Source: Roseovarius gaetbuli
Lineage (GTDB): Bacteria > Pseudomonadota > Alphaproteobacteria > Rhodobacterales > Rhodobacteraceae
NCBI RefSeq assembly: GCF_900172365.1
Contig: NZ_FWFJ01000003.1
Coordinates: forward strand, 1 to 64,000
Length of the DNA stretch: 64,000 nt
Reading direction: 5' to 3'
Shown here: piece by piece, positions 1 to 64,000 of the stretch
Layout: each line of letters begins with the position of its first letter
How positions within the stretch are numbered: the first letter of the stretch is position 1
Program-made: the position numbers and the translations under genes
The notes under the pieces: model-generated
What the model was told of the DNA's origin: nothing
Databases searched by the model: none
The model's input: the letters and a program-made list of their open reading frames with translations, nothing else

Positions 1-228
1 GCGCTGTGTCAGAGAATGGGTTGCTGCCCGAAATCAGTTCGCTATCATATACCCAGAACGGTTCAACAGATGATCCGTTTCAACCGCATGGGCTGAGCAT
101 CATACACAGAGTTTCGGATACTCTCGTTTAAACGGGGCCTTAAGCGTATTCAGAATTTGAGGGCAACGGCCAAAGCACTTTGCAAAAAGACGCAAACCGC
201 TTGAGCGGTTTGCGCGCAGCGCACCAAC
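1..228. other. Left edge of window, inside an integrated element
   Basis: No convincing coding region is visible here. The only recognisable structure is the terminator hairpin described separately. The stretch lies on the element side of the integrase, so it is inferred to belong to the mobile island, whose far end lies outside the window. Confidence 0.5.
183..214 (-). terminator. Intrinsic terminator of the integrase-coupled gene
   Basis: A perfect 10-bp stem (CGCAAACCGC / GCGGTTTGCG, 191-214) with a TTGA loop is followed on the minus strand by TCTTTTTG. It sits 15 bases past the stop codon of the minus-strand gene ending at 229, so it most likely ends the int-unknown transcript. Confidence 0.85.
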
Positions 229-1215
229 TCACATCACCCTTTTTCGCAGAGCATTGAACCTTTCCTGATACTTAATATCGCTTCTCATCTCGTCGAGATA
301 CTCGTCCCGCTGGCCCTGTCCTTGGGACCAAAGCTGACTGTCCTCGCTGATGGCATCTTCTATTGCAAGATCAGCCAACACCTGAATTCCAGTTCGGCGT
401 AGGGCTGAATTGGCAGCAACAAGCCTTTCCATATGCGTAAGCATGGCCTCGATGCGCTGGCTTCTTTTGCTCGTGGAACTCTTTCCACTTGCCGCATTTC
501 GGCGATTTTGCGCGTCCTCAAAAGCCTGCCCCAGCTTCGCGTATGGCTCGATTTCATATCGTACAAAATGCTCGCTGATCAGCCGCCCTGTTAGGAAACC
601 AATCGTATAGTGATTATCCAACAGATCGACGAAGTCGTTCGGAGTTTGGAAGATGTCATGCATCGCGGCACGGTTATCCAAGGTCAACGCGCTCTGAATC
701 ATCCTGCGATGCTCACCCAAAAGAAAAAAGATGGATTTGAGATTATGGGCCCGCCAAGAGTCCTTTTGACACTCATCGCTGAGCGTTGCCCTGAGCCCGC
801 CCAGTGGCGGCCCATTTTCGTAGAATACGCTTGGGTCGATCCCAAGATGCTTGCGCACCTCACCTTCGAGATACTGTTGCTCTGCACTTGGGTTGAACAA
901 CATTTCGGGGTTGTGAAGATAGGTTCGAGCAAGCTCCGTCAAGCTTCTGAACTCTTCAAGTTGCTCTCGTCCGATCAAGGTCGATAGCGATGTAAAACCG
1001 CTGGATTGCGTGATTGAAATCGCATCCTCGTTGCACTCGCATCCCTCCTTTTGGCACGGAGTGATGTTGACCACGACGTTCAAGGACCATTCAGGATACT
1101 GAAGCATGAACGGGCCACTGGCAGAAATCACTGCTTTGAGATGTTCATAATTTATCGGCCCATTATGATCATAGGTGCTTGGGGCAACCCTGTCCGCTTT
1201 CGGGTCATATCTCAT
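229..1215 (-). CDS. Hypothetical protein coupled to the integrase
   Basis: A 328-residue protein that I do not recognise. It has no signal peptide or membrane segment. Residues about 53-62 hold three cysteines (PCQKEGCECN), which could bind a metal. The C-terminal half (about 200-328) is charged and looks helical, with a basic Ser/Lys stretch near 245-255. Its ATG overlaps the integrase stop codon (ATGA, 1212-1215), so the two are almost certainly co-translated, and a strong terminator follows. The position beside an integrase says it is island cargo or an integration accessory factor; the sequence itself gives no function. Base composition is less GC-rich than the chromosome to the right, consistent with transfer. 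Confidence 0.75.
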   Translation of the reverse strand: MRYDPKADRVAPSTYDHNGPINYEHLKAVISASGPFMLQYPEWSLNVVVNITPCQKEGCECNEDAISITQSSGFTSLSTLIGREQLEEFRSLTELARTYLHNPEMLFNPSAEQQYLEGEVRKHLGIDPSVFYENGPPLGGLRATLSDECQKDSWRAHNLKSIFFLLGEHRRMIQSALTLDNRAAMHDIFQTPNDFVDLLDNHYTIGFLTGRLISEHFVRYEIEPYAKLGQAFEDAQNRRNAASGKSSTSKRSQRIEAMLTHMERLVAANSALRRTGIQVLADLAIEDAISEDSQLWSQGQGQRDEYLDEMRSDIKYQERFNALRKRVM

Positions 1216-2408
1216 GCAATCACCTTGATTTGTGGCGCGCGCGGGTTGGTCACAAAAGCCGACCAGTCATTCATCAGCGATCTTCGTTTTTCCAGCAAGT
1301 CAGAGCGCGCATAAGCCCGCTCGACGTTCGTTCCAACTGTATGCGCTAAACTCATTTCTGCAACCTCACGAGGCGCATTGGCCACCTCAGACGCCCAATC
1401 ACGGAATGTGGACCGGAAGCCATGCACCGTGACGCCCTCGACCTGCATGCGGCGCAACAGCATCAGCATCGACATGTTCGACAGCGGCTTGTGCCGTTTC
1501 TGGCCTTCAAACACATAGTCCGATTGCATGGCGCGCAGCGGCTCGATGATTGACAGCATTTCATCCGTCAGCGGCACCCGGTGATCCACTCCTGTCTTCA
1601 TTCGGACGGCGGGACAAGTCCACAACCGCGCCTCGGCGTCGATCTCGTCCCATCGCACGCCCAGTACCTCGCCCGTGCGTGATCCCGTTAGACAGGTAAA
1701 CATCAGAGCCTTTGCGGCCATTGCATTGCGGGATTTCAGACCGGCATAGAAGGCTGGCACATCCTGCCACCGCATCGCCTTGTGGTGCTTTGGTTTGGCC
1801 TTCACCTTTGGCAAGACCTGAGCTTCCTTGATTGCAGTCACCGGATTTTCGCCAGATCGAAACCCTTTCGACTTGGCCACGTCCAGCACGATCTTGATAC
1901 GTTGCGCCAGCCGCCGGGCGGTTTCGTGCTTTTCGGTCCAGATCGGGGACAGGCACATCAGCACCTCAGGCTGACCAATGCTATCAACGGGCATCCGCCC
2001 CATTTTGAGAAACGCATAGTCGCGCAAGGTGTTGATCCATTGCGCCCCGTGCTTGGCATTTTTCCAAGTTGGCATCCGGTCAATGTGAACCTGTTGGGCG
2101 ATTTCTTCAAATGTCGGGATTTCGCGAGCGGCATTAAATCGCGGGTTCAATCCTTGCTTGGCCATGCGCCGATATTCCAGCGCCCGTTCGCGTGCCTGAT
2201 TCAGCGTGACAATATCAGCCCCACCCAAACCGAAATCAGTTCTCAGGGGAGCGCCTTTCTTGTTCTTCTGACCTTTGACCACGACGCGCACGATCCAGCG
2301 CCGGGCGCCCGACGGGTCCACAACCAGATAAAGCCCATTGCCGTCGCCATGCCGACCGGGGCCGAGATTCTCAACCAACCGCTTTGTCAGTTTTCCAGTC
2401 AGGGCCAT
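1212..2408 (-). CDS. Tyrosine-type site-specific integrase (P4 family)
   Basis: This recombinase would integrate and excise the element at the adjacent tRNA-Ser gene. Residues 1-85 match the DUF4102 arm-binding domain (GDGNGLYLVVDPSGARRW), the middle is a SAM-like core-binding region, and the C-terminal half is the catalytic domain. The catalytic residues are visible: Arg in TGSRTGEV, the His-x-x-Arg box HGFRSTFRDW, a second His in SLAHTVG, and the nucleophile Tyr in VERAYARSD. I chose the ATG at 2408 (MALTGKL); the frame is open back to 2432. The gene reads away from the tRNA 3' end, the usual arrangement for P4-type integrases. The full length of about 398 residues looks intact. The exact target site is inferred. 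Confidence 0.93.
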   Translation of the reverse strand: MALTGKLTKRLVENLGPGRHGDGNGLYLVVDPSGARRWIVRVVVKGQKNKKGAPLRTDFGLGGADIVTLNQARERALEYRRMAKQGLNPRFNAAREIPTFEEIAQQVHIDRMPTWKNAKHGAQWINTLRDYAFLKMGRMPVDSIGQPEVLMCLSPIWTEKHETARRLAQRIKIVLDVAKSKGFRSGENPVTAIKEAQVLPKVKAKPKHHKAMRWQDVPAFYAGLKSRNAMAAKALMFTCLTGSRTGEVLGVRWDEIDAEARLWTCPAVRMKTGVDHRVPLTDEMLSIIEPLRAMQSDYVFEGQKRHKPLSNMSMLMLLRRMQVEGVTVHGFRSTFRDWASEVANAPREVAEMSLAHTVGTNVERAYARSDLLEKRRSLMNDWSAFVTNPRAPQIKVIA

Positions 2409-2557
2409 CCTAAGTACCACACTCCATACCACTCAAGGTAAGAATACAGACGCAATCGAAAGAAAGCCAATACAAAGAGTAAATGCCACTATCGTCATTA
2501 AAATAGGGCAAAAGTGTCGCTGAGGGCGATCCGGTGACATCAGTATAAAAGGTATAT

Positions 2558-2610
2558 TGGCGGAGCGACAGGGATTCGAACCCTGGAGACGGTCTCCCGC
2601 CTACACACTT
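2558..2610. other. Probable attachment site in the tRNA-Ser 3' half
   Basis: P4-type integrases usually recombine within the 3' end of a tRNA gene, and this integrase starts 150 bases from the tRNA-Ser 3' end. The att core is therefore expected within about 2558-2610. No second copy is seen within 1-2557, so the partner att site must lie to the left of the window. The 125 bases between int and tRNA are AT-rich. Confidence 0.4.
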
Positions 2611-2647
2611 TCCAGGCGTGCGCCTTCGACCACTCGGCCACCGCTCC
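2558..2647 (-). tRNA. tRNA-Ser(GGA)
   Basis: The minus strand folds as a class II tRNA. The acceptor stem GGAGCGG pairs with TCGCTCC, the discriminator is G, and CCA is encoded. The anticodon GGA lies in the loop CTGGAAA, followed by a long variable arm and the T-loop GGTTCGAATCC. Length is 90 bases with CCA. It is the likely integration target of the neighbouring integrase. Confidence 0.97.
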
Positions 2648-2797
2648 GTTGCGCGGTTTCTAGACGCTAGGGCATAGGATTTGCAAGGGGGTCTGTGTGT
2701 TCTGTGCGCTAGTGATTGTAACTTTCGTGAAAATTCTGAATAATCAGCCTGATATCGCGAAAATTTCCGTAAATACCACATCAATACAGGTGGTCCC

Positions 2798-3937
2798 GTG
2801 CCCCAAAGTGAAAACCCGGCTCCCATTCCACGCCTTCCGACGTCAGACCTGCAACGCATCAGGACCATTTCGCAGCTCATCATTGCCTTTGCGGTGGTCC
2901 TGTTCCTGTTGGTGCAGGCGCGGTTTCTGCTGATTTCGCTGGCCACGGCGATCATGCTGTTCAGCCTGACATCGGACGCCATCAGCTCGATCGCGCGGGT
3001 GCGGGTCGGACCGTTCCGCATTCCCAACTGGCTGGCGAGTGTGGTGGCCCTGTTCATGATCTCGATGGCGCTTTTGTCGCTCTCGGCGATCATCCTGTCC
3101 CAGGTCAACACGGTGCTCTCGACGACGCTGGCCTATACCGACCGCGCGCCCCAGGCGATTGCGGCGATGGTGGCCTGGCTTGGCCCCGACGCCGAACAAT
3201 CGGTGCTCAATTCGCTGTCGACGCTGGATGTGGCGGGCTATCTGCGTGCCCTAGCCGGTCAGGCAAGCAACCTGATGCAGGGCACGGTTCTCGTGATCCT
3301 TTTCGTGGGCTTTCTCTTTGCCGAGAGGATTCGCTTCAACACCAAGCTTGAAAACTTCTTTGGCGATGCCGAACAGGCCCAAAAGGTCCGCAAGATCGTC
3401 GGCTCGATCATTCACCGGGTCAATTACTATCTTCTGGTCAAGACCGCCGTCAGCGCGGTGACCGGCGGGATGGTTTACGGCGTGGCGCTGTTCTTCGGGC
3501 TCGATCTTGCCGGGCCGCTTGGGATTCTGGCCTTCGTGCTCAACTATATTCCCAATGTCGGCTCGATCGTGGCGACGGTGCTTGTGGCGCTGGTGGCCTA
3601 TGTACAGCTTGCCGATGGCACGCTGGCGCTGGTGATTTTCGCACTTGTGGGCGGCATTCAGTTCATGAACGGCAATGTCATCGACCCGATGCTGATGGGG
3701 CGCGCCTTGCGGCTTTCGTCCTTCGGGATCATCATCAGCCTGGCGTTCTGGGCCGCGGTCTGGGGCATTCCGGGGATGTTCCTGTCGGTGCCGATCATGG
3801 TGGCGCTGATGATCGTGTGCAGCCATGTGCCCGGCCTGCGCCGGGTTGCCATCCTGTTGTCGCGCGAAGGTCTGCCGGAAACCGCGCAGGATCTTGAACC
3901 GCGCGGGCCGGACACGCGCGATCAGAGTGCCGCTTAA
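2798..3937 (+). CDS. AI-2E family transporter
   Basis: A 379-residue inner-membrane protein of the AI-2E/PerM (UPF0118) family. Hydrophobic segments lie near residues 25-70 and 82-105, followed by a soluble stretch at about 115-150. A further set of membrane helices fills 155-345, including the family-typical region LNYIPNVGSIVAT and the Gly/Asn/Pro-rich segment GNVIDPMLMGR. Members have been linked to efflux of small signals or to Na+/H+ exchange, so the substrate cannot be assigned. The start is GTG at 2798, with a weak purine-rich site upstream. It is convergent with the next gene and overlaps it by four bases. Confidence 0.9.
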   Translation: MPQSENPAPIPRLPTSDLQRIRTISQLIIAFAVVLFLLVQARFLLISLATAIMLFSLTSDAISSIARVRVGPFRIPNWLASVVALFMISMALLSLSAIILSQVNTVLSTTLAYTDRAPQAIAAMVAWLGPDAEQSVLNSLSTLDVAGYLRALAGQASNLMQGTVLVILFVGFLFAERIRFNTKLENFFGDAEQAQKVRKIVGSIIHRVNYYLLVKTAVSAVTGGMVYGVALFFGLDLAGPLGILAFVLNYIPNVGSIVATVLVALVAYVQLADGTLALVIFALVGGIQFMNGNVIDPMLMGRALRLSSFGIIISLAFWAAVWGIPGMFLSVPIMVALMIVCSHVPGLRRVAILLSREGLPETAQDLEPRGPDTRDQSAA

Positions 3938-4653
3938 CTGTCGAGGTGAAGATAGACCCGGCGGTTCTGACGGCCCTTGTTTTCGACCTTGCCAAGCCGC
4001 AGGCGGCCGATTTCGCCGGTGCGCGCCACATGGGTGCCACCGCAGGGTTGCAGATCGACCTGATCGCGCCCCTGCCCGATCCGCACAAGGCGCACATGAC
4101 CCGAGCCAAGCGGCGGCATCGCCGACATGGTTTTCACAAGACCGGGATTGGCGCGCAGGGCATCATCGGTGATCCATTCATCCGTGACCGGCAAATCACG
4201 ATCCACCAAAAGGTTGAGATGCTCTTGCAGGGTGTCGCGATCCTCGGGGGCCTCGGGCATGTCGAAATCGAGACGGCTTCGCTCCTCGGCAATCGCACCG
4301 CCCGTGACAGGCAGCGGAATGATCACCGACAACAGATGCAGCGCGGTGTGCATCCGCATCAGCCTATGGCGCCGGGACCAGTCGAGATTTTGCACCACGA
4401 TGGCCCCGACCGGCGGCAGCGCGACCGGCTCAGAAGGCACCAGAGCGATCTTGTCACCCTCTGCTTTGACGGCCGTGGCAATCGGCAGGCTGCGCCGGTC
4501 CCACGTGAGGCGCCCGCTATCGCCGGGCTGGCCACCGGCGGTGGCGTAAAACAGCGTCCGATCCAGAACAACGCCGCCCTCCTGCGTGTGAGCGAGCACC
4601 TTGGCGGTTGCCTCGGTCAGGTAGGGATCGTCGCGAAACAACAGCTCGGTCAT
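3934..4653 (-). CDS. Alanyl-tRNA editing protein (AlaX type)
   Basis: This is a free-standing trans-editing hydrolase that removes Ser (or Gly) wrongly attached to tRNA-Ala, in the cytoplasm. It has the AlaRS second-additional-domain fold. FYATAGGQPGD (about 35-45) matches the AlaX/AlaRS core, the zinc site is H102-x3-H106 (HTALH) plus C204-x3-H208 (CGGTH). The length of 239 residues fits the medium AlaX-M class. Its start overlaps the stop of the upstream MscS gene (ATGA, 4650-4653), so both are expressed from one transcript with cysK. The 3' end overlaps the convergent AI-2E gene by four bases. Confidence 0.92.
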   Translation of the reverse strand: MTELLFRDDPYLTEATAKVLAHTQEGGVVLDRTLFYATAGGQPGDSGRLTWDRRSLPIATAVKAEGDKIALVPSEPVALPPVGAIVVQNLDWSRRHRLMRMHTALHLLSVIIPLPVTGGAIAEERSRLDFDMPEAPEDRDTLQEHLNLLVDRDLPVTDEWITDDALRANPGLVKTMSAMPPLGSGHVRLVRIGQGRDQVDLQPCGGTHVARTGEIGRLRLGKVENKGRQNRRVYLHLDS

Positions 4654-7094
4654 CGCCCGTCTCCATCGCCGCCCTCGGCGTCATAATCGGCCTCGGTCTT
4701 TTGTACAGGCGCGCTTGACGGCGGCGGTGTCGCGTCGCTTGGCGGGGCCTCTTGCGCAGGGGCCGGTTTGCCCGACAGGGACTCGCCATTTCGGAACCAG
4801 ACATCCTGTTGCGGGAAGGGAATTTCGATTCCCTCTTCGACAAAGCGGCGCGCGATTTCGTGGTTCATATCGGAGTGAACCGACATCACCCAGTTCACAT
4901 CGCGCAGGATGGCGCGGATTTCGAAATCAAGCGAACTGGCGCCAAAGCCGCGGAACACGACATTGGGCGGCGGCACCGCAAGAACCATCGGGTGCGCCTC
5001 GGCAATCTCGCGCAGGATGGTCTCGATCTGGCGGGTATCGCTGCCATAGGCGACGCCGACCGGCACGATCACCCGGCCCACCGTATTGCCACGGGTATAG
5101 TTGGTAACCGTGCCGCTGACGAAATCCGCGTTCGGCACGATCACATCGGTGCGGTCAAAGGTCTCGATCCGGGTCGAACGCACGCTGATGCTTCGCACAT
5201 AGCCGTGCTTGCCGCCAACCTCGATCCAGTCGCCTTCGGAAATCGGCCGCTCGATCAGAAGGATGATGCCGGACACAAAATTCGACACGATATTCTGAAG
5301 GCCAAAACCAATCCCGACCGACAGCGCACCGGCGACGATGGCAAGCGAGCTAAGGTCGATGCCCGCGCTGGTGATCGACACAAGCGCCGCGAGGAAAATC
5401 CCGACATAGCCGACCCCCGAAACGATGGCATTGCGCCCGCCGGCATCAAGCTTGGTCTTTGGCAGAACGGTGTTCTTGAGCGTCCCCTGCACCAGCCGCG
5501 TCAGCACGTAGCCGAGCATGAACACAACCGCCAGCGTCAGGAAGATCGACGGTGAAATCGTTGTACCGCCGACGGTCACACCCTCGGTAAAGCGCACCCA
5601 TATCTCGGTGAGTTGCGCCGGTCGCGCGCCCCAGATCAGAGCAAAGAGCGGCAGCGACAGGATCACAAGGACAAAGCCCGCCAGAACCGGCATCAGCGCA
5701 TCATCGGCCCCCTCGCGGTTGCCGCTCAGCATGACGTAAACCTCGGTCACCACCCGTTGAAGCACCAAAAGCGCCGCCGAAAGCATAAGCGACAGCAAGG
5801 CCGGCAACATCATCGCCTGCGCCGCCATGAGATAGCCCACGGCGGCCAGCACCGGCGCCAGAATGGCCAACAGCATGAGCGCGCGCGCCAAAAGCTGCGC
5901 AAGCCGGTCGCGGAAGGTTTCCTCGGCATCACTATCGCCACCGGCCGCGCGGCTGTGCATCAGCAACAGCTTGGCCAGCCGGAACAGCAACAGCCCCGCC
6001 AGCACCAGAACCGGGAACAGCACCACGTTGGTGGCTTCCTCGCTCCAGCTGCTTTGCTCGGCGATAGTGCGCAGGAAATAGAAGGCCGCGATCACAAGCC
6101 CCATCGACGCGCCGTAAAGACGCCCCGAATAGCGGCATTTGTCATCGAGATTGAGCAGCGGCACGCGCTTTTCGTTGCGCGGGAAGATTTGCAGGGCAAG
6201 CCACCGCGCAAGTAGGAAAATGAACGCCGCCGGCAGGATCGTATCAAGGATAAGCGTGCCGCGCGTGCCAAACAGGGCCGTGGCCGAAAACGCCTTCACA
6301 AGTGCGTAAACCCCCGCATAGGGCAAAAGCCATTCGCCAAGCGAAATCAGAAAGGTCGCCATCCAGCGCCCGGCGCTCATCTCTTCCTTGGTCAGGTGGC
6401 GCATCAGCCGCCGGGACCAGCGCCGCCCCCGTGCAATCAGGACCAGCCCCGCAAGAAGCCAGGCCAGGACGACCGGCAGATTGTCGTTGAACACCGTGCG
6501 CCCGACCGGGGATTCCCAATCGCCCGTCACCTCGCGCTGAACGGTTTCGGCAAGCTCGTAGAGCACCTTCACCCCTTCGGACCAATGCAGCGGGTTCATC
6601 GGGGACGGGCCAAGCCGCAAAAGCTCTGCGGTCTGGCGGTTGCGAATGATCTCGTCGATGCCCTGGATTAGGCCGTCGGCGCGACTGCGGGCCAATTCGG
6701 CGGTGCGTATCGGCGCCTGAAGCCGCGCAAGACGGCGGTTGAGCTCGTCGCGCTGCGCGGAAATATCCTCGACCTCAGCACCGGTTTCGGGCGGTGGACC
6801 AATCGCGTCAAGCTGATCCTGGACGGTTTTGATCGTGGTCGAATTCGCGCCCAGTGCATTGACGAACTGCTCGCGCCATTGGGTCAACTCGCGGCGCAAA
6901 TCCTCAAGGACTGCGGTGCTGACCCCACCGCTTTCAATCGCGTTTTCAACCCGCGTCGCGGTGTCTTCCCAGGCCGCGTAATCCGGCCCTTCGATGGTTT
7001 GCTGGGCATGGGCCATTTGCCCGACCCCAGTGAGGGGCAGGTTGGCAAGGCACAGCGCAAGGATCAGGCAAAACGATCGTAAAAGTTGTCTCAC
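4650..7094 (-). CDS. Mechanosensitive channel, MscS family with DUF3772
   Basis: A large (814-residue) inner-membrane mechanosensitive channel that would release solutes on hypo-osmotic shock. Residues 1-30 form a signal peptide, and 35-160 form a helical periplasmic region ending in a DUF3772-like segment. About ten hydrophobic segments follow from 190 to 590. The pore helix and beta domain of MscS are clear near 580-700 (GALSVGIGFGLQNIVSNFVSG, then RPISEGDWIEVGGKHGYVRSI). The C-terminal 45 residues are a Pro/Ala-rich acidic tail. The gene overlaps cysK upstream and alaX downstream by four bases each. Confidence 0.93.
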   Translation of the reverse strand: MRQLLRSFCLILALCLANLPLTGVGQMAHAQQTIEGPDYAAWEDTATRVENAIESGGVSTAVLEDLRRELTQWREQFVNALGANSTTIKTVQDQLDAIGPPPETGAEVEDISAQRDELNRRLARLQAPIRTAELARSRADGLIQGIDEIIRNRQTAELLRLGPSPMNPLHWSEGVKVLYELAETVQREVTGDWESPVGRTVFNDNLPVVLAWLLAGLVLIARGRRWSRRLMRHLTKEEMSAGRWMATFLISLGEWLLPYAGVYALVKAFSATALFGTRGTLILDTILPAAFIFLLARWLALQIFPRNEKRVPLLNLDDKCRYSGRLYGASMGLVIAAFYFLRTIAEQSSWSEEATNVVLFPVLVLAGLLLFRLAKLLLMHSRAAGGDSDAEETFRDRLAQLLARALMLLAILAPVLAAVGYLMAAQAMMLPALLSLMLSAALLVLQRVVTEVYVMLSGNREGADDALMPVLAGFVLVILSLPLFALIWGARPAQLTEIWVRFTEGVTVGGTTISPSIFLTLAVVFMLGYVLTRLVQGTLKNTVLPKTKLDAGGRNAIVSGVGYVGIFLAALVSITSAGIDLSSLAIVAGALSVGIGFGLQNIVSNFVSGIILLIERPISEGDWIEVGGKHGYVRSISVRSTRIETFDRTDVIVPNADFVSGTVTNYTRGNTVGRVIVPVGVAYGSDTRQIETILREIAEAHPMVLAVPPPNVVFRGFGASSLDFEIRAILRDVNWVMSVHSDMNHEIARRFVEEGIEIPFPQQDVWFRNGESLSGKPAPAQEAPPSDATPPPSSAPVQKTEADYDAEGGDGDGR

Positions 7095-8122
7095 TCGGCG
7101 AATACTCCGGGGATCGAGCGCGGTGCATGATCAAGCCAGGCCGGGGCCGGCAGGTTGTTGGCATGCAGGAATTCGGGATTGAAAAGCTTGGACTGATAGC
7201 GCGTGCCGTAATCGCACAGGATGGTCACGATGGTATGGCCCGGCCCCATCTCGCGCGCCATGCGCATTGCGCCCGCCACGTTCACGCCGCTCGAGGCACC
7301 CAGGCAAAGGCCTTCATGTTCCAGCAGGTCAAACACGACCGGAAGCGCCTCTTGATCAGGCACCTGACAGGCGAAATCGGGGGTAAAGCCTTCGAGGTTC
7401 TTGGTGATGCGCACCTGACCGATGCCCTCGGCAATCGAGCCGCCCTCCGAGGCCAGCTCGCCGGTGGTGTAATAGGAATAAAGCTTGGCCCCCATCGGAT
7501 CGGCGATGCCGATTTTCACGCCCTTGGGCTGAAGCGCCATGCCGACGCCCGCCAATGTGCCGCCCGAGCCGACCGCGCAGATAAAGCCATCGACCTTGCC
7601 GCCGGTCTGTTCCCAGATTTCGGGGCCGGTGGTTTCGATATGCGACTGGCGGTTGGCGGTGTTGTCGAACTGATTGGCCCAGATCGCGCCATTAGGTTCG
7701 GTTTTGGCAAGTTCGCTTGCCAATCTCTCTGAATATCGAACGAAATTGTTCGGATTTGAATAGGGCGCCGCAGGGACCTGAACCAGGTCAGCCCCGGCAA
7801 GGCGGAGCATGTCCTTCTTTTCCTGACTTTGGGTCTCGGGGATCACGATCACCGTCTTGAACCCAAGCGAGGCCCCGACAAGGGCCAGACCAATGCCTGT
7901 ATTGCCGGCCGTGCCTTCGACAATCGTGCCGCCTGGCTTGAGGTAACCGCGCGCGATCGCGTCGCGGATAATGAACAGCGCCGCGCGATCCTTGACCGAC
8001 TGGCCCGGATTGAGAAATTCGCATTTGCCGAGGATTTCACAGCCGGTCTCTTCGCTGGCACGCCGAAGCCGAATAAGCGGCGTATTCCCTACGGCCGAGG
8101 CCAGATCCTTTGCAATGCGCAT
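7091..8122 (-). CDS. cysK: Cysteine synthase A
   Basis: A PLP enzyme that makes cysteine from O-acetylserine and sulfide. The PLP lysine is K44 in NPGQSVKDRAA, the phosphate-binding loop is GTAGNTGIG, and the C-terminal Ser region is GLCLGASSGVNV. I chose ATG 8122, which has AGGAG nine bases upstream; an in-frame ATG lies at 8155 without a good site. The mature length of 343 residues is slightly above the usual 310-330, with a C-terminal extension. It lies beside trgB and trgA, as in the tellurite-resistance locus described for Rhodobacter sphaeroides, where CysK contributes to resistance. The stop overlaps the MscS start. Confidence 0.93.
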   Translation of the reverse strand: MRIAKDLASAVGNTPLIRLRRASEETGCEILGKCEFLNPGQSVKDRAALFIIRDAIARGYLKPGGTIVEGTAGNTGIGLALVGASLGFKTVIVIPETQSQEKKDMLRLAGADLVQVPAAPYSNPNNFVRYSERLASELAKTEPNGAIWANQFDNTANRQSHIETTGPEIWEQTGGKVDGFICAVGSGGTLAGVGMALQPKGVKIGIADPMGAKLYSYYTTGELASEGGSIAEGIGQVRITKNLEGFTPDFACQVPDQEALPVVFDLLEHEGLCLGASSGVNVAGAMRMAREMGPGHTIVTILCDYGTRYQSKLFNPEFLHANNLPAPAWLDHAPRSIPGVFAE

Positions 8123-8179
8123 CACCCGTGCTCCTGTTATCAAATTGCTGTTCACACTTAGGCCGTCAGGCCCCGAAAC

Positions 8180-9313
8180 TCAAGCGGATGCACGCAGGCG
8201 CGCGCGTTCCCGCTGCAGCCACATCAGGCACAGGATCAGGGGGCCATTGTTGGCCTCGCCGCTGTTCAAAAGGGCGATTGCACGGTCATATCCGATGATA
8301 TGGGTGCGAATATCCTCTTGCTCGCTGGCCAGACCGCCCTGCCCCACGGTTTCCTCGGGCAGATCGCACAGGCCGAGAAACAGGTGGAAATATTCTGTCG
8401 AATAGCCGGGGGTGCAATAGTGGCTTGAAATCGCCTCAAGCCTGCGCAGCTCAAGCCCGGCTTCTTCAAGGCATTCACGCCGTGCGGTCTGTTCGGCGGT
8501 TTCGCCCGCATCCATCCGCCCCGCGACAGGCTCAAGTATCCAGGGGCGCGCGTCACCGCGCCCATAAGGCCCCATCCGGAACTGTTCGACAAGCAACACC
8601 CTGTCGGTCACCGGATCATACGGCAGCACAAGCGCGGCATCGGTGGCAACAAACACCTCGCGGCACATCGGCGCGCTCATGGTGGCGTCAAACCGAGGGT
8701 GGCGCAGGGTATAATTGCGGCTCAGGAAATACCCGGCGTGCGAAATATCACAGGTGATTTCATCGACCTGCCCCGCCTCTGTCGGGCTGCGCAGATCGCT
8801 GGGAACGACAGATCGGGCGGCCAGGCGCGCCGCGGCGCGCGACAGGATCATTTGCAGGCGCTCGGCAAGATCAACGGCGGGCACCCGCGCCGCAAGCGCA
8901 GATATTTCCGCCACCGCCATCAAGCTAAGATCGCCCCAGCGGTTGGCCCACGCCCCCTGATGCCAGGGCTCTGATCCGGGGTGACCGGGAAAGGTCAGCG
9001 CCTCGACAGTCATGCCTGCAAGATCAAGAGACACCGGCGTCGGCGCGCCCATGCCAAACACCTCGGCCAGATAGGCAAGCCGCGCCACCGCCTCGCTATC
9101 GCTGACAAGCCAGCCCTCGACCCGCCCCGCGCCAGGGCAAAGCCCCGCCATCAACGGCGTGCCGACCTCGCTCGTCACCTCGTGCTCTGAAAGATAGGCG
9201 GTGCGGGTCAGGTCAAGCCCGTCCTGCCCAAGCACAGCGCGCAAAAGGCAATCCCAACCCAGTGGCCCATAAAGGAACAGCGGCCCGCTTATTACCAACG
9301 GTGCGATACCCAT
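8180..9313 (-). CDS. trgB: TrgB-like NUDIX hydrolase with N-terminal GGCT-like domain
   Basis: A two-domain protein of 377 residues. The first 160 residues resemble the gamma-glutamylcyclotransferase fold (FLYGPLGWDCLLRAVLG and GRVEGWLV). Residues 190-370 are a NUDIX domain of the ADP-ribose pyrophosphatase type. The Nudix box runs from G265 through E271 to R279-E280 and E283-E284 (GRMDAGETAEQ, then RRECLEEAG). It probably hydrolyses ADP-ribose or a related nucleoside diphosphate. The neighbours trgA and cysK match the known tellurite-resistance cluster of Rhodobacter, which supports the name. It overlaps the end of trgA by 22 bases, so translation is coupled. Confidence 0.88.
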   Translation of the reverse strand: MGIAPLVISGPLFLYGPLGWDCLLRAVLGQDGLDLTRTAYLSEHEVTSEVGTPLMAGLCPGAGRVEGWLVSDSEAVARLAYLAEVFGMGAPTPVSLDLAGMTVEALTFPGHPGSEPWHQGAWANRWGDLSLMAVAEISALAARVPAVDLAERLQMILSRAAARLAARSVVPSDLRSPTEAGQVDEITCDISHAGYFLSRNYTLRHPRFDATMSAPMCREVFVATDAALVLPYDPVTDRVLLVEQFRMGPYGRGDARPWILEPVAGRMDAGETAEQTARRECLEEAGLELRRLEAISSHYCTPGYSTEYFHLFLGLCDLPEETVGQGGLASEQEDIRTHIIGYDRAIALLNSGEANNGPLILCLMWLQRERARLRASA

Positions 9314-9747
9314 TCGCCAATCAGGCCGACAAGCACAGCTCCGGTCAGCAACAGCCCGATCAGCGGCCCGTTGAGCATGTAGGTGCCATATTCCACGCCA
9401 AGCTCCATGATCGCCGTCACCCCTTCAACGGGCCCGTCATAGCGATTATCAAGTGCGCGGCGCAGCATCTCGTTGAAGCTTTGCAGAAACAAGGCCCAGA
9501 ACACCATGGCCCCAACTCCGGTCAACCCCGCGCTAAAACCTTCGGCGTAGCCTCTGCCAAGGCGCGTGCCGGTCACGAACCAGCCGCACAGCAGGCCAAG
9601 CACGACATTGACCTCGTTGAAGATCCCGAAATTCGTCTCGGGCGGCATCAGCGGGCGGAACACCTCAGAGGCGATCCACCCCAGGGCTCCAAGCCCGATG
9701 GCTGCAACCATCTTGGCCGCAGTCGGCATTTTATCTGTTACGGGCAT
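9292..9747 (-). CDS. trgA: TrgA family membrane protein
   Basis: A 151-residue integral membrane protein with about four hydrophobic segments (residues 10-30, 44-62, 72-95 and 120-145). It belongs to the TrgA family, which was named from a tellurite-resistance locus in Rhodobacter; the molecular activity is unknown. Its ATG follows the cfa stop directly (TGAATG) and its end overlaps trgB. The order cfa-trgA-trgB-cysK on one strand suggests a membrane and thiol stress operon. Confidence 0.88.
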   Translation of the reverse strand: MPVTDKMPTAAKMVAAIGLGALGWIASEVFRPLMPPETNFGIFNEVNVVLGLLCGWFVTGTRLGRGYAEGFSAGLTGVGAMVFWALFLQSFNEMLRRALDNRYDGPVEGVTAIMELGVEYGTYMLNGPLIGLLLTGAVLVGLIGEWVSHRW

Positions 9748-11025
9748 TCACCTTGGCCTTGTGATCGTGATTTGTGTCACGTCACAGTTACCCACGTGAA
9801 AGGTCGAGGCACAAGAGGTGAGATAAAAATTCCACATCCGCCGGAACCGGTCATCAAAGCCCATGGCCGCGATCTGATCCCATTTCGCGTTGAAGGTTTC
9901 ATGCCAGCGGCGCAGCGTCTGATCATAGCTTTGGCCAAATTCGATCGAGCGCGCCACAACAAGCCCCGCCTTTTCCGCCTCGGCGCGCAGCACGCTCGGG
10001 CTTGGCAGCATGCCACCGGGAAAGATGTATTTCTGGATGAAATCGACACCCTTGCGATAGGCCTCCCAACGGCGATCCTCTACGGTGATCACCTGAAGCG
10101 TGGCCATGGCGCCGGGGCGCAGGCGCTCGCGCACAGTCTCGAAATAGGACGGCCAGTATTTTTCGCCCACCGCCTCGAACATCTCGATGCTGGCGATGCC
10201 GTCATACGTGCCGCGCTCGTCGCGGTAATCCTGAAGCTTGAGGTCAACCATATCCGACAGGTTGGCCTTGGCAATCCGATCCCGGGCATAGGCAAGCTGT
10301 TCGCGGCTGATGGTCAGGCCGGTCACGCGCAAGCCACGCTCGCGCGCCGCATATTCGGCAAACCCGCCCCAGCCACAGCCGATTTCAAGCACGTGATCAC
10401 CGGGCTTTACCCCCATCTGATCGACCATGCTGGCGTATTTCGCGATCTGGGCGCGCTCAAGGCTTTCCTGCCCGGTTTCAAACAGCGCACTGGAATAGGT
10501 CATGGTTTCATCAAGCCAGAGCCGATAGAAATCATTGCCAAGGTCATAGTGGTGGCTGATGTTCTTTTTTGCCTGACGCTTGGAATTGCCCTTGAGGAAA
10601 TGGCGCAGCCGCTCATAGGCGCGCACAAGCGACATGCCGGGAAATCCGTCATAGATCACGTCGTTATCGGTATGCACGAAATCCATCAGCGCCTGAAGAT
10701 CGGGCGTGTCCCACCAGCCATCAAGATAGGCATCCGAAAACCCAAGGTCGCCCTCGCGAATGAGGCGCTCAAAGCAGTCGGGGTTTTTCACCACCACCTC
10801 GGCCACCGGGCCGGGCTTGTGCCCCTCGGCGCGAAACACCCGGCCATCGGGCAACACATAATCAAGCCGCCCGGCGTTGATCTTTTTGGTCAGCTCGAAG
10901 ACCTGTGCAAAATAGCGCGGCAGGTCTTTCTGGCCGTTGGTGTCGGTCAGGATCATGCGCTGTGTCCCCAGTGTGTCTTGTGCATAAGCTAGGGCGTCAG
11001 GCCCCGTTTGATCAATATTTTTCAT
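9748..11025 (-). CDS. cfa: Cyclopropane-fatty-acyl-phospholipid synthase
   Basis: A SAM-dependent enzyme that adds a methylene bridge to unsaturated acyl chains of membrane phospholipids. The SAM-binding motif is VLEIGCGWGGFAEYAA, and the family segments NISHHYDLGNDFYRLWLD, MTYSSALF and FIQKYIFPGG are all present. Two starts are possible. The ATG at 11025 lies five bases after the photolyase stop, while the ATG at 10956 (MILTDTNG) has GGGGA eight bases upstream and may be the true one. The gene sits between the photolyase and trgA on the same strand, in line with a stress-linked operon. Confidence 0.92.
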   Translation of the reverse strand: MKNIDQTGPDALAYAQDTLGTQRMILTDTNGQKDLPRYFAQVFELTKKINAGRLDYVLPDGRVFRAEGHKPGPVAEVVVKNPDCFERLIREGDLGFSDAYLDGWWDTPDLQALMDFVHTDNDVIYDGFPGMSLVRAYERLRHFLKGNSKRQAKKNISHHYDLGNDFYRLWLDETMTYSSALFETGQESLERAQIAKYASMVDQMGVKPGDHVLEIGCGWGGFAEYAARERGLRVTGLTISREQLAYARDRIAKANLSDMVDLKLQDYRDERGTYDGIASIEMFEAVGEKYWPSYFETVRERLRPGAMATLQVITVEDRRWEAYRKGVDFIQKYIFPGGMLPSPSVLRAEAEKAGLVVARSIEFGQSYDQTLRRWHETFNAKWDQIAAMGFDDRFRRMWNFYLTSCASTFHVGNCDVTQITITRPR

Positions 11026-11030
11026 TATTT

Positions 11031-12452
11031 TCAGAAGTCCCGGCCGCTATAGGCCTCTAGGGCGCGCTTGCGCCCCTCGGCCAGATCGACCAGCGGCGTG
11101 GGGTATTTATCCTGCGGATCAAGGCCCCAGCGTTTCGGCACCGCCGCGAAATAAGACAGCGCCGTGTCTGAGGGCTCAGCCTGTCCTTCGGCGATCCAGC
11201 GGTCGGTATAGACCCGTTTGGCGTCGAACTTATCAAGCTGGGTCTCGGGGTTGAACACCCGGAAATAGGGCGCCGCATCCGGGCCACAGCCCGCCGCCCA
11301 CTGCCAGCCCATGGCGTTGGCGGCGATATCCCAATCGGTCAGGCACTCGGCGAACCAGTCAAGCCCGACGCGCCAATGGGTCATCAGGTGCTTGGTCAGG
11401 TAACTCGCCACGATCATCCGCGCACGGTTGTGCATGCGCCCGGTGACATACATCTCACGCATGGCGGCATCGACAAAGGGCACGCCGGTGCGCCCCTGTT
11501 TCCAGGCCAGAACATCCGGCGCCTCGCCATCCTCGTTCCACGGGAAGGCCGACCATTCGCGGCGCCAGTTGTCGTTCAGAATATGCGGCGTGTGATACAT
11601 CAGGTGATAGGCAAACTCGCGCCAGACCAACTCCTTGAGCCAGGTTTCGGCGCCCTTGGCACCCTCGTGCAGCGCGCGTTGACCCGCGTGCCAGCATTGG
11701 CGCGGTGAAATCTCGCCAAGGGCGAGGTTTTCCGACAAGCACGATGTGCCATCCACACCCGGAAGGTTGCGATCATCCCTGTAGTCAGTGATCGCACCGC
11801 CGGTGAACTCGTGCAACCGCTCCATCGCCGCCGCTTCACCAACCCGTTGATAAGGCGCACAAACCGCCGCCCCGCGCCGCATTGCCGCCGACATCTTCCA
11901 ATCCTCAAGCGCATCGCTTTCGGGCCAATTATTAGGGGTGGGGATCGTCGCGGGCGCCGCGAGCGGGGCTGCAACCTCGCGGTCCTTCACGGCGCGCCAC
12001 ATCGGGCTGTAGACCTTGTAATAGCCGCCGGTCTTGGTCTCGACTGTCCAGGGCTCGAACATCAGGTGGCCGGCATGGCTCTGGGCATCGACACCCTCGT
12101 CGCGCAGGGCGGATTTGACCCGCTTGTCGCGCTCGATCGACTGCGGATCATAGAGCCGCGACCAATGCACGGCCCCTGCCCCGGTTTCCGCCACAAGCGC
12201 GCGCAGCACGTCAAGCGGATCGCCCATGCGCATGATAAGTCGGCTGCCCTTGCCCTCAAGCGCGCGGCCCATTTCCGCCAGTGACAGGCCAAGCCGCCAT
12301 TTCGGCGCGGCGCCAAGGGTGGCAACGCTCTCGTCATGGATGAAAACCGGAATAACCGGCCCACCATTCTTGCAGGCCGCAACAAGTGCGGGATGATCCG
12401 CGAGACGCAAATCGCGCCGCAGCCATAGGATTGTCGGTTTATCGTCACTCAT
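11031..12452 (-). CDS. phrB: Deoxyribodipyrimidine photolyase
   Basis: A light-driven flavoprotein that splits cyclobutane pyrimidine dimers. The N-terminal alpha/beta antenna domain begins ILWLRRDLRLADHPAL. The C-terminal FAD domain has WREFAYHLMYHTP, GRTGVPFVDAAMREM, TGRMHNRARMIVASYLTK and DWDIAANAMGWQWAAG, all photolyase signatures, with the Trp residues of the electron-transfer chain. The 473-residue length is standard for class I CPD photolyase. The ATG at 12452 has GGGGCAGGAC just upstream. It is the first gene of the apparent phr-cfa-trgA-trgB-cysK run. Confidence 0.95.
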   Translation of the reverse strand: MSDDKPTILWLRRDLRLADHPALVAACKNGGPVIPVFIHDESVATLGAAPKWRLGLSLAEMGRALEGKGSRLIMRMGDPLDVLRALVAETGAGAVHWSRLYDPQSIERDKRVKSALRDEGVDAQSHAGHLMFEPWTVETKTGGYYKVYSPMWRAVKDREVAAPLAAPATIPTPNNWPESDALEDWKMSAAMRRGAAVCAPYQRVGEAAAMERLHEFTGGAITDYRDDRNLPGVDGTSCLSENLALGEISPRQCWHAGQRALHEGAKGAETWLKELVWREFAYHLMYHTPHILNDNWRREWSAFPWNEDGEAPDVLAWKQGRTGVPFVDAAMREMYVTGRMHNRARMIVASYLTKHLMTHWRVGLDWFAECLTDWDIAANAMGWQWAAGCGPDAAPYFRVFNPETQLDKFDAKRVYTDRWIAEGQAEPSDTALSYFAAVPKRWGLDPQDKYPTPLVDLAEGRKRALEAYSGRDF

Positions 12453-12500
12453 GTCCTGCCCCGGTGTTTTAAAGTCATACGTCGCGACTCGGGGCGCGGA

Positions 12501-13721
12501 TCAAAGAATATCGTCGAGGGCCGTCAATAGTTTATCAATCTCGTCGCGGCTTGTGTAATGCACGAAACTCAGGCGCAAAACACCCTGCGCGGGATCGATC
12601 CCCATCGCCGTCAGCGGGCGCACCGCGTAAAAGTCGCCGCCCCCTGCCATGATGCCGTGTTTGGCAAGCTCCGTGGCCGCCTCTTCGCCGGGTCTGTTGA
12701 GGGCAACCGCCACCGTGGGTGCGCGATCTTCGGCGCGGTCAGGGCCCAAAAGCCGGACCGAATTGCGATCCTTGAGGTAATCCAGAAGCGGCTGTAGCAG
12801 CGTTACCTCATGCGCGCGCATCAGGTCATGCACGCCAACCGCCCGCGCCGAGGCCTCGCCGGTGATGCCGTGATGCGCCGCCAGATCGTCGACATAATCC
12901 GCCATGCCCGCACTTGCCGCCACCTGCGCATGATCGGGGCCAGCCGGGGTAAAACGTTTGTAGAGCGTATCGGCGTTGAAATAATGCGCCTGATTGGGCA
13001 GCAGATTGCCCAGCTCGCGGCGGATCACCATGATGCCCTGATGCGGCCCATAGGTCTTATAGGCCGAAAACAGATAGATATCCGGGCCCATCCCGCCCAC
13101 ATCCGGCAGGCCATGCGGCGCATAGCTAACCCCGTCGACACAGACAAACGCCCCCGCCGCATGGGCAAGCGCAGTGATGGCCACCACCGGGTTGATGGCG
13201 CCGATGACATTGGAGCAATGGGGAAAACACACAAGGCGCACCCGCTCATCCAGCAGGGTCTCGAGATCTTCGGGGTCAAGCATGCCGGTGTCGGGGTCGA
13301 CCTTCCATTCGCGCACCTCAAAGCCTTCGTCGGCCAGACGCCGCCAGGGGCCTGAATTGGCCTCGTGGTCCTGATTGGTGACGATGATGGCATCGCCCGG
13401 CTCCATCCATTTGCGCACCGCTTGCGCCAGCACATAGGTATTGGCCGTGGTCGAGGGGCCAAAGCTTACCTCGTCGCTGGCCACGCCAAGCATGGCGGCA
13501 AGGCGCGCGCGCGCCTCGTCCATTTCATCGCCTGCAAGGCGGCTTGCCTCGTAGGGGGCATAGGGCTGAACCTTGCGCTGACGGTAATAGCGCTCAAGCC
13601 GGGCAATCACCGGCGCGCAGGTATAGGACCCGCCGGCATTCTCGAAAAACGCCTGTCCCTGAAGGGATGGCTCGGCAAAGGCCGGAAACTGGGACCGTAC
13701 AAATTCAACATCCAATGTCAC
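12501..13721 (-). CDS. Class V aminotransferase, cysteine desulfurase-like
   Basis: A fold-type I PLP enzyme of about 406 residues. FENAGGSYTCAPVIARLERYY at the N terminus, TNQDHEANSGPWRRL, VCVDGVSYAPHGLPDV and the Schiff-base lysine in FSAYKTYGPHQG place it in the class V/SufS-like group often annotated as cysteine desulfurase-like protein. No clear catalytic Cys loop of SufS or IscS is seen, so desulfurase activity is not assured. The start is GTG at 13721, because AGGGGG lies eight bases before it; the longer frame to 13787 lacks such a site and would run into the terminator of the upstream gene. Confidence 0.85.
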   Translation of the reverse strand: MTLDVEFVRSQFPAFAEPSLQGQAFFENAGGSYTCAPVIARLERYYRQRKVQPYAPYEASRLAGDEMDEARARLAAMLGVASDEVSFGPSTTANTYVLAQAVRKWMEPGDAIIVTNQDHEANSGPWRRLADEGFEVREWKVDPDTGMLDPEDLETLLDERVRLVCFPHCSNVIGAINPVVAITALAHAAGAFVCVDGVSYAPHGLPDVGGMGPDIYLFSAYKTYGPHQGIMVIRRELGNLLPNQAHYFNADTLYKRFTPAGPDHAQVAASAGMADYVDDLAAHHGITGEASARAVGVHDLMRAHEVTLLQPLLDYLKDRNSVRLLGPDRAEDRAPTVAVALNRPGEEAATELAKHGIMAGGGDFYAVRPLTAMGIDPAQGVLRLSFVHYTSRDEIDKLLTALDDIL

Positions 13722-13767
13722 CGCGATATCCCCCTGAAATCTGTGAGTGCAGGCACAAAACAGCAAA

Positions 13768-13799
13768 GCCCCCCGGCACGCAAGCACCGGGGGGCCATG
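13768..13799 (-). terminator. Intrinsic terminator after the first BCCT gene
   Basis: A 9-bp GC stem (GCCCCCCGG / CCGGGGGGC) with a 10-base loop is followed by TTTGCTGTTTT on the minus strand, 25 bases past the BCCT stop. It separates the transporter from the class V enzyme downstream. Confidence 0.8.
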
Positions 13800-13821
13800 A
13801 TCTCCAATTTACCTTGCGCTG

Positions 13822-15534
13822 TCAGAGGCTTCGCTTTTCGCTTTGCAGCCCCCGGAAGATCGCCCAGCACATCACCAAAAGCACAAGCGTGAATGGCAGG
13901 CCGGTTGAAATCACCGCCGACTGGAGCGAGGCCAGCCCGCCGCCAACCAATAGAACGATGGCAACCGCTCCTTCAAAGATGCACCAAAACACCCGCTGCG
14001 CAACCGGCGCATCGACCTTGCCACCTGCCGTGATCGTGTCGATCACAAGGCTGCCGGAATCCGATGAGGTGACAAAGAACACCACCACAAGAACAATCCC
14101 GATGGTCGAGGTGATCGTCGCCAGCGGCAACTGATCAAGCATGTAAAACAGTTTGAGCTCCAGCGATGCGTCCTTGGCCAGGGTATAGCCGTCATTGACG
14201 ACCTGGCTGATGGCGGTGCCGCCGAAAACGCTCATCCACAACACGCAGACGAGGCTTGGTATCAGCAGCACGCAAATCAGGAATTCGCGCACCGAACGGC
14301 CCCGGCTGACGCGGGCGATGAACATGCCGACGAAGGGTGACCAGCTGATCCACCACGCCCAGTAGAACGCCGTCCAGCCCTGCATGAAGTTGGTGTCCTC
14401 GCGTCCAAACGGATTGCTGAGCGGAATGACGTTTTGCAGATAGGCCCAGAGACTGTCCGCGAAGAACGTCAGAAGAAAGATCGGCCCGCCGACGATCAGC
14501 GTGAACACCAGCAAAAGCGCCGCCAGCCCCATGTTGATCTCGGACAAGACCTTGACCCCGCCATCAAGACCGCGCACGACTGAGATAAGCGCAATTGCCG
14601 TGATCCCGGAAATCAGCAGCACCAGAAGCAGGCTCGAATTGTCCACGCCGCTTTCCGGGGTGTTGCCGTAGGGGATGCCGATGAAGCTTCGCGTGCCCTC
14701 TGCCGCGTCACCCGACCCGTAAAGAAAGGTCAGCCCCGAGGCCGCCTGTTCGGCGCCAAAGCCAAGCGAGGTGGCCAGACCGAACAGCGTGGCAAAAACC
14801 GCCAGAATGTCGATCAGGTGGCCGGTCCAGCCCCAGACCCGCTCGCCAAAGATCGGGTAAAAGGCAGAGCGCAGGGTAAGCGGCAAGCCTTTGTTATAGC
14901 TGAACAAGGCCAAGGCAAGCGCCACGACCGCGTAAATCGCCCAAGGGTGAAGCCCCCAGTGAAAGATCGTCGCCGCCATGCCAAGGCGCGTGGCCTCGCC
15001 CGCGTCGCCACCCGCCGCGCCAAGCGGCGCCCAGTCAGAGCGCAGGCCGTTCTCGCCCATGGACGTGCCGCCCATCGAGCTTGCGAAATGGCTCATCGGC
15101 TCAGAGACGCCAAAGAACATCAGGCCGATGCCCATGCCCGCCGCGAACAGCATAGAGAACCAGCCGACATAGCTATAATCTGGCGTCGCTTCGGCCCCGC
15201 CAAGGCGAACGCTGCCATAGGGGCTGACGATCAGGAACAGGCAAAACACCACAAAGATATTCGCCGCCCCCAGAAAGAACCAGTCAAAGCTCTTGGTGAC
15301 CGCCGAGAACAGCCAGCTGAACACAGCAGCCGCCTGTTCGGGCAAAGCGAGTGCGTAGAAGACGAACAAAATGATCGCCAACCCCGAGATAAAAAACACT
15401 GGGTTGTGGATATCAAGCCCAATCGGCCCCATTTGAGGTTGAACGTTGTCCTGACCGAGCTCGTAGTCGGTATCGATCAGGTCGGAATGACCCTCAGGCG
15501 CGGGAATACCCGGATTTACAGTTTCATCGGCCAT
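13822..15534 (-). CDS. BCCT family betaine/choline/carnitine transporter
   Basis: A 570-residue secondary carrier of the betaine-choline-carnitine family with about 12 membrane helices from residue 45 to 560 and a 40-residue acidic N terminus. The glycine stretch in helix 3 (FAAGMGIGLMFFGVSEPMSHF) resembles that of Na+-coupled BetP. The Trp-rich signature WTAFYWAWWISWSPFVGMFIARVSRGRSVREF is complete. The substrate (glycine betaine, DMSP or choline) cannot be fixed from sequence. The ATG at 15534 has AAAAAGGGGG upstream. A terminator-like hairpin in the leader may control it, and a second BCCT gene is divergent. Confidence 0.93.
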   Translation of the reverse strand: MADETVNPGIPAPEGHSDLIDTDYELGQDNVQPQMGPIGLDIHNPVFFISGLAIILFVFYALALPEQAAAVFSWLFSAVTKSFDWFFLGAANIFVVFCLFLIVSPYGSVRLGGAEATPDYSYVGWFSMLFAAGMGIGLMFFGVSEPMSHFASSMGGTSMGENGLRSDWAPLGAAGGDAGEATRLGMAATIFHWGLHPWAIYAVVALALALFSYNKGLPLTLRSAFYPIFGERVWGWTGHLIDILAVFATLFGLATSLGFGAEQAASGLTFLYGSGDAAEGTRSFIGIPYGNTPESGVDNSSLLLVLLISGITAIALISVVRGLDGGVKVLSEINMGLAALLLVFTLIVGGPIFLLTFFADSLWAYLQNVIPLSNPFGREDTNFMQGWTAFYWAWWISWSPFVGMFIARVSRGRSVREFLICVLLIPSLVCVLWMSVFGGTAISQVVNDGYTLAKDASLELKLFYMLDQLPLATITSTIGIVLVVVFFVTSSDSGSLVIDTITAGGKVDAPVAQRVFWCIFEGAVAIVLLVGGGLASLQSAVISTGLPFTLVLLVMCWAIFRGLQSEKRSL

Positions 15535-16116
15535 TAAGGCCCCCTTTTTATCTTAGCCGTTCTGTTGAACCTGCGCGCAAAAAGACCCGCCTTGGGGCGG
15601 GCTTTGGCGAAACGCGGCCACGTAAGATGCGTCGGCTAGTGTTGCGTTCTGGGCTCTTAAAGCGGCAGGCGATCGGTGCCTGCGCAGTGGTGTATCGTGC
15701 CCGCTTTGACCCGCTTGATAAGCCAGCTTAACAAGGCGCAGGGGGCTGACGCAACCGCAGCGCGGGCATTTCACGACGAAACCGACACAATTTATGTCGC
15801 AAATTCGCAGTCACCGCCCTGCAGAATCGCACATGACGGGCCAAACCGCCCCCGGCCGGACCGCGCTTCAGAAACTTCACGTTTCTTGTTTCGCACTAAA
15901 GCATCGCTGAAATACCGGGCGCGCCGCGCGCTCTCGGAGGCGCAAAGCGTCGCAAACCGGCGGTCGAGCGCCGTATTTCTCTCCGGCGCGAAACTCTGCC
16001 CTGTGAGACACTCTTGCGATGGGGCGAAAGGCCGCATCTTGCGCGACCTTGACCAAGACACGACCCAGAATGATCCGCCCCCAACCAAATAGAAACGGAA
16101 CCGGGAACAGTCACAC
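15535..16116. promoter_or_regulatory. 582-base divergent control region between two BCCT genes
   Basis: No convincing gene is present. Both BCCT promoters must lie here. Two palindromes stand out: CGACA-N7-TGTCG at 15783-15799, and AGAAAC-TTCAC-GTTTCT at 15870-15886, a perfect 6-bp arm repeat. Either could be an operator for an osmolyte-responsive regulator; neither matches a site I can name. Small open frames here look like noise. Confidence 0.5.
15579..15601 (-). terminator. Terminator-like hairpin in the BCCT leader
   Basis: On the minus strand CCCGCC and GGCGGG form a stem (15586-15601) followed by TCTTTTTG. It lies about 45 bases upstream of the BCCT start codon, with no gene upstream for it to end, so it could act as an attenuator. 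Alternatively it ends a small untranslated RNA. Confidence 0.5.
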
Positions 16117-17952
16117 ATGAGTATCAAACCCCCCTTTACCGATCTGGAGATCAAGACCGCTCCATCGGGATTTTACGAAGGCTATAGCCTTCCGATCGCG
16201 CTTATCTCCAAAACGGCCATGGTGCTTTTGGTGATCTGGGCACTTGTCTTTCCGCTGAATGCTAATGCGACGCTTTCAAGCCTGAACTGGAAACTTCTGG
16301 AAGGCTTCAACAGCTTTTACATCATCGCCACCGGCATCTTTGCCTTTTTCCTGTTTATCGTGGCGCTTCTTCCGGCCACTGGCCGCCGTTTGATGGGCCG
16401 CGAGGGCGAAAAGCCCGAGTTTTCCAATTTTTCATGGTTCTCGATGATGTTCGGCGCAGGTCTGGGCGTTGGCCTTATGGTGTTTGCCACCGCCGAGCCG
16501 CTTGGTCTCTGGGGATCGAACCCGGTGGTTGTTGCAGGCGGCGTCGAGGGCAATACACCCGAGGCGGTAACTTCGGCCTATCGCTATACCTTCGCGCATT
16601 ACGGCTTTCACGCCTGGGCGATCTATGTGGTGACCGGGCTTAGCCTTGCCTATTACGCCTATACCCGTGACATGCCGCTGACGATCCGCTCGGCGCTGAC
16701 GCCTCTTCTTGGGCGCGCGGCCAATGGCATCATCGGCGATATCGTCGATGTCCTTGGCGTTGTGGCGACCATTCTTGGTGTGTCGGTGACCATCGGCTTT
16801 GGTGTCTCGCAATTCGTTGACGGCGTTTATGCGGTCACCGGTATGGAATGGCTGATGAATACAGAGCTTGAGACGCCGAAACCCTCGACCGTGGGTCTTA
16901 TCGCGGCGCTTCTGGCGATCATGGGCATGTCGATCATGTCGGCAGTCTCGGGCGTCGGCCGCGGGATCAAGTATCTCTCGAACCTCAATCTCGTGCTGTC
17001 GTTCATCCTGCTTCTGGTGTTCGTGGTGTTTGGCTCTTTCGCCTTCGCGATGACCAAATATGCCACCGCTTTCGTCGATTACATCCTGCATTTCGTGTCG
17101 CTGTCGTTCAACGCCTATGGGCCGTTGTCGTCGGATGCCTTTGCCGCCGCCCTGCCCGCCGAGGCCGCACCGCTTGCCGGTGACCTCTTTGGTGGGGCCA
17201 CAAATGCCTGGGGAAGCTATTCCGGCTTTGCCGCTGGGTTGACCGGCGCCGCCGCCGAATTGCCCGAGGCCACCAAGATCGCCGCCTATGAGGCCGGCAC
17301 CCAAGGCCGTCTGTTCGGCTGGCAGGCCGGCTGGACCACCTTCTACTGGGCCTGGTGGATTGCGTTCTCGCCCTTCGTCGGTCTGTTCCTGGCACGCATT
17401 TCCAAGGGGCGCACCGTGCGCGAATTCATCCTTGGCTGTGTCATCGCTCCGGCGCTTGTGTGTTTCGCATGGATGACCATCCTTGGCGCCACCGCGATTG
17501 ACCTTGAACTGAGCGGTGTGGCCCAAGGCGCAATCATCGGCGCCTCCAACACCAACAAGCTGTTTGCGACACTCGGCTTCATGATCGACGGCAGTCTTCT
17601 GACCGGCATCACCATCATGTGCGTGGTACTGATCATGACCTTCCTGGTCACCTCGGCAGATTCGGGCATCCTTGTGATGAACACGATCATGTCGGGCGGT
17701 CAGGCCGAAACCGGGGTCAAGCACCGCATCATCTGGGGTCTTATCCTGACGCTGGTGATTGGCGCGCTGATCATCGCGGGCAACTCTGGCGCGGCGGCCG
17801 ATCCGTTCGAGGCGCTGAAAAATGCCATGATCATCGGCGCCCTGCCCTTTGCCATAGTGATGATGCTGATGGTGATTGCGCTGACCAAGGCGCTTTACCG
17901 CGACAGCCTGCGCGACAAGCGCGGCGTGGCAGAGCCACAGCCGGCCGAGTAA
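16117..17952 (+). CDS. BCCT family transporter (second copy)
   Basis: A 611-residue BCCT carrier, divergent from the first and only distantly similar to it. Membrane helices span about 25-595. The helix 3 motif is GAGLGVGLMVFATAEPLGLW, which differs from the MGIG form of its neighbour and suggests a different substrate or ion coupling. The Trp motif WTTFYWAWWIAFSPFVGLFLARISKGRTVREF is intact. A Pro/Ala-rich loop of about 70 residues (330-400) between helices is longer than usual. The ATG has GGAACCGGGAAC upstream. A strong terminator follows the stop by 22 bases, so it is a single-gene transcript. Confidence 0.93.
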   Translation: MSIKPPFTDLEIKTAPSGFYEGYSLPIALISKTAMVLLVIWALVFPLNANATLSSLNWKLLEGFNSFYIIATGIFAFFLFIVALLPATGRRLMGREGEKPEFSNFSWFSMMFGAGLGVGLMVFATAEPLGLWGSNPVVVAGGVEGNTPEAVTSAYRYTFAHYGFHAWAIYVVTGLSLAYYAYTRDMPLTIRSALTPLLGRAANGIIGDIVDVLGVVATILGVSVTIGFGVSQFVDGVYAVTGMEWLMNTELETPKPSTVGLIAALLAIMGMSIMSAVSGVGRGIKYLSNLNLVLSFILLLVFVVFGSFAFAMTKYATAFVDYILHFVSLSFNAYGPLSSDAFAAALPAEAAPLAGDLFGGATNAWGSYSGFAAGLTGAAAELPEATKIAAYEAGTQGRLFGWQAGWTTFYWAWWIAFSPFVGLFLARISKGRTVREFILGCVIAPALVCFAWMTILGATAIDLELSGVAQGAIIGASNTNKLFATLGFMIDGSLLTGITIMCVVLIMTFLVTSADSGILVMNTIMSGGQAETGVKHRIIWGLILTLVIGALIIAGNSGAAADPFEALKNAMIIGALPFAIVMMLMVIALTKALYRDSLRDKRGVAEPQPAE

Positions 17953-17974
17953 TCAGCCGCTTGCAAACAGAGAA

Positions 17975-18005
17975 ATGGCGCCGCATCCCTGCGGCGCCAT
18001 TTTTC
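17975..18005 (+). terminator. Intrinsic terminator of the second BCCT gene
   Basis: A perfect 10-bp stem ATGGCGCCGC / GCGGCGCCAT with a six-base loop runs straight into TTTTT. It follows the BCCT stop by 22 bases. Confidence 0.93.
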
Positions 18006-18013
18006 GTTGTGCC

Positions 18014-18073
18014 AAAGCATGTCGCATGTACGAGACCCTCAAAACCGGTTCCCACTTTTGAGCACCATGCTTT
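18014..18073. repeat. Nested palindromic repeat element
   Basis: Outer arms AAAGCATG (18014-18021) and CATGCTTT (18066-18073) enclose inner arms CTCAAAA and TTTTGAG around CCGGTTCCCAC. This resembles the small palindromic elements (AAGCATG...AAAAGTGGGAACCGGTTTT type) scattered in alphaproteobacterial genomes. It reaches into the TAA stop of the ribbon-helix-helix gene and lies between convergent genes, a common place for such elements. Only one copy is seen in the window. Confidence 0.7.
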
Positions 18074-18290
18074 AACGATCTCGGTAATGGCGCAGAACGT
18101 AAAGCCGGATCGCCGAGGCAAGCCCGAGATCAACCCCGCGCTCTGCATCAATTTCGGCGGCCAGGGCGTTGATCGGTATCTGTTCTTGCGCGGCAATCTC
18201 GCGAAACGCCTGCCAGAACTCCGCCTCAAGCGACACGCTGGTGCGATGGCCCTTGAGGGTGAGCGAATGCTTGACCGGGCGCGCGCTCAT
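18072..18290 (-). CDS. Ribbon-helix-helix domain protein
   Basis: A 72-residue protein matching the RHH_4 type (ribbon-helix-helix) family. The strand KHSLTLKGHRTSVSLE is followed by helix FWQAFREIAAQEQI, then the second helix PINALAAEIDAER and a C-terminal segment ending IRLYVLRHYRDR. Such proteins bind DNA as dimers, but targets of this family are not known to me. The ATG overlaps the stop of the DUF4169 gene (ATGA, 18287-18290), which in turn overlaps fumC, so all three are coupled. Confidence 0.87.
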   Translation of the reverse strand: MSARPVKHSLTLKGHRTSVSLEAEFWQAFREIAAQEQIPINALAAEIDAERGVDLGLASAIRLYVLRHYRDR

Positions 18291-18466
18291 TCTTCGCCCT
18301 TGAGCTGATCGAGATCGCGTGCGGCCTTGTCGGCGCGGGCCTTTTCAAGCTCTTTTTGGGCCTTGCTGCGCCCGAACTTGACGACGTTTTGATCGGCGCG
18401 GGCCTTGTCCTTGGCCCGCGCCTTTTCTTTTCTGAACCGGTTCAGGTTGACCGGCCCCGATGTCAT
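18287..18466 (-). CDS. DUF4169 family small protein
   Basis: A 59-residue, highly charged protein starting [19 protein letters not shown] and ending DLDQLKGEE. It matches the DUF4169 family of alphaproteobacteria, whose function is unknown. The N-terminal VNLNRFRK segment and the Lys/Arg/Ala-rich helix are typical. It starts on the last codon of fumC (ATGA, 18463-18466) and ends on the start of the RHH gene. The tight coupling of all three suggests a conserved operon, but no mechanism is evident. Confidence 0.88.
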
Positions 18467-19854
18467 TTCGGGCCGATCATGTCTTCCGGGCGCACGACGC
18501 GATCAAAGGTCTCGGCATCGACAAGGCCAAGGGCGATCGCCTCTTCCTTGAGGGTGGTGCCGTTCTTATGCGCGGTCTTGGCGACCTTGGTGGCATTGTC
18601 ATAGCCGATGGTCGGCGCCAGTGCTGTCACCAGCATGAGGCTTTCCTTCATCAGCTTGTCGATACGCGGCTCGTTGGCCTTGATGCCGTTCAGCATCCGC
18701 TCGGTAAAGCTATCGGCGGCGTCGCCCAAAAGCTGGATCGACTGCAACAGGTTATAGGCCATCATCGGGTTATAGACGTTGAGCTCGAAATGCCCCTGGC
18801 TTCCGGCAAACTTGATCGCCGCGTCATTGCCCATCACATGCGCCGCCACCTGCGTCAGCGCCTCGGCCTGGGTCGGGTTGACCTTGCCGGGCATGATCGA
18901 GGAGCCGGGTTCATTCTCGGGCAGGATCAGCTCGCCCAGACCCGAGCGCGGGCCGGAGCCCAGAAAGCGGATGTCGTTGGCGATCTTGTAGCACGAGCCC
19001 GCCACCGTCGCCAAAGCGCCGGACATGAACACCATCGCGTCATGGGCGGCAAGCGCCTCGAACTTGTTGGGCGCGGTCACAAAGGGCAGACCGGTGATCT
19101 CGGCCATATTGGCCGCCACGGTCTCGCCCCAGCCATGCGCGGTGTTGAGCCCGGTGCCGACGGCGGTGCCGCCCTGCGCCAGCTCGTAGATACCGGGCAG
19201 CGTGGCGTTGACGCGCGCAATTCCCTGACGGATCTGATGGGCATAGCCCGAGAATTCCTGCCCGAGGGTCAGTGGCGTCGCATCCTGGGTGTGGGTGCGG
19301 CCGATCTTGATGATGTCCTTGAACTCTTCGGCCTTGGCATCAAGCCCGGCCAAGAGCTTTTCCAGCCCCGGCAAAAGCACGTCACGCGCGCTCATCGCGG
19401 TGGCGATATGCATGGCGGTCGGGAAGGTGTCGTTGCTCGACTGGCCCATGTTGCAATGGTCATTGGGGTGCACCGGATCCTTGGAGCCGATGACGCCGCC
19501 AAGGATTTCAATCGCGCGATTGGCGATGACCTCGTTGGCGTTCATGTTTGATTGCGTGCCCGATCCGGTCTGCCAGACGACAAGCGGGAAGTTGTCGTCA
19601 AACTTGCCCTCGATCACCTCGCCTGCGGCCTCTACAATCGCGTTGCCAAGGGTCTGGTCAAGCTTGCCAGAGGCCATATTCGCCTGCGCGCAGGCCTTTT
19701 TGATCACGCCAAGCCCGCGCACGATGGCGATGGGCTGTTTTTCCCAACCAATCGGGAAGTTCTGGATCGAGCGCTGCGTTTGCGCGCCCCAATATTTATC
19801 GGCGGGAACGTCTAGGGGGCCAAAACTATCGGTTTCGGTGCGGGTCGCGGTCAT
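18463..19854 (-). CDS. fumC: Class II fumarate hydratase
   Basis: An oxygen-stable TCA-cycle enzyme that interconverts fumarate and malate. The fumarase/aspartase signature [13 protein letters not shown] is exact, with [13 protein letters not shown] and [15 protein letters not shown] as further active-site regions. I chose ATG 19854 ([14 protein letters not shown]) because AGAGAGG lies about seven bases upstream; an in-frame ATG at 19896 adds 14 unrelated residues. The length of 463 residues is standard. The gene leads an overlapping run with DUF4169 and RHH genes. A palindrome lies in its promoter region. Confidence 0.96.
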
Positions 19855-19913
19855 GGCAAAGCCTCTCTCTGGCGGTTTGCTCTGTTCATAACGCACACGC
19901 CGGAAAGATCAAT

Positions 19914-19935
19914 ACTGTATACTGTGGGATACAGT
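19914..19935 (-). promoter_or_regulatory. Palindrome in the fumC promoter region
   Basis: ACTGTAT and ATACAGT form 7-bp inverted arms about 60-80 bases upstream of the fumC start. On the minus strand GTGACA just before it and CAGTAT inside it, spaced 17 bases, could be the -35 and -10, so a repressor bound here would block the promoter. No named consensus is recognised. Confidence 0.4.
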
Positions 19936-19969
19936 GTCACGCAATGCACAGATCACGAGGTAAAACGGC

Positions 19970-20428
19970 TTACTTTCGAAAGCTGTCGAGGCTGACAACA
20001 TCGGCCTCGTTTTTCGACGGCTCGGCCTCAAGGCTTTCGGGATCCGTGTCATCATCCCCGTCATCGTCATCGCCGTCCTGCGTTTCAAACCGCAGACCGA
20101 ATTCGACCGATGGGTCAACGAAGGTCTGAATCGAGTCGTAAGGCACATAAAGCGTCTCGGGTGCATCGCCGAAATTCAGCGTGACCGTAAACCCTTCATC
20201 CGTCACCTCAAGATTGTCATACCAATGCTGCATCACAACGGTCATTTCCGCCGGATACCGCTCTTTCAACCAATCGGCCAGCTTGGCGTCAGGGTGAGTC
20301 GTATCAAAGGTGATGAAAAAGTGATGCGATCCGGGCAAGCCGTGGTCGCGCACGCCGGTCAACACCTCTTGAATCAGGCCACGCATGGCCCGGTGCATCA
20401 GATTTCCATAGTCGATTGTGCGAGACAT
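19970..20428 (-). CDS. sspB: SspB-type ClpXP adaptor
   Basis: A 152-residue protein of the alphaproteobacterial SspB family, which binds ssrA-tagged proteins and delivers them to ClpXP. The N-terminal region MSRTIDYGNLMHRAMRGLI and the core HFFITFDTTHPDAKL, LKERYPAEMTVV and YDSIQTFVDPSVEFGL fit the family. A flexible acidic Asp-rich linker (about 118-130) leads to a short C-terminal motif (VVSLDSFRK) likely to dock on ClpX. The tmRNA gene encoding the tag is 1.5 kb away in this window. The ATG at 20428 follows CGGGGTAAAGC. Confidence 0.92.
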   Translation of the reverse strand: MSRTIDYGNLMHRAMRGLIQEVLTGVRDHGLPGSHHFFITFDTTHPDAKLADWLKERYPAEMTVVMQHWYDNLEVTDEGFTVTLNFGDAPETLYVPYDSIQTFVDPSVEFGLRFETQDGDDDDGDDDTDPESLEAEPSKNEADVVSLDSFRK

Positions 20429-20475
20429 GCTTTACCCCGGGGAATTGCTGCGCTCCAGCATAGGGGATTCGAAGC

Positions 20476-20505
20476 AAAAAAAAAGACCCGCAATGCGCGG
20501 CTTTA
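20476..20505 (-). terminator. Intrinsic terminator of chrA
   Basis: A short stem (AAG-CCGC with CTT-GCGG, one bulge) is followed by TCTTTTTTTTT on the minus strand. It overlaps the chrA stop codon and separates it from sspB. Confidence 0.7.
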
Positions 20506-21762
20506 GCTCAAACCATGCAGAGCACCGGCAAACACCACCATTAGCCCCAAAACGCGCAGCATCGACAGGCGCAGCCAGAGCAATAAAGCGCCGGCCAGCA
20601 GCACCATGGCAAAGCTGACGGGGGCAAAGCTTGCGATCTCGGGCCGCGGGCCAAAGCGGGTCGCGCCCACGGTGCCGAACAAGACATGAAGCGCAAACCA
20701 GGCCGAGAGATTGGCAATCACCCCGACCACCGCCGCCGATATCCCCGCCAAAGCGCCCTTGAGGCGAGGCCGCTCCAGCAGGGTCTCGATATAGGGCGCG
20801 CCCGTGAATATCCATAAAAAACAAGGCGTAAACGTTACCCAAAGGGTCATGATACCGGCCAGAATGGCCAGCCCCGGCCCACCTTTGGCAAAGCCCGCGA
20901 GAAGCCCGACAAACTCGGTCACAAGGATCAGCGGCCCCGGCGTGGTTTCCGCCAGCCCAAGCGCGTCGATCATCTGCGCGGTACTCAGCCAGCCTTTGGT
21001 CGCCACCACCGTTTCGGTCATATAGGCCAGCACCGCATAGGCGCCGCCAAAGGTCACCAGCGCCAGCTTGCTGAAGAACAGCGCCAGATCGGTCAGTAAC
21101 TCCGCCCCAAGCGCCCAGGCGATCAGGATCGGCGCGCCCCATAATGCGCCCCAGAGCGTGGCGGTGCGCAGGGTCTCCCCAAGCCTTACCGGCGCGGCCA
21201 CGGATGGTGCGGTGACCTGCCCCCGGCTTGCGGCATAGCCGCAAAGTGCTGCCGCGCCGATGATCAGGGGAAACGGCACCGACAGGAAAAACATCGCCGC
21301 AAAGCCAAGCGCCGCGAGTGACCAGCTTTGCGCGCCCACAAGCGCGCGGCGCGAGAGGTTCAAAAGCGCCTGAAATACGATGACCACAACCGCCGCCCTG
21401 ACCCCAAGAAACAACGCCTGCACCAGCGGCAGTTGGCCGTAATAGGCATATCCCATCGCGAGGCCCAGAATGACACAGGCGCCCGGCATCACGAACAACA
21501 AGCCCGCCAAGAGGCCGCCCGCCACCCCGCGCAGGCGCCAGCCCGCATAGGTCGCCAATTGCATCGCCTCAGGCCCCGGCAACAACATGCAAAACGACAG
21601 CGCGCCAAGAAACTGCTGCTCTGTCAGCCACTTATGACGCACAACCAGGTCTTCATGCATCATCGAAATCTGCGCCGCAGGGCCACCAAAGGACAGCAGG
21701 CCAATGCGCCCAAATACCCGAAAAATATGTGCAAAATCCGGGTTATGCATCGCGTTCTTCAC
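20503..21762 (-). CDS. chrA: Chromate efflux transporter ChrA
   Basis: A 419-residue inner-membrane protein of the CHR family, in the long form with two homologous halves. The first half (about 12-190) has RIGLLSFGGPAAQISMMHEDLV and FCMLLPGPEAMQLATYAGWRL. The second half (about 220-415) has SKLALVTFGGAYAVLAYM and GLAETTPGPLILVTEFVGLLAG. These FGG and PGP motifs mark each half. Family members export chromate, but the real substrate in any one organism may differ. The gene stands alone between the tmRNA gene and sspB and ends in its own terminator. Confidence 0.92.
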   Translation of the reverse strand: MKNAMHNPDFAHIFRVFGRIGLLSFGGPAAQISMMHEDLVVRHKWLTEQQFLGALSFCMLLPGPEAMQLATYAGWRLRGVAGGLLAGLLFVMPGACVILGLAMGYAYYGQLPLVQALFLGVRAAVVVIVFQALLNLSRRALVGAQSWSLAALGFAAMFFLSVPFPLIIGAAALCGYAASRGQVTAPSVAAPVRLGETLRTATLWGALWGAPILIAWALGAELLTDLALFFSKLALVTFGGAYAVLAYMTETVVATKGWLSTAQMIDALGLAETTPGPLILVTEFVGLLAGFAKGGPGLAILAGIMTLWVTFTPCFLWIFTGAPYIETLLERPRLKGALAGISAAVVGVIANLSAWFALHVLFGTVGATRFGPRPEIASFAPVSFAMVLLAGALLLWLRLSMLRVLGLMVVFAGALHGLS

Positions 21763-21895
21763 CTTAGCCAGCGGCGGCCTCTGGCCGTGGTGTTACTCCC
21801 GCTCGACATAGCACATCCAGAGATGAAACACACAGCGGATCGCGACGCCGCATCACAAATGCCGGGGGCCATCATTGGGTTATGGGTGGGTAAAG
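21763..21895. other. Gap between ssrA and chrA
   Basis: This 133-base stretch probably holds the tmRNA 3' end and the chrA promoter, both on the minus strand. Nothing more specific is seen. Confidence 0.4.
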
Positions 21896-22215
21896 TGCAG
21901 GCTTCTGTTGCCAGGTGCCTGCGAACCCCGCCTTACGCTGCTAGGCGCAAGGGCTTAAGTTTCGGTTTTTCTAACAGCTTACGCTGCGAGAGCTACCGGA
22001 GCACGATTGTCATTTGCAATTGTACTTTTCGGACCGATAACGGTGGTACCTCACCGAGACAAAGCAATACCCCTTTAGACGTTCGTCGATCCTGTTTCGA
22101 CCCCAGGATCCCCCAAATGAAGGGATTGTTGGTGGAGTCGCCGGGTACCGCCCCCGGGTCCGATCCGCGTATTACGAGCGCGTTTATGTCCATAGTCCCC
22201 GAAAGGACAAGACAC
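21896..22215 (-). ncRNA. ssrA: Two-piece (permuted) tmRNA
   Basis: tmRNA rescues stalled ribosomes and adds a degradation tag. The tag frame is at 22017-21979 and encodes ANDNRAPVALAA then TAA. The order is permuted: the acceptor piece with T-arm and CCACCA end (A at 22130) precedes the coding piece, which starts GGGGTCG at 22104. GGGGTCG pairs with CGACTCC across the two pieces and gives a G3-U70 pair, the alanine identity element. About 25 bases between them would be cut out. The coding piece seems to end near the GCAGGC/GCCTGC hairpin at 21898-21922. Outer ends are approximate. Confidence 0.93.
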
Positions 22216-22224
22216 ATATAGGGG

Positions 22225-23625
22225 CTATGGCGGGGCTTGCCTAGGGGGGGGGCGCACTTTCTCGCGCGCGGTGATGGCAAGCCAGATCCCGTCGCGCCCG
22301 CGCACCGTGAGATGCGCCACCGGCATGGCCGGACGCTCGGGCAAAAGCTCAAACCGATAGGCCCGCAGCAGCATCGCCAGCAAGAGCGGTCCCTCGATCA
22401 TCGCGAACCCGGCCCCGGGACAGACCCGTTGACCGGCCGAAAACGGCATATAGGCGTTGCGCAAACAGGTCTTGCCGTTCTCGGTCTGAAAGCGGCCCGG
22501 ATCAAAGCCGTCCGGATTGTTCCAGAGCCGCTCGTGACGGTGCAGATGCCAGGGGCTCAGCACGATCTGCGCGCCCATTGGGATATCACGGTCACGAAAG
22601 CGCTCTGGACAGGCGGTTTCGCGCACCATCATCGGCACCGGCGGATAAAGCCGCAGCGCCTCGCGGAAGACATCACGCGTCACGCGCAGCCGCGCCATAT
22701 CGCCAAAGTCCGGGCCTGCCTCACCGATCACGCCCTCGGCCTCACCCGCAACCTTGTCCTGCCAATCGGGATGCATCGCCAAAAGGTAAAGCGACCAGGC
22801 AAGCGCCGAGGCGCTTGTTTCATGCCCCGCCAGGAAAAAGATCGCCACCTGATCGACCATCTCTTCGGTCGCAAATCGTTTACTGGTCTGCGGATCGGCG
22901 GTGGTCATGATCTTGGTGGCAAGATCGTCGGGCGCGGTGCCGGCGCTGATCTCTTGCATCCGGGTCGTCGTCAGCTCGGTTATCAACGCGCGAATGGCGC
23001 GGGCCGTCTCGCGGGTGCGCTTGCGGTGGAAGCGCGGAAACCAGCGCGGCAACGGCACAAAAGCGGCAAGGTTCAACACCGGCTGGGTGCGCTGATGGGC
23101 GCGAAATTCGTCAAACACGCGGGTGGCGGTGGCATCCTCGATCGGGATGGAAAACAGCGTGCGAAAGATCACGTCCGCTGCGGCGTGGCTGGCCTCTGCC
23201 TCGATCTCGACTGGTTGGCCGGTGGCCAGCGGGGCAAGCCGCGCAACCGCGCCCTCGCCTGCCTTGCGCATGGCGGCGAAGGTGTCGCGCAGGCGCCCGC
23301 CCTCAAATGCCGGGTCGATGATGCGGCGCTGATGCTTCCATAGATCGCCATTGGTGACAAAAACCGACTGCCCCAACAGCGGGCGCAGCCCCTCGCCGAC
23401 GCGGTCAGATTTGGGGAAATCATCCGGGCGGGTCTTGAGGATAAGGTCAATCAATTCGGGCTGATTGCAAAGGTAAGAGCGAAAGAACGGGGTGCGAAAC
23501 TCGGCCATCCAGGCGCGATAAAGCCGCGCCGGTTGCGCCGAGAGGATATCCTCGCGAAACAGCCACAGATAGCGCCAGAGCGAGACCCGACCGGGGCGCG
23601 GCGTTGGTTTCGGCGGCTGGCTCAA
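22225..23625 (-). CDS. Cytochrome P450
   Basis: A 466-residue heme mono-oxygenase. The I-helix motif is AGHETS, the K-helix ExxR is EALR, and the heme-binding loop is FSAGQRVCPGAG with the Cys thiolate at residue 402. Overall it looks like the class related to bacterial CYP102/CYP4-like fatty-acid or terpenoid hydroxylases, but substrate is not predictable. There is no fused reductase and no ferredoxin gene nearby. Its ATG overlaps the stop of the upstream hydrolase gene (ATGA, 23622-23625), so the two proteins may act in one pathway. It ends 10 bases before the tmRNA gene. Confidence 0.93.
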   Translation of the reverse strand: MSQPPKPTPRPGRVSLWRYLWLFREDILSAQPARLYRAWMAEFRTPFFRSYLCNQPELIDLILKTRPDDFPKSDRVGEGLRPLLGQSVFVTNGDLWKHQRRIIDPAFEGGRLRDTFAAMRKAGEGAVARLAPLATGQPVEIEAEASHAAADVIFRTLFSIPIEDATATRVFDEFRAHQRTQPVLNLAAFVPLPRWFPRFHRKRTRETARAIRALITELTTTRMQEISAGTAPDDLATKIMTTADPQTSKRFATEEMVDQVAIFFLAGHETSASALAWSLYLLAMHPDWQDKVAGEAEGVIGEAGPDFGDMARLRVTRDVFREALRLYPPVPMMVRETACPERFRDRDIPMGAQIVLSPWHLHRHERLWNNPDGFDPGRFQTENGKTCLRNAYMPFSAGQRVCPGAGFAMIEGPLLLAMLLRAYRFELLPERPAMPVAHLTVRGRDGIWLAITAREKVRPPPRQAPP

Positions 23626-24839
23626 GGCGCGATGCTCCGATAGCCCGAGGTCGGACGCTCGATCCGGCTTTTGGAGGGGGCGCGACCGGCGTAACGTGCA
23701 CCAAGGGTCTTTGGCCCCGCGGTGATCTGGAAATAATCGTAATCGCCGGGGCGATCAAAGGCGCAGAGATATTGAAAATGCAGCCGGAAAAACCGCCACC
23801 GCAGCGCCTTCCAACGCGCGGGGCTCAGGGTTTGGCTGAAGGCCGCCGACACGACCAGCGGCCAGCGTTTGTTGTCGGGCGCGACGCCGGTGACCGCCAC
23901 CGGATCGCAGAGCGCGAAGGCGCAGCCATCACCGGGTGCGGTGACATCAACCCAAGAGAGTTCATCGCGCGCCGAAAGATAGGCCAGATCGGCGCGCAGG
24001 CGATGCGCGCGCGGCAGGAACGACACCATCGGCACCACCTGCCCAAGCGACAGGAACGACAGCGCCGGGCCGTCCTTGGGGACCAGCCCCGCGCGGATCA
24101 GATCGGCCAGGATCGACACCCCGAGATGCGCGCCGGACGAGTGCCCGACCACCAGCACCTCGTCGCTGTCTTGCGTCAGCGCCTCGGCAATCTCGGAGGC
24201 AAACGCGGCCAGGCGCACCTCAAGCTCGGGCGGGTTGGCGCCAAGATAGCGCGCCGAATAGGCGTAATCATGCATCAGGTAATAGGCGAAAAACCGACCG
24301 TCCATGCGCCGAAACCATGCCAGCACAAGCGGCACCACCAAAAGCCCGCCCCAGGCCGCCCATGGCTGCCACAGGGCAAAGACGCGCCCAATAGCCCAGG
24401 CCAGCAAGAGCGCCAGCCCCAGTTGCGCGATCAGAAAGCCGACCGGGTAAAGCGCCGCGATTACCGGCCCCTTGCGAAGCCGCATCAGCCGGAACAAAGC
24501 ACCGGTGCCGATATAACTCGCCGCCGTGCGGATCAGTTGCAGATAGGTGGCGATAATCCCGGTATCCATGCTGGATTTGACGATATCGGACCAGACCAGC
24601 ACCGAAACCTCGCTTTGCACCTCTGTGCCGTCGATCTTTGCCGCCACGCCCCAGCCAAAGCGCGTGCCCGACGCCCCCGCTGCCCCAGTGCCAAGCGAGA
24701 TGTCATAGCCAGACACCCCCGCCTGCGCGGCGCTTTCCTTGCGGTAAAGCTCGCGGTAGCGACGCGGCGGAATGGGATCATATCCCGGAATGTAAAACAC
24801 CCGCCTGCGGCGGACTTCGGGGGGGTGGGGGCTGCTCAT
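23622..24839 (-). CDS. Membrane protein with serine hydrolase motif
   Basis: A 405-residue protein without a clear named family. Residues 126-175 hold two hydrophobic segments, probably membrane helices. The alpha/beta-hydrolase nucleophile elbow GHSSG is at 232-236 (VLVVGHSSGAHLGV), preceded by a helix and followed by LSLGQVVP. An N-terminal strand RRVFYIPGYDP also fits a hydrolase core split by the membrane region. A role as lipase or esterase is an inference. The gene overlaps the P450 start by four bases, so it is likely co-expressed with it. The ATG at 24839 has AGAGGTAAGGT upstream. Confidence 0.8.
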   Translation of the reverse strand: MSSPHPPEVRRRRVFYIPGYDPIPPRRYRELYRKESAAQAGVSGYDISLGTGAAGASGTRFGWGVAAKIDGTEVQSEVSVLVWSDIVKSSMDTGIIATYLQLIRTAASYIGTGALFRLMRLRKGPVIAALYPVGFLIAQLGLALLLAWAIGRVFALWQPWAAWGGLLVVPLVLAWFRRMDGRFFAYYLMHDYAYSARYLGANPPELEVRLAAFASEIAEALTQDSDEVLVVGHSSGAHLGVSILADLIRAGLVPKDGPALSFLSLGQVVPMVSFLPRAHRLRADLAYLSARDELSWVDVTAPGDGCAFALCDPVAVTGVAPDNKRWPLVVSAAFSQTLSPARWKALRWRFFRLHFQYLCAFDRPGDYDYFQITAGPKTLGARYAGRAPSKSRIERPTSGYRSIAP

Positions 24840-24893
24840 ACCTTACCTCTTGCGCGGGCAAGCCTAGCGCAGGATTTTGGCAAGAGTAAGGGC

Positions 24894-25658
24894 TTATCCA
24901 AGCACCGCGAGCGCCGGAAAGGTTTCAAGCAGCCAGAAGGAAAACGCCGAAAAGCCGCCGGTCAGCATCAGCAAGCCAATCGTCCAGAGCAAGAGGCCCA
25001 TCACCCGCTCGATCTGTTCCATGTGGCGCTTCATCCAGCCCATAAGCCCGGTCAGGCGCGGCAGGAAGGTCGCCACAAGCAGGAACGGCACGCCAAGGCC
25101 AAAGGCATAGACCGCCAAAAGCGTGGTGCCGCGCGCCACGTTGCCCTCAGACGCCGCCAGCGACAGGATCGCGCCAAGCTGTGGGCCGATGCAGGGCGTC
25201 CAGCCAAAGGCAAAGGCCAGCCCCAGCACATAGGCGCCAAAGGACGATCCGCCCTGATCCCCCGCATCAATCCGCGCCTCGCGATCCAGAAAGGAAATCC
25301 GGTAGATACCGATGAAATGCGCCCCGAAGGCCATCACAAGAACGCCCGCTACGGTGTTGAAATAGCTCTGATATTGCAAGAATACCGTGCCAATCGCCGA
25401 GGCGGTGAAGCCAAGGAACAAGAACACCGTCGAAAGGCCCAGAACAAAGAACAAGGCCGGCACCACCGCGCGGGCGCGCTTGCCAGAACCATCGGAAAGC
25501 TCACTCAGGCTAATGCCGCTCATATAGGCGAGATATGGCGGCACGATCGGCAGCACACAGGGGCTGAGAAATGAGATGACTCCGGCCATCAGGGCCACGA
25601 TCATCGCGGGCAAAAGACCGGCGTCTATGATTTCGATTCCAAACATACCGTTTGACAT
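24894..25658 (-). CDS. ccdA: Cytochrome c biogenesis protein CcdA
   Basis: A 254-residue membrane protein that moves reducing power from cytoplasmic thioredoxin to periplasmic thiol proteins, needed for cytochrome c maturation. Six hydrophobic segments are seen. The two redox cysteines are in SFLSPCVLPIVPPY (first helix) and FGWTPCIGPQLG (fourth helix). I chose ATG 25658 (MSNGMFGIEII); ATG 25646 is also possible because neither has a strong ribosome site. The frame remains open to 25721. It is divergent from tusA by 81 bases, linking two sulfur-relay proteins. Confidence 0.93.
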   Translation of the reverse strand: MSNGMFGIEIIDAGLLPAMIVALMAGVISFLSPCVLPIVPPYLAYMSGISLSELSDGSGKRARAVVPALFFVLGLSTVFLFLGFTASAIGTVFLQYQSYFNTVAGVLVMAFGAHFIGIYRISFLDREARIDAGDQGGSSFGAYVLGLAFAFGWTPCIGPQLGAILSLAASEGNVARGTTLLAVYAFGLGVPFLLVATFLPRLTGLMGWMKRHMEQIERVMGLLLWTIGLLMLTGGFSAFSFWLLETFPALAVLG

Positions 25659-25739
25659 AGCCCGTTCGTGGACGCGCGTCACCCGGCATTGCGTCACAAC
25701 CTTGTGGACAGGCTGTAACAAGGCCGCTATCTGGCGGGT

Positions 25740-25967
25740 ATGACACTGAAAGATACCCTGGATGCCACCGGGCTTTTATGCCCCCTGCCCGTTCTCAAGC
25801 TGCGCAAGCGGTTGAAATCGCTTGACGTTGGCGATCTGATCGCGATGCAGGCCGATGATCCGGCGGCGGTGATCGACGTGCCGCATTTTTGCGCCGAGGC
25901 CGGGCATGAGCTTGTCGAGGCCAAAGAAGCGGACGGCGTCCAGACCTATATCATCCGCAAATCCTGA
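25740..25967 (+). CDS. tusA: TusA-type sulfurtransferase
   Basis: A 75-residue SirA/TusA family sulfur carrier. The active-site motif CPLPVLK contains the persulfide-bearing C14 (CPxP), and GDLIAMQADDPAAVIDVPHFC is typical of the family. TusA passes sulfur to tRNA thiolation or cofactor synthesis; this short form is also found near other sulfur genes. It is divergent from ccdA and ends in a strong terminator. Confidence 0.92.
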   Translation: MTLKDTLDATGLLCPLPVLKLRKRLKSLDVGDLIAMQADDPAAVIDVPHFCAEAGHELVEAKEADGVQTYIIRKS

Positions 25968-25981
25968 GCCCCGCCAACGCG

Positions 25982-26017
25982 AAACGCCGCGCTTTTCAGG
26001 GCGCGGCGTTTGCATGT
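25982..26017. terminator. Shared terminator of tusA and rne
   Basis: An 11-bp perfect stem AAACGCCGCGC / GCGCGGCGTTT with an eight-base loop lies between the convergent tusA and rne genes. On the plus strand GCATG then TTTTTT follow, and on the minus strand the arm ends in TTTC, so it probably serves mainly tusA but may stop both. Confidence 0.8.
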
Positions 26018-26036
26018 TTTTTATCAAGGCGATGCC

Positions 26037-28751
26037 TTAGCCGCCAAGCGACCACCAGCCTCGGCGTTTGGGTTTGGCATCTTCCTCTGCCACTTCTTGT
26101 GTCGCCGGTGCAGGCTCCGCTGTGGCGGCAACCGGAGTGGGCTCTGGCTCTGGCTCTGGCTCTGGAGCAGGTTCCGGCGCGGCCACGGGCTCGACCACCT
26201 CGGCAATCGGTCCCGGGGTCGGCTCGGGTGCCTCCTCGGTCTGCGCGTCTGCGACAGGCGCTTCGGCTGGAGTCTCCGGGGTCGCCTCTGCCGCTACTTC
26301 CGGCTCTTTCTTCTTGCGCGGCGCACGGGTGCGCTTTGGCTTCGGCTTGGGCTCTGCTTCGGCAGCAGGCGCCTCGGCCTCCGCAGCACCGGTGTCGGTC
26401 TCTGCCTCAGCTTCAACCGCCTTGGGCTCGGGCTTTTTGCGGGGGCGGCGCGTGCGCTTGGGCTTGGGCTTTTCTTCGGCCTCAGGCTCGGCTGCGGGTT
26501 CGGCGGCTTGCTCTCCGGGTTGCGCGTCGGTCTGAGGCGCCGCCTCTTCGCTTACAGCGCCATTCTCGCCGTTATCCCCATTCTCGCCGTTGTCGTCCTG
26601 ACCATTGCCACCGGATTTCGACCGCCGACGCCGACGCCGACGCCGCTTTTTCGGCTTGTCGCCATCCTCAGCATCGGCTTCGCCATTGGTTTTCGGGGCC
26701 TCGACCTCAGTTTCGGCCTCCGCCTCGTCCTCGGCCACATCCTCTTCGACCTCGTCCTCAAGATCGTCCATCAGCGAGCTATGGGCCGACACGAACTGCG
26801 GAATGACCATTTCGGGCACGGCGCGGGTCGCGGTCTTGAACTTTTCAAGCGTGAAATCGGGGCTGATAAGCCTCGGGTCGCCCTCGATACGCACAGACAG
26901 ACCATAGCGGGTTTCGATCCCCGCCACATGTTCGCGCTTTTGGTTCATCAGGTAGTTGGCGATCTCCACCGGACATTTCACCAGAACCTCGCGCGAGCGG
27001 CGGCGCACGCCCTCTTCCTCGATCTGGCGCAGGATCGACAGCGCAAGACTGTCATCCGAACGGATCAGACCAGTGCCGTGACAGGCCGGACAAGGCTGTG
27101 TCGTGGCCTCGATCATGCCGGGGCGCAGACGCTGGCGCGACATTTCCATCAGGCCAAAGCCGGAAATCCGGCCGACCTGAATGCGCGCTCGGTCGGTCTT
27201 GAGCTTGTCCTTCATGCGCTTTTCGACGGCCGAGTTGTTGCGACGCTCGTCCATGTCGATAAAGTCGATGACGATCAAACCGGCCAGATCGCGCAGGCGC
27301 AATTGGCGGGCGACCTCATCGGCGGCCTCAAGGTTGGTCTTGGTCGCGGTTTCCTCGATCGAGCCTTCCTTGGTGGCGCGACCAGAGTTGACGTCGATGG
27401 CGACAAGCGCCTCGGTCACACCGATCACGATATAACCGCCGGATTTAAGCTGAACCGTGGGGTTGAACATGCCCGAGAGATAGGATTCGACCTGATGGCG
27501 CGCGAAAAGTGGCTGTTGATCGACGTAATGCTTCACGTTCTTGGCATGGGACGGCATGATCATTTTCATGAAGTCCTTGGCGATGCGATAGCCGCGCTCG
27601 CCCTCGACCAGAACCTCGTCGATGTCACGATTGTACAGGTCGCGGATCGAGCGTTTGATCAGGTCGCCTTCTTCATAAATCTTCGCAGGCGCAATTGATT
27701 TCAGCGTCAGCTCGCGGATTTGCTCCCAGAGGCGCTGAAGGTATTCGTAATCGCGCTTGATCTCGGCCTTGGTGCGCTTGGCCCCGGCGGTGCGCACGAT
27801 AAGACCCGCGCCGGACGGCACGTCGATCTCATTAGCGATTTCCTTGAGCTTCTTGCGATCAACCGCGTTGGTGATCTTGCGGCTGATGCCGCCGCCACGC
27901 GCGGTGTTGGGCATGAGAACACAATAGCGGCCTGCAAGGCTAAGATATGTGGTCAGCGCCGCGCCCTTATTGCCGCGCTCTTCCTTGACGACCTGTACAA
28001 GAAGGATCTGGCGAACCTTGACCACTTCCTGAATTTTATAGCGACGCGGGCGCGGTTTGCGCACCGGGCGGATATCTTCGCTGTCATCTTCATCGGCGAC
28101 AGATTCGATGTCATCATCACGCGAGGCATGGTCGCGCTTGCTGCCCTCGTCAGACTCGTCGTCGCTGTGATCGTCAGATGCGTCCTGGCCGTGATCTTCC
28201 GGCGCGTGATCTTCGGCCTCAGGTGCGTCGGTTGCGGCGTTATCGGCCTCAGCTTCGGGCTCTTCCACCGGGGTTTCGGCGACGCGCTCCATGGGCGACG
28301 AGCCCTCTTCGGCATCGTCGTCAAGGTCTATGGTTTCCATGCCGGAAATCTCGCCGTTCACCACCGCGTCGTCAGACCTGGTGGTTTCCGCCTTGGCCTT
28401 TGGGCGCGACCGCGACCGGGTGCGCCGCTTGGGCTTTTCGTCTTCTTCCTTTTGCGCCTCGGCATAGGCGCGCTCTTCTTCCATCAGGGCTTCACGGTCA
28501 GCGACCGGAATCTGATAGTAGTCGGGATGAATTTCCGAGAAGGCAAGGAACCCGTGGCGATTGCCGCCATAGTCGATGAACGCCGCCTGAAGCGACGGTT
28601 CGACCCGAGTAACCTTTGCTAGATAGATATTGCCTGCAAGTTGGCGTTTGTTTTCGGACTCAAAATCAAATTCCTCGACCTTGTTTCCGTCGACCACCAC
28701 AACGCGGGTTTCTTCCGCGTGGGTGGCATCAATGAGCATTTTCTTAGCCAT
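26037..28751 (-). CDS. rne: Ribonuclease E
   Basis: The main endoribonuclease for mRNA decay and rRNA processing, here 904 residues. The S1 RNA-binding domain starts near 35 and is split by an acidic, then basic insert (about 97-237), common in alphaproteobacteria. The catalytic core has IVIGVTEALVAIDVNSGR and LAGLIVIDFIDM, giving the two magnesium Asp residues, and the Zn-link CPACHGTG. From about 700 on the tail is Ala/Glu/Pro-rich with basic KPKRTRRPRKK patches, the likely degradosome and RNA-binding region. I chose ATG 28751 (MAKKMLIDATHAEE), with GGA six bases upstream; in-frame ATGs lie at 28766 and 28844. Confidence 0.95.
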   Translation of the reverse strand: MAKKMLIDATHAEETRVVVVDGNKVEEFDFESENKRQLAGNIYLAKVTRVEPSLQAAFIDYGGNRHGFLAFSEIHPDYYQIPVADREALMEEERAYAEAQKEEDEKPKRRTRSRSRPKAKAETTRSDDAVVNGEISGMETIDLDDDAEEGSSPMERVAETPVEEPEAEADNAATDAPEAEDHAPEDHGQDASDDHSDDESDEGSKRDHASRDDDIESVADEDDSEDIRPVRKPRPRRYKIQEVVKVRQILLVQVVKEERGNKGAALTTYLSLAGRYCVLMPNTARGGGISRKITNAVDRKKLKEIANEIDVPSGAGLIVRTAGAKRTKAEIKRDYEYLQRLWEQIRELTLKSIAPAKIYEEGDLIKRSIRDLYNRDIDEVLVEGERGYRIAKDFMKMIMPSHAKNVKHYVDQQPLFARHQVESYLSGMFNPTVQLKSGGYIVIGVTEALVAIDVNSGRATKEGSIEETATKTNLEAADEVARQLRLRDLAGLIVIDFIDMDERRNNSAVEKRMKDKLKTDRARIQVGRISGFGLMEMSRQRLRPGMIEATTQPCPACHGTGLIRSDDSLALSILRQIEEEGVRRRSREVLVKCPVEIANYLMNQKREHVAGIETRYGLSVRIEGDPRLISPDFTLEKFKTATRAVPEMVIPQFVSAHSSLMDDLEDEVEEDVAEDEAEAETEVEAPKTNGEADAEDGDKPKKRRRRRRRRSKSGGNGQDDNGENGDNGENGAVSEEAAPQTDAQPGEQAAEPAAEPEAEEKPKPKRTRRPRKKPEPKAVEAEAETDTGAAEAEAPAAEAEPKPKPKRTRAPRKKKEPEVAAEATPETPAEAPVADAQTEEAPEPTPGPIAEVVEPVAAPEPAPEPEPEPEPTPVAATAEPAPATQEVAEEDAKPKRRGWWSLGG

Positions 28752-29157
28752 GTTTTCCGTTTGCATCGCGGCGCACACACCTGCCCCGGTGGGGCGGCGT
28801 GTCGCGGGAGATGTCTGATAAGGGCAATAACGCGCGCGCAGCACTGGGCGCCTGTGGCGGCCCCGGCTATGACGTTTTGATGTGTCGCGCGCTTCATCGC
28901 GGTTCTTTTACTCCGGCACCCGTCAAGGCGCCAATTCAGGGCCTGACCACCCTGCTATCAGGGATCAGGCGTGTATTTGGCCCCTGTTACGGGGCCCAAT
29001 CGGTCTATCGGGAACTGCGGGATGTAAACCCAAGCTTGTACCCAATAGCGAAACTCGTGCGGATTCTGCATCGCAATGCATGTCTCCATCGTGTCACACT
29101 AAAGCGTCACATAGAGGAATTACAATGGAGAAAATGCGATTTCGGCCGATTGAACGC
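28752..29157 (-). promoter_or_regulatory. Long leader region of rne
   Basis: A 406-base stretch without a convincing gene between dctD and rne. It must hold the rne promoter and 5' leader. A GC-rich hairpin (TTGGCCCC with GGGGCCCAA, one bulge) lies at 28977-28999. RNase E of other bacteria regulates itself through leader hairpins, so a similar role is possible here. Small open frames in this region overlap both genes and look like noise. Confidence 0.5.
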
Positions 29158-30492
29158 TCAGAGATAATCCGAGCGCTGCAAGCCGTATTTCGCCATTTTT
29201 TCGTTCAGCGTGCGGCGTGGCAGGCATAATTCATCCATCACCGCCGCGATCGAGCCCTTGTGGCGCCGCATCGTGTTGTCGATCAGCATCCTCTCGAACG
29301 CCTCGACATATTCCTTGAGCGGCTTGCCTTCGGTGGTCATCACCGGCTGCATGTCCTGATGATCCGAGATCAAAAGCGAGGCGATGGTGCCGCTGCCACG
29401 GCGCGATTGAAGCACCGCGCGCTCGGCCACGTTGAAGAGCTGGCGCACATTGCCGGGCCAAGGGGCCTGCAACAGTTGGGTTGCTTCCTGCGCCGAGACC
29501 TGCGGCGCCTCACAGCCGTAATCATCGGCAAACTGATCGCTGAACCGGGTGAACAGCGTCAGGATATCCTCGCCCCGCTGTCGCAGCGGCGGCAGGGTGA
29601 TGCGCAGCGACGCCAAACGGTAAAACAGATCCGAGCGCAGCGCGTCTTCGCAGGTGCGCCCCTCGTCCTGCATGTTGGAAATCGCGACAATGCGGATCTC
29701 GGGCGGCGTGCCGTCCTCGTTGATATGGGTCAAAAGACGCGCCTGCGCGGCCTCGGACAGAGATTCGATATCCTCAAGCACAAGCGTGCCGCCGCGCGCC
29801 TCTTCAATCGCGGGCAGTTGGGTGTCTTCGGGGTGCATCGGGCCGAACAGCCGCTTGATAAGCGCCTCATCCTCAAAGGCGGCGCAGGACACGGTGACAA
29901 ATTTTTTGCCTGCCCGCGCGCCGACCGCGTGAAGGGCATGCGCCACAAGGGTCTTGCCGGTGCCGGTTTCGCCCTCGATCAGAACGTGACCATCGGCCTG
30001 CCCAAGATCAAGGATGTCTTCTTTCAGCCGCTCCATCGCCTGGCTTGTGCCGATCAGCTTTTTCATCAACTGGCCGCCATCCGACAGCTCTTTGCGCAGG
30101 GCGCGGCTATCAAGGGTCATGCGGCGCGAGTTGGTGGCCTTTTTGGCCAATTCCGTCATGCGATCCGGATTGAACGGCTTTTCCAGGAAATCAAACGCGC
30201 CGATGCGCATTGCCTCGACCGCCATCGGCACATCACCATGCCCGGTGATCATGATCACCGGCAGGCTTGAATCCGTGCCCATCAGCTTTTTGAGGAACTG
30301 CATGCCGTCCATGCCGGGCATCTTGATGTCGGTCACCACGATACCGGGGTAATCGGCCCCAAGCGATTTCAGCGCCTCTTCGGCGCTTGGAAAGGCCTCG
30401 GTGTCATAGCCCGACAGGGCCAGCCACTGGCTGATCGACTGACGCATGTCTTTTTCGTCGTCAACAATCGCAATCTTCATCGCACTTGGCAT
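29158..30492 (-). CDS. dctD: DctD-type NtrC-family response regulator
   Basis: A 444-residue regulator partnered with DctB. Residues 5-120 are the receiver with phosphoacceptor D55 (VVTDIKMPG). Residues 145-375 are the AAA+ domain with Walker A GETGTGKT (174-181), and 410-444 form a Fis-type DNA-binding helix-turn-helix (GSIAAVMDELCLPRRTLNEK). The sigma-54 contact loop GAFTGA is missing: after RLFG comes PMHPEDTQ. Walker B reads GGTLVLED rather than the usual GGTLFLDE. It may therefore not act through sigma-54. The ATG at 30492 has GGAG nine bases upstream inside the end of dctB. The expected target is C4-dicarboxylate transport, not in this window. Confidence 0.88.
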   Translation of the reverse strand: MPSAMKIAIVDDEKDMRQSISQWLALSGYDTEAFPSAEEALKSLGADYPGIVVTDIKMPGMDGMQFLKKLMGTDSSLPVIMITGHGDVPMAVEAMRIGAFDFLEKPFNPDRMTELAKKATNSRRMTLDSRALRKELSDGGQLMKKLIGTSQAMERLKEDILDLGQADGHVLIEGETGTGKTLVAHALHAVGARAGKKFVTVSCAAFEDEALIKRLFGPMHPEDTQLPAIEEARGGTLVLEDIESLSEAAQARLLTHINEDGTPPEIRIVAISNMQDEGRTCEDALRSDLFYRLASLRITLPPLRQRGEDILTLFTRFSDQFADDYGCEAPQVSAQEATQLLQAPWPGNVRQLFNVAERAVLQSRRGSGTIASLLISDHQDMQPVMTTEGKPLKEYVEAFERMLIDNTMRRHKGSIAAVMDELCLPRRTLNEKMAKYGLQRSDYL

Positions 30493-30498
30493 TTTGCA

Positions 30499-32268
30499 TC
30501 ACTCCGCTGCACGGGTCTCTTCCGGCTCTTGTTGCAAGATAGGCAGTTGCATTTCAAATACAGCCCCCCCACCCGGCGCATTGCGCGCCGTCAGGCGTCC
30601 GCCTAGGTCGTTCACGATACCCGATGAAATGGCAAGCCCCAAGCCAACCCCGTCGCCGGGCAGCTTGGTGGTGTAAAACGGCTCGAAAAGGTTCTCGAAG
30701 TTGACGATCCCGGTGCCGTTGTCGCGCACGGTCAGAATCGCGGTTTCGCCTGCGGCCAGCAGGATGTCGATGGTCGCATCCTCGACGTTCTCGGTGGCAT
30801 CCATGGCGTTGCGCAACAGGTTGATCATGACCTGCTCCACCCGCACCCGATCGCCCATGATCATCACCGGTTCACTGGGCAGGGTGCGGTCGATCTTGAC
30901 CTTGCGCAAGCGCAGCTGCGGTTCCATCATCGCAAGCGCCGAAGCAAGTGCATCGCCCATGTTTACAGGCTCGAACGTGTCACCACTCTGGCGCGCATAG
31001 GACTTGAGCTGCTTGGTGATCGCGCCCATCCGTTCGATCAGATCGTCGATCCGCTGGAACGCCGACAGCGCCTCGTCGGGGCGGTTGCGCGTCAGCAAAA
31101 GCCGCGCCCCGGCCAGGTAGGTTTTCATCGCCGCAAGCGGTTGATTCAACTCGTGACTGACCGCCGCCGACATCTCGCCCAGAACCGCCAGTTTCGAGCT
31201 TTGCTGAAGCGTCTGTTCGGCCACGGCAAGGTTCTCCTGCACCCGCTGACGCTCGGCGATTTCCCGCTGGAGGCGGGCATTCAATGCGCGAAGCTCTGCC
31301 GATTCCCGCTGAAACAGAACCATCCGAACGGCGGTGCGGCGGTTGAGAAAATAAAACGCGAGCGCCAGGAGAATCGCAAAGGCCATGATCTCGAGCGCGA
31401 GATAGCCGTTCACCTTGTCGCGCACGGTGGCGTAGGTGGTGAAACTGGCGATCCGCCAGCCCCGAAACGCCACCCTGCCCTCGACCCGCATCACCGCCTC
31501 GCCGCGCACATAGGCATCGGGCGGCAGGGCGGTCCAGTCGGCGGTGGCCTGAATGGCGCGCTGAATGGCGCTATTGGCGGGCTCGCGGCGCAGGGCGTCG
31601 GCCTCGCTCACACCGCGCCATCGCGGTTCGGTCGCAAGGATGATCTGGCCTTCGCTATCGGTGACCATCACCGCGTCGGAAATGCCCGCCCAGGCCCGCT
31701 CGTACTTGCGCAGATCGACCTCGACAAGGATCACGCCCAGCACTTCGTTCTGGGTGTCGATCCGGCGCGAATAGTAAAAGTTGTACTGCCCGGTTTCCTG
31801 GCGCAACACCTTGAAGACAGTATCTCTTGAGCGCAGCGCATCGACAAAATAAGGCTCCTGCTTGAGCGACTTGCCAAGCGAGCTTCGCTCGGTCGCGGCC
31901 ACCGTGCGTCCGTCCTTGTCCAGCAGCGTCAAAGAGGCGGCACCGATCTCCCTCAGGAAGGAAATGAGGCGTTGCGTCGACTGGGCATAATCATCGGTGC
32001 TGAGCGCGCGGATAAGCGCGGGATCGCGCGCCAGAAGCTGCGGCACGATCGCGTTCTGGCGCAGCTCGCTCAGCAAGTTGCCGCTATAGAGCACAAGCCG
32101 CAATTCGGCGCGGTTGCGGGTGTTTTCGGTAAAGCGGTCGGTCAAAAGCCGGTTGGTCACCACCACCACCGAAACCGCCAGCACCACAAGCGCCAAGAGC
32201 ACGAGGCGCGCGCGCCAGCTTATGGTGCGCATGCGCGGAACCGGGGATTTGATCAATGAGCCACTCAT
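30499..32268 (-). CDS. dctB: DctB-type sensor histidine kinase
   Basis: A 589-residue membrane sensor for C4-dicarboxylates. A membrane helix at about 20-40 and a second at about 290-310 flank a periplasmic double-PAS type sensor domain (about 42-288). A coiled coil (ESAELRALNARLQREIAERQ) leads to the dimerisation box with the phospho-His in AAVSHELNQPLAAMKTY. The ATPase domain has N box INLLRNAMDATE, G1 VRDNGTGI and G2 GDGVGLGLAIS. It precedes dctD with six bases between stop and start. Assignment to DctB rests on architecture and on the DctD-like partner, as no dct transporter is present in the window. Confidence 0.88.
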   Translation of the reverse strand: MSGSLIKSPVPRMRTISWRARLVLLALVVLAVSVVVVTNRLLTDRFTENTRNRAELRLVLYSGNLLSELRQNAIVPQLLARDPALIRALSTDDYAQSTQRLISFLREIGAASLTLLDKDGRTVAATERSSLGKSLKQEPYFVDALRSRDTVFKVLRQETGQYNFYYSRRIDTQNEVLGVILVEVDLRKYERAWAGISDAVMVTDSEGQIILATEPRWRGVSEADALRREPANSAIQRAIQATADWTALPPDAYVRGEAVMRVEGRVAFRGWRIASFTTYATVRDKVNGYLALEIMAFAILLALAFYFLNRRTAVRMVLFQRESAELRALNARLQREIAERQRVQENLAVAEQTLQQSSKLAVLGEMSAAVSHELNQPLAAMKTYLAGARLLLTRNRPDEALSAFQRIDDLIERMGAITKQLKSYARQSGDTFEPVNMGDALASALAMMEPQLRLRKVKIDRTLPSEPVMIMGDRVRVEQVMINLLRNAMDATENVEDATIDILLAAGETAILTVRDNGTGIVNFENLFEPFYTTKLPGDGVGLGLAISSGIVNDLGGRLTARNAPGGGAVFEMQLPILQQEPEETRAAE

Positions 32269-32323
32269 GGCCTAGACTCTAGGCCGCGAGGGCGCCCATC
32301 TCAAGGCGCGCGCGTCAATGGTA

Positions 32324-32992
32324 TCACGCGTCGGCAAGCTGGCCCACAAGCGAGGTGAACATCGCCGCCCCGTCGGTGCCGCCATGAGTCGGCTCTGCCA
32401 TCCGCTCGGGATGCGGCATCATGCCAAGAACCCGACGGTTTTCCGACAGGATGCCGGCAATGTCGCGGGCCGAGCCGTTGGGATTGTCGTCATAGGTAAA
32501 GGCCACGCGATCCTCGCCTTCCAGCCGGTCAAGCGTCGCCTCATCGGCAAAATAATTGCCATCGTGGTGGGCAATCGGAATGGTGATATGGCTGCCCGCA
32601 GCATACCCTCGGGTAAAGGCGCTGTCGGCGGTTTTGACCGTAAGCGAGACCGGCTTGCAGATATACTTGAGCCCGGAATTGCGCAGCAGAACGCCCGGCA
32701 GAAGGCCGGTTTCGGTCAGCACCTGAAAGCCGTTGCAGACACCAAGCACGTAACCGCCCTTTTCGGCGTGGCTGATCACCGACCGACAAATCGGCGAATT
32801 GGCCGCAATTGCCCCGCAACGCAGGTAATCGCCAAACGAAAACCCGCCGGGAACGCCAATCAGGTCCATACCGCCAGGCAGTTCTGTATCCTTGTGCCAG
32901 ACCATGGTCACATCGGCCCCGGCTCTTTCCAGAGCAACGGCCAGATCGCGGTCGCAGTTGGATCCAGGGAAGACGATGACAGCCGCTTTCAT
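32324..32992 (-). CDS. purQ: Phosphoribosylformylglycinamidine synthase subunit I
   Basis: The glutamine amidotransferase subunit of the fourth step of purine synthesis, working with PurL and PurS. The nucleophile Cys is in GVCNGFQVL, the start [15 protein letters not shown] is typical, and the catalytic His-Glu pair is in [10 protein letters not shown]. The 222-residue length is standard for the small form that needs PurS. PurS is encoded 1.05 kb upstream, separated from it by an alcohol dehydrogenase gene. PurL is not in the window. Confidence 0.96.
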
Positions 32993-33002
32993 AGCGCGCT
33001 CC

Positions 33003-34046
33003 TTAGCTTGAGAAATCTGTGATGACTGCTACGCCGGGCGGGGCCGCCTTGTCAAACGCTGCAAGCTCTGATGTCACCTCGCCAAGCGCGATACGGCGGG
33101 TCACGAGCGGGTTCAGGTCGACATGACCGCCCTCAATCAGGCTGAGCAGACTGGGATAGCGCCAGCTCGGCATGCCGCGCGTTCCATAAATCGCCAGCTG
33201 CCCGGAATAGACCACATCCATCGGAATCGGCATGGTCGCGTGCTCGCCCGCAGGCATGCCCACCTGAACCAGCCGCCCGAGTTTGCGCAGGGATTTGAGC
33301 GCCCCGATGGTTGTGGCCGCAATGCCCAGGGCCTCGATCGCAAGATCGGCCCCGCCGCCGGTGATCTCTTTCACAACAGTCGCGGCATCGACCTGCGCCG
33401 CATTGACCACCGCATCGGCGCCAAGAGCCCTGGCAAAGGCCAGTTTTTCGGGAACGATATCAACCACGACCACGCGCGCGCCAAGGGCACGCCCCAGCAA
33501 CAGAGCCGAAATCCCGACACCGCCACCCCCAAAAACCGCCAGCCATTCTCCCGGACGCAAGGCCGCGCGCCCGGTCAGTGCGTGCCAGGCGGTTGTCACC
33601 CGACACCCCAGTCCCGCGGCCAGCTCGGGGCTGATGCCTGTCGGCAACGCAGTCAGGTTGGCATCGGCAAAGGGCACGGCAATCTGTTCGGCAAAGGCGC
33701 CCGGAATGGTGAACCCCGGCACCGCCTGATCAAGACAGATCGTCTGATTCCCGGCGCGGCAATCAGAGCAGGCCCCGCAGGCCAGAATGAAGGGCGCAAT
33801 AACCCGGTCCCCGATTTGCCAGCGGGAGGTGCCCTGCCCGACGCCAATCACCTCGCCGCAAAACTCATGGCCAGGCGTGTGCGGCAAGGACACATCTGGA
33901 TCGGCCCCGACCCAGGCATGCCAGTCCGAACGGCAAACGCCGCAGGCCAGAACCTTTAGAACGACACCACCCTTGGGCGCCTCAGGATCAGGTAATTCAA
34001 CGATTTCAAGCGGTTCCCGCCAGGCCGTCAGCCGGGCAGCCCGCAT
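33003..34046 (-). CDS. Zinc-dependent alcohol dehydrogenase
   Basis: A 347-residue medium-chain dehydrogenase. The catalytic zinc ligands are in [10 protein letters not shown] and GHEFCGEV. The structural zinc site has four cysteines in [16 protein letters not shown]. The nucleotide-binding loop is [14 protein letters not shown]. The substrate is probably an alcohol or aldehyde; the general look is that of zinc-dependent alcohol dehydrogenases often annotated as alpha-dehydrogenases. Its ATG shares one base with the purS stop (TGATG) and purQ follows after 10 bases, so it sits within the purine operon although it has no known role in that pathway. Confidence 0.9.
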
Positions 34047-34285
34047 CAGCCCAGCTCCACCGAGTAGCTTTCGATCACGGTATTGGCCAGAAGCTTTTCA
34101 CACATATCGGTAACGGTCTTGCGGGCCTCGGCCTCGTCGGTTTCGGCAAGATCAAGCTCGATCACCTTGCCCTGACGAACGCCGTTCACCCCGTCAAAGC
34201 CCAAAGAGCCAAGCGCGTGGCGCACGGCCTCGCCCTGCGGATCGAGAACCCCGTTTTTCAACATGACATGCACGCGTGCTTTCAT
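34046..34285 (-). CDS. purS: Phosphoribosylformylglycinamidine synthase subunit PurS
   Basis: A 79-residue protein that bridges PurL and PurQ in the multi-subunit FGAM synthase. The pattern KARVHVMLKNGVLDPQGEAV and the Gly-Phe-Asp-Gly-Val segment (LGSLGFDGVNGVRQGKVIEL) are typical. It lies between purC and the alcohol dehydrogenase gene, overlapping the latter by one base. Confidence 0.95.
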   Translation of the reverse strand: MKARVHVMLKNGVLDPQGEAVRHALGSLGFDGVNGVRQGKVIELDLAETDEAEARKTVTDMCEKLLANTVIESYSVELG

Positions 34286-34351
34286 GGCGTCTTTCCTATG
34301 TAGTCTGGCGGCGCAATGCGCGCCGGGTGGTCATTGGGCGCAGGCGCGCAC

Positions 34352-35113
34352 TCAGTTGATCAGCGTCGGACGGGCCATCGGCGTGGCGCCTTTGGGCATG
34401 ATGCCCAGACGGTTAGCCACCTCGGTATAGGCATCCGTCAGGCTGCCGAGGTCACGGCGGAACACGTCCTTGTCAAGCTTGCGACCGGTTTCGATATCCC
34501 ACAAGCGACAGCTGTCGGGGCTGATCTCGTCGGCGACGATCAGGCGCTGGAAATCGCCGTCATAGACGCGGCCGACCTCGATCTTGAAATCCACCAGCTT
34601 GATGCCGATGCCGAACATCACCCCGGCCATGAAATCATTCACCCGGAGCGCAAGGCTCAGGATGTCGTCCATGTCCTGCTGGCTGGCCCAGCCAAAGGCG
34701 GCGATATGTTCTTCGGTGACCAAAGGATCGCCAAGCGCGTCATCCTTGAGGCAATATTCAACAATCGGGCGCGGCAATTGCGTGCCCTCTTCAATGCCAA
34801 GGCGTTTGGCCATCGACCCTGCGGCATAGTTGCGCACGATGATTTCAAGCGGCACGATTTCGCAGGCGCGCACCAATTGCTCGCGCATGTTGATGCGTTT
34901 GATGAAATGCGTCGGCACGCCGATGGTGTTGAGCCCGGTCATGAAATATTCCGAGAGCATGTTGTTGAGCACGCCCTTGCCCTCGATAACCGCCTTTTTC
35001 TCAGCGTTGAACGCGGTGGCGTCATCCTTGAAATACTGAATGATCGTTCCGGGTTCAGGCCCTTCATAGAGGGTCTTTGCCTTGCCTTCGTAAATTTTCT
35101 TGCGCCGCGCCAT
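34352..35113 (-). CDS. purC: SAICAR synthetase
   Basis: Phosphoribosylaminoimidazole-succinocarboxamide synthase of purine synthesis, 253 residues. Signature regions are [44 protein letters not shown] (read as [13 protein letters not shown] here) and [14 protein letters not shown] with [13 protein letters not shown]. It leads the run purC-purS-adh-purQ on the minus strand and is divergent from the DUF1476 gene. Confidence 0.97.
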
Positions 35114-35275
35114 GCCAACTCCGCCGGTTGGGTCAGGGGCCGAGTCCCCCGTACCGTTGCGTCCTCATAGTGCATGGGCAGCATTGTCGCAAGATCACGT
35201 TGGCCCCTTGCCCTTTGACGCACAGAATTGCATATCTTGGTAGACATTAATCCTTGGCTGATGGGGAATGGACCT

Positions 35276-35590
35276 ATGACCACATTCGATGATCGCGAAA
35301 ACGCGTTTGAAAACAAATTTGCCCATGACGAGGAAATGAAATTCCGCGCCGAGGCCCGCCGCAACAAGCTTTTGGGCCTTTGGGCGGCTGAGCTTCTGGG
35401 CAAAACCGGTGATGACGCCGATGTCTATGCCAAAGAGGTCGTCAAGGCCGACTTCGAAGAGGCCGGCCACGAAGACGTGGTGCGCAAGGTTGCCGGTGAT
35501 CTGGGCGATATCGCCGATGCCGACACGATCCGCAGCAAGATGCACGAATTGCTCAAGATCGCCAAAGATCAGCTGATGAAAGAAATCTAA
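35276..35590 (+). CDS. DUF1476 protein, ATP synthase zeta-type inhibitor
   Basis: A 104-residue alphaproteobacterial protein of the DUF1476 family, whose Paracoccus member (zeta subunit) binds F1 and inhibits ATP hydrolysis. The N-terminal FDDRENAFENKFAHDEEMKFR is the inhibitory helix region, and the rest (ARRNKLLGLWAAELLGKTG) forms a helical bundle. I chose ATG 35276 because it matches the family start and follows GGGGAATGGACC; the frame is open to 35228. A strong terminator follows. Inhibition in this organism is inferred from the family. Confidence 0.9.
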   Translation: MTTFDDRENAFENKFAHDEEMKFRAEARRNKLLGLWAAELLGKTGDDADVYAKEVVKADFEEAGHEDVVRKVAGDLGDIADADTIRSKMHELLKIAKDQLMKEI

Positions 35591-35615
35591 GAGGGTTCTC
35601 CTCTTCGGGATTTGC

Positions 35616-35646
35616 AAGGCGCGCCTTAAACGGGTGCGCCTTTTTT
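35616..35646 (+). terminator. Intrinsic terminator of the DUF1476 gene
   Basis: The stem AAGGCGC / GCGCCTT closes over about 13 bases and runs into TTTTTT, 26 bases after the stop codon. Confidence 0.85.
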
Positions 35647-35723
35647 CGTTACATATTTAAACGTTAAGCCCCGGCTAAGTCCCTGCCCCTAATCTAACGA
35701 TTGGTGGTGAGTAAACAGGGGTA

Positions 35724-37612
35724 TTGGATTTGCGCAGGGGCATTGCAGTCGTCAGGCAATGGGTATTTCCCGCATCAAAGCAGATTGTGCCGCTTGTGAT
35801 CGGGGGGCTGTGCCTCTGGGCTATCGCGCATCGGTTCGACGCCAATAGTCTATCGCAGATCGGCAGTGCGATCCTGGGGCTCGGACCCGCGCAATGGATC
35901 ATGGCGATGCTGGCCACCGGGCTTAGTTTTTGGGCGCTCGGGCGCTATGACGTGGTGGTGCACCGGCATTTGCGCACCGGCTGCGCCCCGCCCATGCCGC
36001 CCGCGTCGGCGCCGCCGCAATTGCACTTGGCCAGGTTATGGGCATGGGCGTGGTCACCGGCGCGCTTGTGCGATGGCGGCTTTTGCCGGGCCTGTCCCTG
36101 ATCGAGACCAGCAAGCTGTCCCTAACGGTGGCGCTCTCGTTCTTCGCCGGGCTTGCGGCGGTTTCTGGGCTTTCGGGGCTGCTTTTGACGCCCCGGTTCA
36201 TGCCTGCCGCATTCTGCATCGGCCTGATATTATTAATTCTTTCCTTTGCCTTACTGGCCTTTCTTCATCCTCGGATTCGGATTTTTGGCCGCCAGGTGAC
36301 GCTTCCGTCACTGCCCGCATTGTGCAAGATAACCGCCCTCACCCTGCTTGATACCACAGCCGCCGCGCTTGCGCTTTATGTGCTGCTGCCCACGGGCCTT
36401 GATATCGGGTTTGCCCTGCTGTTTCCGGTCTATCTGGCCGCGCTGACGGCGGCGCTTGTCACCGGAACGCCCGGCGGTGTCGGGCCGTACGAACTCACGG
36501 CACTCGGGCTTTTGCCTGAGGGGGCCGCGCCAGAGATCATGGCAGGCATTCTCGCCTTTCGCCTGATCTATTATGCCCTGCCGGCCCTGATCGCCGCATG
36601 GTTTCTTTATTGGGGCGAGGCCAATACCACGCCGCCAGTCCGATCAGGGCTAGAGCCCATTCGCGACCTGCCGCAGGACATCAGCCGCGCCGAGCTTGGG
36701 GTTTGCCTGCAAAACGGCGCGCGCCTGTTGAGCGCGGGGCAAACTCGGCTCGCCATCGTCTCGACGGCGCAAACCGAAACCGCGATGTTCGACCCCATTC
36801 GCGGGGCGGCGGCGGCGGGCCTTCCCGGCCTGCTTGCCCTTGCGAGGCGGCGCAACAAGGTGGCGCTGATCTACAAAACAACGCCGCGCGGGGCGGCGAC
36901 CCTGCGCCGGGCGGGTATGGCCACACTTCACATCGCCGATGAGGCGGTGATTGATCCGCAAAAATTTCACCTTCAAGGGCGCAAATTTCGCCAGTTGCGG
37001 CGCAAACTGCGCCAGGCGGGCGAGGCAGGAATCAAGGTAACCCGGGCCGCCGCCCTGCCCCAGGCAGAAATGGCGCGCCTTGACGCCGAATGGCAGGCGC
37101 TCAATGGCGGCGCGCGGGGTCTGTCGATGGGGCAGTTCTGTCCTGATTACCTGCTTCGGCACCATGTTTACCTTGCGTGGCAAAACGATACGCTTGTGGG
37201 CTTTGCAAGTTTTCATTCCTCACATCACGAACGCTGTCTTGACCTGATGCGATCCGCGGCAAAGGCCCCCTCGGGGTGCATGCACATGCTGGTTACCAAG
37301 GCCCTGACCGAGGCCCGCGCCGATGGGCTTTCGCGGGTGTCGCTGGCGGCACAGCCCTGCCTGACGACGGCGCGCGCCACCCTGCCCCGCCTGATCGCGC
37401 GCCGGATTTCCCATCACTCGGGCGCCACCGGCCTCGCCCAATTCAAGGCCAGCTTCGCCCCGCGGTATCAGCCGCTTTATGCCCATGCCAAAAGTTGGCC
37501 CGCCCTGGCGCTTGGGCTTGCCGATCTCAGCCGCGTGATCAACCGCCCCAATCGGAGCCAACCTCACAATTGTCATGAAGAAAATGAGTTTGATTCAAGT
37601 CGGCATATATGA
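35724..37612 (+). pseudogene. mprF: MprF-like lysylphosphatidylglycerol synthetase/flippase, frameshifted
   Basis: MprF proteins add an amino acid to phosphatidylglycerol and flip the product. The N-terminal part (to about 35980) reads in one frame, ending ALGRYDVVVHRHLRTG. The rest reads in a frame offset by two from about 35984 (AHAARVGAAAIALGQVMG) to 37612. The join lies in GC-rich sequence near 35980-36000 and fits a one-base deletion or a sequencing error. The C-terminal half (about 36660-37580) is a DUF2156 acyltransferase domain with FASFHSSHHERCLDLMR. About eight membrane helices are present in total, fewer than in full MprF. The start is TTG at 35724 or 35730; AGGGG sits nine bases before the latter. 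Confidence 0.8.
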
Positions 37613-37647
37613 AAGGAAACGCGCTACACTCAGTTCAGGACAAACCG

Positions 37648-38658
37648 ATGACAAATGCCTTTTCCAAGATGCTGGCTGCACGCGACTGGATTCTCGCCGA
37701 TGGTGCCACCGGGACCAATCTTTTCAACATGGGGCTGGAATCCGGGGATGCACCCGAGATGTGGAACGATCAGCATCCGGACCGGATCGAGCTTTTGTAC
37801 AAACAGGCGGTCGACGCCGGGAGTGATCTTTTCCTGACCAACTCTTTTGGCGGCAATGCCGCGCGACTCAAGTTGCACGGCGCGGCCAAACGTGCGCGCG
37901 AGTTGTCGCGCATTTCCGCCGAGATTGGCCGCGAGGTCGCCGATCGCTACGACCGCCCGGTGATTGTGGCCGGCTCTGTTGGCCCCACCGGTGAAATCAT
38001 GGCCCCGATGGGCGCTCTGACCCATGAACTTGCGGTGGAAATCTTTCACGAGCAGGCCGAGGGCCTGAAAGAAGGCGGCGCCGATGTGCTCTGGCTCGAA
38101 ACGATTTCCGCACCCGAAGAATACAAGGCCGCCGCCGAAGCGTTCAAACTGGCCAATATGCCTTGGTGTGGCACGATGAGCTTTGACACCGCCGGGCGCA
38201 CGATGATGGGCCTGACCTCGGCCGATATGGCCACGATGGTCGACAAGCTTGGCAATCCGCCGCTGGCCTATGGCGCCAATTGCGGGGTTGGCGCGTCGGA
38301 CCTGCTGCGCACCGTGCTTGGCTTTGTCGCCCAGGGCAGCGAGCGCCCGATTATTGCCAAGGGCAATGCCGGCATCCCGAAATACCACGACGGGCATATC
38401 CATTATGACGGCACGCCCGAACTGATGGCCGAATATGCGATTCTTGCGCGCGATGCGGGCGCGACGATCATTGGCGGCTGCTGTGGTACCATGCCCGAGC
38501 ATCTGTCGAAAATGCGCGAGGCGCTGGAAACCCGCCCGCGTGGCGAACGCCCGACGCTGGATCAGATCACCGGTGCGCTTGGGGCGTTTTCCTCGGCTGC
38601 CGATGGCACCGGCGACGACACGCCCGAGCCGCGCCGCAACCGCCGCCGCCGGGCATAA
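37648..38658 (+). CDS. bmt: Betaine-homocysteine S-methyltransferase-like (MetH homocysteine domain)
   Basis: A 336-residue zinc enzyme of the homocysteine methyltransferase family. ILADGATGTNLFNMGL and FGGNAARL begin the barrel, and the zinc Cys residues are in ANCGVGASD and GGCCGTMPEH. It is usually named betaine-homocysteine methyltransferase, but in Rhodobacterales such genes have been shown to be the homocysteine half of a split corrinoid methionine synthase. The corrinoid protein gene 1.4 kb downstream supports that reading. I chose ATG 37648, with AGGAC nine bases upstream. The C-terminal 40 residues are disordered and Arg-rich. Confidence 0.88.
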   Translation: MTNAFSKMLAARDWILADGATGTNLFNMGLESGDAPEMWNDQHPDRIELLYKQAVDAGSDLFLTNSFGGNAARLKLHGAAKRARELSRISAEIGREVADRYDRPVIVAGSVGPTGEIMAPMGALTHELAVEIFHEQAEGLKEGGADVLWLETISAPEEYKAAAEAFKLANMPWCGTMSFDTAGRTMMGLTSADMATMVDKLGNPPLAYGANCGVGASDLLRTVLGFVAQGSERPIIAKGNAGIPKYHDGHIHYDGTPELMAEYAILARDAGATIIGGCCGTMPEHLSKMREALETRPRGERPTLDQITGALGAFSSAADGTGDDTPEPRRNRRRRA

Positions 38659-38722
38659 CCGTCAGGCTCTTAGCGCCCTTACATGCGCGCCTCGCGAGGC
38701 AGGCTGTCAGGCCTGAAGAGCG

Positions 38723-39811
38723 TCACCCGAAAAGCGACATTTGATCGCCCCGTTCGAATGGGCGATCAAACAAATCCGTGCGTAGCTCCGGCTGATCCCG
38801 ATTCAACCCAAGCCGCGCCGCCGCCGCCTCGAACCGGCGCGCGATAAGGCGCGCATAGACCCCGCTACCACGCATGCGTCGGCCCCAATCGGCCTCATAG
38901 TCCTTGCCGCCATGCATTTCGCGCACGCGGTTCATCACCCTGTTCACGCGGTCAGGGTAATGTTCCTGTAACCAGTCCTTAAAGAGCGGCGCCACCTCAA
39001 GCGGCAAGCGCAGCATGATCCAGCTCGCCGCGTCAGCCCCCGCCTCGCGAGCGGCACCAAGCAAGGCCTCGATCTCGTGATCCGTCAGCCCCGGAATAAC
39101 CGGCGAAGTCATGATACGCACCGGCACACCCGCGCCACGAAGCGCGCGAATCGTGGCCAATCGGCGTGCGGGCGACGGCGCGCGCGGCTCAAGCTTGCGC
39201 GCAAGATCCGCATCAAGCGAGGTCACCGAAATACCAACCCGCACCAGCCCCTGCGCGGCCATATCCGTCAGAATATCAAGATCACGCTCAATCAGCGTGC
39301 CCTTGGTCACAATCGCCACCGGATGCCGGAACCGCTGCAACACCGTTAGACAGGCGCGCATGATCTCGCGGTCTCGCTCGATTGGCTGATAGGGATCGGT
39401 GTTGGTGCCGATCGCCATCGGTTGCGGCACATAACGCGGGTGGCGCAACTCTGCATCCAGCAGATCCGCCGCATTGGGCCGCGCAACCAGCCGGGTTTCG
39501 AAATCCAACCCCGGCGACAGCCCAAGCCAGGCATGGGTCGGACGCGCAAAGCAATAAATACAGCCATGCTCGCACCCGCGATAAGGATTGATGGACCGGT
39601 CAAACGGAAGATCAGGCGAGCGGTTATAGGTTATGATCCGCCGCGCCATCTCCTCTGTGACATGGGTGGTCAAGGCTTGCCCGCCCACCGCCTGCGCCCA
39701 TCCATCCGGCTCATAGCGGGTTTCGGTTGCCTCATACCGCCCGGCTGCATTGCTGCGCGCCCCGCGTGCCCTGATCCGCAAATCAGGAGGTATCGTTTCA
39801 CTCTCACCCAT
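38723..39811 (-). CDS. PA0069 family radical SAM protein
   Basis: A 362-residue radical SAM enzyme of the group named after Pseudomonas PA0069. The iron-sulfur cluster Cys residues are in YRGCEHGCIYCFARP (CxxxCxxC), with SAM-binding segments IVTKGTLIERD and SVTSLD. It resembles spore photoproduct lyase-like enzymes, and its reaction is unknown. I chose ATG 39811 (MGESETIPPD), since an alternative at 39829 lies inside a LexA-type box. PA0069 itself is in the Pseudomonas LexA regulon as I recall, so a role in DNA damage is likely. It is divergent from the corrinoid protein gene. Confidence 0.9.
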   Translation of the reverse strand: MGESETIPPDLRIRARGARSNAAGRYEATETRYEPDGWAQAVGGQALTTHVTEEMARRIITYNRSPDLPFDRSINPYRGCEHGCIYCFARPTHAWLGLSPGLDFETRLVARPNAADLLDAELRHPRYVPQPMAIGTNTDPYQPIERDREIMRACLTVLQRFRHPVAIVTKGTLIERDLDILTDMAAQGLVRVGISVTSLDADLARKLEPRAPSPARRLATIRALRGAGVPVRIMTSPVIPGLTDHEIEALLGAAREAGADAASWIMLRLPLEVAPLFKDWLQEHYPDRVNRVMNRVREMHGGKDYEADWGRRMRGSGVYARLIARRFEAAAARLGLNRDQPELRTDLFDRPFERGDQMSLFG

Positions 39812-40024
39812 GGAGCATCCATGGAACATACGGGGAACAAATGCAACGAACTTATATAGTTCATGACAAGTTTGCAGTGGGTTGCACCGCAATTCGTTGC
39901 TATAAGTCGGTTGCAGTGCGGTCAGTGTCGCATTCCGGAAAGTGGACCCGCGACAAATTGTCGAAAGCTGCATAAGACACCAACACTCAGTGCCAATCGC
40001 GCACAGCAATCAAGGATTCCCGAA
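39812..40024. other. Divergent promoter region (radical SAM gene / corrinoid gene)
   Basis: This gap of 213 bases holds the LexA box and a small palindrome GAACT-TATAT-AGTTC at 39848-39862, whose arms overlap the -10-like element of the minus-strand gene. The corrinoid gene promoter must also lie here. No gene is seen, and no cobalamin riboswitch box was recognised. Confidence 0.5.
39824..39838 (-). promoter_or_regulatory. LexA (SOS) box before the radical SAM gene
   Basis: GAAC-ATACGGG-GAAC is a perfect direct repeat of the form GAAC-N7-GAAC, which read on the minus strand is GTTC-N7-GTTC, the LexA site of Rhodobacter and other alphaproteobacteria. It lies 13 bases upstream of the chosen start. 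A TATATAAG -10-like element lies about 20 bases farther upstream, so LexA would sit just inside the transcript start. Confidence 0.75.
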
Positions 40025-40729
40025 ATGTCTGATCAAGAAGACGACATCATCCTGTCGGAACTGGACAACGAAGAGCTTGTTCAGCAGATGTTTGACGACC
40101 TTTATGATGGTCTCAAAGAAGAGATCGAGGAAGGCGTGAACATCCTTCTTGAACGTGGCTGGCAGCCCTACCAGGTGCTGACCGAAGCGCTTGTCGGCGG
40201 CATGACCATCGTTGGCAAAGACTTCCGCGACGGCATCCTGTTCGTCCCCGAAGTACTTTTGGCCGCCAACGCGATGAAGGGCGGCATGGCCATCCTCAAG
40301 CCGCTTCTGGCCGAAACCGGCGCGCCGCGCGTCGGCAAGATGGTGATCGGCACGGTCAAGGGCGACATTCACGACATCGGCAAGAACCTGGTGTCGATGA
40401 TGATGGAAGGCGCCGGATTCGAGGTCGTCGATCTCGGCATCAACAACCCGGTTGAAAAATACCTCGAGGCGCTGGAAACCGAAGCCCCCGATATCCTGGG
40501 CATGTCGGCGCTTTTGACCACCACGATGCCCTACATGAAAGTGGTGATCGACACGCTGATCGAGCAGGGCAAGCGCGACGATTACGTGGTTCTGGTCGGC
40601 GGCGCGCCGCTGAACGAAGAATTCGGCAAGGCCATTGGCGCCGATGCCTATTGCCGCGACGCCGCCGTGGCCGTCGAAACCGCCAAGGATTTCATGGCGC
40701 GCAAGCACAACAAACTGGCCGCAGGCTAA
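40025..40729 (+). CDS. Corrinoid-binding protein of a methyltransferase system
   Basis: A 234-residue protein with an N-terminal helical cap (about 20-95) and a B12-binding Rossmann domain. The base-off cobalamin motif DIHDIGKN supplies the lower-ligand His (DxHxxG), with GMSALLTTTMPYM and VLVGGAPLNEEF as the other signatures. It matches methyltransferase cognate corrinoid proteins and the B12 module of MetH. With the homocysteine protein encoded 1.4 kb upstream it likely forms part of a split methionine synthase. I chose ATG 40025, although the frame is open to 39863. A terminator separates it from the DUF1638 gene. Confidence 0.92.
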   Translation: MSDQEDDIILSELDNEELVQQMFDDLYDGLKEEIEEGVNILLERGWQPYQVLTEALVGGMTIVGKDFRDGILFVPEVLLAANAMKGGMAILKPLLAETGAPRVGKMVIGTVKGDIHDIGKNLVSMMMEGAGFEVVDLGINNPVEKYLEALETEAPDILGMSALLTTTMPYMKVVIDTLIEQGKRDDYVVLVGGAPLNEEFGKAIGADAYCRDAAVAVETAKDFMARKHNKLAAG

Positions 40730-40753
40730 GCTGAACGTCTGATTTCAAGCTTC

Positions 40754-40782
40754 ACGGCCCGCGTCCCTCGCGGGCCGTTTTT
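40754..40782 (+). terminator. Intrinsic terminator after the corrinoid gene
   Basis: The perfect 10-bp stem ACGGCCCGCG / CGCGGGCCGT with a five-base loop leads directly to TTTTTCG. The DUF1638 start codon follows within 16 bases, so read-through or a weak promoter must feed that gene. Confidence 0.88.
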
Positions 40783-40797
40783 CGTAACGGAGAGCCA

Positions 40798-41448
40798 ATG
40801 ACCGATCTGCCAAACGATGATACCCTGACCCATAGCGGCCTTGAGGCGCGCGATGGCGGGCGTATCCTGCTGATTGCCTGCGGAGCCCTGGCTCATGAAA
40901 TCCTGACGCTGAAACGGCTCAATGGCTGGAATCATATGGATCTGACCTGCCTGCCCGCCAAATTGCACCTCTACCCCGAGAAAATCACCGAGGCGGTTAC
41001 AGAGTCGGTCGAAAAAAACCGCTTGGCTTACGATCATATCTTCGTGGTCTACGCCGATTGTGGCACCGGAGGCCAGCTTCAAGCCAAATGCGCCGCCCTC
41101 GGCGTCGAGATGGTTGAGGGGCCGCATTGCTATTCTTTCTTCGAGGGCAATGATTCCTTCGCGGCCCGCGGTGATGATGACATGCGGGCGTTTTTCCTGA
41201 CCGATTTCCTGGTCCGCCAGTTCGACGCCTTCGTCTGGAAACCCATGGGCCTTGATCGCCACCCCGAATTGCGCGACATGATTTTTGGCAATTACACGAC
41301 GCTGATCTATCAGGCGCAAACCGATGATCCGGCCCTTGTCGAAAAGGCACGCGCCTGCGCCGATCGCCTTGGCCTCACGTTTGAATACCGCTTTACCGGC
41401 TATGGCGACCTTGAGAAATCACTTGAGCATCAAGCCGCAAAACACTGA
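40798..41448 (+). CDS. DUF1638 domain protein
   Basis: A 216-residue DUF1638 protein, cytoplasmic by prediction. Notable segments are LLIACGALAHEILTLK, LTCLPAKLHLYPEKI and VVYADCGTGGQL, with conserved Cys residues in each. The family often lies beside corrinoid methyltransferase genes, and a role in corrinoid methyl-transfer is inferred from that pattern; the reaction is unknown. Here it follows the corrinoid protein gene by 68 bases with a terminator in between. The start at 40798 follows GGAGAGCCA. Confidence 0.9.
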   Translation: MTDLPNDDTLTHSGLEARDGGRILLIACGALAHEILTLKRLNGWNHMDLTCLPAKLHLYPEKITEAVTESVEKNRLAYDHIFVVYADCGTGGQLQAKCAALGVEMVEGPHCYSFFEGNDSFAARGDDDMRAFFLTDFLVRQFDAFVWKPMGLDRHPELRDMIFGNYTTLIYQAQTDDPALVEKARACADRLGLTFEYRFTGYGDLEKSLEHQAAKH

Positions 41449-41483
41449 TCTAATTCACCGTTCCACAAAAACTCTGGGGAGTT

Positions 41484-41502
41484 TGAGGGGTGAAACCCCT
41501 CA
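41484..41502. terminator. Hairpin between convergent DUF1638 and sufE genes
   Basis: An 8-bp perfect stem TGAGGGGT / ACCCCTCA with a GAA loop lies in the 101-base gap between the two converging genes. Neither side has a good T-run, so it may stop transcription only weakly. Confidence 0.45.
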
Positions 41503-41549
41503 TCAAACCAATCCTGTGCGCCAAAGGCGCTCCGCTGGATCACGCCGAC

Positions 41550-41960
41550 TCAACCCGCCTCGCCCGCCACAAGGCGGATGCGTTCGATCATCGCGCGAAG
41601 CCCGTTCGAGCGCTGCGCCGACAAATGATCATTCAACCCAAGCCGCCCAAGCTCTGCGGGCGCGTCGACCTTGACCACCTCGGCCACCGGCAGCCCATTG
41701 TAAAGCGCGCGCAGTACCGCGATCAAACCGCGCACGATCATCGCATCACTATCGCCCTCAAAACTGAACTGCCCCGCCTCGATGCGCGGATGCAGCCAGA
41801 CTTGGCTGGCGCAGCCATCGACCTTGGTGGCGGGCACCTTGAGCGCCTCATCAAGCCCCGGCATCGCCTTGCCATAGTCGATGACATAACGATAGCGGTC
41901 TTCCCAATCCTCGAGAAACTCGAAATCGGCGACAATCTCTTCAAAGGTTTCGGTGGCCAT
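41550..41960 (-). CDS. sufE: SufE family sulfur acceptor
   Basis: A 136-residue SufE-like protein that takes sulfur from the cysteine desulfurase for iron-sulfur cluster assembly. The sulfur-accepting Cys is in KVDGCASQVWL, and EDWEDRYRYVIDYGKAMP is the conserved helix. I chose ATG 41960 because AAGGAG lies six bases upstream; the frame extends to 42002. No suf operon is adjacent. Confidence 0.93.
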   Translation of the reverse strand: MATETFEEIVADFEFLEDWEDRYRYVIDYGKAMPGLDEALKVPATKVDGCASQVWLHPRIEAGQFSFEGDSDAMIVRGLIAVLRALYNGLPVAEVVKVDAPAELGRLGLNDHLSAQRSNGLRAMIERIRLVAGEAG

Positions 41961-42068
41961 CGCATGCTCCTTCTTGCTTGCCCCATGACCTAAGTGCCGC
42001 ATTGATCAACGTCCAGCCCCAGCTTGCACCTTTTCAAGCCAGCCCGGATAGGGTAACCGAGGTAAAAG

Positions 42069-42602
42069 ATGTCAAAGGCGGTACTGATGCGCATCCTTCT
42101 AGCACTCACAATGGTTTCTTCGATGGTTCTTGCGGGCTGTGGCGGTCTGCGCGACTCGCGGGTCAATCCGGCGAACTGGTTTGGCAAAAGCGTATCCCGT
42201 CCGGTGGCTGCGGGCCCAAGTGAAACCGTGAACCCGCTTATCCCGGTCAAGGAAGAAAGCATCTTCCGCCGCAACAAGACCGAGGTCTATGACGGCACGC
42301 CGGTGGATCAGATCACTGACCTTCGGATCGAACGCACACGCGATGGCGCGATCATCCGCGTGACCGGCCTTAGCACCCGTCAGGGCGCTTTCGATGTACG
42401 CCTTGTCTCTGACAGCAAAGGCGAGCCGGTGAATGGCGTGCTGAGCTATAAATTGATGGCGTTGCAACCAGATAACACGCCCCAAGGCCCGGCAGTGGCG
42501 CGCACCTTGCATGCGGCCGAGTTCATCTCGACCCAGACCTTGGCAGAGGCGCGCACCATCGTCGTGACCGGCGCGCGCAACGAACGCCGCAGCACCCGCT
42601 AA
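42069..42602 (+). CDS. Predicted lipoprotein of unknown function
   Basis: A 177-residue protein with a lipoprotein signal peptide: basic start, hydrophobic stretch ALTMVSSMV, then lipobox LAGC with the Cys near residue 24. ATG 42087 (MRILLALTM) may be the real start. The mature part has a short Asn/Pro-rich linker and a beta-rich domain (DLRIERTRDGAIIRVTGLSTRQGAFDV). I do not recognise the family. It lies between sufE and rnd with no clear operon partner; its location is probably the outer or inner membrane facing the periplasm. Confidence 0.8.
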   Translation: MSKAVLMRILLALTMVSSMVLAGCGGLRDSRVNPANWFGKSVSRPVAAGPSETVNPLIPVKEESIFRRNKTEVYDGTPVDQITDLRIERTRDGAIIRVTGLSTRQGAFDVRLVSDSKGEPVNGVLSYKLMALQPDNTPQGPAVARTLHAAEFISTQTLAEARTIVVTGARNERRSTR

Positions 42603-42633
42603 GGCAGGCTGATCACGTCATCTTCAGAGTGGG

Positions 42634-43791
42634 TTAAAGGTCGACAACCTCGATCGACTGGCCCTTGACGGCCAGAGCGATCTCGCCATCGCAGAGGCGC
42701 ATGGCATCGCGGCCAAACACATCAAGCCGCCAGCCCTGCAAGGCCGCCACATCGCGCTTGCCCGCCGCCATCAGGTCAAGGTCAGCCGCCGAAGCAATCA
42801 GCTTTGAAGCCACCCCGTAATCTTCGGTCTTGGCCTTGAGCAACACCCGCAACAGATCGGCCAGCGCCGGATTCACCTGCAACTTGTCATTGCTGGCATC
42901 CACTTTCGGGGCCTTTTCGGGCGGGCACTCCAACCCGGCCTTGACCGCGGCCAGAATACCATCGGCAATCTCACCCTTGCGGCCCTCGCGCATCAAAAGA
43001 CGCGAGCGGCCAAGGTCCTGAAGCGTTGCGGGTTTGGTCGAGGCCAGCTCGACCAGGGCATCATCCTTATAAACCCGGCTGCGCGGCACATCGCGCGATT
43101 GGGCATACTCTTCGCGATAGCGCGCCAGTTCGCGCACCACCGACAAAAATTTGCCCGAAGAATTGCGCGTCTTGATCCGCTTCCACGCCTCTTCGGGATC
43201 AACCCGATAGGTGCTCGGATTGGTCAGCACCCGCAACTCTTCTGCAACCCATTTGTCACGCCCCGAGGTCTGAAGCTTTTTGGCCAGATATTCGTAAACA
43301 TCGCGCAGATGGGTCACATCGGCCAAGGCATAAGTTTTTTGCGCGTCGCTCAGCGGACGGCGCGACCAATCGGTAAAGCGCGAGGTCTTATCGACCGGCA
43401 GCTTGCAGATTTTGCGCACCAGCGTCTCGTATCCGGCCTGCTCGCCAAAGCCACAGACCATCGCCGCGACCTGACTGTCAAACAGCGGATCGGGAATCAC
43501 CCCGGCATCGACAAAGAAAATCTCAAGGTCCTGACGCGCGGCGTGAAACACCTTGACCACCGAGGTATCGCGAAACAGGTCATAAAGCGGCTCAAGCGAC
43601 AGGCCCTCGACCAGCGGATCGACCAGAACGGCGCTATCGGCCTCATTGCTCTGCACCGCGAGCTGCACAAGGCAAAGCTTGGAATAATAGGTGCGCTCGC
43701 GCAAAAACTCTGTGTCGACGGTGACATAATCGTGCTTCGCGGCCATGGCGCAATAGCTGGCCAGATCTTCGGTCGTGGTGATGGTTTTCAT
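42634..43791 (-). CDS. rnd: Ribonuclease D
   Basis: A 385-residue 3'-5' exoribonuclease that trims tRNA and other RNA 3' ends. The DEDD catalytic residues are in VTVDTEFLRERTYY, KVFHAARQDLEIF, and YALADVTHLRDVYEYL (Y-x3-D). HRDC-like helical domains fill the C-terminal half. Length and domain order fit RNase D. It is convergent with the lipoprotein gene (31 bases between stops). Confidence 0.95.
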   Translation of the reverse strand: MKTITTTEDLASYCAMAAKHDYVTVDTEFLRERTYYSKLCLVQLAVQSNEADSAVLVDPLVEGLSLEPLYDLFRDTSVVKVFHAARQDLEIFFVDAGVIPDPLFDSQVAAMVCGFGEQAGYETLVRKICKLPVDKTSRFTDWSRRPLSDAQKTYALADVTHLRDVYEYLAKKLQTSGRDKWVAEELRVLTNPSTYRVDPEEAWKRIKTRNSSGKFLSVVRELARYREEYAQSRDVPRSRVYKDDALVELASTKPATLQDLGRSRLLMREGRKGEIADGILAAVKAGLECPPEKAPKVDASNDKLQVNPALADLLRVLLKAKTEDYGVASKLIASAADLDLMAAGKRDVAALQGWRLDVFGRDAMRLCDGEIALAVKGQSIEVVDL

Positions 43792-43890
43792 ACCGGGTGC
43801 TCTTGCTCTTTTATATATGCCCTGCGGTTGTCCGGGCGCGGTATAGGTCAGATCGCGGCGAAATGGAATGCCCCCGCCGCAACGTTACAA

Positions 43891-44484
43891 TCAGGGCAAG
43901 AAAATCGGGGTGCGGTCACCCGCTGCAAAGCGTCTTAAGACGGCCGGATAGAGAATATGTTCCTGCGCCAGAACCCGTGCGGCCAGCGTATCGGGGGTGT
44001 CGTCAGCCAGAACCGGCACGCGCGCCTGTCCAAGAATGGGGCCCTCGTCAAGCTCTGCGGTGACCTCATGCACGGTACATCCGGCCTCGGTCTCGCCCGC
44101 CTCAAGCGCGCGGGCATGGGTATGCAAACCGCGATATTTCGGCAAAAGCGAGGGGTGGATGTTGAGCATCTTCCCCTGCCAGGGTCCGACAAACCCCGCC
44201 GTCAGAACCCGCATGAACCCCGCAAGGCAAATCAGGTCGATCGCATAGGGCTCAAGCCGCGCGGCGATCTCGGCCTCGAATGCGGCGCGATCCCCTTTGA
44301 ACGGGCGGTGATCGACCACTTCGGTCGCAATCCCCTGCCCTTTGGCCCAGTCAATCCCGCCGGCATCGGCGCGATTCGAGAGCACAAGCGCCGGGCGCGC
44401 CGGGTGATCGCCGGTCATGTCGGCGACAAGGCTGCGCATGTTCGAGCCACCACCGGAGAGAAAGATCGCGACGCGTTTGCTCAC
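43891..44484 (-). CDS. purN: GAR transformylase
   Basis: Phosphoribosylglycinamide formyltransferase, the third purine step, using 10-formyl-THF. The start [17 protein letters not shown] is typical, and the catalytic His and Asp are in [16 protein letters not shown] and [13 protein letters not shown]. Its ATG overlaps the purM stop by four bases (44481-44484), so purM-purN is a coupled pair for steps five and three of the pathway. Confidence 0.96.
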
Positions 44485-45530
44485 AGCAGGACGCCTGTGT
44501 AGCTCACCGTTCCATCACCCCGCGTGACATGGCCGATCTCGGACACGGTTTCTCCTGCAGCTTCAAGCGCCGCCTTAACCTCGGACGCGCGCGCCGGGTC
44601 GGCGACCACAATCATGCCAAGGCCAGAGTTGAAGGTCTTGAGTAATTCGCCCTCGGCCATGCCGCCGGTTTCGGCGAGCCAGCGGAACACGGGCGGCAAA
44701 TCCCACGATCCAAGATCAACCGTCGCCGCAAGCCCTTCGGGCAGAACGCGCGGCAGGTTCTCGGTCACGCCACCGCCGGTGATATGAGCCATGCCCTTGA
44801 CCCCGCCCTGCTTCATCGCGCCCAGAACCGAGCGCACATAAAGCCGTGTCGGCGTCAGCAGGGCCGCGCCAAGGCTGCCCGTCGCCCAGGGGCAGTCATC
44901 GCCCCAGCCAAGGCCAGACATCTCGACGATGCGGCGCACAAGGCTATAACCGTTGGAATGCACGCCATCGCTGGCCAGCCCCAACAAAACATCACCCTCG
45001 GCAATATCGCGCGGCAGGTCCTGGCCACGCTCCATCGCGCCGACGGCAAAACCGGCAAGATCGAAATCGCCCTTGGGGTACATTCCCGGCATTTCCGCGG
45101 TCTCGCCGCCGATCAAGGCACAGCCCGAGCCTTCGCAGCCCCGCGCGATCCCTTCGATGATGCGCGCGGCCTGATCAAGCTCAAGCTTGCCGGTGGCAAA
45201 GTAGTCGAGAAAGAACAGCGGCTCTGCCCCCTGACAGATCAGGTCATTGACGCACATCGCCACAAGATCGACGCCGACGCCATCCACATGCCCGGTATCA
45301 ATCGCAATCCGAAGCTTGGTGCCGACCCCATCGGTGGCAGCCACGAGGATCGGGTCATCGTACCCGGCCGCCTTGAGGTCAAACAGCCCGCCGAACCCGC
45401 CAAGGCCCGACATCACGCCCGGGCGCACCGTGCGTTTGGCGGCGGGTTTGATCCGCTCGACAAGCGCGTTGCCCGCATCAATATCAACACCGGCATCGGC
45501 GTAGGTTATACCCGTCTTCTTATCGGTCAT
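44481..45530 (-). CDS. purM: AIR synthetase
   Basis: Phosphoribosylformylglycinamidine cyclo-ligase, 349 residues, which closes the imidazole ring at step five. [49 protein letters not shown] and [15 protein letters not shown] are hallmark sequences. It overlaps purN at its end. A second purine cluster (purC-S-Q) lies 10 kb away, so purine synthesis is dispersed. Confidence 0.97.
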
Positions 45531-45637
45531 GACTGTGCTCCGTCTTTCGCTTTGCCCCGGTTAGACCATCGGCCACGGCTTCGCAATGTGAAAGCCTTGA
45601 CGCCCCGCGCGCCAGCTTTTACCACGGCACTCAGGTC

Positions 45638-45714
45638 GGGCCTGTAGCTCAATTGGTTAGAGCAGAGCGCTCATAACGCTTTGGTTGGGGGTTCGAGTCC
45701 CTCCGGGCCTACCA
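45638..45714 (+). tRNA. tRNA with CAT anticodon (Ile2 or Met)
   Basis: A 77-base tRNA including encoded CCA. The anticodon CAT is in the loop CTCATAA, with D-loop TTGGTTAGAGC and T-loop GGTTCGAGTCC. Acceptor pairing is GGGCCTG with CGGGCCT. The anticodon arm (GAGCGCTCATAACGCTTT) resembles the lysidine-modified tRNA-Ile(CAU) more than an initiator Met, but an elongator Met cannot be ruled out. Confidence 0.9.
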
Positions 45715-45786
45715 TTTACCTTAACTTTGCGCCGCAAATCGCTGTTTTCAAATATTCTTTGAGACAAGCCGCCTTGTGCACCCAAG

Positions 45787-45810
45787 AAAAAGGGGGGCAC
45801 GAGGCCCCCC
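45787..45810 (-). terminator. Intrinsic terminator of nrdJ
   Basis: On the minus strand the stem GGGGGGC / GCCCCCC with a five-base loop is followed by TTTTTCTT. It lies 114 bases past the nrdJ stop; nothing else is coded in that gap. Confidence 0.85.
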
Positions 45811-45923
45811 AGTGTCACGGATCGGGTGGATTTATTTACCGCCCGATTGTTTTTCGCCTGTATCCCGATCCGCGTTCAGGGCGAGCGCACCCGCCCCAGA
45901 ACTTGTTGCTTTTGCCCGAAGGC

Positions 45924-48900
45924 TTAGCTGCAGCCGCTTGTCGAGCCGCAGGTGTTGCACTTCATGCAGGTGCCGTTGCGCACCAGCGTGTAGTTGCCGC
46001 ATTCGCCACAGGCCTCGCCCTCATAGCCCTGAAGACGGGCCTTGGTGCGCGCATCCATGCCCACGGTGCCCGAGGCCATCGCCGTGGTGGTGGTCGCCAC
46101 CGTCGCGGTCATCGTTCCCGTCGACGTGGCGGGCACGAGGGTTTCCAGTGCGCTGACCGGATCCATCCCACCATTCGCGGCGCGGGCCATGTATTGACCA
46201 CCGTTCAGAACGATAAGTTCCTGCGGCAGGCGCTTGCGCAGATAGCCGGTCGAGCTGATCTGCTTGAGCACTTCAAGCGAGCGGGTGGCGGCGTCGCTGC
46301 TCATTTCCGAAACGTTCGAGACGCCCTCTTCTTCGCCACGCCCAAGATCGTCAAAGCTTGCGCCTTCGGGTTTGACATGCGCCAGATCGGTGCGATCGAG
46401 ATAGCTTACCGCCAGTTCGCGGAAGATATAGTCGAGGATCGAGGTGGCGTTCTTGATGCTGTCGTTGCCCTGCACCATGCCGGCCGGTTCGAACTTGGTA
46501 AAGGTGAAGGCATCGACGAATTCCTCAAGCGGCACGCCGTACTGAAGACCAACCGACACGGCGATGGCGAAGTTGTTCATCATCGCGCGAAAGCCCGCAC
46601 CCTCTTTGTGCATGTCGATGAAGATTTCACCAAGGTTGCCGTCTTCATATTCGCCGGTGCGCAGATAGACCTTGTGACCGCCGACAATCGCCTTTTGCGT
46701 ATAGCCCTTGCGACGCGCAGGCAGCTTTTCGCGGTGCGATTTCTGGATTTCCTTGACGATGATCTTTTCGACAATCTTTTCGGCGAGAACGCTGGCTTTT
46801 TCCTGCGCTGATCCGCTTTCAAGGATTTCAGCGGCCTCCTCGTCATCCTCGACAAGGCTTGCGGCCAGAGGCTGGCTCAGTTTTGAGCCATCGCGATAGA
46901 GCGCGTTGGCCTTGACACCAAGCGACCAGCTCAGCTCATAGGCTTTCTGACAATCCTCGATGGTGGCGTCATTGGCCATGTTGATGGTCTTGGAAATCGC
47001 GCCAGAGATAAACGACTGGGCGGCGGCCATCATGGTGATATGGCTGTTAACCGACAGATAACGCTTGCCTTTCTTACCGCAGGCATTGGCGCAATCGAAC
47101 ACGTGGTAATGCGCCGGGTCAAGATGCGGTGCGCCCTCAAGCGTCATCGAGCCACAGACGTGATCATTGGCGGCATCGATATCCTTTTTCGAATAGCCAA
47201 GGTGCGCCAGAAGATCAAAAGTCGGGCTGTTGAGCTGTTCGACCGGGATGCCCAGAACATTGGTGCAGAACTCAAGCCCAAGCGTCCATTGGTTGAACAC
47301 AAAGCGGATATCAAAGGCCGAGCCAAGAGCCGCATCAACCTTGGCCAGCTCGTTCACGCCAAAGCCGTGCCCCACAAGCGAGGTGTGATTGATCCCCGGC
47401 GCGTTGCCGATGGTGCCGTGACCGACGGCATAGCTAACGATCTCTTCGATATGCGCCGAGCCATAGCCAAGCTTTTCAAGCGCGGCGGGCACCGATTGGT
47501 TGATGATCTTGAAATAACCGCCACCGGCGAGCTTTTTGAACTTCACCAGAGCAAAGTCGGGCTCGATCCCGGTGGTGTCGCAATCCATCACAAGGCCGAT
47601 GGTGCCGGTCGGCGCGATGACCGAGGTCTGCGCATTGCGATAGCCGTGCTTTTCACCAAGCTTGAGCGCCTCATCCCAGCTTGCCATCGCCAGATCGACA
47701 AGGCGGTTGTCGGGGCAATTGCCCAGGTCGAGCGGCACGGGTTTCACGGCAAGGCCTTCATAGCCCTCGGTCGCGCCATAGGCGGCGTTGCGGTGGTTGC
47801 GGATCACGCGCAGCATGTGCGCCTCATTGCGCTTGTAGCCCGGAAACGCACCCAGTTCGCCGGCCATTTCGGCGCTTGTGGCATAGGCCACGCCGGTCAT
47901 GACGGCGGTCAGGGCACCGCAGAGCGCGCGGCCCTCGTCGCTGTCGTAACCAAGGCCCATGTTCATCAGCAGGCCACCGATATTGGCATAGCCAAGACCA
48001 AGCGTGCGGAAGTCATAAGAGCGCTGCGCGATTTCCTTGGAGGGGAATTGCGCCATGGTCACCGAGATTTCCAGCGTCACGGTCCAGAGACGCGAGGCGT
48101 GGACATAGGCGTCGGCGTCAAACTTGGCATCCTTGAAGAACTTCAAGAGGTTCATCGAGGCCAGGTTACAGGCGGTATCGTCCAGGAACATATATTCCGA
48201 ACAGGGGTTCGAGCCGCGAATCTCGCCGTCTTCCGGGCAGGTGTGCCAGGCGTTGACCGTGTCGTGATACTGAATGCCCGGATCGGCGCAGGCCCATGCG
48301 GCGTGGCCCACATCTTCCCAAAGATCGCGCGCCTTGATGGTCTTGGCGACGCTGCCGTCGGTGCGGTTAAGAAGCGCCCAGTCGGCATCGTCCTTGACCG
48401 CCTTGAGGAAGGCATCGGTCACCCGGATCGAGTTGTTCGAGTTCTGGCCCGACACGCTTGCATAGGCCTCGCTGTCCCAATCGGTGTCATAGGTCGGGAA
48501 TTCGATGCTCTCATAGCCCTGCTTGGCATAATCCAGCACGCGCTTGACGTAAGTCTCGGGGATCGCAACCTTTTTGGCGCCACGGATCGCGGTCTTGAGC
48601 TGGTCGTTCTTCTTGGGATCGACCGAATCTTCACTGCTGCCATCCCAGGCGCGGATCGCGGCGAAGATTTCGTTGAGCTTTTCTTCGTGCATCTTGGAGC
48701 CGGCAACGATGCTGGCGACCTTTTGCTCTTCCTTGACCTTCCAGTTGATGAATTCCTGGATATCGGGGTGGTCGGCATCGCAGATCACCATTTTCGCCGC
48801 GCGACGCGTGGTGCCGCCCGATTTGATCGCGCCGGCCGCGCGGTCACCGATTTTCAAAAAGCCCATCAGGCCAGAGGATTTGCCACCACCCGACAGCTTC

Positions 48901-49607
48901 TCACCCGCAGCACGCAGGCTTGAAAAGTTGGTACCGGTGCCAGAGCCGTATTTGAACAGACGCGCTTCGCGCACCCAGAGATCCATGATGCCGCCATCGC
49001 CGACAAGATCGTCGGCCACGGATTGGATGAAACAGGCGTGCGGCTGCGGGTGCTCATAGGCACTTTTGGACTTGGTCAGCTTGCCGGTTTCGAAATCGAC
49101 ATAAAAGTGGCCCTGGCCGGGGCCGTCGATGCCATAGGCCCAATGCAGGCCGGTGTTGAACCACTGCGGGCTGTTCGGGGCGGCCATCTGATTGGCCAGC
49201 ATGAACCGCATCTCGTCGTAATAGGCGCTCGCGTCGGCCTCGGTGGTGAAATAGCCACCCTTCCAGCCCCAATAGGCCCAGGCCCCGGCAAGACGGTCGA
49301 ACACCTGCTTGGCGCTGGTCTCGCCGCCGGTTTCAACGCCGTCCTCTGCGGGCACCGAGCGCCACAGGAATTCGGGAACACCCTTTTCCTTAACCTTCTT
49401 GAGACGCGCGGGCACGCCCGCCTTGCGGAAATATTTCTGAGCGATGACGTCGCTGGCCACCTGGCTCCAGCCGTCGGGCACTTCGACATTGTCGAGGCGG
49501 AACACCGTGGTGCCATCGGGATTGCGGATCTCTGAGCTGGTGGTCACAAAGTTCAACGCCGCATATGCGTCGGTCCCGGAGGTGGTGAATTTTCTTTCGA
49601 TCTTCAT
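45924..49607 (-). CDS. nrdJ: Class II (B12-dependent) ribonucleotide reductase
   Basis: Vitamin B12-dependent ribonucleoside-diphosphate reductase that makes deoxynucleotides without oxygen, 1227 residues. The substrate-site Cys is in HACFIQSV, the catalytic Cys-Glu pair in [20 protein letters not shown], and a C-terminal cysteine-rich tail ([24 protein letters not shown]) carries the zinc site and the re-reducing cysteines. I chose ATG 49607 because GGGGCAG lies just upstream; the frame is open to 49682. It stands alone, with NrdR-like boxes upstream and a terminator after it. Confidence 0.95.
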
Positions 49608-49779
49608 ATCGACTGCCCCATGTTCAGCATTTTCAAGTTCGGCCAAAGCCAGTTTTTTCCGCCCGGTCGACGCCAAAGACACAAAGGTTTCCCTGTCGCC
49701 TGCGCCCTGCGCGCCGCGATGAAAGTGCCCGGTGTCTGTCGCCGGTTATGTGTTGGATGTTACTCCCCGCCCGGATCAA

Positions 49780-49826
49780 CCACTATATCTTGTGGCCTTG
49801 TAACCCGTTGCCACAAACTGACGTAT
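49780..49826 (-). promoter_or_regulatory. Tandem NrdR-box-like sites upstream of nrdJ
   Basis: CCACTATATCTTGTGG at 49780-49795 matches the NrdR consensus ACACWATATATWGTGT at about 13 of 16 positions. A weaker copy, CCACAAACTGACGTAT, lies at 49811-49826, exactly 31 bases (three helical turns) away, the spacing known for paired NrdR boxes. They lie about 170-220 bases upstream of the nrdJ start. Confidence 0.7.
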
Positions 49827-50164
49827 CGACCCATAGTTGGTCAACGGATAATTTTGCCATTTTTACACAAAAAACATTTGACTGTGCGCCAGACCACATC
49901 GCCCGATCACGCTCGTGTGATTCATACATGACTTGTCCACAGGCCACACCGACCGGTGACGCGCAAATAAGCCTTTTTCTTCGGCTGACTTAGCGGGCAA
50001 AGTTGAAAAACGACTGGACGGCTGCGCGAGAGTCGCCGAGGCCCCGCGACCGGGCCGTCGCTGCACTGCCGCAAAAATGGGCAGGCCCCGAGCGCGCCCG
50101 ACATCGGCCCGCTGGAAAGTGACCTGCGCGCAACAGATCAGGCGTTTGCCAATCGCGAAAAAGC

Positions 50165-50192
50165 AAAAACCGCCCACCACGACGGTGGACGG
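50165..50192 (-). terminator. Intrinsic terminator of tRNA-Pro
   Basis: On the minus strand the stem CCGTCCACC / GGTGGGCGG (nine pairs, one G-T) with a GTCGT loop is followed by TTTTTGCTTTTTC. It is about 27 bases past the tRNA 3' end. Confidence 0.88.
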
Positions 50193-50218
50193 TCCAAGCC
50201 GTCATAGGTGGGATTTTG

Positions 50219-50295
50219 TGGTCGGGGCGGAGAGATTCGAACTCACGACCCCCTGTTCCCAAAACAGGTGCGCTACCAGGCTGCGCTACGCCCCG
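50219..50295 (-). tRNA. tRNA-Pro(TGG)
   Basis: A 77-base tRNA with encoded CCA. CGGGGCG pairs with CGCCCCG, the D-arm is GCGCAGCCTGGTAGCGC, the anticodon TGG lies in TGTTTTGGGAACA, and the T-loop is GTTCGAATC. The unpaired first pair region and discriminator A are typical for tRNA-Pro. Confidence 0.97.
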
Positions 50296-50358
50296 ACTTG
50301 AGGGGGTATCTAAAGGCGATTCCAGCGATTGAAAAGCCCTAACTCGCCGCCCCGGAAT

Positions 50359-50853
50359 TTATCCGTCGCAGGGCCAGGCCGCCGTATCCTGATCAAAGCT
50401 CGGGTGGCGCATCTGCCAGCCTTCGCTAATGCCGATCTTGCGGGCAAGACCACCGTTGATTTCAAGAACCGCACGAATGCCGTTCCCACCCATGATCGGG
50501 GTTTCATCAAGCGGCTTGGCGTTGTCATGCACCTTTTTTACGGTGCCGGTTTCGTCCAGAAAGATCATGTCGAGGGGAATCAAAGTGTTCTTCATCCAGA
50601 ACCCGACCCGCTGTGGCTGTGGGTAGACAAACAGCATCCCCGCACTTTTCGACAGCGTTTCGCGGTTCATAAGGCCCTGCGCCCGCTCGGCCTTGTCGTC
50701 GGCAACCTCGACACGAAACCGCGCCATGCCGGCATCGCTGCGGAAAAGAACCGCATCTTCACGACACTCCTCAGCAGAGGCCATCGCCCCCGCAAAGGCC
50801 AAAACACACGCCGTTACGAGTCCGACGACCTTATTGCCATTTCCCATCCACAC
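50359..50853 (-). CDS. DUF192 family secreted protein
   Basis: A 164-residue protein with a signal peptide (about 1-27, GLVTACVLAFAGAMASAEE). The DUF192 core follows: RAQGLMNRETLSKSAGMLFVYP and VGFWMKNTLIPLDMIFLDETG, ending with VLEINGGLARKIGI. The family is widespread in the periplasm or outside the cell, and its function is not established. It overlaps the end of the cold-shock gene by 40 bases on the same strand, so the two are translationally coupled. Confidence 0.92.
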   Translation of the reverse strand: MWMGNGNKVVGLVTACVLAFAGAMASAEECREDAVLFRSDAGMARFRVEVADDKAERAQGLMNRETLSKSAGMLFVYPQPQRVGFWMKNTLIPLDMIFLDETGTVKKVHDNAKPLDETPIMGGNGIRAVLEINGGLARKIGISEGWQMRHPSFDQDTAAWPCDG

Positions 50854-51350
50854 ACCTCAGTTGCCATTCGGCCCCTTTTACCCTCAATCACGCGGATCGC
50901 CAATGCCTCACCGGGCTGTAAATCGGCCAAACCGGAACGATGGAGCACTTCTATGTGAACAAACACGTCCTCATCACGCCCGAAGGTGTTGGCAAAGCCA
51001 AATCCCTTGCCCTTGTCGAACCATTTGACACGCGCCGCCTCTAGCGGTGCGGCGCGGATGATTTCCGGATCGATGTCATCGAGATCCGCAAGCGCGCCCA
51101 TTTCCGAGGCTTCTGGCGGCTCGATTGAATGAACCGTAACCGCCTGACGGCCACGATCTGTGCTTTGCACGTCAAGTTCAACGATGGCACGATCGGCCAC
51201 CGAGCTTTGGCCAAAGTTCCTCAGAACATTGGCATGTAGCAAAATATCAGGGCCACCCTCATCGGAAACCACAAACCCAAACCCTTTTACCGGGTCAAAC
51301 CACTTAACACGCCCTTTTAGTCTGCGAATATCTTCATTTTCTGTGGTCAC
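50814..51350 (-). CDS. Protein with two cold-shock domains
   Basis: A 178-residue protein with two complete cold-shock domains, at about 10-75 and 105-170. Both have the RNP1-type motif: GRVKWFDPVKGFGFVVSDEG and ARVKWFDKGKGFGFANTFG, with RNP2-type LLHANVL and VFVHIEVL. It binds single-stranded nucleic acid, probably RNA. Double-domain cold-shock proteins are common in alphaproteobacteria. The start follows a purine-poor site, and an 8-bp palindrome lies about 105 bases upstream. It overlaps the DUF192 gene. Confidence 0.93.
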   Translation of the reverse strand: MTTENEDIRRLKGRVKWFDPVKGFGFVVSDEGGPDILLHANVLRNFGQSSVADRAIVELDVQSTDRGRQAVTVHSIEPPEASEMGALADLDDIDPEIIRAAPLEAARVKWFDKGKGFGFANTFGRDEDVFVHIEVLHRSGLADLQPGEALAIRVIEGKRGRMATEVCGWEMAIRSSDS

Positions 51351-51453
51351 GTTGTCCTACCTAACAGTCTTCATCCCCAAGACTGCGTTAACACTTGCGT
51401 TATAACAGGCGCCTCTTGCAAGCCTAAAATAACCTTACTTTTCAGCGTATTGC

Positions 51454-51472
51454 ATTTCACGTGACGTGAAAT
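51454..51472. promoter_or_regulatory. Palindrome between csp and pdxH
   Basis: ATTTCACG-TGA-CGTGAAAT is a perfect 8-bp inverted repeat. It abuts the pdxH stop codon and lies upstream of the cold-shock gene. It could be an operator for that gene or a weak terminator for pdxH; no T-run follows. Confidence 0.45.
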
Positions 51473-52084
51473 TTACGGATTCAATCGTTCAACTTTCCAG
51501 GTTCCACCCGGGGTTGCAGTACGCCAAACAAAACGATCATGAAGGCGAAATGCCCCGTCTGCCCAGAATTCAATCTCAACCGGCGCGATTCTGAAACCTC
51601 CCCAAAAGGGTGGGCGCGACGGGTTCGGGCCCTTTTGGGCGGTGATCTTGGCGACCTTGGCCATCAGGGTTGCACGCGAGTCGAGCGGCTTTGATTGATC
51701 CGAGGCCCAGGCCCCGAGGCGACTCTTGAGGGATCGCGATGCGTAATAGGCGTCGGCCTTGTCGCCCTCTTCGCGCACCACCGGCCCGCGAATGCGAATC
51801 TGGCGGCGCAGCGATTTCCAATGCAGGACCATCGCGGCCTGGCCGTTCTCGGCCAGTTCCCTGCCCTTGGCGCTTGTGTAGTTGGTGTAAAAGATGAACC
51901 CGTCATCGGAGATTTCCTTGAGCAAGACCATGCGCACATTCGGCAGACCGCTTGCGTCGACCGTCGCCAGGGCAACGGCATTGGGATCATTCAGTTCAGA
52001 GGATTCGGCCTCAGCCAGCCAGGTCCGGGCGATCTCGAAGGGGTTGTCGCCTGCGAAAATTCCGTCTCGTTGCATGGTGTTCAT
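51473..52084 (-). CDS. pdxH: Pyridoxamine 5'-phosphate oxidase
   Basis: An FMN enzyme that makes pyridoxal phosphate. Family marks are [52 protein letters not shown] and [15 protein letters not shown], with RLHDRFVWR near the C terminus. The 203-residue length is standard. It is divergent from fabI, with 159 bases of shared promoter region. Confidence 0.96.
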
Positions 52085-52243
52085 CTTCTCTATCTATAGA
52101 ATACATTCGCCGTCGGCCCGGCACATCGTGCTGAAAATACCCATAGTTGCGGGTCTCTGCCCAAGTGGGGGGTCGCGGGCCTTGATGCAATCCCGGCTAT
52201 CGCCTAAAGGACAGAGAACGCAGAATTGGGCCGGGGGCTGGGA
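52085..52243. other. Divergent promoter region of pdxH and fabI
   Basis: A 159-base gap holding both promoters. The only site I can support is the GGGGGCTGGGA ribosome site just before fabI. Confidence 0.4.
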
Positions 52244-53050
52244 ATGTCAAATAATCTGATGGCGGGGAAACGCGGGCTTATCATGGGTCTTGCCAATGAC
52301 AAGTCGATTGCCTGGGGCATCGCCAAAGCCTGCGCCGACGCGGGCGCTGAACTTGCCTTTTCATATCAAGGGGATGCGCTCAAGAAGCGGGTTGCCCCGC
52401 TGGCGGCGCAACTTGGCTCGGATGTTGTCCTGCCCTGTGATGTAAGCGACATGGCATCGGTCGACGCGCTGTTTTCCGAGTTGGAAAAACGCTGGGGCAC
52501 GCTTGATTTCGTGGTGCATGCCATCGGATTTTCCGACAAGAACGAATTGCGCGGGCGCTATGTCGACACCAGCCGCGACAATTTCATGATGACGATGGAT
52601 ATTTCCGTCTATTCCTTTACCGCCGTGATGCAGCGCGCCGAAAAGATGATGAACGCCGGCGGCAGCGCCCTGACGCTGACCTATTATGGCGCCGAGCAGG
52701 TGATGCCGCATTACAACGTCATGGGTGTGGCCAAGGCCGCGCTTGAGGCGAGCGTGAAATACCTGGCCGAGGATCTTGGCAAGGACGGCATCCGCGTCAA
52801 CGCCATCAGTGCCGGTCCGATCAAGACGCTGGCCGCCAGCGGCATCGGCGATTTCCGCTATATCCTGAAATGGAACGAGCTCAACTCGCCGCTGCGCCGC
52901 AATGTGACGATTGATGATGTGGGCCGCTCGGCGCTTTATCTGCTGTCCGATCTCGGCAGCGGCGTGACCGGCGAGAACCTGCATGTGGATGCGGGCTATC
53001 ATATCGTCGGCATGAAGGCGGTCGACGCGCCCGATATCGACGCAACCTGA
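52244..53050 (+). CDS. fabI: Enoyl-ACP reductase
   Basis: An NADH-dependent short-chain dehydrogenase that completes each round of fatty-acid elongation. GLIMGLANDKSIAWGIAKA is the nucleotide loop, and the catalytic Tyr-Lys pattern is in LTYYGAEQVMPHYNVMGVAKAALE (Y-x6-K). The end MKAVDAP is typical of FabI. I chose ATG 52244 (MSNNLMAGKRG), which follows GGGGGCTGGGA; a longer frame starts at TTG 52226. The 268-residue length is standard. Confidence 0.95.
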   Translation: MSNNLMAGKRGLIMGLANDKSIAWGIAKACADAGAELAFSYQGDALKKRVAPLAAQLGSDVVLPCDVSDMASVDALFSELEKRWGTLDFVVHAIGFSDKNELRGRYVDTSRDNFMMTMDISVYSFTAVMQRAEKMMNAGGSALTLTYYGAEQVMPHYNVMGVAKAALEASVKYLAEDLGKDGIRVNAISAGPIKTLAASGIGDFRYILKWNELNSPLRRNVTIDDVGRSALYLLSDLGSGVTGENLHVDAGYHIVGMKAVDAPDIDAT

Positions 53051-53068
53051 TCGCAGCGGGGCCTTGCG

Positions 53069-53671
53069 ATGTCCGCTCTCGACCTTCTGACCTTCAACGC
53101 GGTTTTAGTGGCGGCCCTGCTGAGCCCCGGCCCGGCGCTTTTGTTTGCCCTGCGCACCGCGCTTGCGGATGGGCGCGCCTCGGGGATCGCGGCAGGTCTT
53201 GGGCTTGGGGCGATCGCCGCCGTCTGGACATTGGCGGCTCTCTTGGGGCTTGAGGGGCTGTTCGCGGCCTTTCCCTGGGCCTATGGCCTGCTCAAGATCG
53301 GTGGCGCACTTTATCTGATCTATATCGCCTATGGCACATGGCGTGACGCGAAAGCCCCGCTTGATGCGGCGGCGCGCCCGCGCGGGCGCGCGTTTCTCGA
53401 CGGGGCGCTGATCAACCTTGGCAACCCCAAGTCGGTTATTTTCGCGGCCTCGGTGCTGGTCGTGATCTTCCCCAAGGGGCTGAGCGCGACCGAGATCGCC
53501 CTGATCGTTGCCAACCACGCTTTGGTCGAATGGCTGTTTTACGGGCTATTCGCCACCTTGCTAAGCGGGCAAGCGGCGCGCCGGGCGTACCTTGGCGCCA
53601 AGCCCGGCCTTGACCGGGCGGCGGCGCTTGTGATGGGCGCATTGGGATTGAAACTTTTACTGGACAGGTGA
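53069..53671 (+). CDS. LysE family translocator
   Basis: A 200-residue inner-membrane exporter of the LysE/RhtB type with about six helices. The start [29 protein letters not shown] with [10 protein letters not shown] is diagnostic, and [17 protein letters not shown] marks the middle. The substrate is probably an amino acid or related metabolite. It lies 18 bases after fabI and overlaps the gpt region (GTGA at its stop), so the run fabI-lysE-gpt may be co-transcribed. Confidence 0.92.
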
Positions 53672-53676
53672 CTGAG

Positions 53677-54174
53677 ATGAGCGATTGGCTTCCGCACGAA
53701 AAAGGCTTTCACGTCAGCTGGGATCAGCTGCACCGCGATGCGCGCGCGCTTGCGTGGCGCTTGCAGAATGACGCCCCCGAAGGCGGCTGGCGTGCGGTTG
53801 TGGCGATCACCCGCGGCGGCATGGCACCGGCGATGATCGTCGCGCGCGAGCTTGATATTCGCATTGTCGATACGATCAGCGTGAAATCCTATGACCACCA
53901 GACCCAAAGCGAACCGCGCGTGATCAAATCGCCGGACATGGAAATTGTCGGCGACGGGTCGGGGGTGCTGGTCATTGACGATTTGGTCGATACCGGACGT
54001 ACCCTCGAAGTGGTGCGCGCACAGATGCCAAAGGCGCATGTGGCCACTGTTTACGCCAAGCCGATGGGCCGCGCGCAGGTGCAGACCTTTGTCACCGAAG
54101 TCAGCCAGGACACCTGGATTTTCTTTCCCTGGGATATGGCCTTACAGTACGTCGAACCTTACCGTGGCAAGTAA
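53677..54174 (+). CDS. gpt: Xanthine phosphoribosyltransferase
   Basis: A purine salvage enzyme that attaches PRPP to xanthine or guanine, 165 residues. The PRPP loop is [17 protein letters not shown] and the N-terminal [17 protein letters not shown] fits Gpt. [18 protein letters not shown] supplies another motif. I chose ATG 53677 because AGGTGA lies just upstream; GTG 53668 is in frame and overlaps the lysE stop. It ends [15 protein letters not shown]. Confidence 0.92.
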
Positions 54175-54217
54175 CCGCGCGGATCTTCGCGCCCCCGCAA
54201 CCACCCGGAGATAGCCG

Positions 54218-55420
54218 ATGCCCCTGCCCCGGACCGCCCGCACCTTCAGCCCTCCGGTCATGGAGGCGCGCCGCTGGCTTGACGGGGTCACCTTCCCTGC
54301 GGATCGCCCGCTGATCAACGTCAGCCAGGCCGCCCCGGTCGAGGCCCCGCCAGAGGCCCTGCGCCGGGTGGTGGCAGAGGCCGCGCTCAATCGTCCCGAG
54401 GCGCATCTTTATGGCCCCGTTCTTGGCCTGCCCGAGTTGCGCGAAGAGGTCGCGACGCAGTGGAGCGCGGCCTATGGCGGCACGCTTGCGGCCGAGAATG
54501 TCGCCATCACTTCGGGCTGCAATCAGGCGTTTTGCGCCGCGATTACAACGCTTTGCGCCGAAGGCGACGAGGTGATCGTACCGACGCCCTGGTATTTCAA
54601 TCACAAGATGTGGCTCGATATGGCCGGTGTGCGTTCGGTCGCCCTGCCCGCCGGGGCGGAATTGCTGCCTGACCCGGATCAGGCCGCCCGCCTGATCACG
54701 CCGCGCACCCGCGCCATCGTGCTGGTGACGCCCAACAACCCCGGCGGGGTCGAGTATCCCGCAGACCTCGTGCGCGCGTTTTTCGACCTTGCGCGCTCCT
54801 GCGGCATCGCGTTGATCGTGGACGAAACCTATCGCGATTTTGACGAACGTCCCGGTGCGCCGCATGACCTGTTTCACGATCCCGACTGGCATGACACGCT
54901 TATTCAGCTTTATTCCTTTTCCAAGGCCTACCGGCTGACCGGGCACCGGGTTGGCGCCATGGTCGCAAGCCCCGCGCGCCTTGCCGAGGCGGAAAAGTTT
55001 CTCGATACCGTCACCATCTGCCCCAATCAGCTTGGCCAGATCGCGGCCCTTTGGGGCATGCAGAACCTTGGCCAATGGCTTGCGGGCGAGCGCACCGAGA
55101 TATTGGACCGGCGCGCCGCGATCCACGACAACATGCCCAAGCTGCTGGCGCAGGGCTGGCGGCTTTTGGGCTGTGGCGCCTATTTCGCCTATATGGCGCA
55201 TCCTTTTGAGGAAACCTCGGATCAGCTTGCGCCGAAACTTGTCCGCGAGGCGGGGGTTCTGCTCTTGCCGGGCACGATGTTTCAGCCCGAGGATCACGCG
55301 TCGGGGCAACGCGAGATGCGCGTCGCCTTTGCCAATCTTGACCGCGCCGGGATCACCACGCTGTTTGAACGGCTGGAGGCGCTGCGCTGGCCTCTTGCCC
55401 CGGCGACGGGCAACGCGTAG
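54218..55420 (+). CDS. Class I/II aminotransferase
   Basis: A 400-residue fold-type I PLP enzyme. The Schiff-base lysine is in IQLYSFSKAYRLTGHRVG, with LVTPNNPGG, YGPVLGLPELREEVA and VDETYRDF as further family motifs. The final Arg for the carboxylate is near REMRVAFAN. It resembles aspartate/aromatic or kynurenine-type aminotransferases, but substrate cannot be set from sequence. It lies 43 bases after gpt and 45 before ppiD on the same strand. Confidence 0.92.
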   Translation: MPLPRTARTFSPPVMEARRWLDGVTFPADRPLINVSQAAPVEAPPEALRRVVAEAALNRPEAHLYGPVLGLPELREEVATQWSAAYGGTLAAENVAITSGCNQAFCAAITTLCAEGDEVIVPTPWYFNHKMWLDMAGVRSVALPAGAELLPDPDQAARLITPRTRAIVLVTPNNPGGVEYPADLVRAFFDLARSCGIALIVDETYRDFDERPGAPHDLFHDPDWHDTLIQLYSFSKAYRLTGHRVGAMVASPARLAEAEKFLDTVTICPNQLGQIAALWGMQNLGQWLAGERTEILDRRAAIHDNMPKLLAQGWRLLGCGAYFAYMAHPFEETSDQLAPKLVREAGVLLLPGTMFQPEDHASGQREMRVAFANLDRAGITTLFERLEALRWPLAPATGNA

Positions 55421-55465
55421 ACAGTCGCGCAAGCGCGGTTTCAGACAGGACGTACAGGGGGTCAA

Positions 55466-57304
55466 ATGGCGGGCAACGGCATCACGAAAACACTGGTCTG
55501 GATCTTGATGGGCCTTTTGGTCATCGGGCTTGGCGGCTTTGGCGCAACCAACCTTTCGGGCAATGTGCGCAGCATCGGCGCTGTGGGTGAGGCCGATATC
55601 GACGTCACCACCTATGCCCGCGCCCTGCAAAACGAAATTCGCGCGCTTGAGGCCGAACGTGGCGAGCCCATAAGCTTTGCCCGCGCACAGGCGCTTGGGG
55701 TGGATCAGGCGGTCCTGTCACGGCTGGTCTCGGCGGCGGCACTGGAAGATGAAACCAACCGGGTTGGCATTTCCATCGGCGACGTGAACCTGCGCAACCA
55801 GATCATTGAAATCCCCGCCTTTCAGGGCATCGACGGCTCGTTTGACCGCGAGGCCTATGCCTTTGCGCTGCAACAGGCCGGCATGAACGAAGGCCGCTTT
55901 GAAAGCAATATCCGCTCTGAAACCGCACGCACCCTGCTCCAGGCGGCGGTGGTGTCGGGCGTTCAGGTGCCCACCTCTTACATGGATGCCATGCTGACCT
56001 ATTTGTCAGAGCGTCGCAGCATTGCCTTTGCAACGCTTGATCGCACCGATCTGGCGACCGGCCTTCCGGTGCCCTCTGAACAGGATCTCAAGACCTATCA
56101 TCAGGGCCACCTGCCCGATTTCACCACGCCGGAAACCAAGAAGATCACCTATGCCTGGATGACCCCGACGATGATCCTCGACACCGTCGAGGTGGATGAA
56201 GTGGCGCTGCGCGAGGCTTACGCCGACCGCGAGGCCGAGTATAACCGGCCAGAGCGTCGCCTTGTCGAGCGTCTGGTTTTCCAGGATGCCGAGGCCGCGC
56301 AAAGAGCCATGGAACGGATCAACGACGGTATCCTGCTCGAAATGCTGATCTCGGAACGCGGGCTTGAACTGGCGGACGTCGATATGGGCGATGTCTCGGC
56401 GGCCGATCTTGGGCCGGCGGCCGATGTTGTATTTGGCGCCGATGCGGGCACCGTTGTTGGCCCGGCGGAAACCGATCTTGGCCCGGCGATTTTCCGGGTG
56501 AATGCGGTGCTTGCCGCCGAAACCACCAGCTTTGAAGAGGCTATGCCCGAGTTGCGCACAGCACTTGCCGCCGACCGCGCGCGCCGGGTGGTTGATGCCC
56601 AGATCGACACGGTTGACGACCTTCTGGCCGGCGGCGCCACGCTTGAAGAAATCGCCGCCGAGACCGATCTTGAGCTTGGCCAGATCGACTGGCATCCCGG
56701 CATGAACGAAGACATCGCCGCCTATGACGCCTTTCGCACTGCTGCCGCAGAGGTGAGCGAAGGCGATTATCCCGCCGTTGCCAAGCTTGAGGATGACGGC
56801 ATTTTCGCGCTCCGCCTCGATGGCATCGACGAGCCGCGCATTCAGCCGCTGGAAGACGTGCGCGACGCCGTAGTCCAAGGCTGGCGGGCAGAGGCCACGA
56901 TCGAGGCCCTGCGCACGCAAATCGAGGGCCAGGTCGAGCAATTGCAGGCCGGAAAATCCTTTGACGACCTCGGGCTTACGGCGACAGTGGTCGATGATCT
57001 GACCCGCCGCAGCTATCAGGCCGACGCCCCTGCAGAGTTTATCGAAACCGTGTTTGGCATGGAAAAAGGCGAGGTCCGCGTGATCGAAGGCAACGGGCGT
57101 CTGTTCGTTCTCAAACTCGACGACGTCCTGCCGCCCGCCGAGGAGGATGAAGACCTTCAGCGGCTGCGTGATGCGCTGCGCGATCAGGTCGCCGCCGACC
57201 TGAGCCAGGACCTGTTTCAGGTGCTGGCCGATGACATCCGCAATCGCGCCGGGGTGACCCTTGATCAGGCCGCCATGAACGCCGTGCATTCCAATTTCAA
57301 CTAA
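55466..57304 (+). CDS. ppiD: PpiD-like peptidyl-prolyl isomerase (SurA_N)
   Basis: A 612-residue membrane-anchored periplasmic chaperone. One membrane helix lies at about 8-28 (TLVWILMGLLVIGLGGFGA). A SurA N-terminal-like helical domain follows (about 40-190), then a parvulin-like region (about 230-360), which looks degenerate. The C-terminal helices complete the chaperone. PpiD proteins help newly exported proteins fold at the SecYEG exit. The gene is followed by trpE after 12 bases, so the two are likely on one transcript. Confidence 0.88.
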   Translation: MAGNGITKTLVWILMGLLVIGLGGFGATNLSGNVRSIGAVGEADIDVTTYARALQNEIRALEAERGEPISFARAQALGVDQAVLSRLVSAAALEDETNRVGISIGDVNLRNQIIEIPAFQGIDGSFDREAYAFALQQAGMNEGRFESNIRSETARTLLQAAVVSGVQVPTSYMDAMLTYLSERRSIAFATLDRTDLATGLPVPSEQDLKTYHQGHLPDFTTPETKKITYAWMTPTMILDTVEVDEVALREAYADREAEYNRPERRLVERLVFQDAEAAQRAMERINDGILLEMLISERGLELADVDMGDVSAADLGPAADVVFGADAGTVVGPAETDLGPAIFRVNAVLAAETTSFEEAMPELRTALAADRARRVVDAQIDTVDDLLAGGATLEEIAAETDLELGQIDWHPGMNEDIAAYDAFRTAAAEVSEGDYPAVAKLEDDGIFALRLDGIDEPRIQPLEDVRDAVVQGWRAEATIEALRTQIEGQVEQLQAGKSFDDLGLTATVVDDLTRRSYQADAPAEFIETVFGMEKGEVRVIEGNGRLFVLKLDDVLPPAEEDEDLQRLRDALRDQVAADLSQDLFQVLADDIRNRAGVTLDQAAMNAVHSNFN

Positions 57305-57316
57305 GGATTGCCTGCC

Positions 57317-58828
57317 TTGGATCTGACCCCTTCGTTCACAGAGTTTGCCCGCGCCTACGAGGCCGGCGAAAATCAGGTCGTGCATGCCCGCCTTGCGGCT
57401 GATCTCGACACGCCGGTGTCGCTGATGCTCAAGCTGACGGGGGCGGCGCGCGATGCCTTCATGCTTGAATCGGTCACCGGCGGTGAGGTGCGCGGGCGCT
57501 ATTCGATCATCGGGATGAAGCCCGACCTGATCTGGCAATGTCACGGCACCAGCAGCCGGATCAACCGGCAGGCGCGCTTTGATACCGATAGCTTCGAGGA
57601 TCAGGAGGGCGATCCGCTCGACAATCTGCGCGCGCTGATCGCCGAGAGCCAGATTGATCTGCCCGACGATCTTCCGGCCTCAAGCGCCGGGCTGTTTGGC
57701 TATCTTGGCTATGACATGATCCGCCTTGTCGAACACCTGCCGAATGTGAACCCCGATCCGCTTGGCCTTCCTGATGCGGTGATGCTGCGGCCCTCGGTCG
57801 TTGCCGTGCTTGACGGCGTCAAGGGCGAGGTGACGGTCGTCGCCCCTGCCTGGGTCAGTTCCGGGCAATCGGCCAAGGCCGCCTATGCGCAGGCCGCCGA
57901 ACGGGTGATGGACGCGATGCGCGATCTTGACCGCGCTCTGCCCCAGGCCAGCCGCAACCTTGGAGAGGCCCGTGAAGACGCGGCCCCAGTGTCGAATTTC
58001 ACCCGCGAGGGTTATAAAGCCGCCGTCGAAAAGGCCAAGGATTACATTCGCGCCGGTGATATCTTTCAGGTGGTCCCAAGCCAACGCTGGACCCAGGATT
58101 TCCGCCAGCCGCCGTTTTCGCTCTATCGCAGTTTGCGCCGCACAAACCCCTCGCCCTTCATGTTCTATTTCAATTTCGGCGGCTTTCAGGTGGTCGGTGC
58201 CAGCCCCGAAATCCTTGTGCGGGTGTTTGGCAACGAGGTCACCGTGCGCCCGATCGCGGGCACCCGTCCGCGCGGCGCCACCCCGGCCGAGGATCGCGCG
58301 CTTGAGGCCGATCTTCTGGCCGACAAGAAAGAGCTGGCCGAGCATCTGATGCTACTTGATCTGGGCCGCAACGACGCGGGCCGCGTCAGCAAGATCGGCA
58401 CCGTGCGCCCGACCGAACAATTCATCATCGAGCGTTATAGCCACGTGATGCACATCGTCTCGAACGTGGTGGGCGAGCTGGCCGAGGATCAGGATGCGCT
58501 TTCCGCGCTTTTGGCCGGTCTGCCTGCGGGCACCGTATCGGGCGCGCCCAAGGTCCGCGCCATGGAGATCATCGACGAGCTTGAGCCGGAAAAGCGCGGC
58601 GTCTATGGCGGCGGTGTCGGCTACTTTAGTTCGGGCGGCGATATGGATGTCTGTATCGCGCTGCGCACGGCCGTGGTGAAGGATGAAAAGCTCTATATTC
58701 AGGCCGGCGGCGGTGTGGTTTACGACAGCGATCCCGAGGCCGAATATATGGAAACCGTGCATAAATCCAACGCGATCCGGCGCGCGGCGGCGGATGCGGC
58801 GCGCTTCATCGGCGATGGCAACGCCTGA
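57317..58828 (+). CDS. trpE: Anthranilate synthase component I
   Basis: Makes anthranilate from chorismate in tryptophan synthesis, together with TrpG. Marks are GRYSIIGMKPDLIWQ, SPEILVRV, LLDLGRNDAGRVS and the loop VSGAPKVRAMEIIDELEP, with VYGGGVGYFS near the end. I chose TTG 57317, because AAGGA lies nine bases before it; TTG 57308 would put AAGGA almost on the start. The 503-residue length is standard. The partner trpG is 3.6 kb downstream, beyond unrelated genes. Confidence 0.95.
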   Translation: MDLTPSFTEFARAYEAGENQVVHARLAADLDTPVSLMLKLTGAARDAFMLESVTGGEVRGRYSIIGMKPDLIWQCHGTSSRINRQARFDTDSFEDQEGDPLDNLRALIAESQIDLPDDLPASSAGLFGYLGYDMIRLVEHLPNVNPDPLGLPDAVMLRPSVVAVLDGVKGEVTVVAPAWVSSGQSAKAAYAQAAERVMDAMRDLDRALPQASRNLGEAREDAAPVSNFTREGYKAAVEKAKDYIRAGDIFQVVPSQRWTQDFRQPPFSLYRSLRRTNPSPFMFYFNFGGFQVVGASPEILVRVFGNEVTVRPIAGTRPRGATPAEDRALEADLLADKKELAEHLMLLDLGRNDAGRVSKIGTVRPTEQFIIERYSHVMHIVSNVVGELAEDQDALSALLAGLPAGTVSGAPKVRAMEIIDELEPEKRGVYGGGVGYFSSGGDMDVCIALRTAVVKDEKLYIQAGGGVVYDSDPEAEYMETVHKSNAIRRAAADAARFIGDGNA

Positions 58829-58835
58829 CGGCGAT

Positions 58836-58890
58836 TTGATCAAGGTCAATGCGGGGAGCGCTTGACAGGCGTAGGTCTGGCTGATCACAT
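58836..58890 (+). promoter_or_regulatory. FNR-like site and promoter before the rhodanese gene
   Basis: TTGAT-CAAG-GTCAA at 58836-58849 matches the FNR/FnrL consensus TTGAT-N4-ATCAA with one mismatch. TTGACA at 58862-58867 and a weak TCACAT at 58885-58890, 17 bases apart, could be the promoter. The box is about 77-90 bases upstream of the start codon, roughly 55 bases from the expected transcript start, so not the standard class II spacing. A weak palindrome ACATTC-GAATGT overlaps the start region. Confidence 0.5.
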
Positions 58891-58925
58891 TCACTTATCA
58901 GAATGTAATCGGAGAGGACCTAGAC

Positions 58926-59552
58926 ATGTTTCCTATCACCCGACTGTCACGCTTTGCCGCGCCTGCGCTTGTTGCGCTGACGCTGGCGTTTGGCCCGCAA
59001 ACCGGCGCCGCCGAAACCGGGTTTGAACTTCAGGCGCCTGTTGTTGCGGCCGAGCTGAGCAAAAGCAAACAGACCGCCCCCGGCCTTTATATCACCGCCG
59101 CCGATGCGGGGCGTGTGCTCGCCGATCACCCGAATGTGGCGCTGATCGACGTGCGCACCCCGTCCGAGACCATGTTGATCGGCCATCCCACCCTTGCGGC
59201 GGCCAATATCCCGTCGAAATTCGTTGATCCCGCCTTGGGGTTTGACGCGAAAAAGGGCGTCTACAAGATGATCGACAACCCTGATTTCGTGGCCGAGGCG
59301 CAGGCCTGGCTTGCCAGTGACGCCGCCAAGGGCATCGACACGCTTCTGGTCATGTGCCGCTCTGGTTCGCGCAGCGCGGCGGCGATCGACAAGCTGGTCA
59401 AGGCCGGGGTCGATGTGACGCTTTATAACGTCGTCGATGGCTTTGAGGGCGACAAGAACGACGCAGGCGTGCGCGCGGTCAATGGCTGGCGCAATGCGGG
59501 CCTGCCTTGGGCCTACAAGGTGCGCGACGGCTTCTGGCCCGGTCACAAGTAA
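58926..59552 (+). CDS. Secreted rhodanese domain protein
   Basis: A 208-residue protein with a signal peptide (about 1-29, ending GAAETG) and one rhodanese domain. The active-site loop is MCRSGSRSAAA with the sulfur-bearing Cys at about 140. VALIDVRTPSE marks the domain start. It probably works in the periplasm, transferring or detecting sulfane sulfur; the physiological partner is not evident. Ribosome site GGAGAGGACC precedes ATG 58926. An FNR-like box upstream hints at oxygen or nitric-oxide control. Confidence 0.88.
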   Translation: MFPITRLSRFAAPALVALTLAFGPQTGAAETGFELQAPVVAAELSKSKQTAPGLYITAADAGRVLADHPNVALIDVRTPSETMLIGHPTLAAANIPSKFVDPALGFDAKKGVYKMIDNPDFVAEAQAWLASDAAKGIDTLLVMCRSGSRSAAAIDKLVKAGVDVTLYNVVDGFEGDKNDAGVRAVNGWRNAGLPWAYKVRDGFWPGHK

Positions 59553-59594
59553 CCAAGGCTTGCAGGCGCGCGCGCGCTCGGGCATCAGGGGTCT

Positions 59595-60140
59595 ATGGCC
59601 CGGCTGATCCTGTTCAACAAACCCTTCGGCGTCCTGTCGCAGTTCACCGACCGCGGCAGTGCCGAGAGCGCGCGCGCGACGCTGTCGGATTTCATTGACG
59701 TGCCCAAGGTCTATCCCGCCGGTCGGCTGGATCGTGACAGCGAGGGATTGCTCTTTCTGACTGATGATGGCGCACTTCAAGCGCGCATCGCAAGCCCCCG
59801 TTTCAAAATGGAAAAAACCTATCTGGTTCAGGTCGAGGGCCTACCCGATGAAGCGGCGCTTGCCGCGCTGCGCAATGGCGTCACCCTCAAGGACGGCCCG
59901 ACCCGACCCGCCAGGGTGGCGCGCATCGAGGTGCCGGACATTTGGGCGCGCACCCCGCCGGTGCGCTATCGCAAATCGGTGCCCGATTGCTGGCTGTCGA
60001 TCACCATATCAGAGGGGCGCAATCGTCAGGTCCGCCGGATGACCGCCCATATCGGTCACCCCACCCTGCGGCTGGTGCGGTGGCGCATTGGCGACTGGTC
60101 GCTTGACGGCATTGCGCCCGCCACGTGGCGCGATGCCTGA
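59595..60140 (+). CDS. rluE: Pseudouridine synthase, RsuA/RluE group
   Basis: A small 181-residue pseudouridine synthase of the RsuA family without an S4 domain, closest to RluE-type enzymes that modify 23S rRNA. The catalytic Asp is in [34 protein letters not shown] with LVRWRIG is the second family signature. It starts 42 bases after the rhodanese gene stop. The RNA target is inferred from the domain architecture. Confidence 0.88.
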
Positions 60141-60146
60141 GCGGGC

Positions 60147-60641
60147 TCAGTATTTGCCGATATCGAAATTTGTGATTTCGTCCAGCACCTTACCGGCCTT
60201 GTCGATCGCCTTGAGATCGACGGTATAGCGGTTGCCACGTCCGCCCGAACAGGGCGGCAGATACCCCGCGCTTGCATAATCGCCGCTGGAACGCGCCGCC
60301 TTGATCACCCGCGCGCCACCGGGCAGTTTCGCTTTCATACCGGGCACAGCGGGCAAGTCGGTCGTCGCGGCCCGTACCGGAAAACCAAACGTGCCGTGTC
60401 CGCCATTGCGCGACAGCGGGCCATAGGATTTGTCGTTGAAATAGGCGATGATCCAGACCGCCCCGCTTGGAATGCCAGAGACCCGCATCGGCGGGGTGCT
60501 GCCCTTGCCGCCATGCAGGCGGCATTGCTGCCCGGCGAGCACCTTGCGCCCATCCCATCAACCGGAAAGTTGTTCTGTCATATCGGCCATGGCCGTTCCG
60601 GCTATCATCAAAAGCCCGCAAGTCAGTGTAATGGTTTTCAT
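60147..60641 (-). pseudogene. PEBP-like secreted protein with in-frame stop
   Basis: A reading frame starts at ATG 60641 after AAGGAG with a good signal peptide (MKTITLTCGLLMIAGTAMA), reaches TGA at 60560-60558 after 27 codons, then continues in the same frame to 60147. The rest (131 residues from GTG 60542) has the pattern of phosphatidylethanolamine-binding proteins: MRVSGIPSGAVWIIAYFND, NGGHGTFGF and a closing Pro-Cys-rich segment. A nonsense mutation is the simplest reading; a sequencing error or recoding cannot be excluded. It faces the pseudouridine synthase gene. Confidence 0.7.
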
Positions 60642-60741
60642 ATGTCGCTCCTTATACCCTCCAAAAGAATAGGTTAAGTGTGGCCAACACAGGCACCGGG
60701 ATCAAGCCCCGCGAGGCCGCCTGTCAGGGCGGATGAGCCCC

Positions 60742-62304
60742 CTATTCGGCCATCAGTATCGCCGAGACAGGCGCAAGCGCAACGCTTGCGGCGCGGTCCT
60801 GCAAGCCCCAGAGCAACAGCGCGCTGATCGTGTCGGCGCGCAGACGGCCAAGCATGATCACGCCCTCGTCCTGCTGCCCGGCCTTGAACGCCGCCTGATC
60901 CAGAAAGCGTCGGATCACGCTGGCATTCTGACCGTTGGCATCGAAATCGCGAAACACGCTGGCCGAGGGCACACCTTCGCGCGCCATAAGCTTTTGCGCC
61001 GTGTTCAACCCCTTGGGATGCATCACAAGCCCATGCCCGCTCTCAAGCAGAATCGGCGCAAGCTGTTCGATGGCGGCGCGATCCGATTGCAGGCCGGTGC
61101 CCGTGCCCTCCATCACCGCAACCGCTTGCGGCACGGACTCAAGATAGGTCTGCATGGCGACCTCGGTATCGACGGCACTTGCCCCCTCGGGCAGGTCAGC
61201 CAGCGCCAGAACCTCGAAACCGGCCGCGCGGTAGCGCGCCGTCGCCTCCGCCGCGCCGGACCAATTGGCATCGACCGCGAAACTCAGCGGATAGGGAAAG
61301 CTTTGCAGCGCCTCAAGGCCAATCGGGCTGGTGCCGTCATCCACAAGCACAATCGCCATAAGCGGCTTGGCCTCGGGATTGTCAAAGGCAACCGCGTTGG
61401 CCTTAAGCGCGCCGGGGGCGTCTTGCGGCACCTCGTCCTCTGCGGTGGCGGGTTCTTCGGCCTCTGCGCCCTCTGCGGGCGCGTCAGCCTCTGGCGCATC
61501 CACAATCGCGGGCAAACGGTTGGTGGTCACGCCTTCGGCCCGATTGGTGATCGTTCCGGCCGCTGGCAGGGTCTTGGCGGGCTCCTCAGGGGCCTCTTCT
61601 GCCGCCTCCGGGGCTGCATCTTCAATCGGCTCGGGTGTGGCCTCGGCCATGGGCGTCAGGTCTTGCGCGGGCTCTTCTGGCGCCGCAGCATCGGCGGTTT
61701 CGACCTCTGCCTCTGCCTCTGCCTCTGACCCGGTCTCTGGTGTTTTCTCGGCCTGATCGGGCACAGCGGCTTCTGGCGCGGCATCCTCTGAAACGTCTTC
61801 GATCGGGGCGCTCAAACCGGCGCTGTCCTCGCCGGGATCGGGCAGCGCGGGTTGGGCCGGGTCGGTGGAAATCGAGAGGCCTTGTTCGTCAAACGGCGCG
61901 GCGGGTACGGTGGCTTGCGGGGTGGGCAAGACCGGGCTGTCGGTGTCAACGCTGACGCCTGCGCCGCTGTCGCCGGTGGCCGGGGCCTGTCCCAGACCCT
62001 CGGCGCCACCGGTGACCGGCGGGCTTGCGGGCGTGGTATCAACGCCGATGAGCGAAGAGAGATCATCGGGCACGGGTGCCGCGACCTGCGGTGCACTGCC
62101 CGCCTCGGGGCTTGCCTCGGGTTCGGGAAGGTCGGCCTTGGTGTCGTCCCGGTTCAGATCGAATTCCGATCCGGCCGGCACGTCGACGCTTGCCGCTTCG
62201 GGCGCCCCTGCCCCCGGCACATCGGTCAAGACCGACGCCGTTCCAAGGACCAAGGTTGACACCATGGTTCCCGCGATCATACCTGCCAAAATTCCGCGTG
62301 CCAC
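60742..62304 (-). CDS. Divergent polysaccharide deacetylase (YibQ-like)
   Basis: A 520-residue protein with one N-terminal hydrophobic anchor (about 5-27), then a long disordered Ala/Glu/Pro-rich stretch (about 30-310). The C-terminal 200 residues form a divergent polysaccharide deacetylase domain (LMAIVLVDDGTSPIGLEALQSFPYPLSFAVD and GHGLVMHPKGLN). Members are thought to act in the periplasm on cell-wall or similar polymers; activity is not shown. It is divergent from trpG with 125 bases between them. The tail of the gene lies about 100 bases from the broken PEBP gene. Confidence 0.87.
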   Translation of the reverse strand: MARGILAGMIAGTMVSTLVLGTASVLTDVPGAGAPEAASVDVPAGSEFDLNRDDTKADLPEPEASPEAGSAPQVAAPVPDDLSSLIGVDTTPASPPVTGGAEGLGQAPATGDSGAGVSVDTDSPVLPTPQATVPAAPFDEQGLSISTDPAQPALPDPGEDSAGLSAPIEDVSEDAAPEAAVPDQAEKTPETGSEAEAEAEVETADAAAPEEPAQDLTPMAEATPEPIEDAAPEAAEEAPEEPAKTLPAAGTITNRAEGVTTNRLPAIVDAPEADAPAEGAEAEEPATAEDEVPQDAPGALKANAVAFDNPEAKPLMAIVLVDDGTSPIGLEALQSFPYPLSFAVDANWSGAAEATARYRAAGFEVLALADLPEGASAVDTEVAMQTYLESVPQAVAVMEGTGTGLQSDRAAIEQLAPILLESGHGLVMHPKGLNTAQKLMAREGVPSASVFRDFDANGQNASVIRRFLDQAAFKAGQQDEGVIMLGRLRADTISALLLWGLQDRAASVALAPVSAILMAE

Positions 62305-62429
62305 TGCGATTGCCCCCGTATTTGCCTTTTTCCCGGCCTACCGCCTCTTGACGGTGCCGCGCAAGCCTGAACAAGTATACCGCGACCGAGGCCCCGGCCT
62401 CCAGCCCCCTTTGCACGAGGAACGGCACA

Positions 62430-63011
62430 ATGCTGCTATTGATCGATAACTACGACAGTTTCACCTATAATCTGGTCCATTACGTGGGCGAATTGGGGGC
62501 CGAGACCGTTGTAAAACGCAACGATGCCCTCAATGTGCAAGAGGCGATGGCGATGCACCCCTCGGGGATTCTGCTCTCGCCCGGCCCCTGTGATCCGGAT
62601 CAGGCGGGAATATGCCTGCCGCTGACACTGGCCGCCGCCGAGGCGGGGATTCCGTTGTTTGGTGTCTGCCTTGGTCATCAGACCATCGGCCAGGCCTTTG
62701 GCGGCAAGGTGGTGCGCCATTCCGAGATCGTGCATGGCAAGATGGGCCATATCCATCATAGTGGCAAAGGCGTCTTTGCGGGCCTGCCCTCGCCGTTCGA
62801 GGCGACGCGCTATCACTCGCTGGTGGTGGAGCGGAGCAGCCTGCCCGATTGCCTTGAAGTCACCGCAGAGCTTGAAGATGGCACGATCATGGGGCTGCAA
62901 CACCGTGACCTGCCGATTCAGGGGGTTCAGTTTCACCCCGAATCGATTGCCTCGCAGCATGGTCATGCGTTGATCAAGAATTTCATCGACATGATGACGG
63001 TGCCCGCATGA
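62430..63011 (+). CDS. trpG: Anthranilate synthase component II
   Basis: The glutamine amidotransferase half of anthranilate synthase, 193 residues; it may also serve PabB. The start [22 protein letters not shown] is typical. The nucleophile Cys is in [16 protein letters not shown], and the catalytic His-Glu is in [16 protein letters not shown] precedes ATG 62430. Its stop overlaps the trpD start (ATGA, 63008-63011). Confidence 0.95.
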
Positions 63012-64000
63012 GCGACCGCCTGAAACCTCTGATCGGAACCGCCGCCGACCGCGCCCTGACCCGCGAAGAGGCGCAGACCGCATTTCAGATCCTGTTCGAG
63101 GGCGAAGCCACGCCAAGCCAGATCGGCGGCTTGCTCATGGCGCTGCGCACGCGCGGCGAGGCGGTGGATGAATATGCCGCCGCAGCCGCCGTGATGCGCG
63201 CCAAGTGCAATGCCGTCATCGCGCCCGAGGGCGCGATGGATATCGTCGGCACCGGCGGCGATGGCAAGGGCACGCTCAATATCTCGACCGCGACCGCCTT
63301 TGTGGTGGCCGGCGCCGGTGTGACCGTGGCCAAGCACGGCAATCGCAACCTCTCGTCAAAATCCGGCGCCGCGGATGCGCTTGGCCAGATGGGCATCGAC
63401 GTGATGGTCGGCGTGCCGGTGGTCGAGCGCGCGTTGCGCGAGGTTGGCATCGCCTTCATGATGGCACCGATGCACCACCCGGCGATGGCCCATGTCGGCC
63501 CGGTGCGCGCCGAGCTTGGCACGCGCACGATCTTCAACATTCTCGGGCCGCTGACCAACCCGGCAGGCGTCAAACGTCAGCTGACCGGCGCGTTTTCACG
63601 CGACCTGATCCGTCCGATGGCCGAAACGCTTGGGCAATTGGGAAGCGAGCGTGCCTGGCTGGTGCATGGCAGCGACGGCACCGATGAGTTGACGATCACC
63701 GGCATAAGCTGGGTCGCCGCGCTTGAGGCCGATGGCAGCATCCGCGAGGCCGAGCTTCACCCCGAGGATTTTGGCCTTCCGGTGCATCCCTTCGAGGACA
63801 TCATCGGCGGCACCCCCGCCGAAAACGCCGCCGCCCTGCGCGCGCTTCTGGATGGCGCACCGGGCGCCTATCGCGACGCCGTCCTGCTGAACGCCGCCGC
63901 CGCGCTTGTGGTGGCGGACCATGCCCCGGACCTAAAGACCGGCGTGGCGCAGGCCGCGACAAGCATCGACAGCGGTGCCGCAAAGGCCAAGATCACCGCG
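63008..64000 (+). CDS. trpD: Anthranilate phosphoribosyltransferase (partial, runs off window)
   Basis: The second committed enzyme of tryptophan synthesis, which attaches PRPP to anthranilate. 331 codons are visible without a stop, close to the full length of about 340. The PRPP site is [15 protein letters not shown] and the anthranilate region [12 protein letters not shown], with [10 protein letters not shown] later. ATG 63008 shares ATGA with the trpG stop. Only a few residues are likely missing at the 3' end. trpC is expected next, outside the window. Confidence 0.93.

Follow-up and report, generated by a model that had tools for sequence, protein, structure and literature searches.

A predicted LexA operator in the promoter of a PA0069-family radical SAM gene of Roseovarius gaetbuli

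What is the role of a perfect GAAC-N7-GAAC repeat at the start of a PA0069-type radical SAM gene, and what does it suggest about the enzyme encoded there? The question arises in a window of 64,000 nucleotides from Roseovarius gaetbuli (the whole stretch of DNA that was analysed), where an initial annotation had placed such a repeat just before the gene. Both the repeat and its placement are confirmed. The perfect direct repeat reads GAACATACGGGGAAC on the plus strand at 39824-39838 and GTTCCCCGTATGTTC on the coding (minus) strand, and the start codon (ATG at 39811-39809) lies 13 bp downstream of it, with the box starting at -27 from the ATG. The range first given for the site, 39811-39838, extends from the box to the start codon. 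The gene product matches the NF033668 (rSAM_PA0069) profile over its full length, with 510.4 bits against a cut-off of 360, and also matches the Radical_SAM profile PF04055; its CxxxCxxC motif (C80, C84 and C87) is invariant in 43 sequences. We consider it very probable, from comparison of sequences, that the box is a LexA operator in the promoter of a single-gene unit, which would be inducible by DNA damage and whose enzyme would most likely act in lesion repair. The features of the locus are collected in Table 1.

Table 1. Features at and around the PA0069-family gene, in window coordinates.
Feature	Position	Strand	Basis
PA0069-family radical SAM enzyme, 362 aa	38726..39811	-	NF033668, PF04055
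Convergent neighbour, betaine-homocysteine S-methyltransferase family	37609..38658	+	profile match
Divergent neighbour, corrinoid protein related to MtgC/MtbC	40025..40729	+	profile match
Predicted LexA operator (SOS box), GTTC-N7-GTTC in coding orientation	39824..39838	-	comparative, predicted
Putative -35, TTGCAT (family consensus TTGCAA)	39841..39846	-	inferred from conservation, 57 relatives
Putative -10, CATGGA (family consensus YAWWNT)	39818..39823	-	inferred from conservation; 17 bp from -35

The pattern by itself says little. GAAC-N7-GAAC occurs twice in the window against 1.55 occurrences expected, and 85 times in the genome of 4.13 Mb, where a reversed control pattern is commoner, with 182 matches. 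In neither window nor genome is the bare motif rarer than expected by chance, and raw counting is uninformative, so the meaning of the box had to come from its position and conservation. The second repeat of the window, at 51845-51859, lies within a 203-residue coding sequence resembling pyridoxamine 5'-phosphate oxidase and is most likely a chance occurrence.

The initial annotation had made its reading depend on a conserved box in relatives, and this is what the relatives display. GTTC-N7-GTTC stands upstream of the PA0069 gene in 57 of 59 same-family orthologues, the window's own gene counted in, and begins 26-29 nt ahead of the ATG in 56 of these 57. Samples from the wider class contain a perfect box in 27 of 30 and 65 of 80 loci (about 92 of 110 together), with kinship at the level of family and class as assigned by the genome search tool. 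About 15 loci in the sample of 80 are without a perfect box, several of them having an inverted or one-mismatch version; among the class loci of this kind, two carry the box inverted and several are one base off. Across 89 loci, the roughly 200 bp preceding the gene contain 87 copies of the pattern, and the other 339 kb contain 8. Spacer variants N3-N6 and N8-N12 occurred 0-5 times each in the upstream regions, and enrichment is seen at N7 only.

The rest of the genome points to LexA as the regulator. A LexA gene is present (TIGR00498, 183 bits against a cut-off of 111), and boxes of the same form precede lexA, recA, imuB, imuA, uvrA and mmcB. A scoring matrix was trained exclusively on the PA0069-gene boxes of other species, with the own genome excluded. 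Among the genome's 85 matches, this matrix ranked the imuB box first and that of the PA0069 gene second, followed by imuA (4), mmcB (6), uvrA (7) and recA (10); the lexA box came lower, at 19 of 85. Because the imuB, imuA, mmcB, uvrA and recA boxes fall within the top ten of this matrix, the PA0069-gene box is best read as a LexA operator, and LexA control of the gene is strongly supported at the sequence level. The earlier assignment as an alphaproteobacterial LexA site is upheld both by conservation in relatives and by likeness to the boxes of these five genes. Two other high-ranking matches lie elsewhere in the genome. A strong LexA-type box on contig C93 (L090:1569-1583, rank 5 of 85) ends directly before the ATG of a gene (L090:1175-1567) for a 131-residue stand-alone OB-fold protein that resembles the C-terminus of the error-prone polymerase DnaE2, possibly a small SOS gene. 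On contig C45, a DNA cytosine-5 methyltransferase gene (L091:559-1515) has a box near L091:1590 (rank 3 of 85), about 80 bp ahead of its start.

In other proteobacteria, the gene is associated with a different LexA motif. CTGT-N8-ACAG is present in all 31 of the top gammaproteobacterial loci, nearly all of them Pseudomonas or Stutzerimonas, and lies close upstream of the gene in most halomonad, Marinobacterium and Burkholderia-group loci. The alphaproteobacterial members of that list carry GTTC-N7-GTTC, and crossover with the gamma- and betaproteobacterial motif is almost nil. P. aeruginosa PA0069 belongs to the LexA regulon. The appeal that had been made to this namesake is borne out at the sequence level by the 31 gammaproteobacterial loci, a sample that does not include P. 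aeruginosa; a search of the open literature for PA0069 together with LexA found no paper. Several gammaproteobacterial orthologues, including those of Luteibacter, Rhodanobacter and Dyella, lack every LexA box tested, and a search of xanthomonad-like orthologues for a Xanthomonas-type LexA box found none. Five xanthomonad-like orthologues with none of the tested LexA boxes upstream (L232, L233, L237, L317 and L322) have a common CTGAGAC element shortly upstream of the PA0069 gene.

The bases surrounding the box suggest how an operator at this position could act. Column-wise conservation over 57 promoters reveals TTGCA(A) eight bases before the box and YAWWNT directly after it. In the family layout, 17 bp separate the -35 from the -10 and the A of the ATG lies six bases past the -10; the box occupies the 17-bp spacer between the TTGCAA -35 and the YAWWNT -10 in close relatives. 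This arrangement suggests a sigma-70-like promoter that uses the operator as its spacer, with putative -35 and -10 elements and an expected start point at the ATG. As the start codon coincides with the expected transcription start, and as the stretch between box and ATG is too short to hold a ribosome-binding site, a leaderless mRNA beginning at the ATG at 39811 is the simplest reading of the conserved layout and probably the right one. RNA folding of the start of the message gave nothing unusual in structure. CATGGA is a poor hexamer and a weak -10, and expression may therefore be low on derepression. The TTG-N5-GTTC-N6-TGTTC layout occurs only twice in the genome, at the PA0069 gene and, in identical form, at mmcB, the gene of an SOS-regulated repair protein (MmcB, PF06319) unrelated to the PA0069-family enzyme. 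The mmcB gene (L108:1584-2050, contig C125) displays TTGATT, the box as spacer, CATAAT and then the ATG, which follows the box start by 26-27 nt, as at the PA0069 gene; the mmcB mRNA is probably leaderless too.

Other explanations of the box can be weighed against these data. A chance occurrence of a short pattern would agree with the count in the window, but it is refuted by a position kept in more than 140 orthologues, and its probability is practically nil. The TTGCA and YA that flank the box are conserved in the fashion of promoter elements, which would suit a GTTC repeat that is itself a bare promoter element or the site of a regulator other than LexA. However, one and the same matrix also selects imuA, imuB, mmcB, uvrA and recA, orthologues change to the enterobacterial type of LexA motif where LexA has another specificity, and two GTTCs at N7 only are not demanded of a bare promoter element, all of which makes this explanation very unlikely. 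It could also be argued that the box serves the divergent corrinoid-protein gene, from 40025 onwards, rather than the radical SAM gene, given that the two genes have a common intergenic region and that the family keeps them as a pair. Yet the box is at the start codon of the radical SAM gene, 186 bp from that of the corrinoid gene, and the neighbours change in other orders and classes while the box keeps to the radical SAM gene. Because the neighbours differ between groups and the box does not leave the PA0069 gene, we regard control of the corrinoid gene as extremely improbable.

The PA0069-family gene stands alone between the convergent betaine-homocysteine methyltransferase gene and the divergent corrinoid-protein gene. 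The segment 40025-41448 encodes the MtgC/MtbC-like corrinoid protein and a DUF1638 protein, near the betaine-homocysteine methyltransferase gene. The whole looks like a cluster for corrinoid-dependent methyl transfer that is interrupted by the PA0069 gene, an arrangement conserved in the family. Many other alphaproteobacteria (L110-L139, L251, L302-L314 and others) have genes for a putative ribonuclease HII and a CcrM-type adenine methyltransferase downstream of the PA0069 gene and on the same strand, as judged from sequence; these may be co-transcribed with it and affected by the SOS response.

The initial annotation had likened the enzyme to spore photoproduct lyase (SPL), and the resemblance holds for the fold, but the key cysteine is apparently absent and the SPL profile finds no match. 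In comparisons with a structure model built from 43 homologues (pLDDT 80.8, with some 45 disordered residues at the N-terminus), six SPL entries lead both structural rankings at Z 19.4-19.9, the best reaching 19.9 over 256 residues; lipoyl synthase is the next fold, at 15.1. SPL (PDB 4FHC/4FHF) has the radical SAM fold and the CxxxCxYC motif in common with our protein, at 14% identity. By this model, SPL appears to be the closest fold of the PA0069-family enzyme, although a common fold does not show function. Sequence searches with phmmer and profiles against PDB sequences did not reach SPL. Searched with the SPL profile PF20903, the window protein gives no match up to an E-value of 10, and the best relative tested gave 14.4 bits against a cut-off of 27. 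The SPL-type proteins L335-L337 carry a cysteine three residues before a common D-P motif (SCYTDP or SCYADP), at the position of the hydrogen-donor cysteine numbered C140 in the PDB SPL entries. The PA0069 family reads G[TIVA]NTDP, with T, I, V or A at this position in 43 of 43 members. The hhalign alignment of PA0069 with SPL-type proteins covers residues 168-281 only, so the cysteine comparison rests on a register set by eye on the D-P motif. The 43 family members have no conserved cysteine besides the three of the cluster, and SPL Tyr98, after the third cluster cysteine, is replaced by Phe in 39 of them. The hydrogen-donor cysteine appears to be missing from the family, and together with the mostly lost tyrosine and the unmatched profile this argues for a relative of SPL that is not itself SPL.

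The opposite reading, put forward in 2012, would make the enzyme a true, SOS-inducible SPL orthologue that repairs 5-thyminyl-5,6-dihydrothymine. It can draw on SPL as the nearest solved fold, well ahead of lipoyl synthase in Z score, on the common cluster motif and on the published name splB. The PF20903 result and the substitutions at C140 and Y98, with no extra conserved cysteine, weigh against it. Moreover, the genomes G444, G605 and G612 each encode a PA0069 protein alongside a bona fide SPL, and there the SPL genes (L336, L337 and L335, respectively) have no GTTC-N7-GTTC box upstream. Spore photoproduct is typical of dormant spores with SASP-coated DNA. The bacteria considered here are not known to form such spores, which we count against orthology as well. 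A true SPL is thus unlikely; with the key cysteine apparently absent and the SPL profile unmatched, repair is a fair guess for this enzyme and SPL is not.

LexA control of splB (COG1533) in alpha- and betaproteobacteria was predicted by Sanchez-Alberola et al. in 2012, through two different motifs, GTTC-N7-GTTC in the former and a CTGT-type box in the latter (PMC3323433), and SplB/COG1533 has been called SOS-regulated in several species (PMC8565304). The splB gene of 2012 and the PA0069 gene very likely represent the same gene family. The scope of that study was multi-chromosome species, its protein was called a photolyase/SPL homologue, and its authors saw no gammaproteobacterial case; here, in contrast, the gene falls into the NF033668 family, is also CTGT-boxed in Pseudomonas and halomonads, and encodes a protein in which the SPL cysteine is apparently missing. 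The core SOS regulon of Gram-positive bacteria includes a radical SAM protein (PMC7739468), and a Streptomyces radical SAM protein displays a LexA ChIP signal and a mitomycin response (PMC9380542). The actinobacterial Rv2578c family of radical SAM proteins (NF038135), to which these two may belong, is the second-best NCBIfam match of the window protein at 238 bits, below the cut-off of 430. Measured against the earlier splB reports, the PA0069 finding is a correct, well-supported example of a theme already described. What it adds is the reach of the theme into Pseudomonas and halomonads, the layout of the promoter, and the case for setting the enzyme apart from SPL.

Under LexA control of the PA0069 gene, the reading we prefer, the repressor seated on its operator between the -35 and -10 would block RNA polymerase. 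DNA damage would activate RecA, LexA would cleave itself, and the opened promoter would yield an mRNA that begins at the ATG and is probably leaderless. The enzyme would then most likely use radical chemistry to repair or reverse a lesion in DNA or in a nucleotide. The conserved SOS control fits an inducible DNA-repair role, as foreseen for this group of enzymes in earlier work, and we rate the predicted repair function as reasonably probable; our literature search found no paper giving the substrate of a PA0069-family enzyme. More tentatively, and at somewhat less than even odds, the family may constitute a distinct SOS-induced class of radical SAM repair enzymes with non-SPL chemistry, directed at a common DNA or nucleotide lesion of vegetative cells. 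Such a class would explain why LexA control was kept or regained under unrelated LexA motifs.

Direct-reversal enzymes for DNA damage are few, and it is very unlikely that a radical SAM gene is kept under LexA by accident in alpha-, beta- and gammaproteobacteria, with two operator codes that are unrelated to each other. The operator as a 17-bp spacer, combined with a start codon at the expected transcription start, would be a simple and testable design common to mmcB. Should the absence of the cysteine be confirmed, the separation from SPL would mean that "photoreactivation by SplB" is probably a mistaken label in the literature, and would turn the true substrate of the family into a well-posed question.
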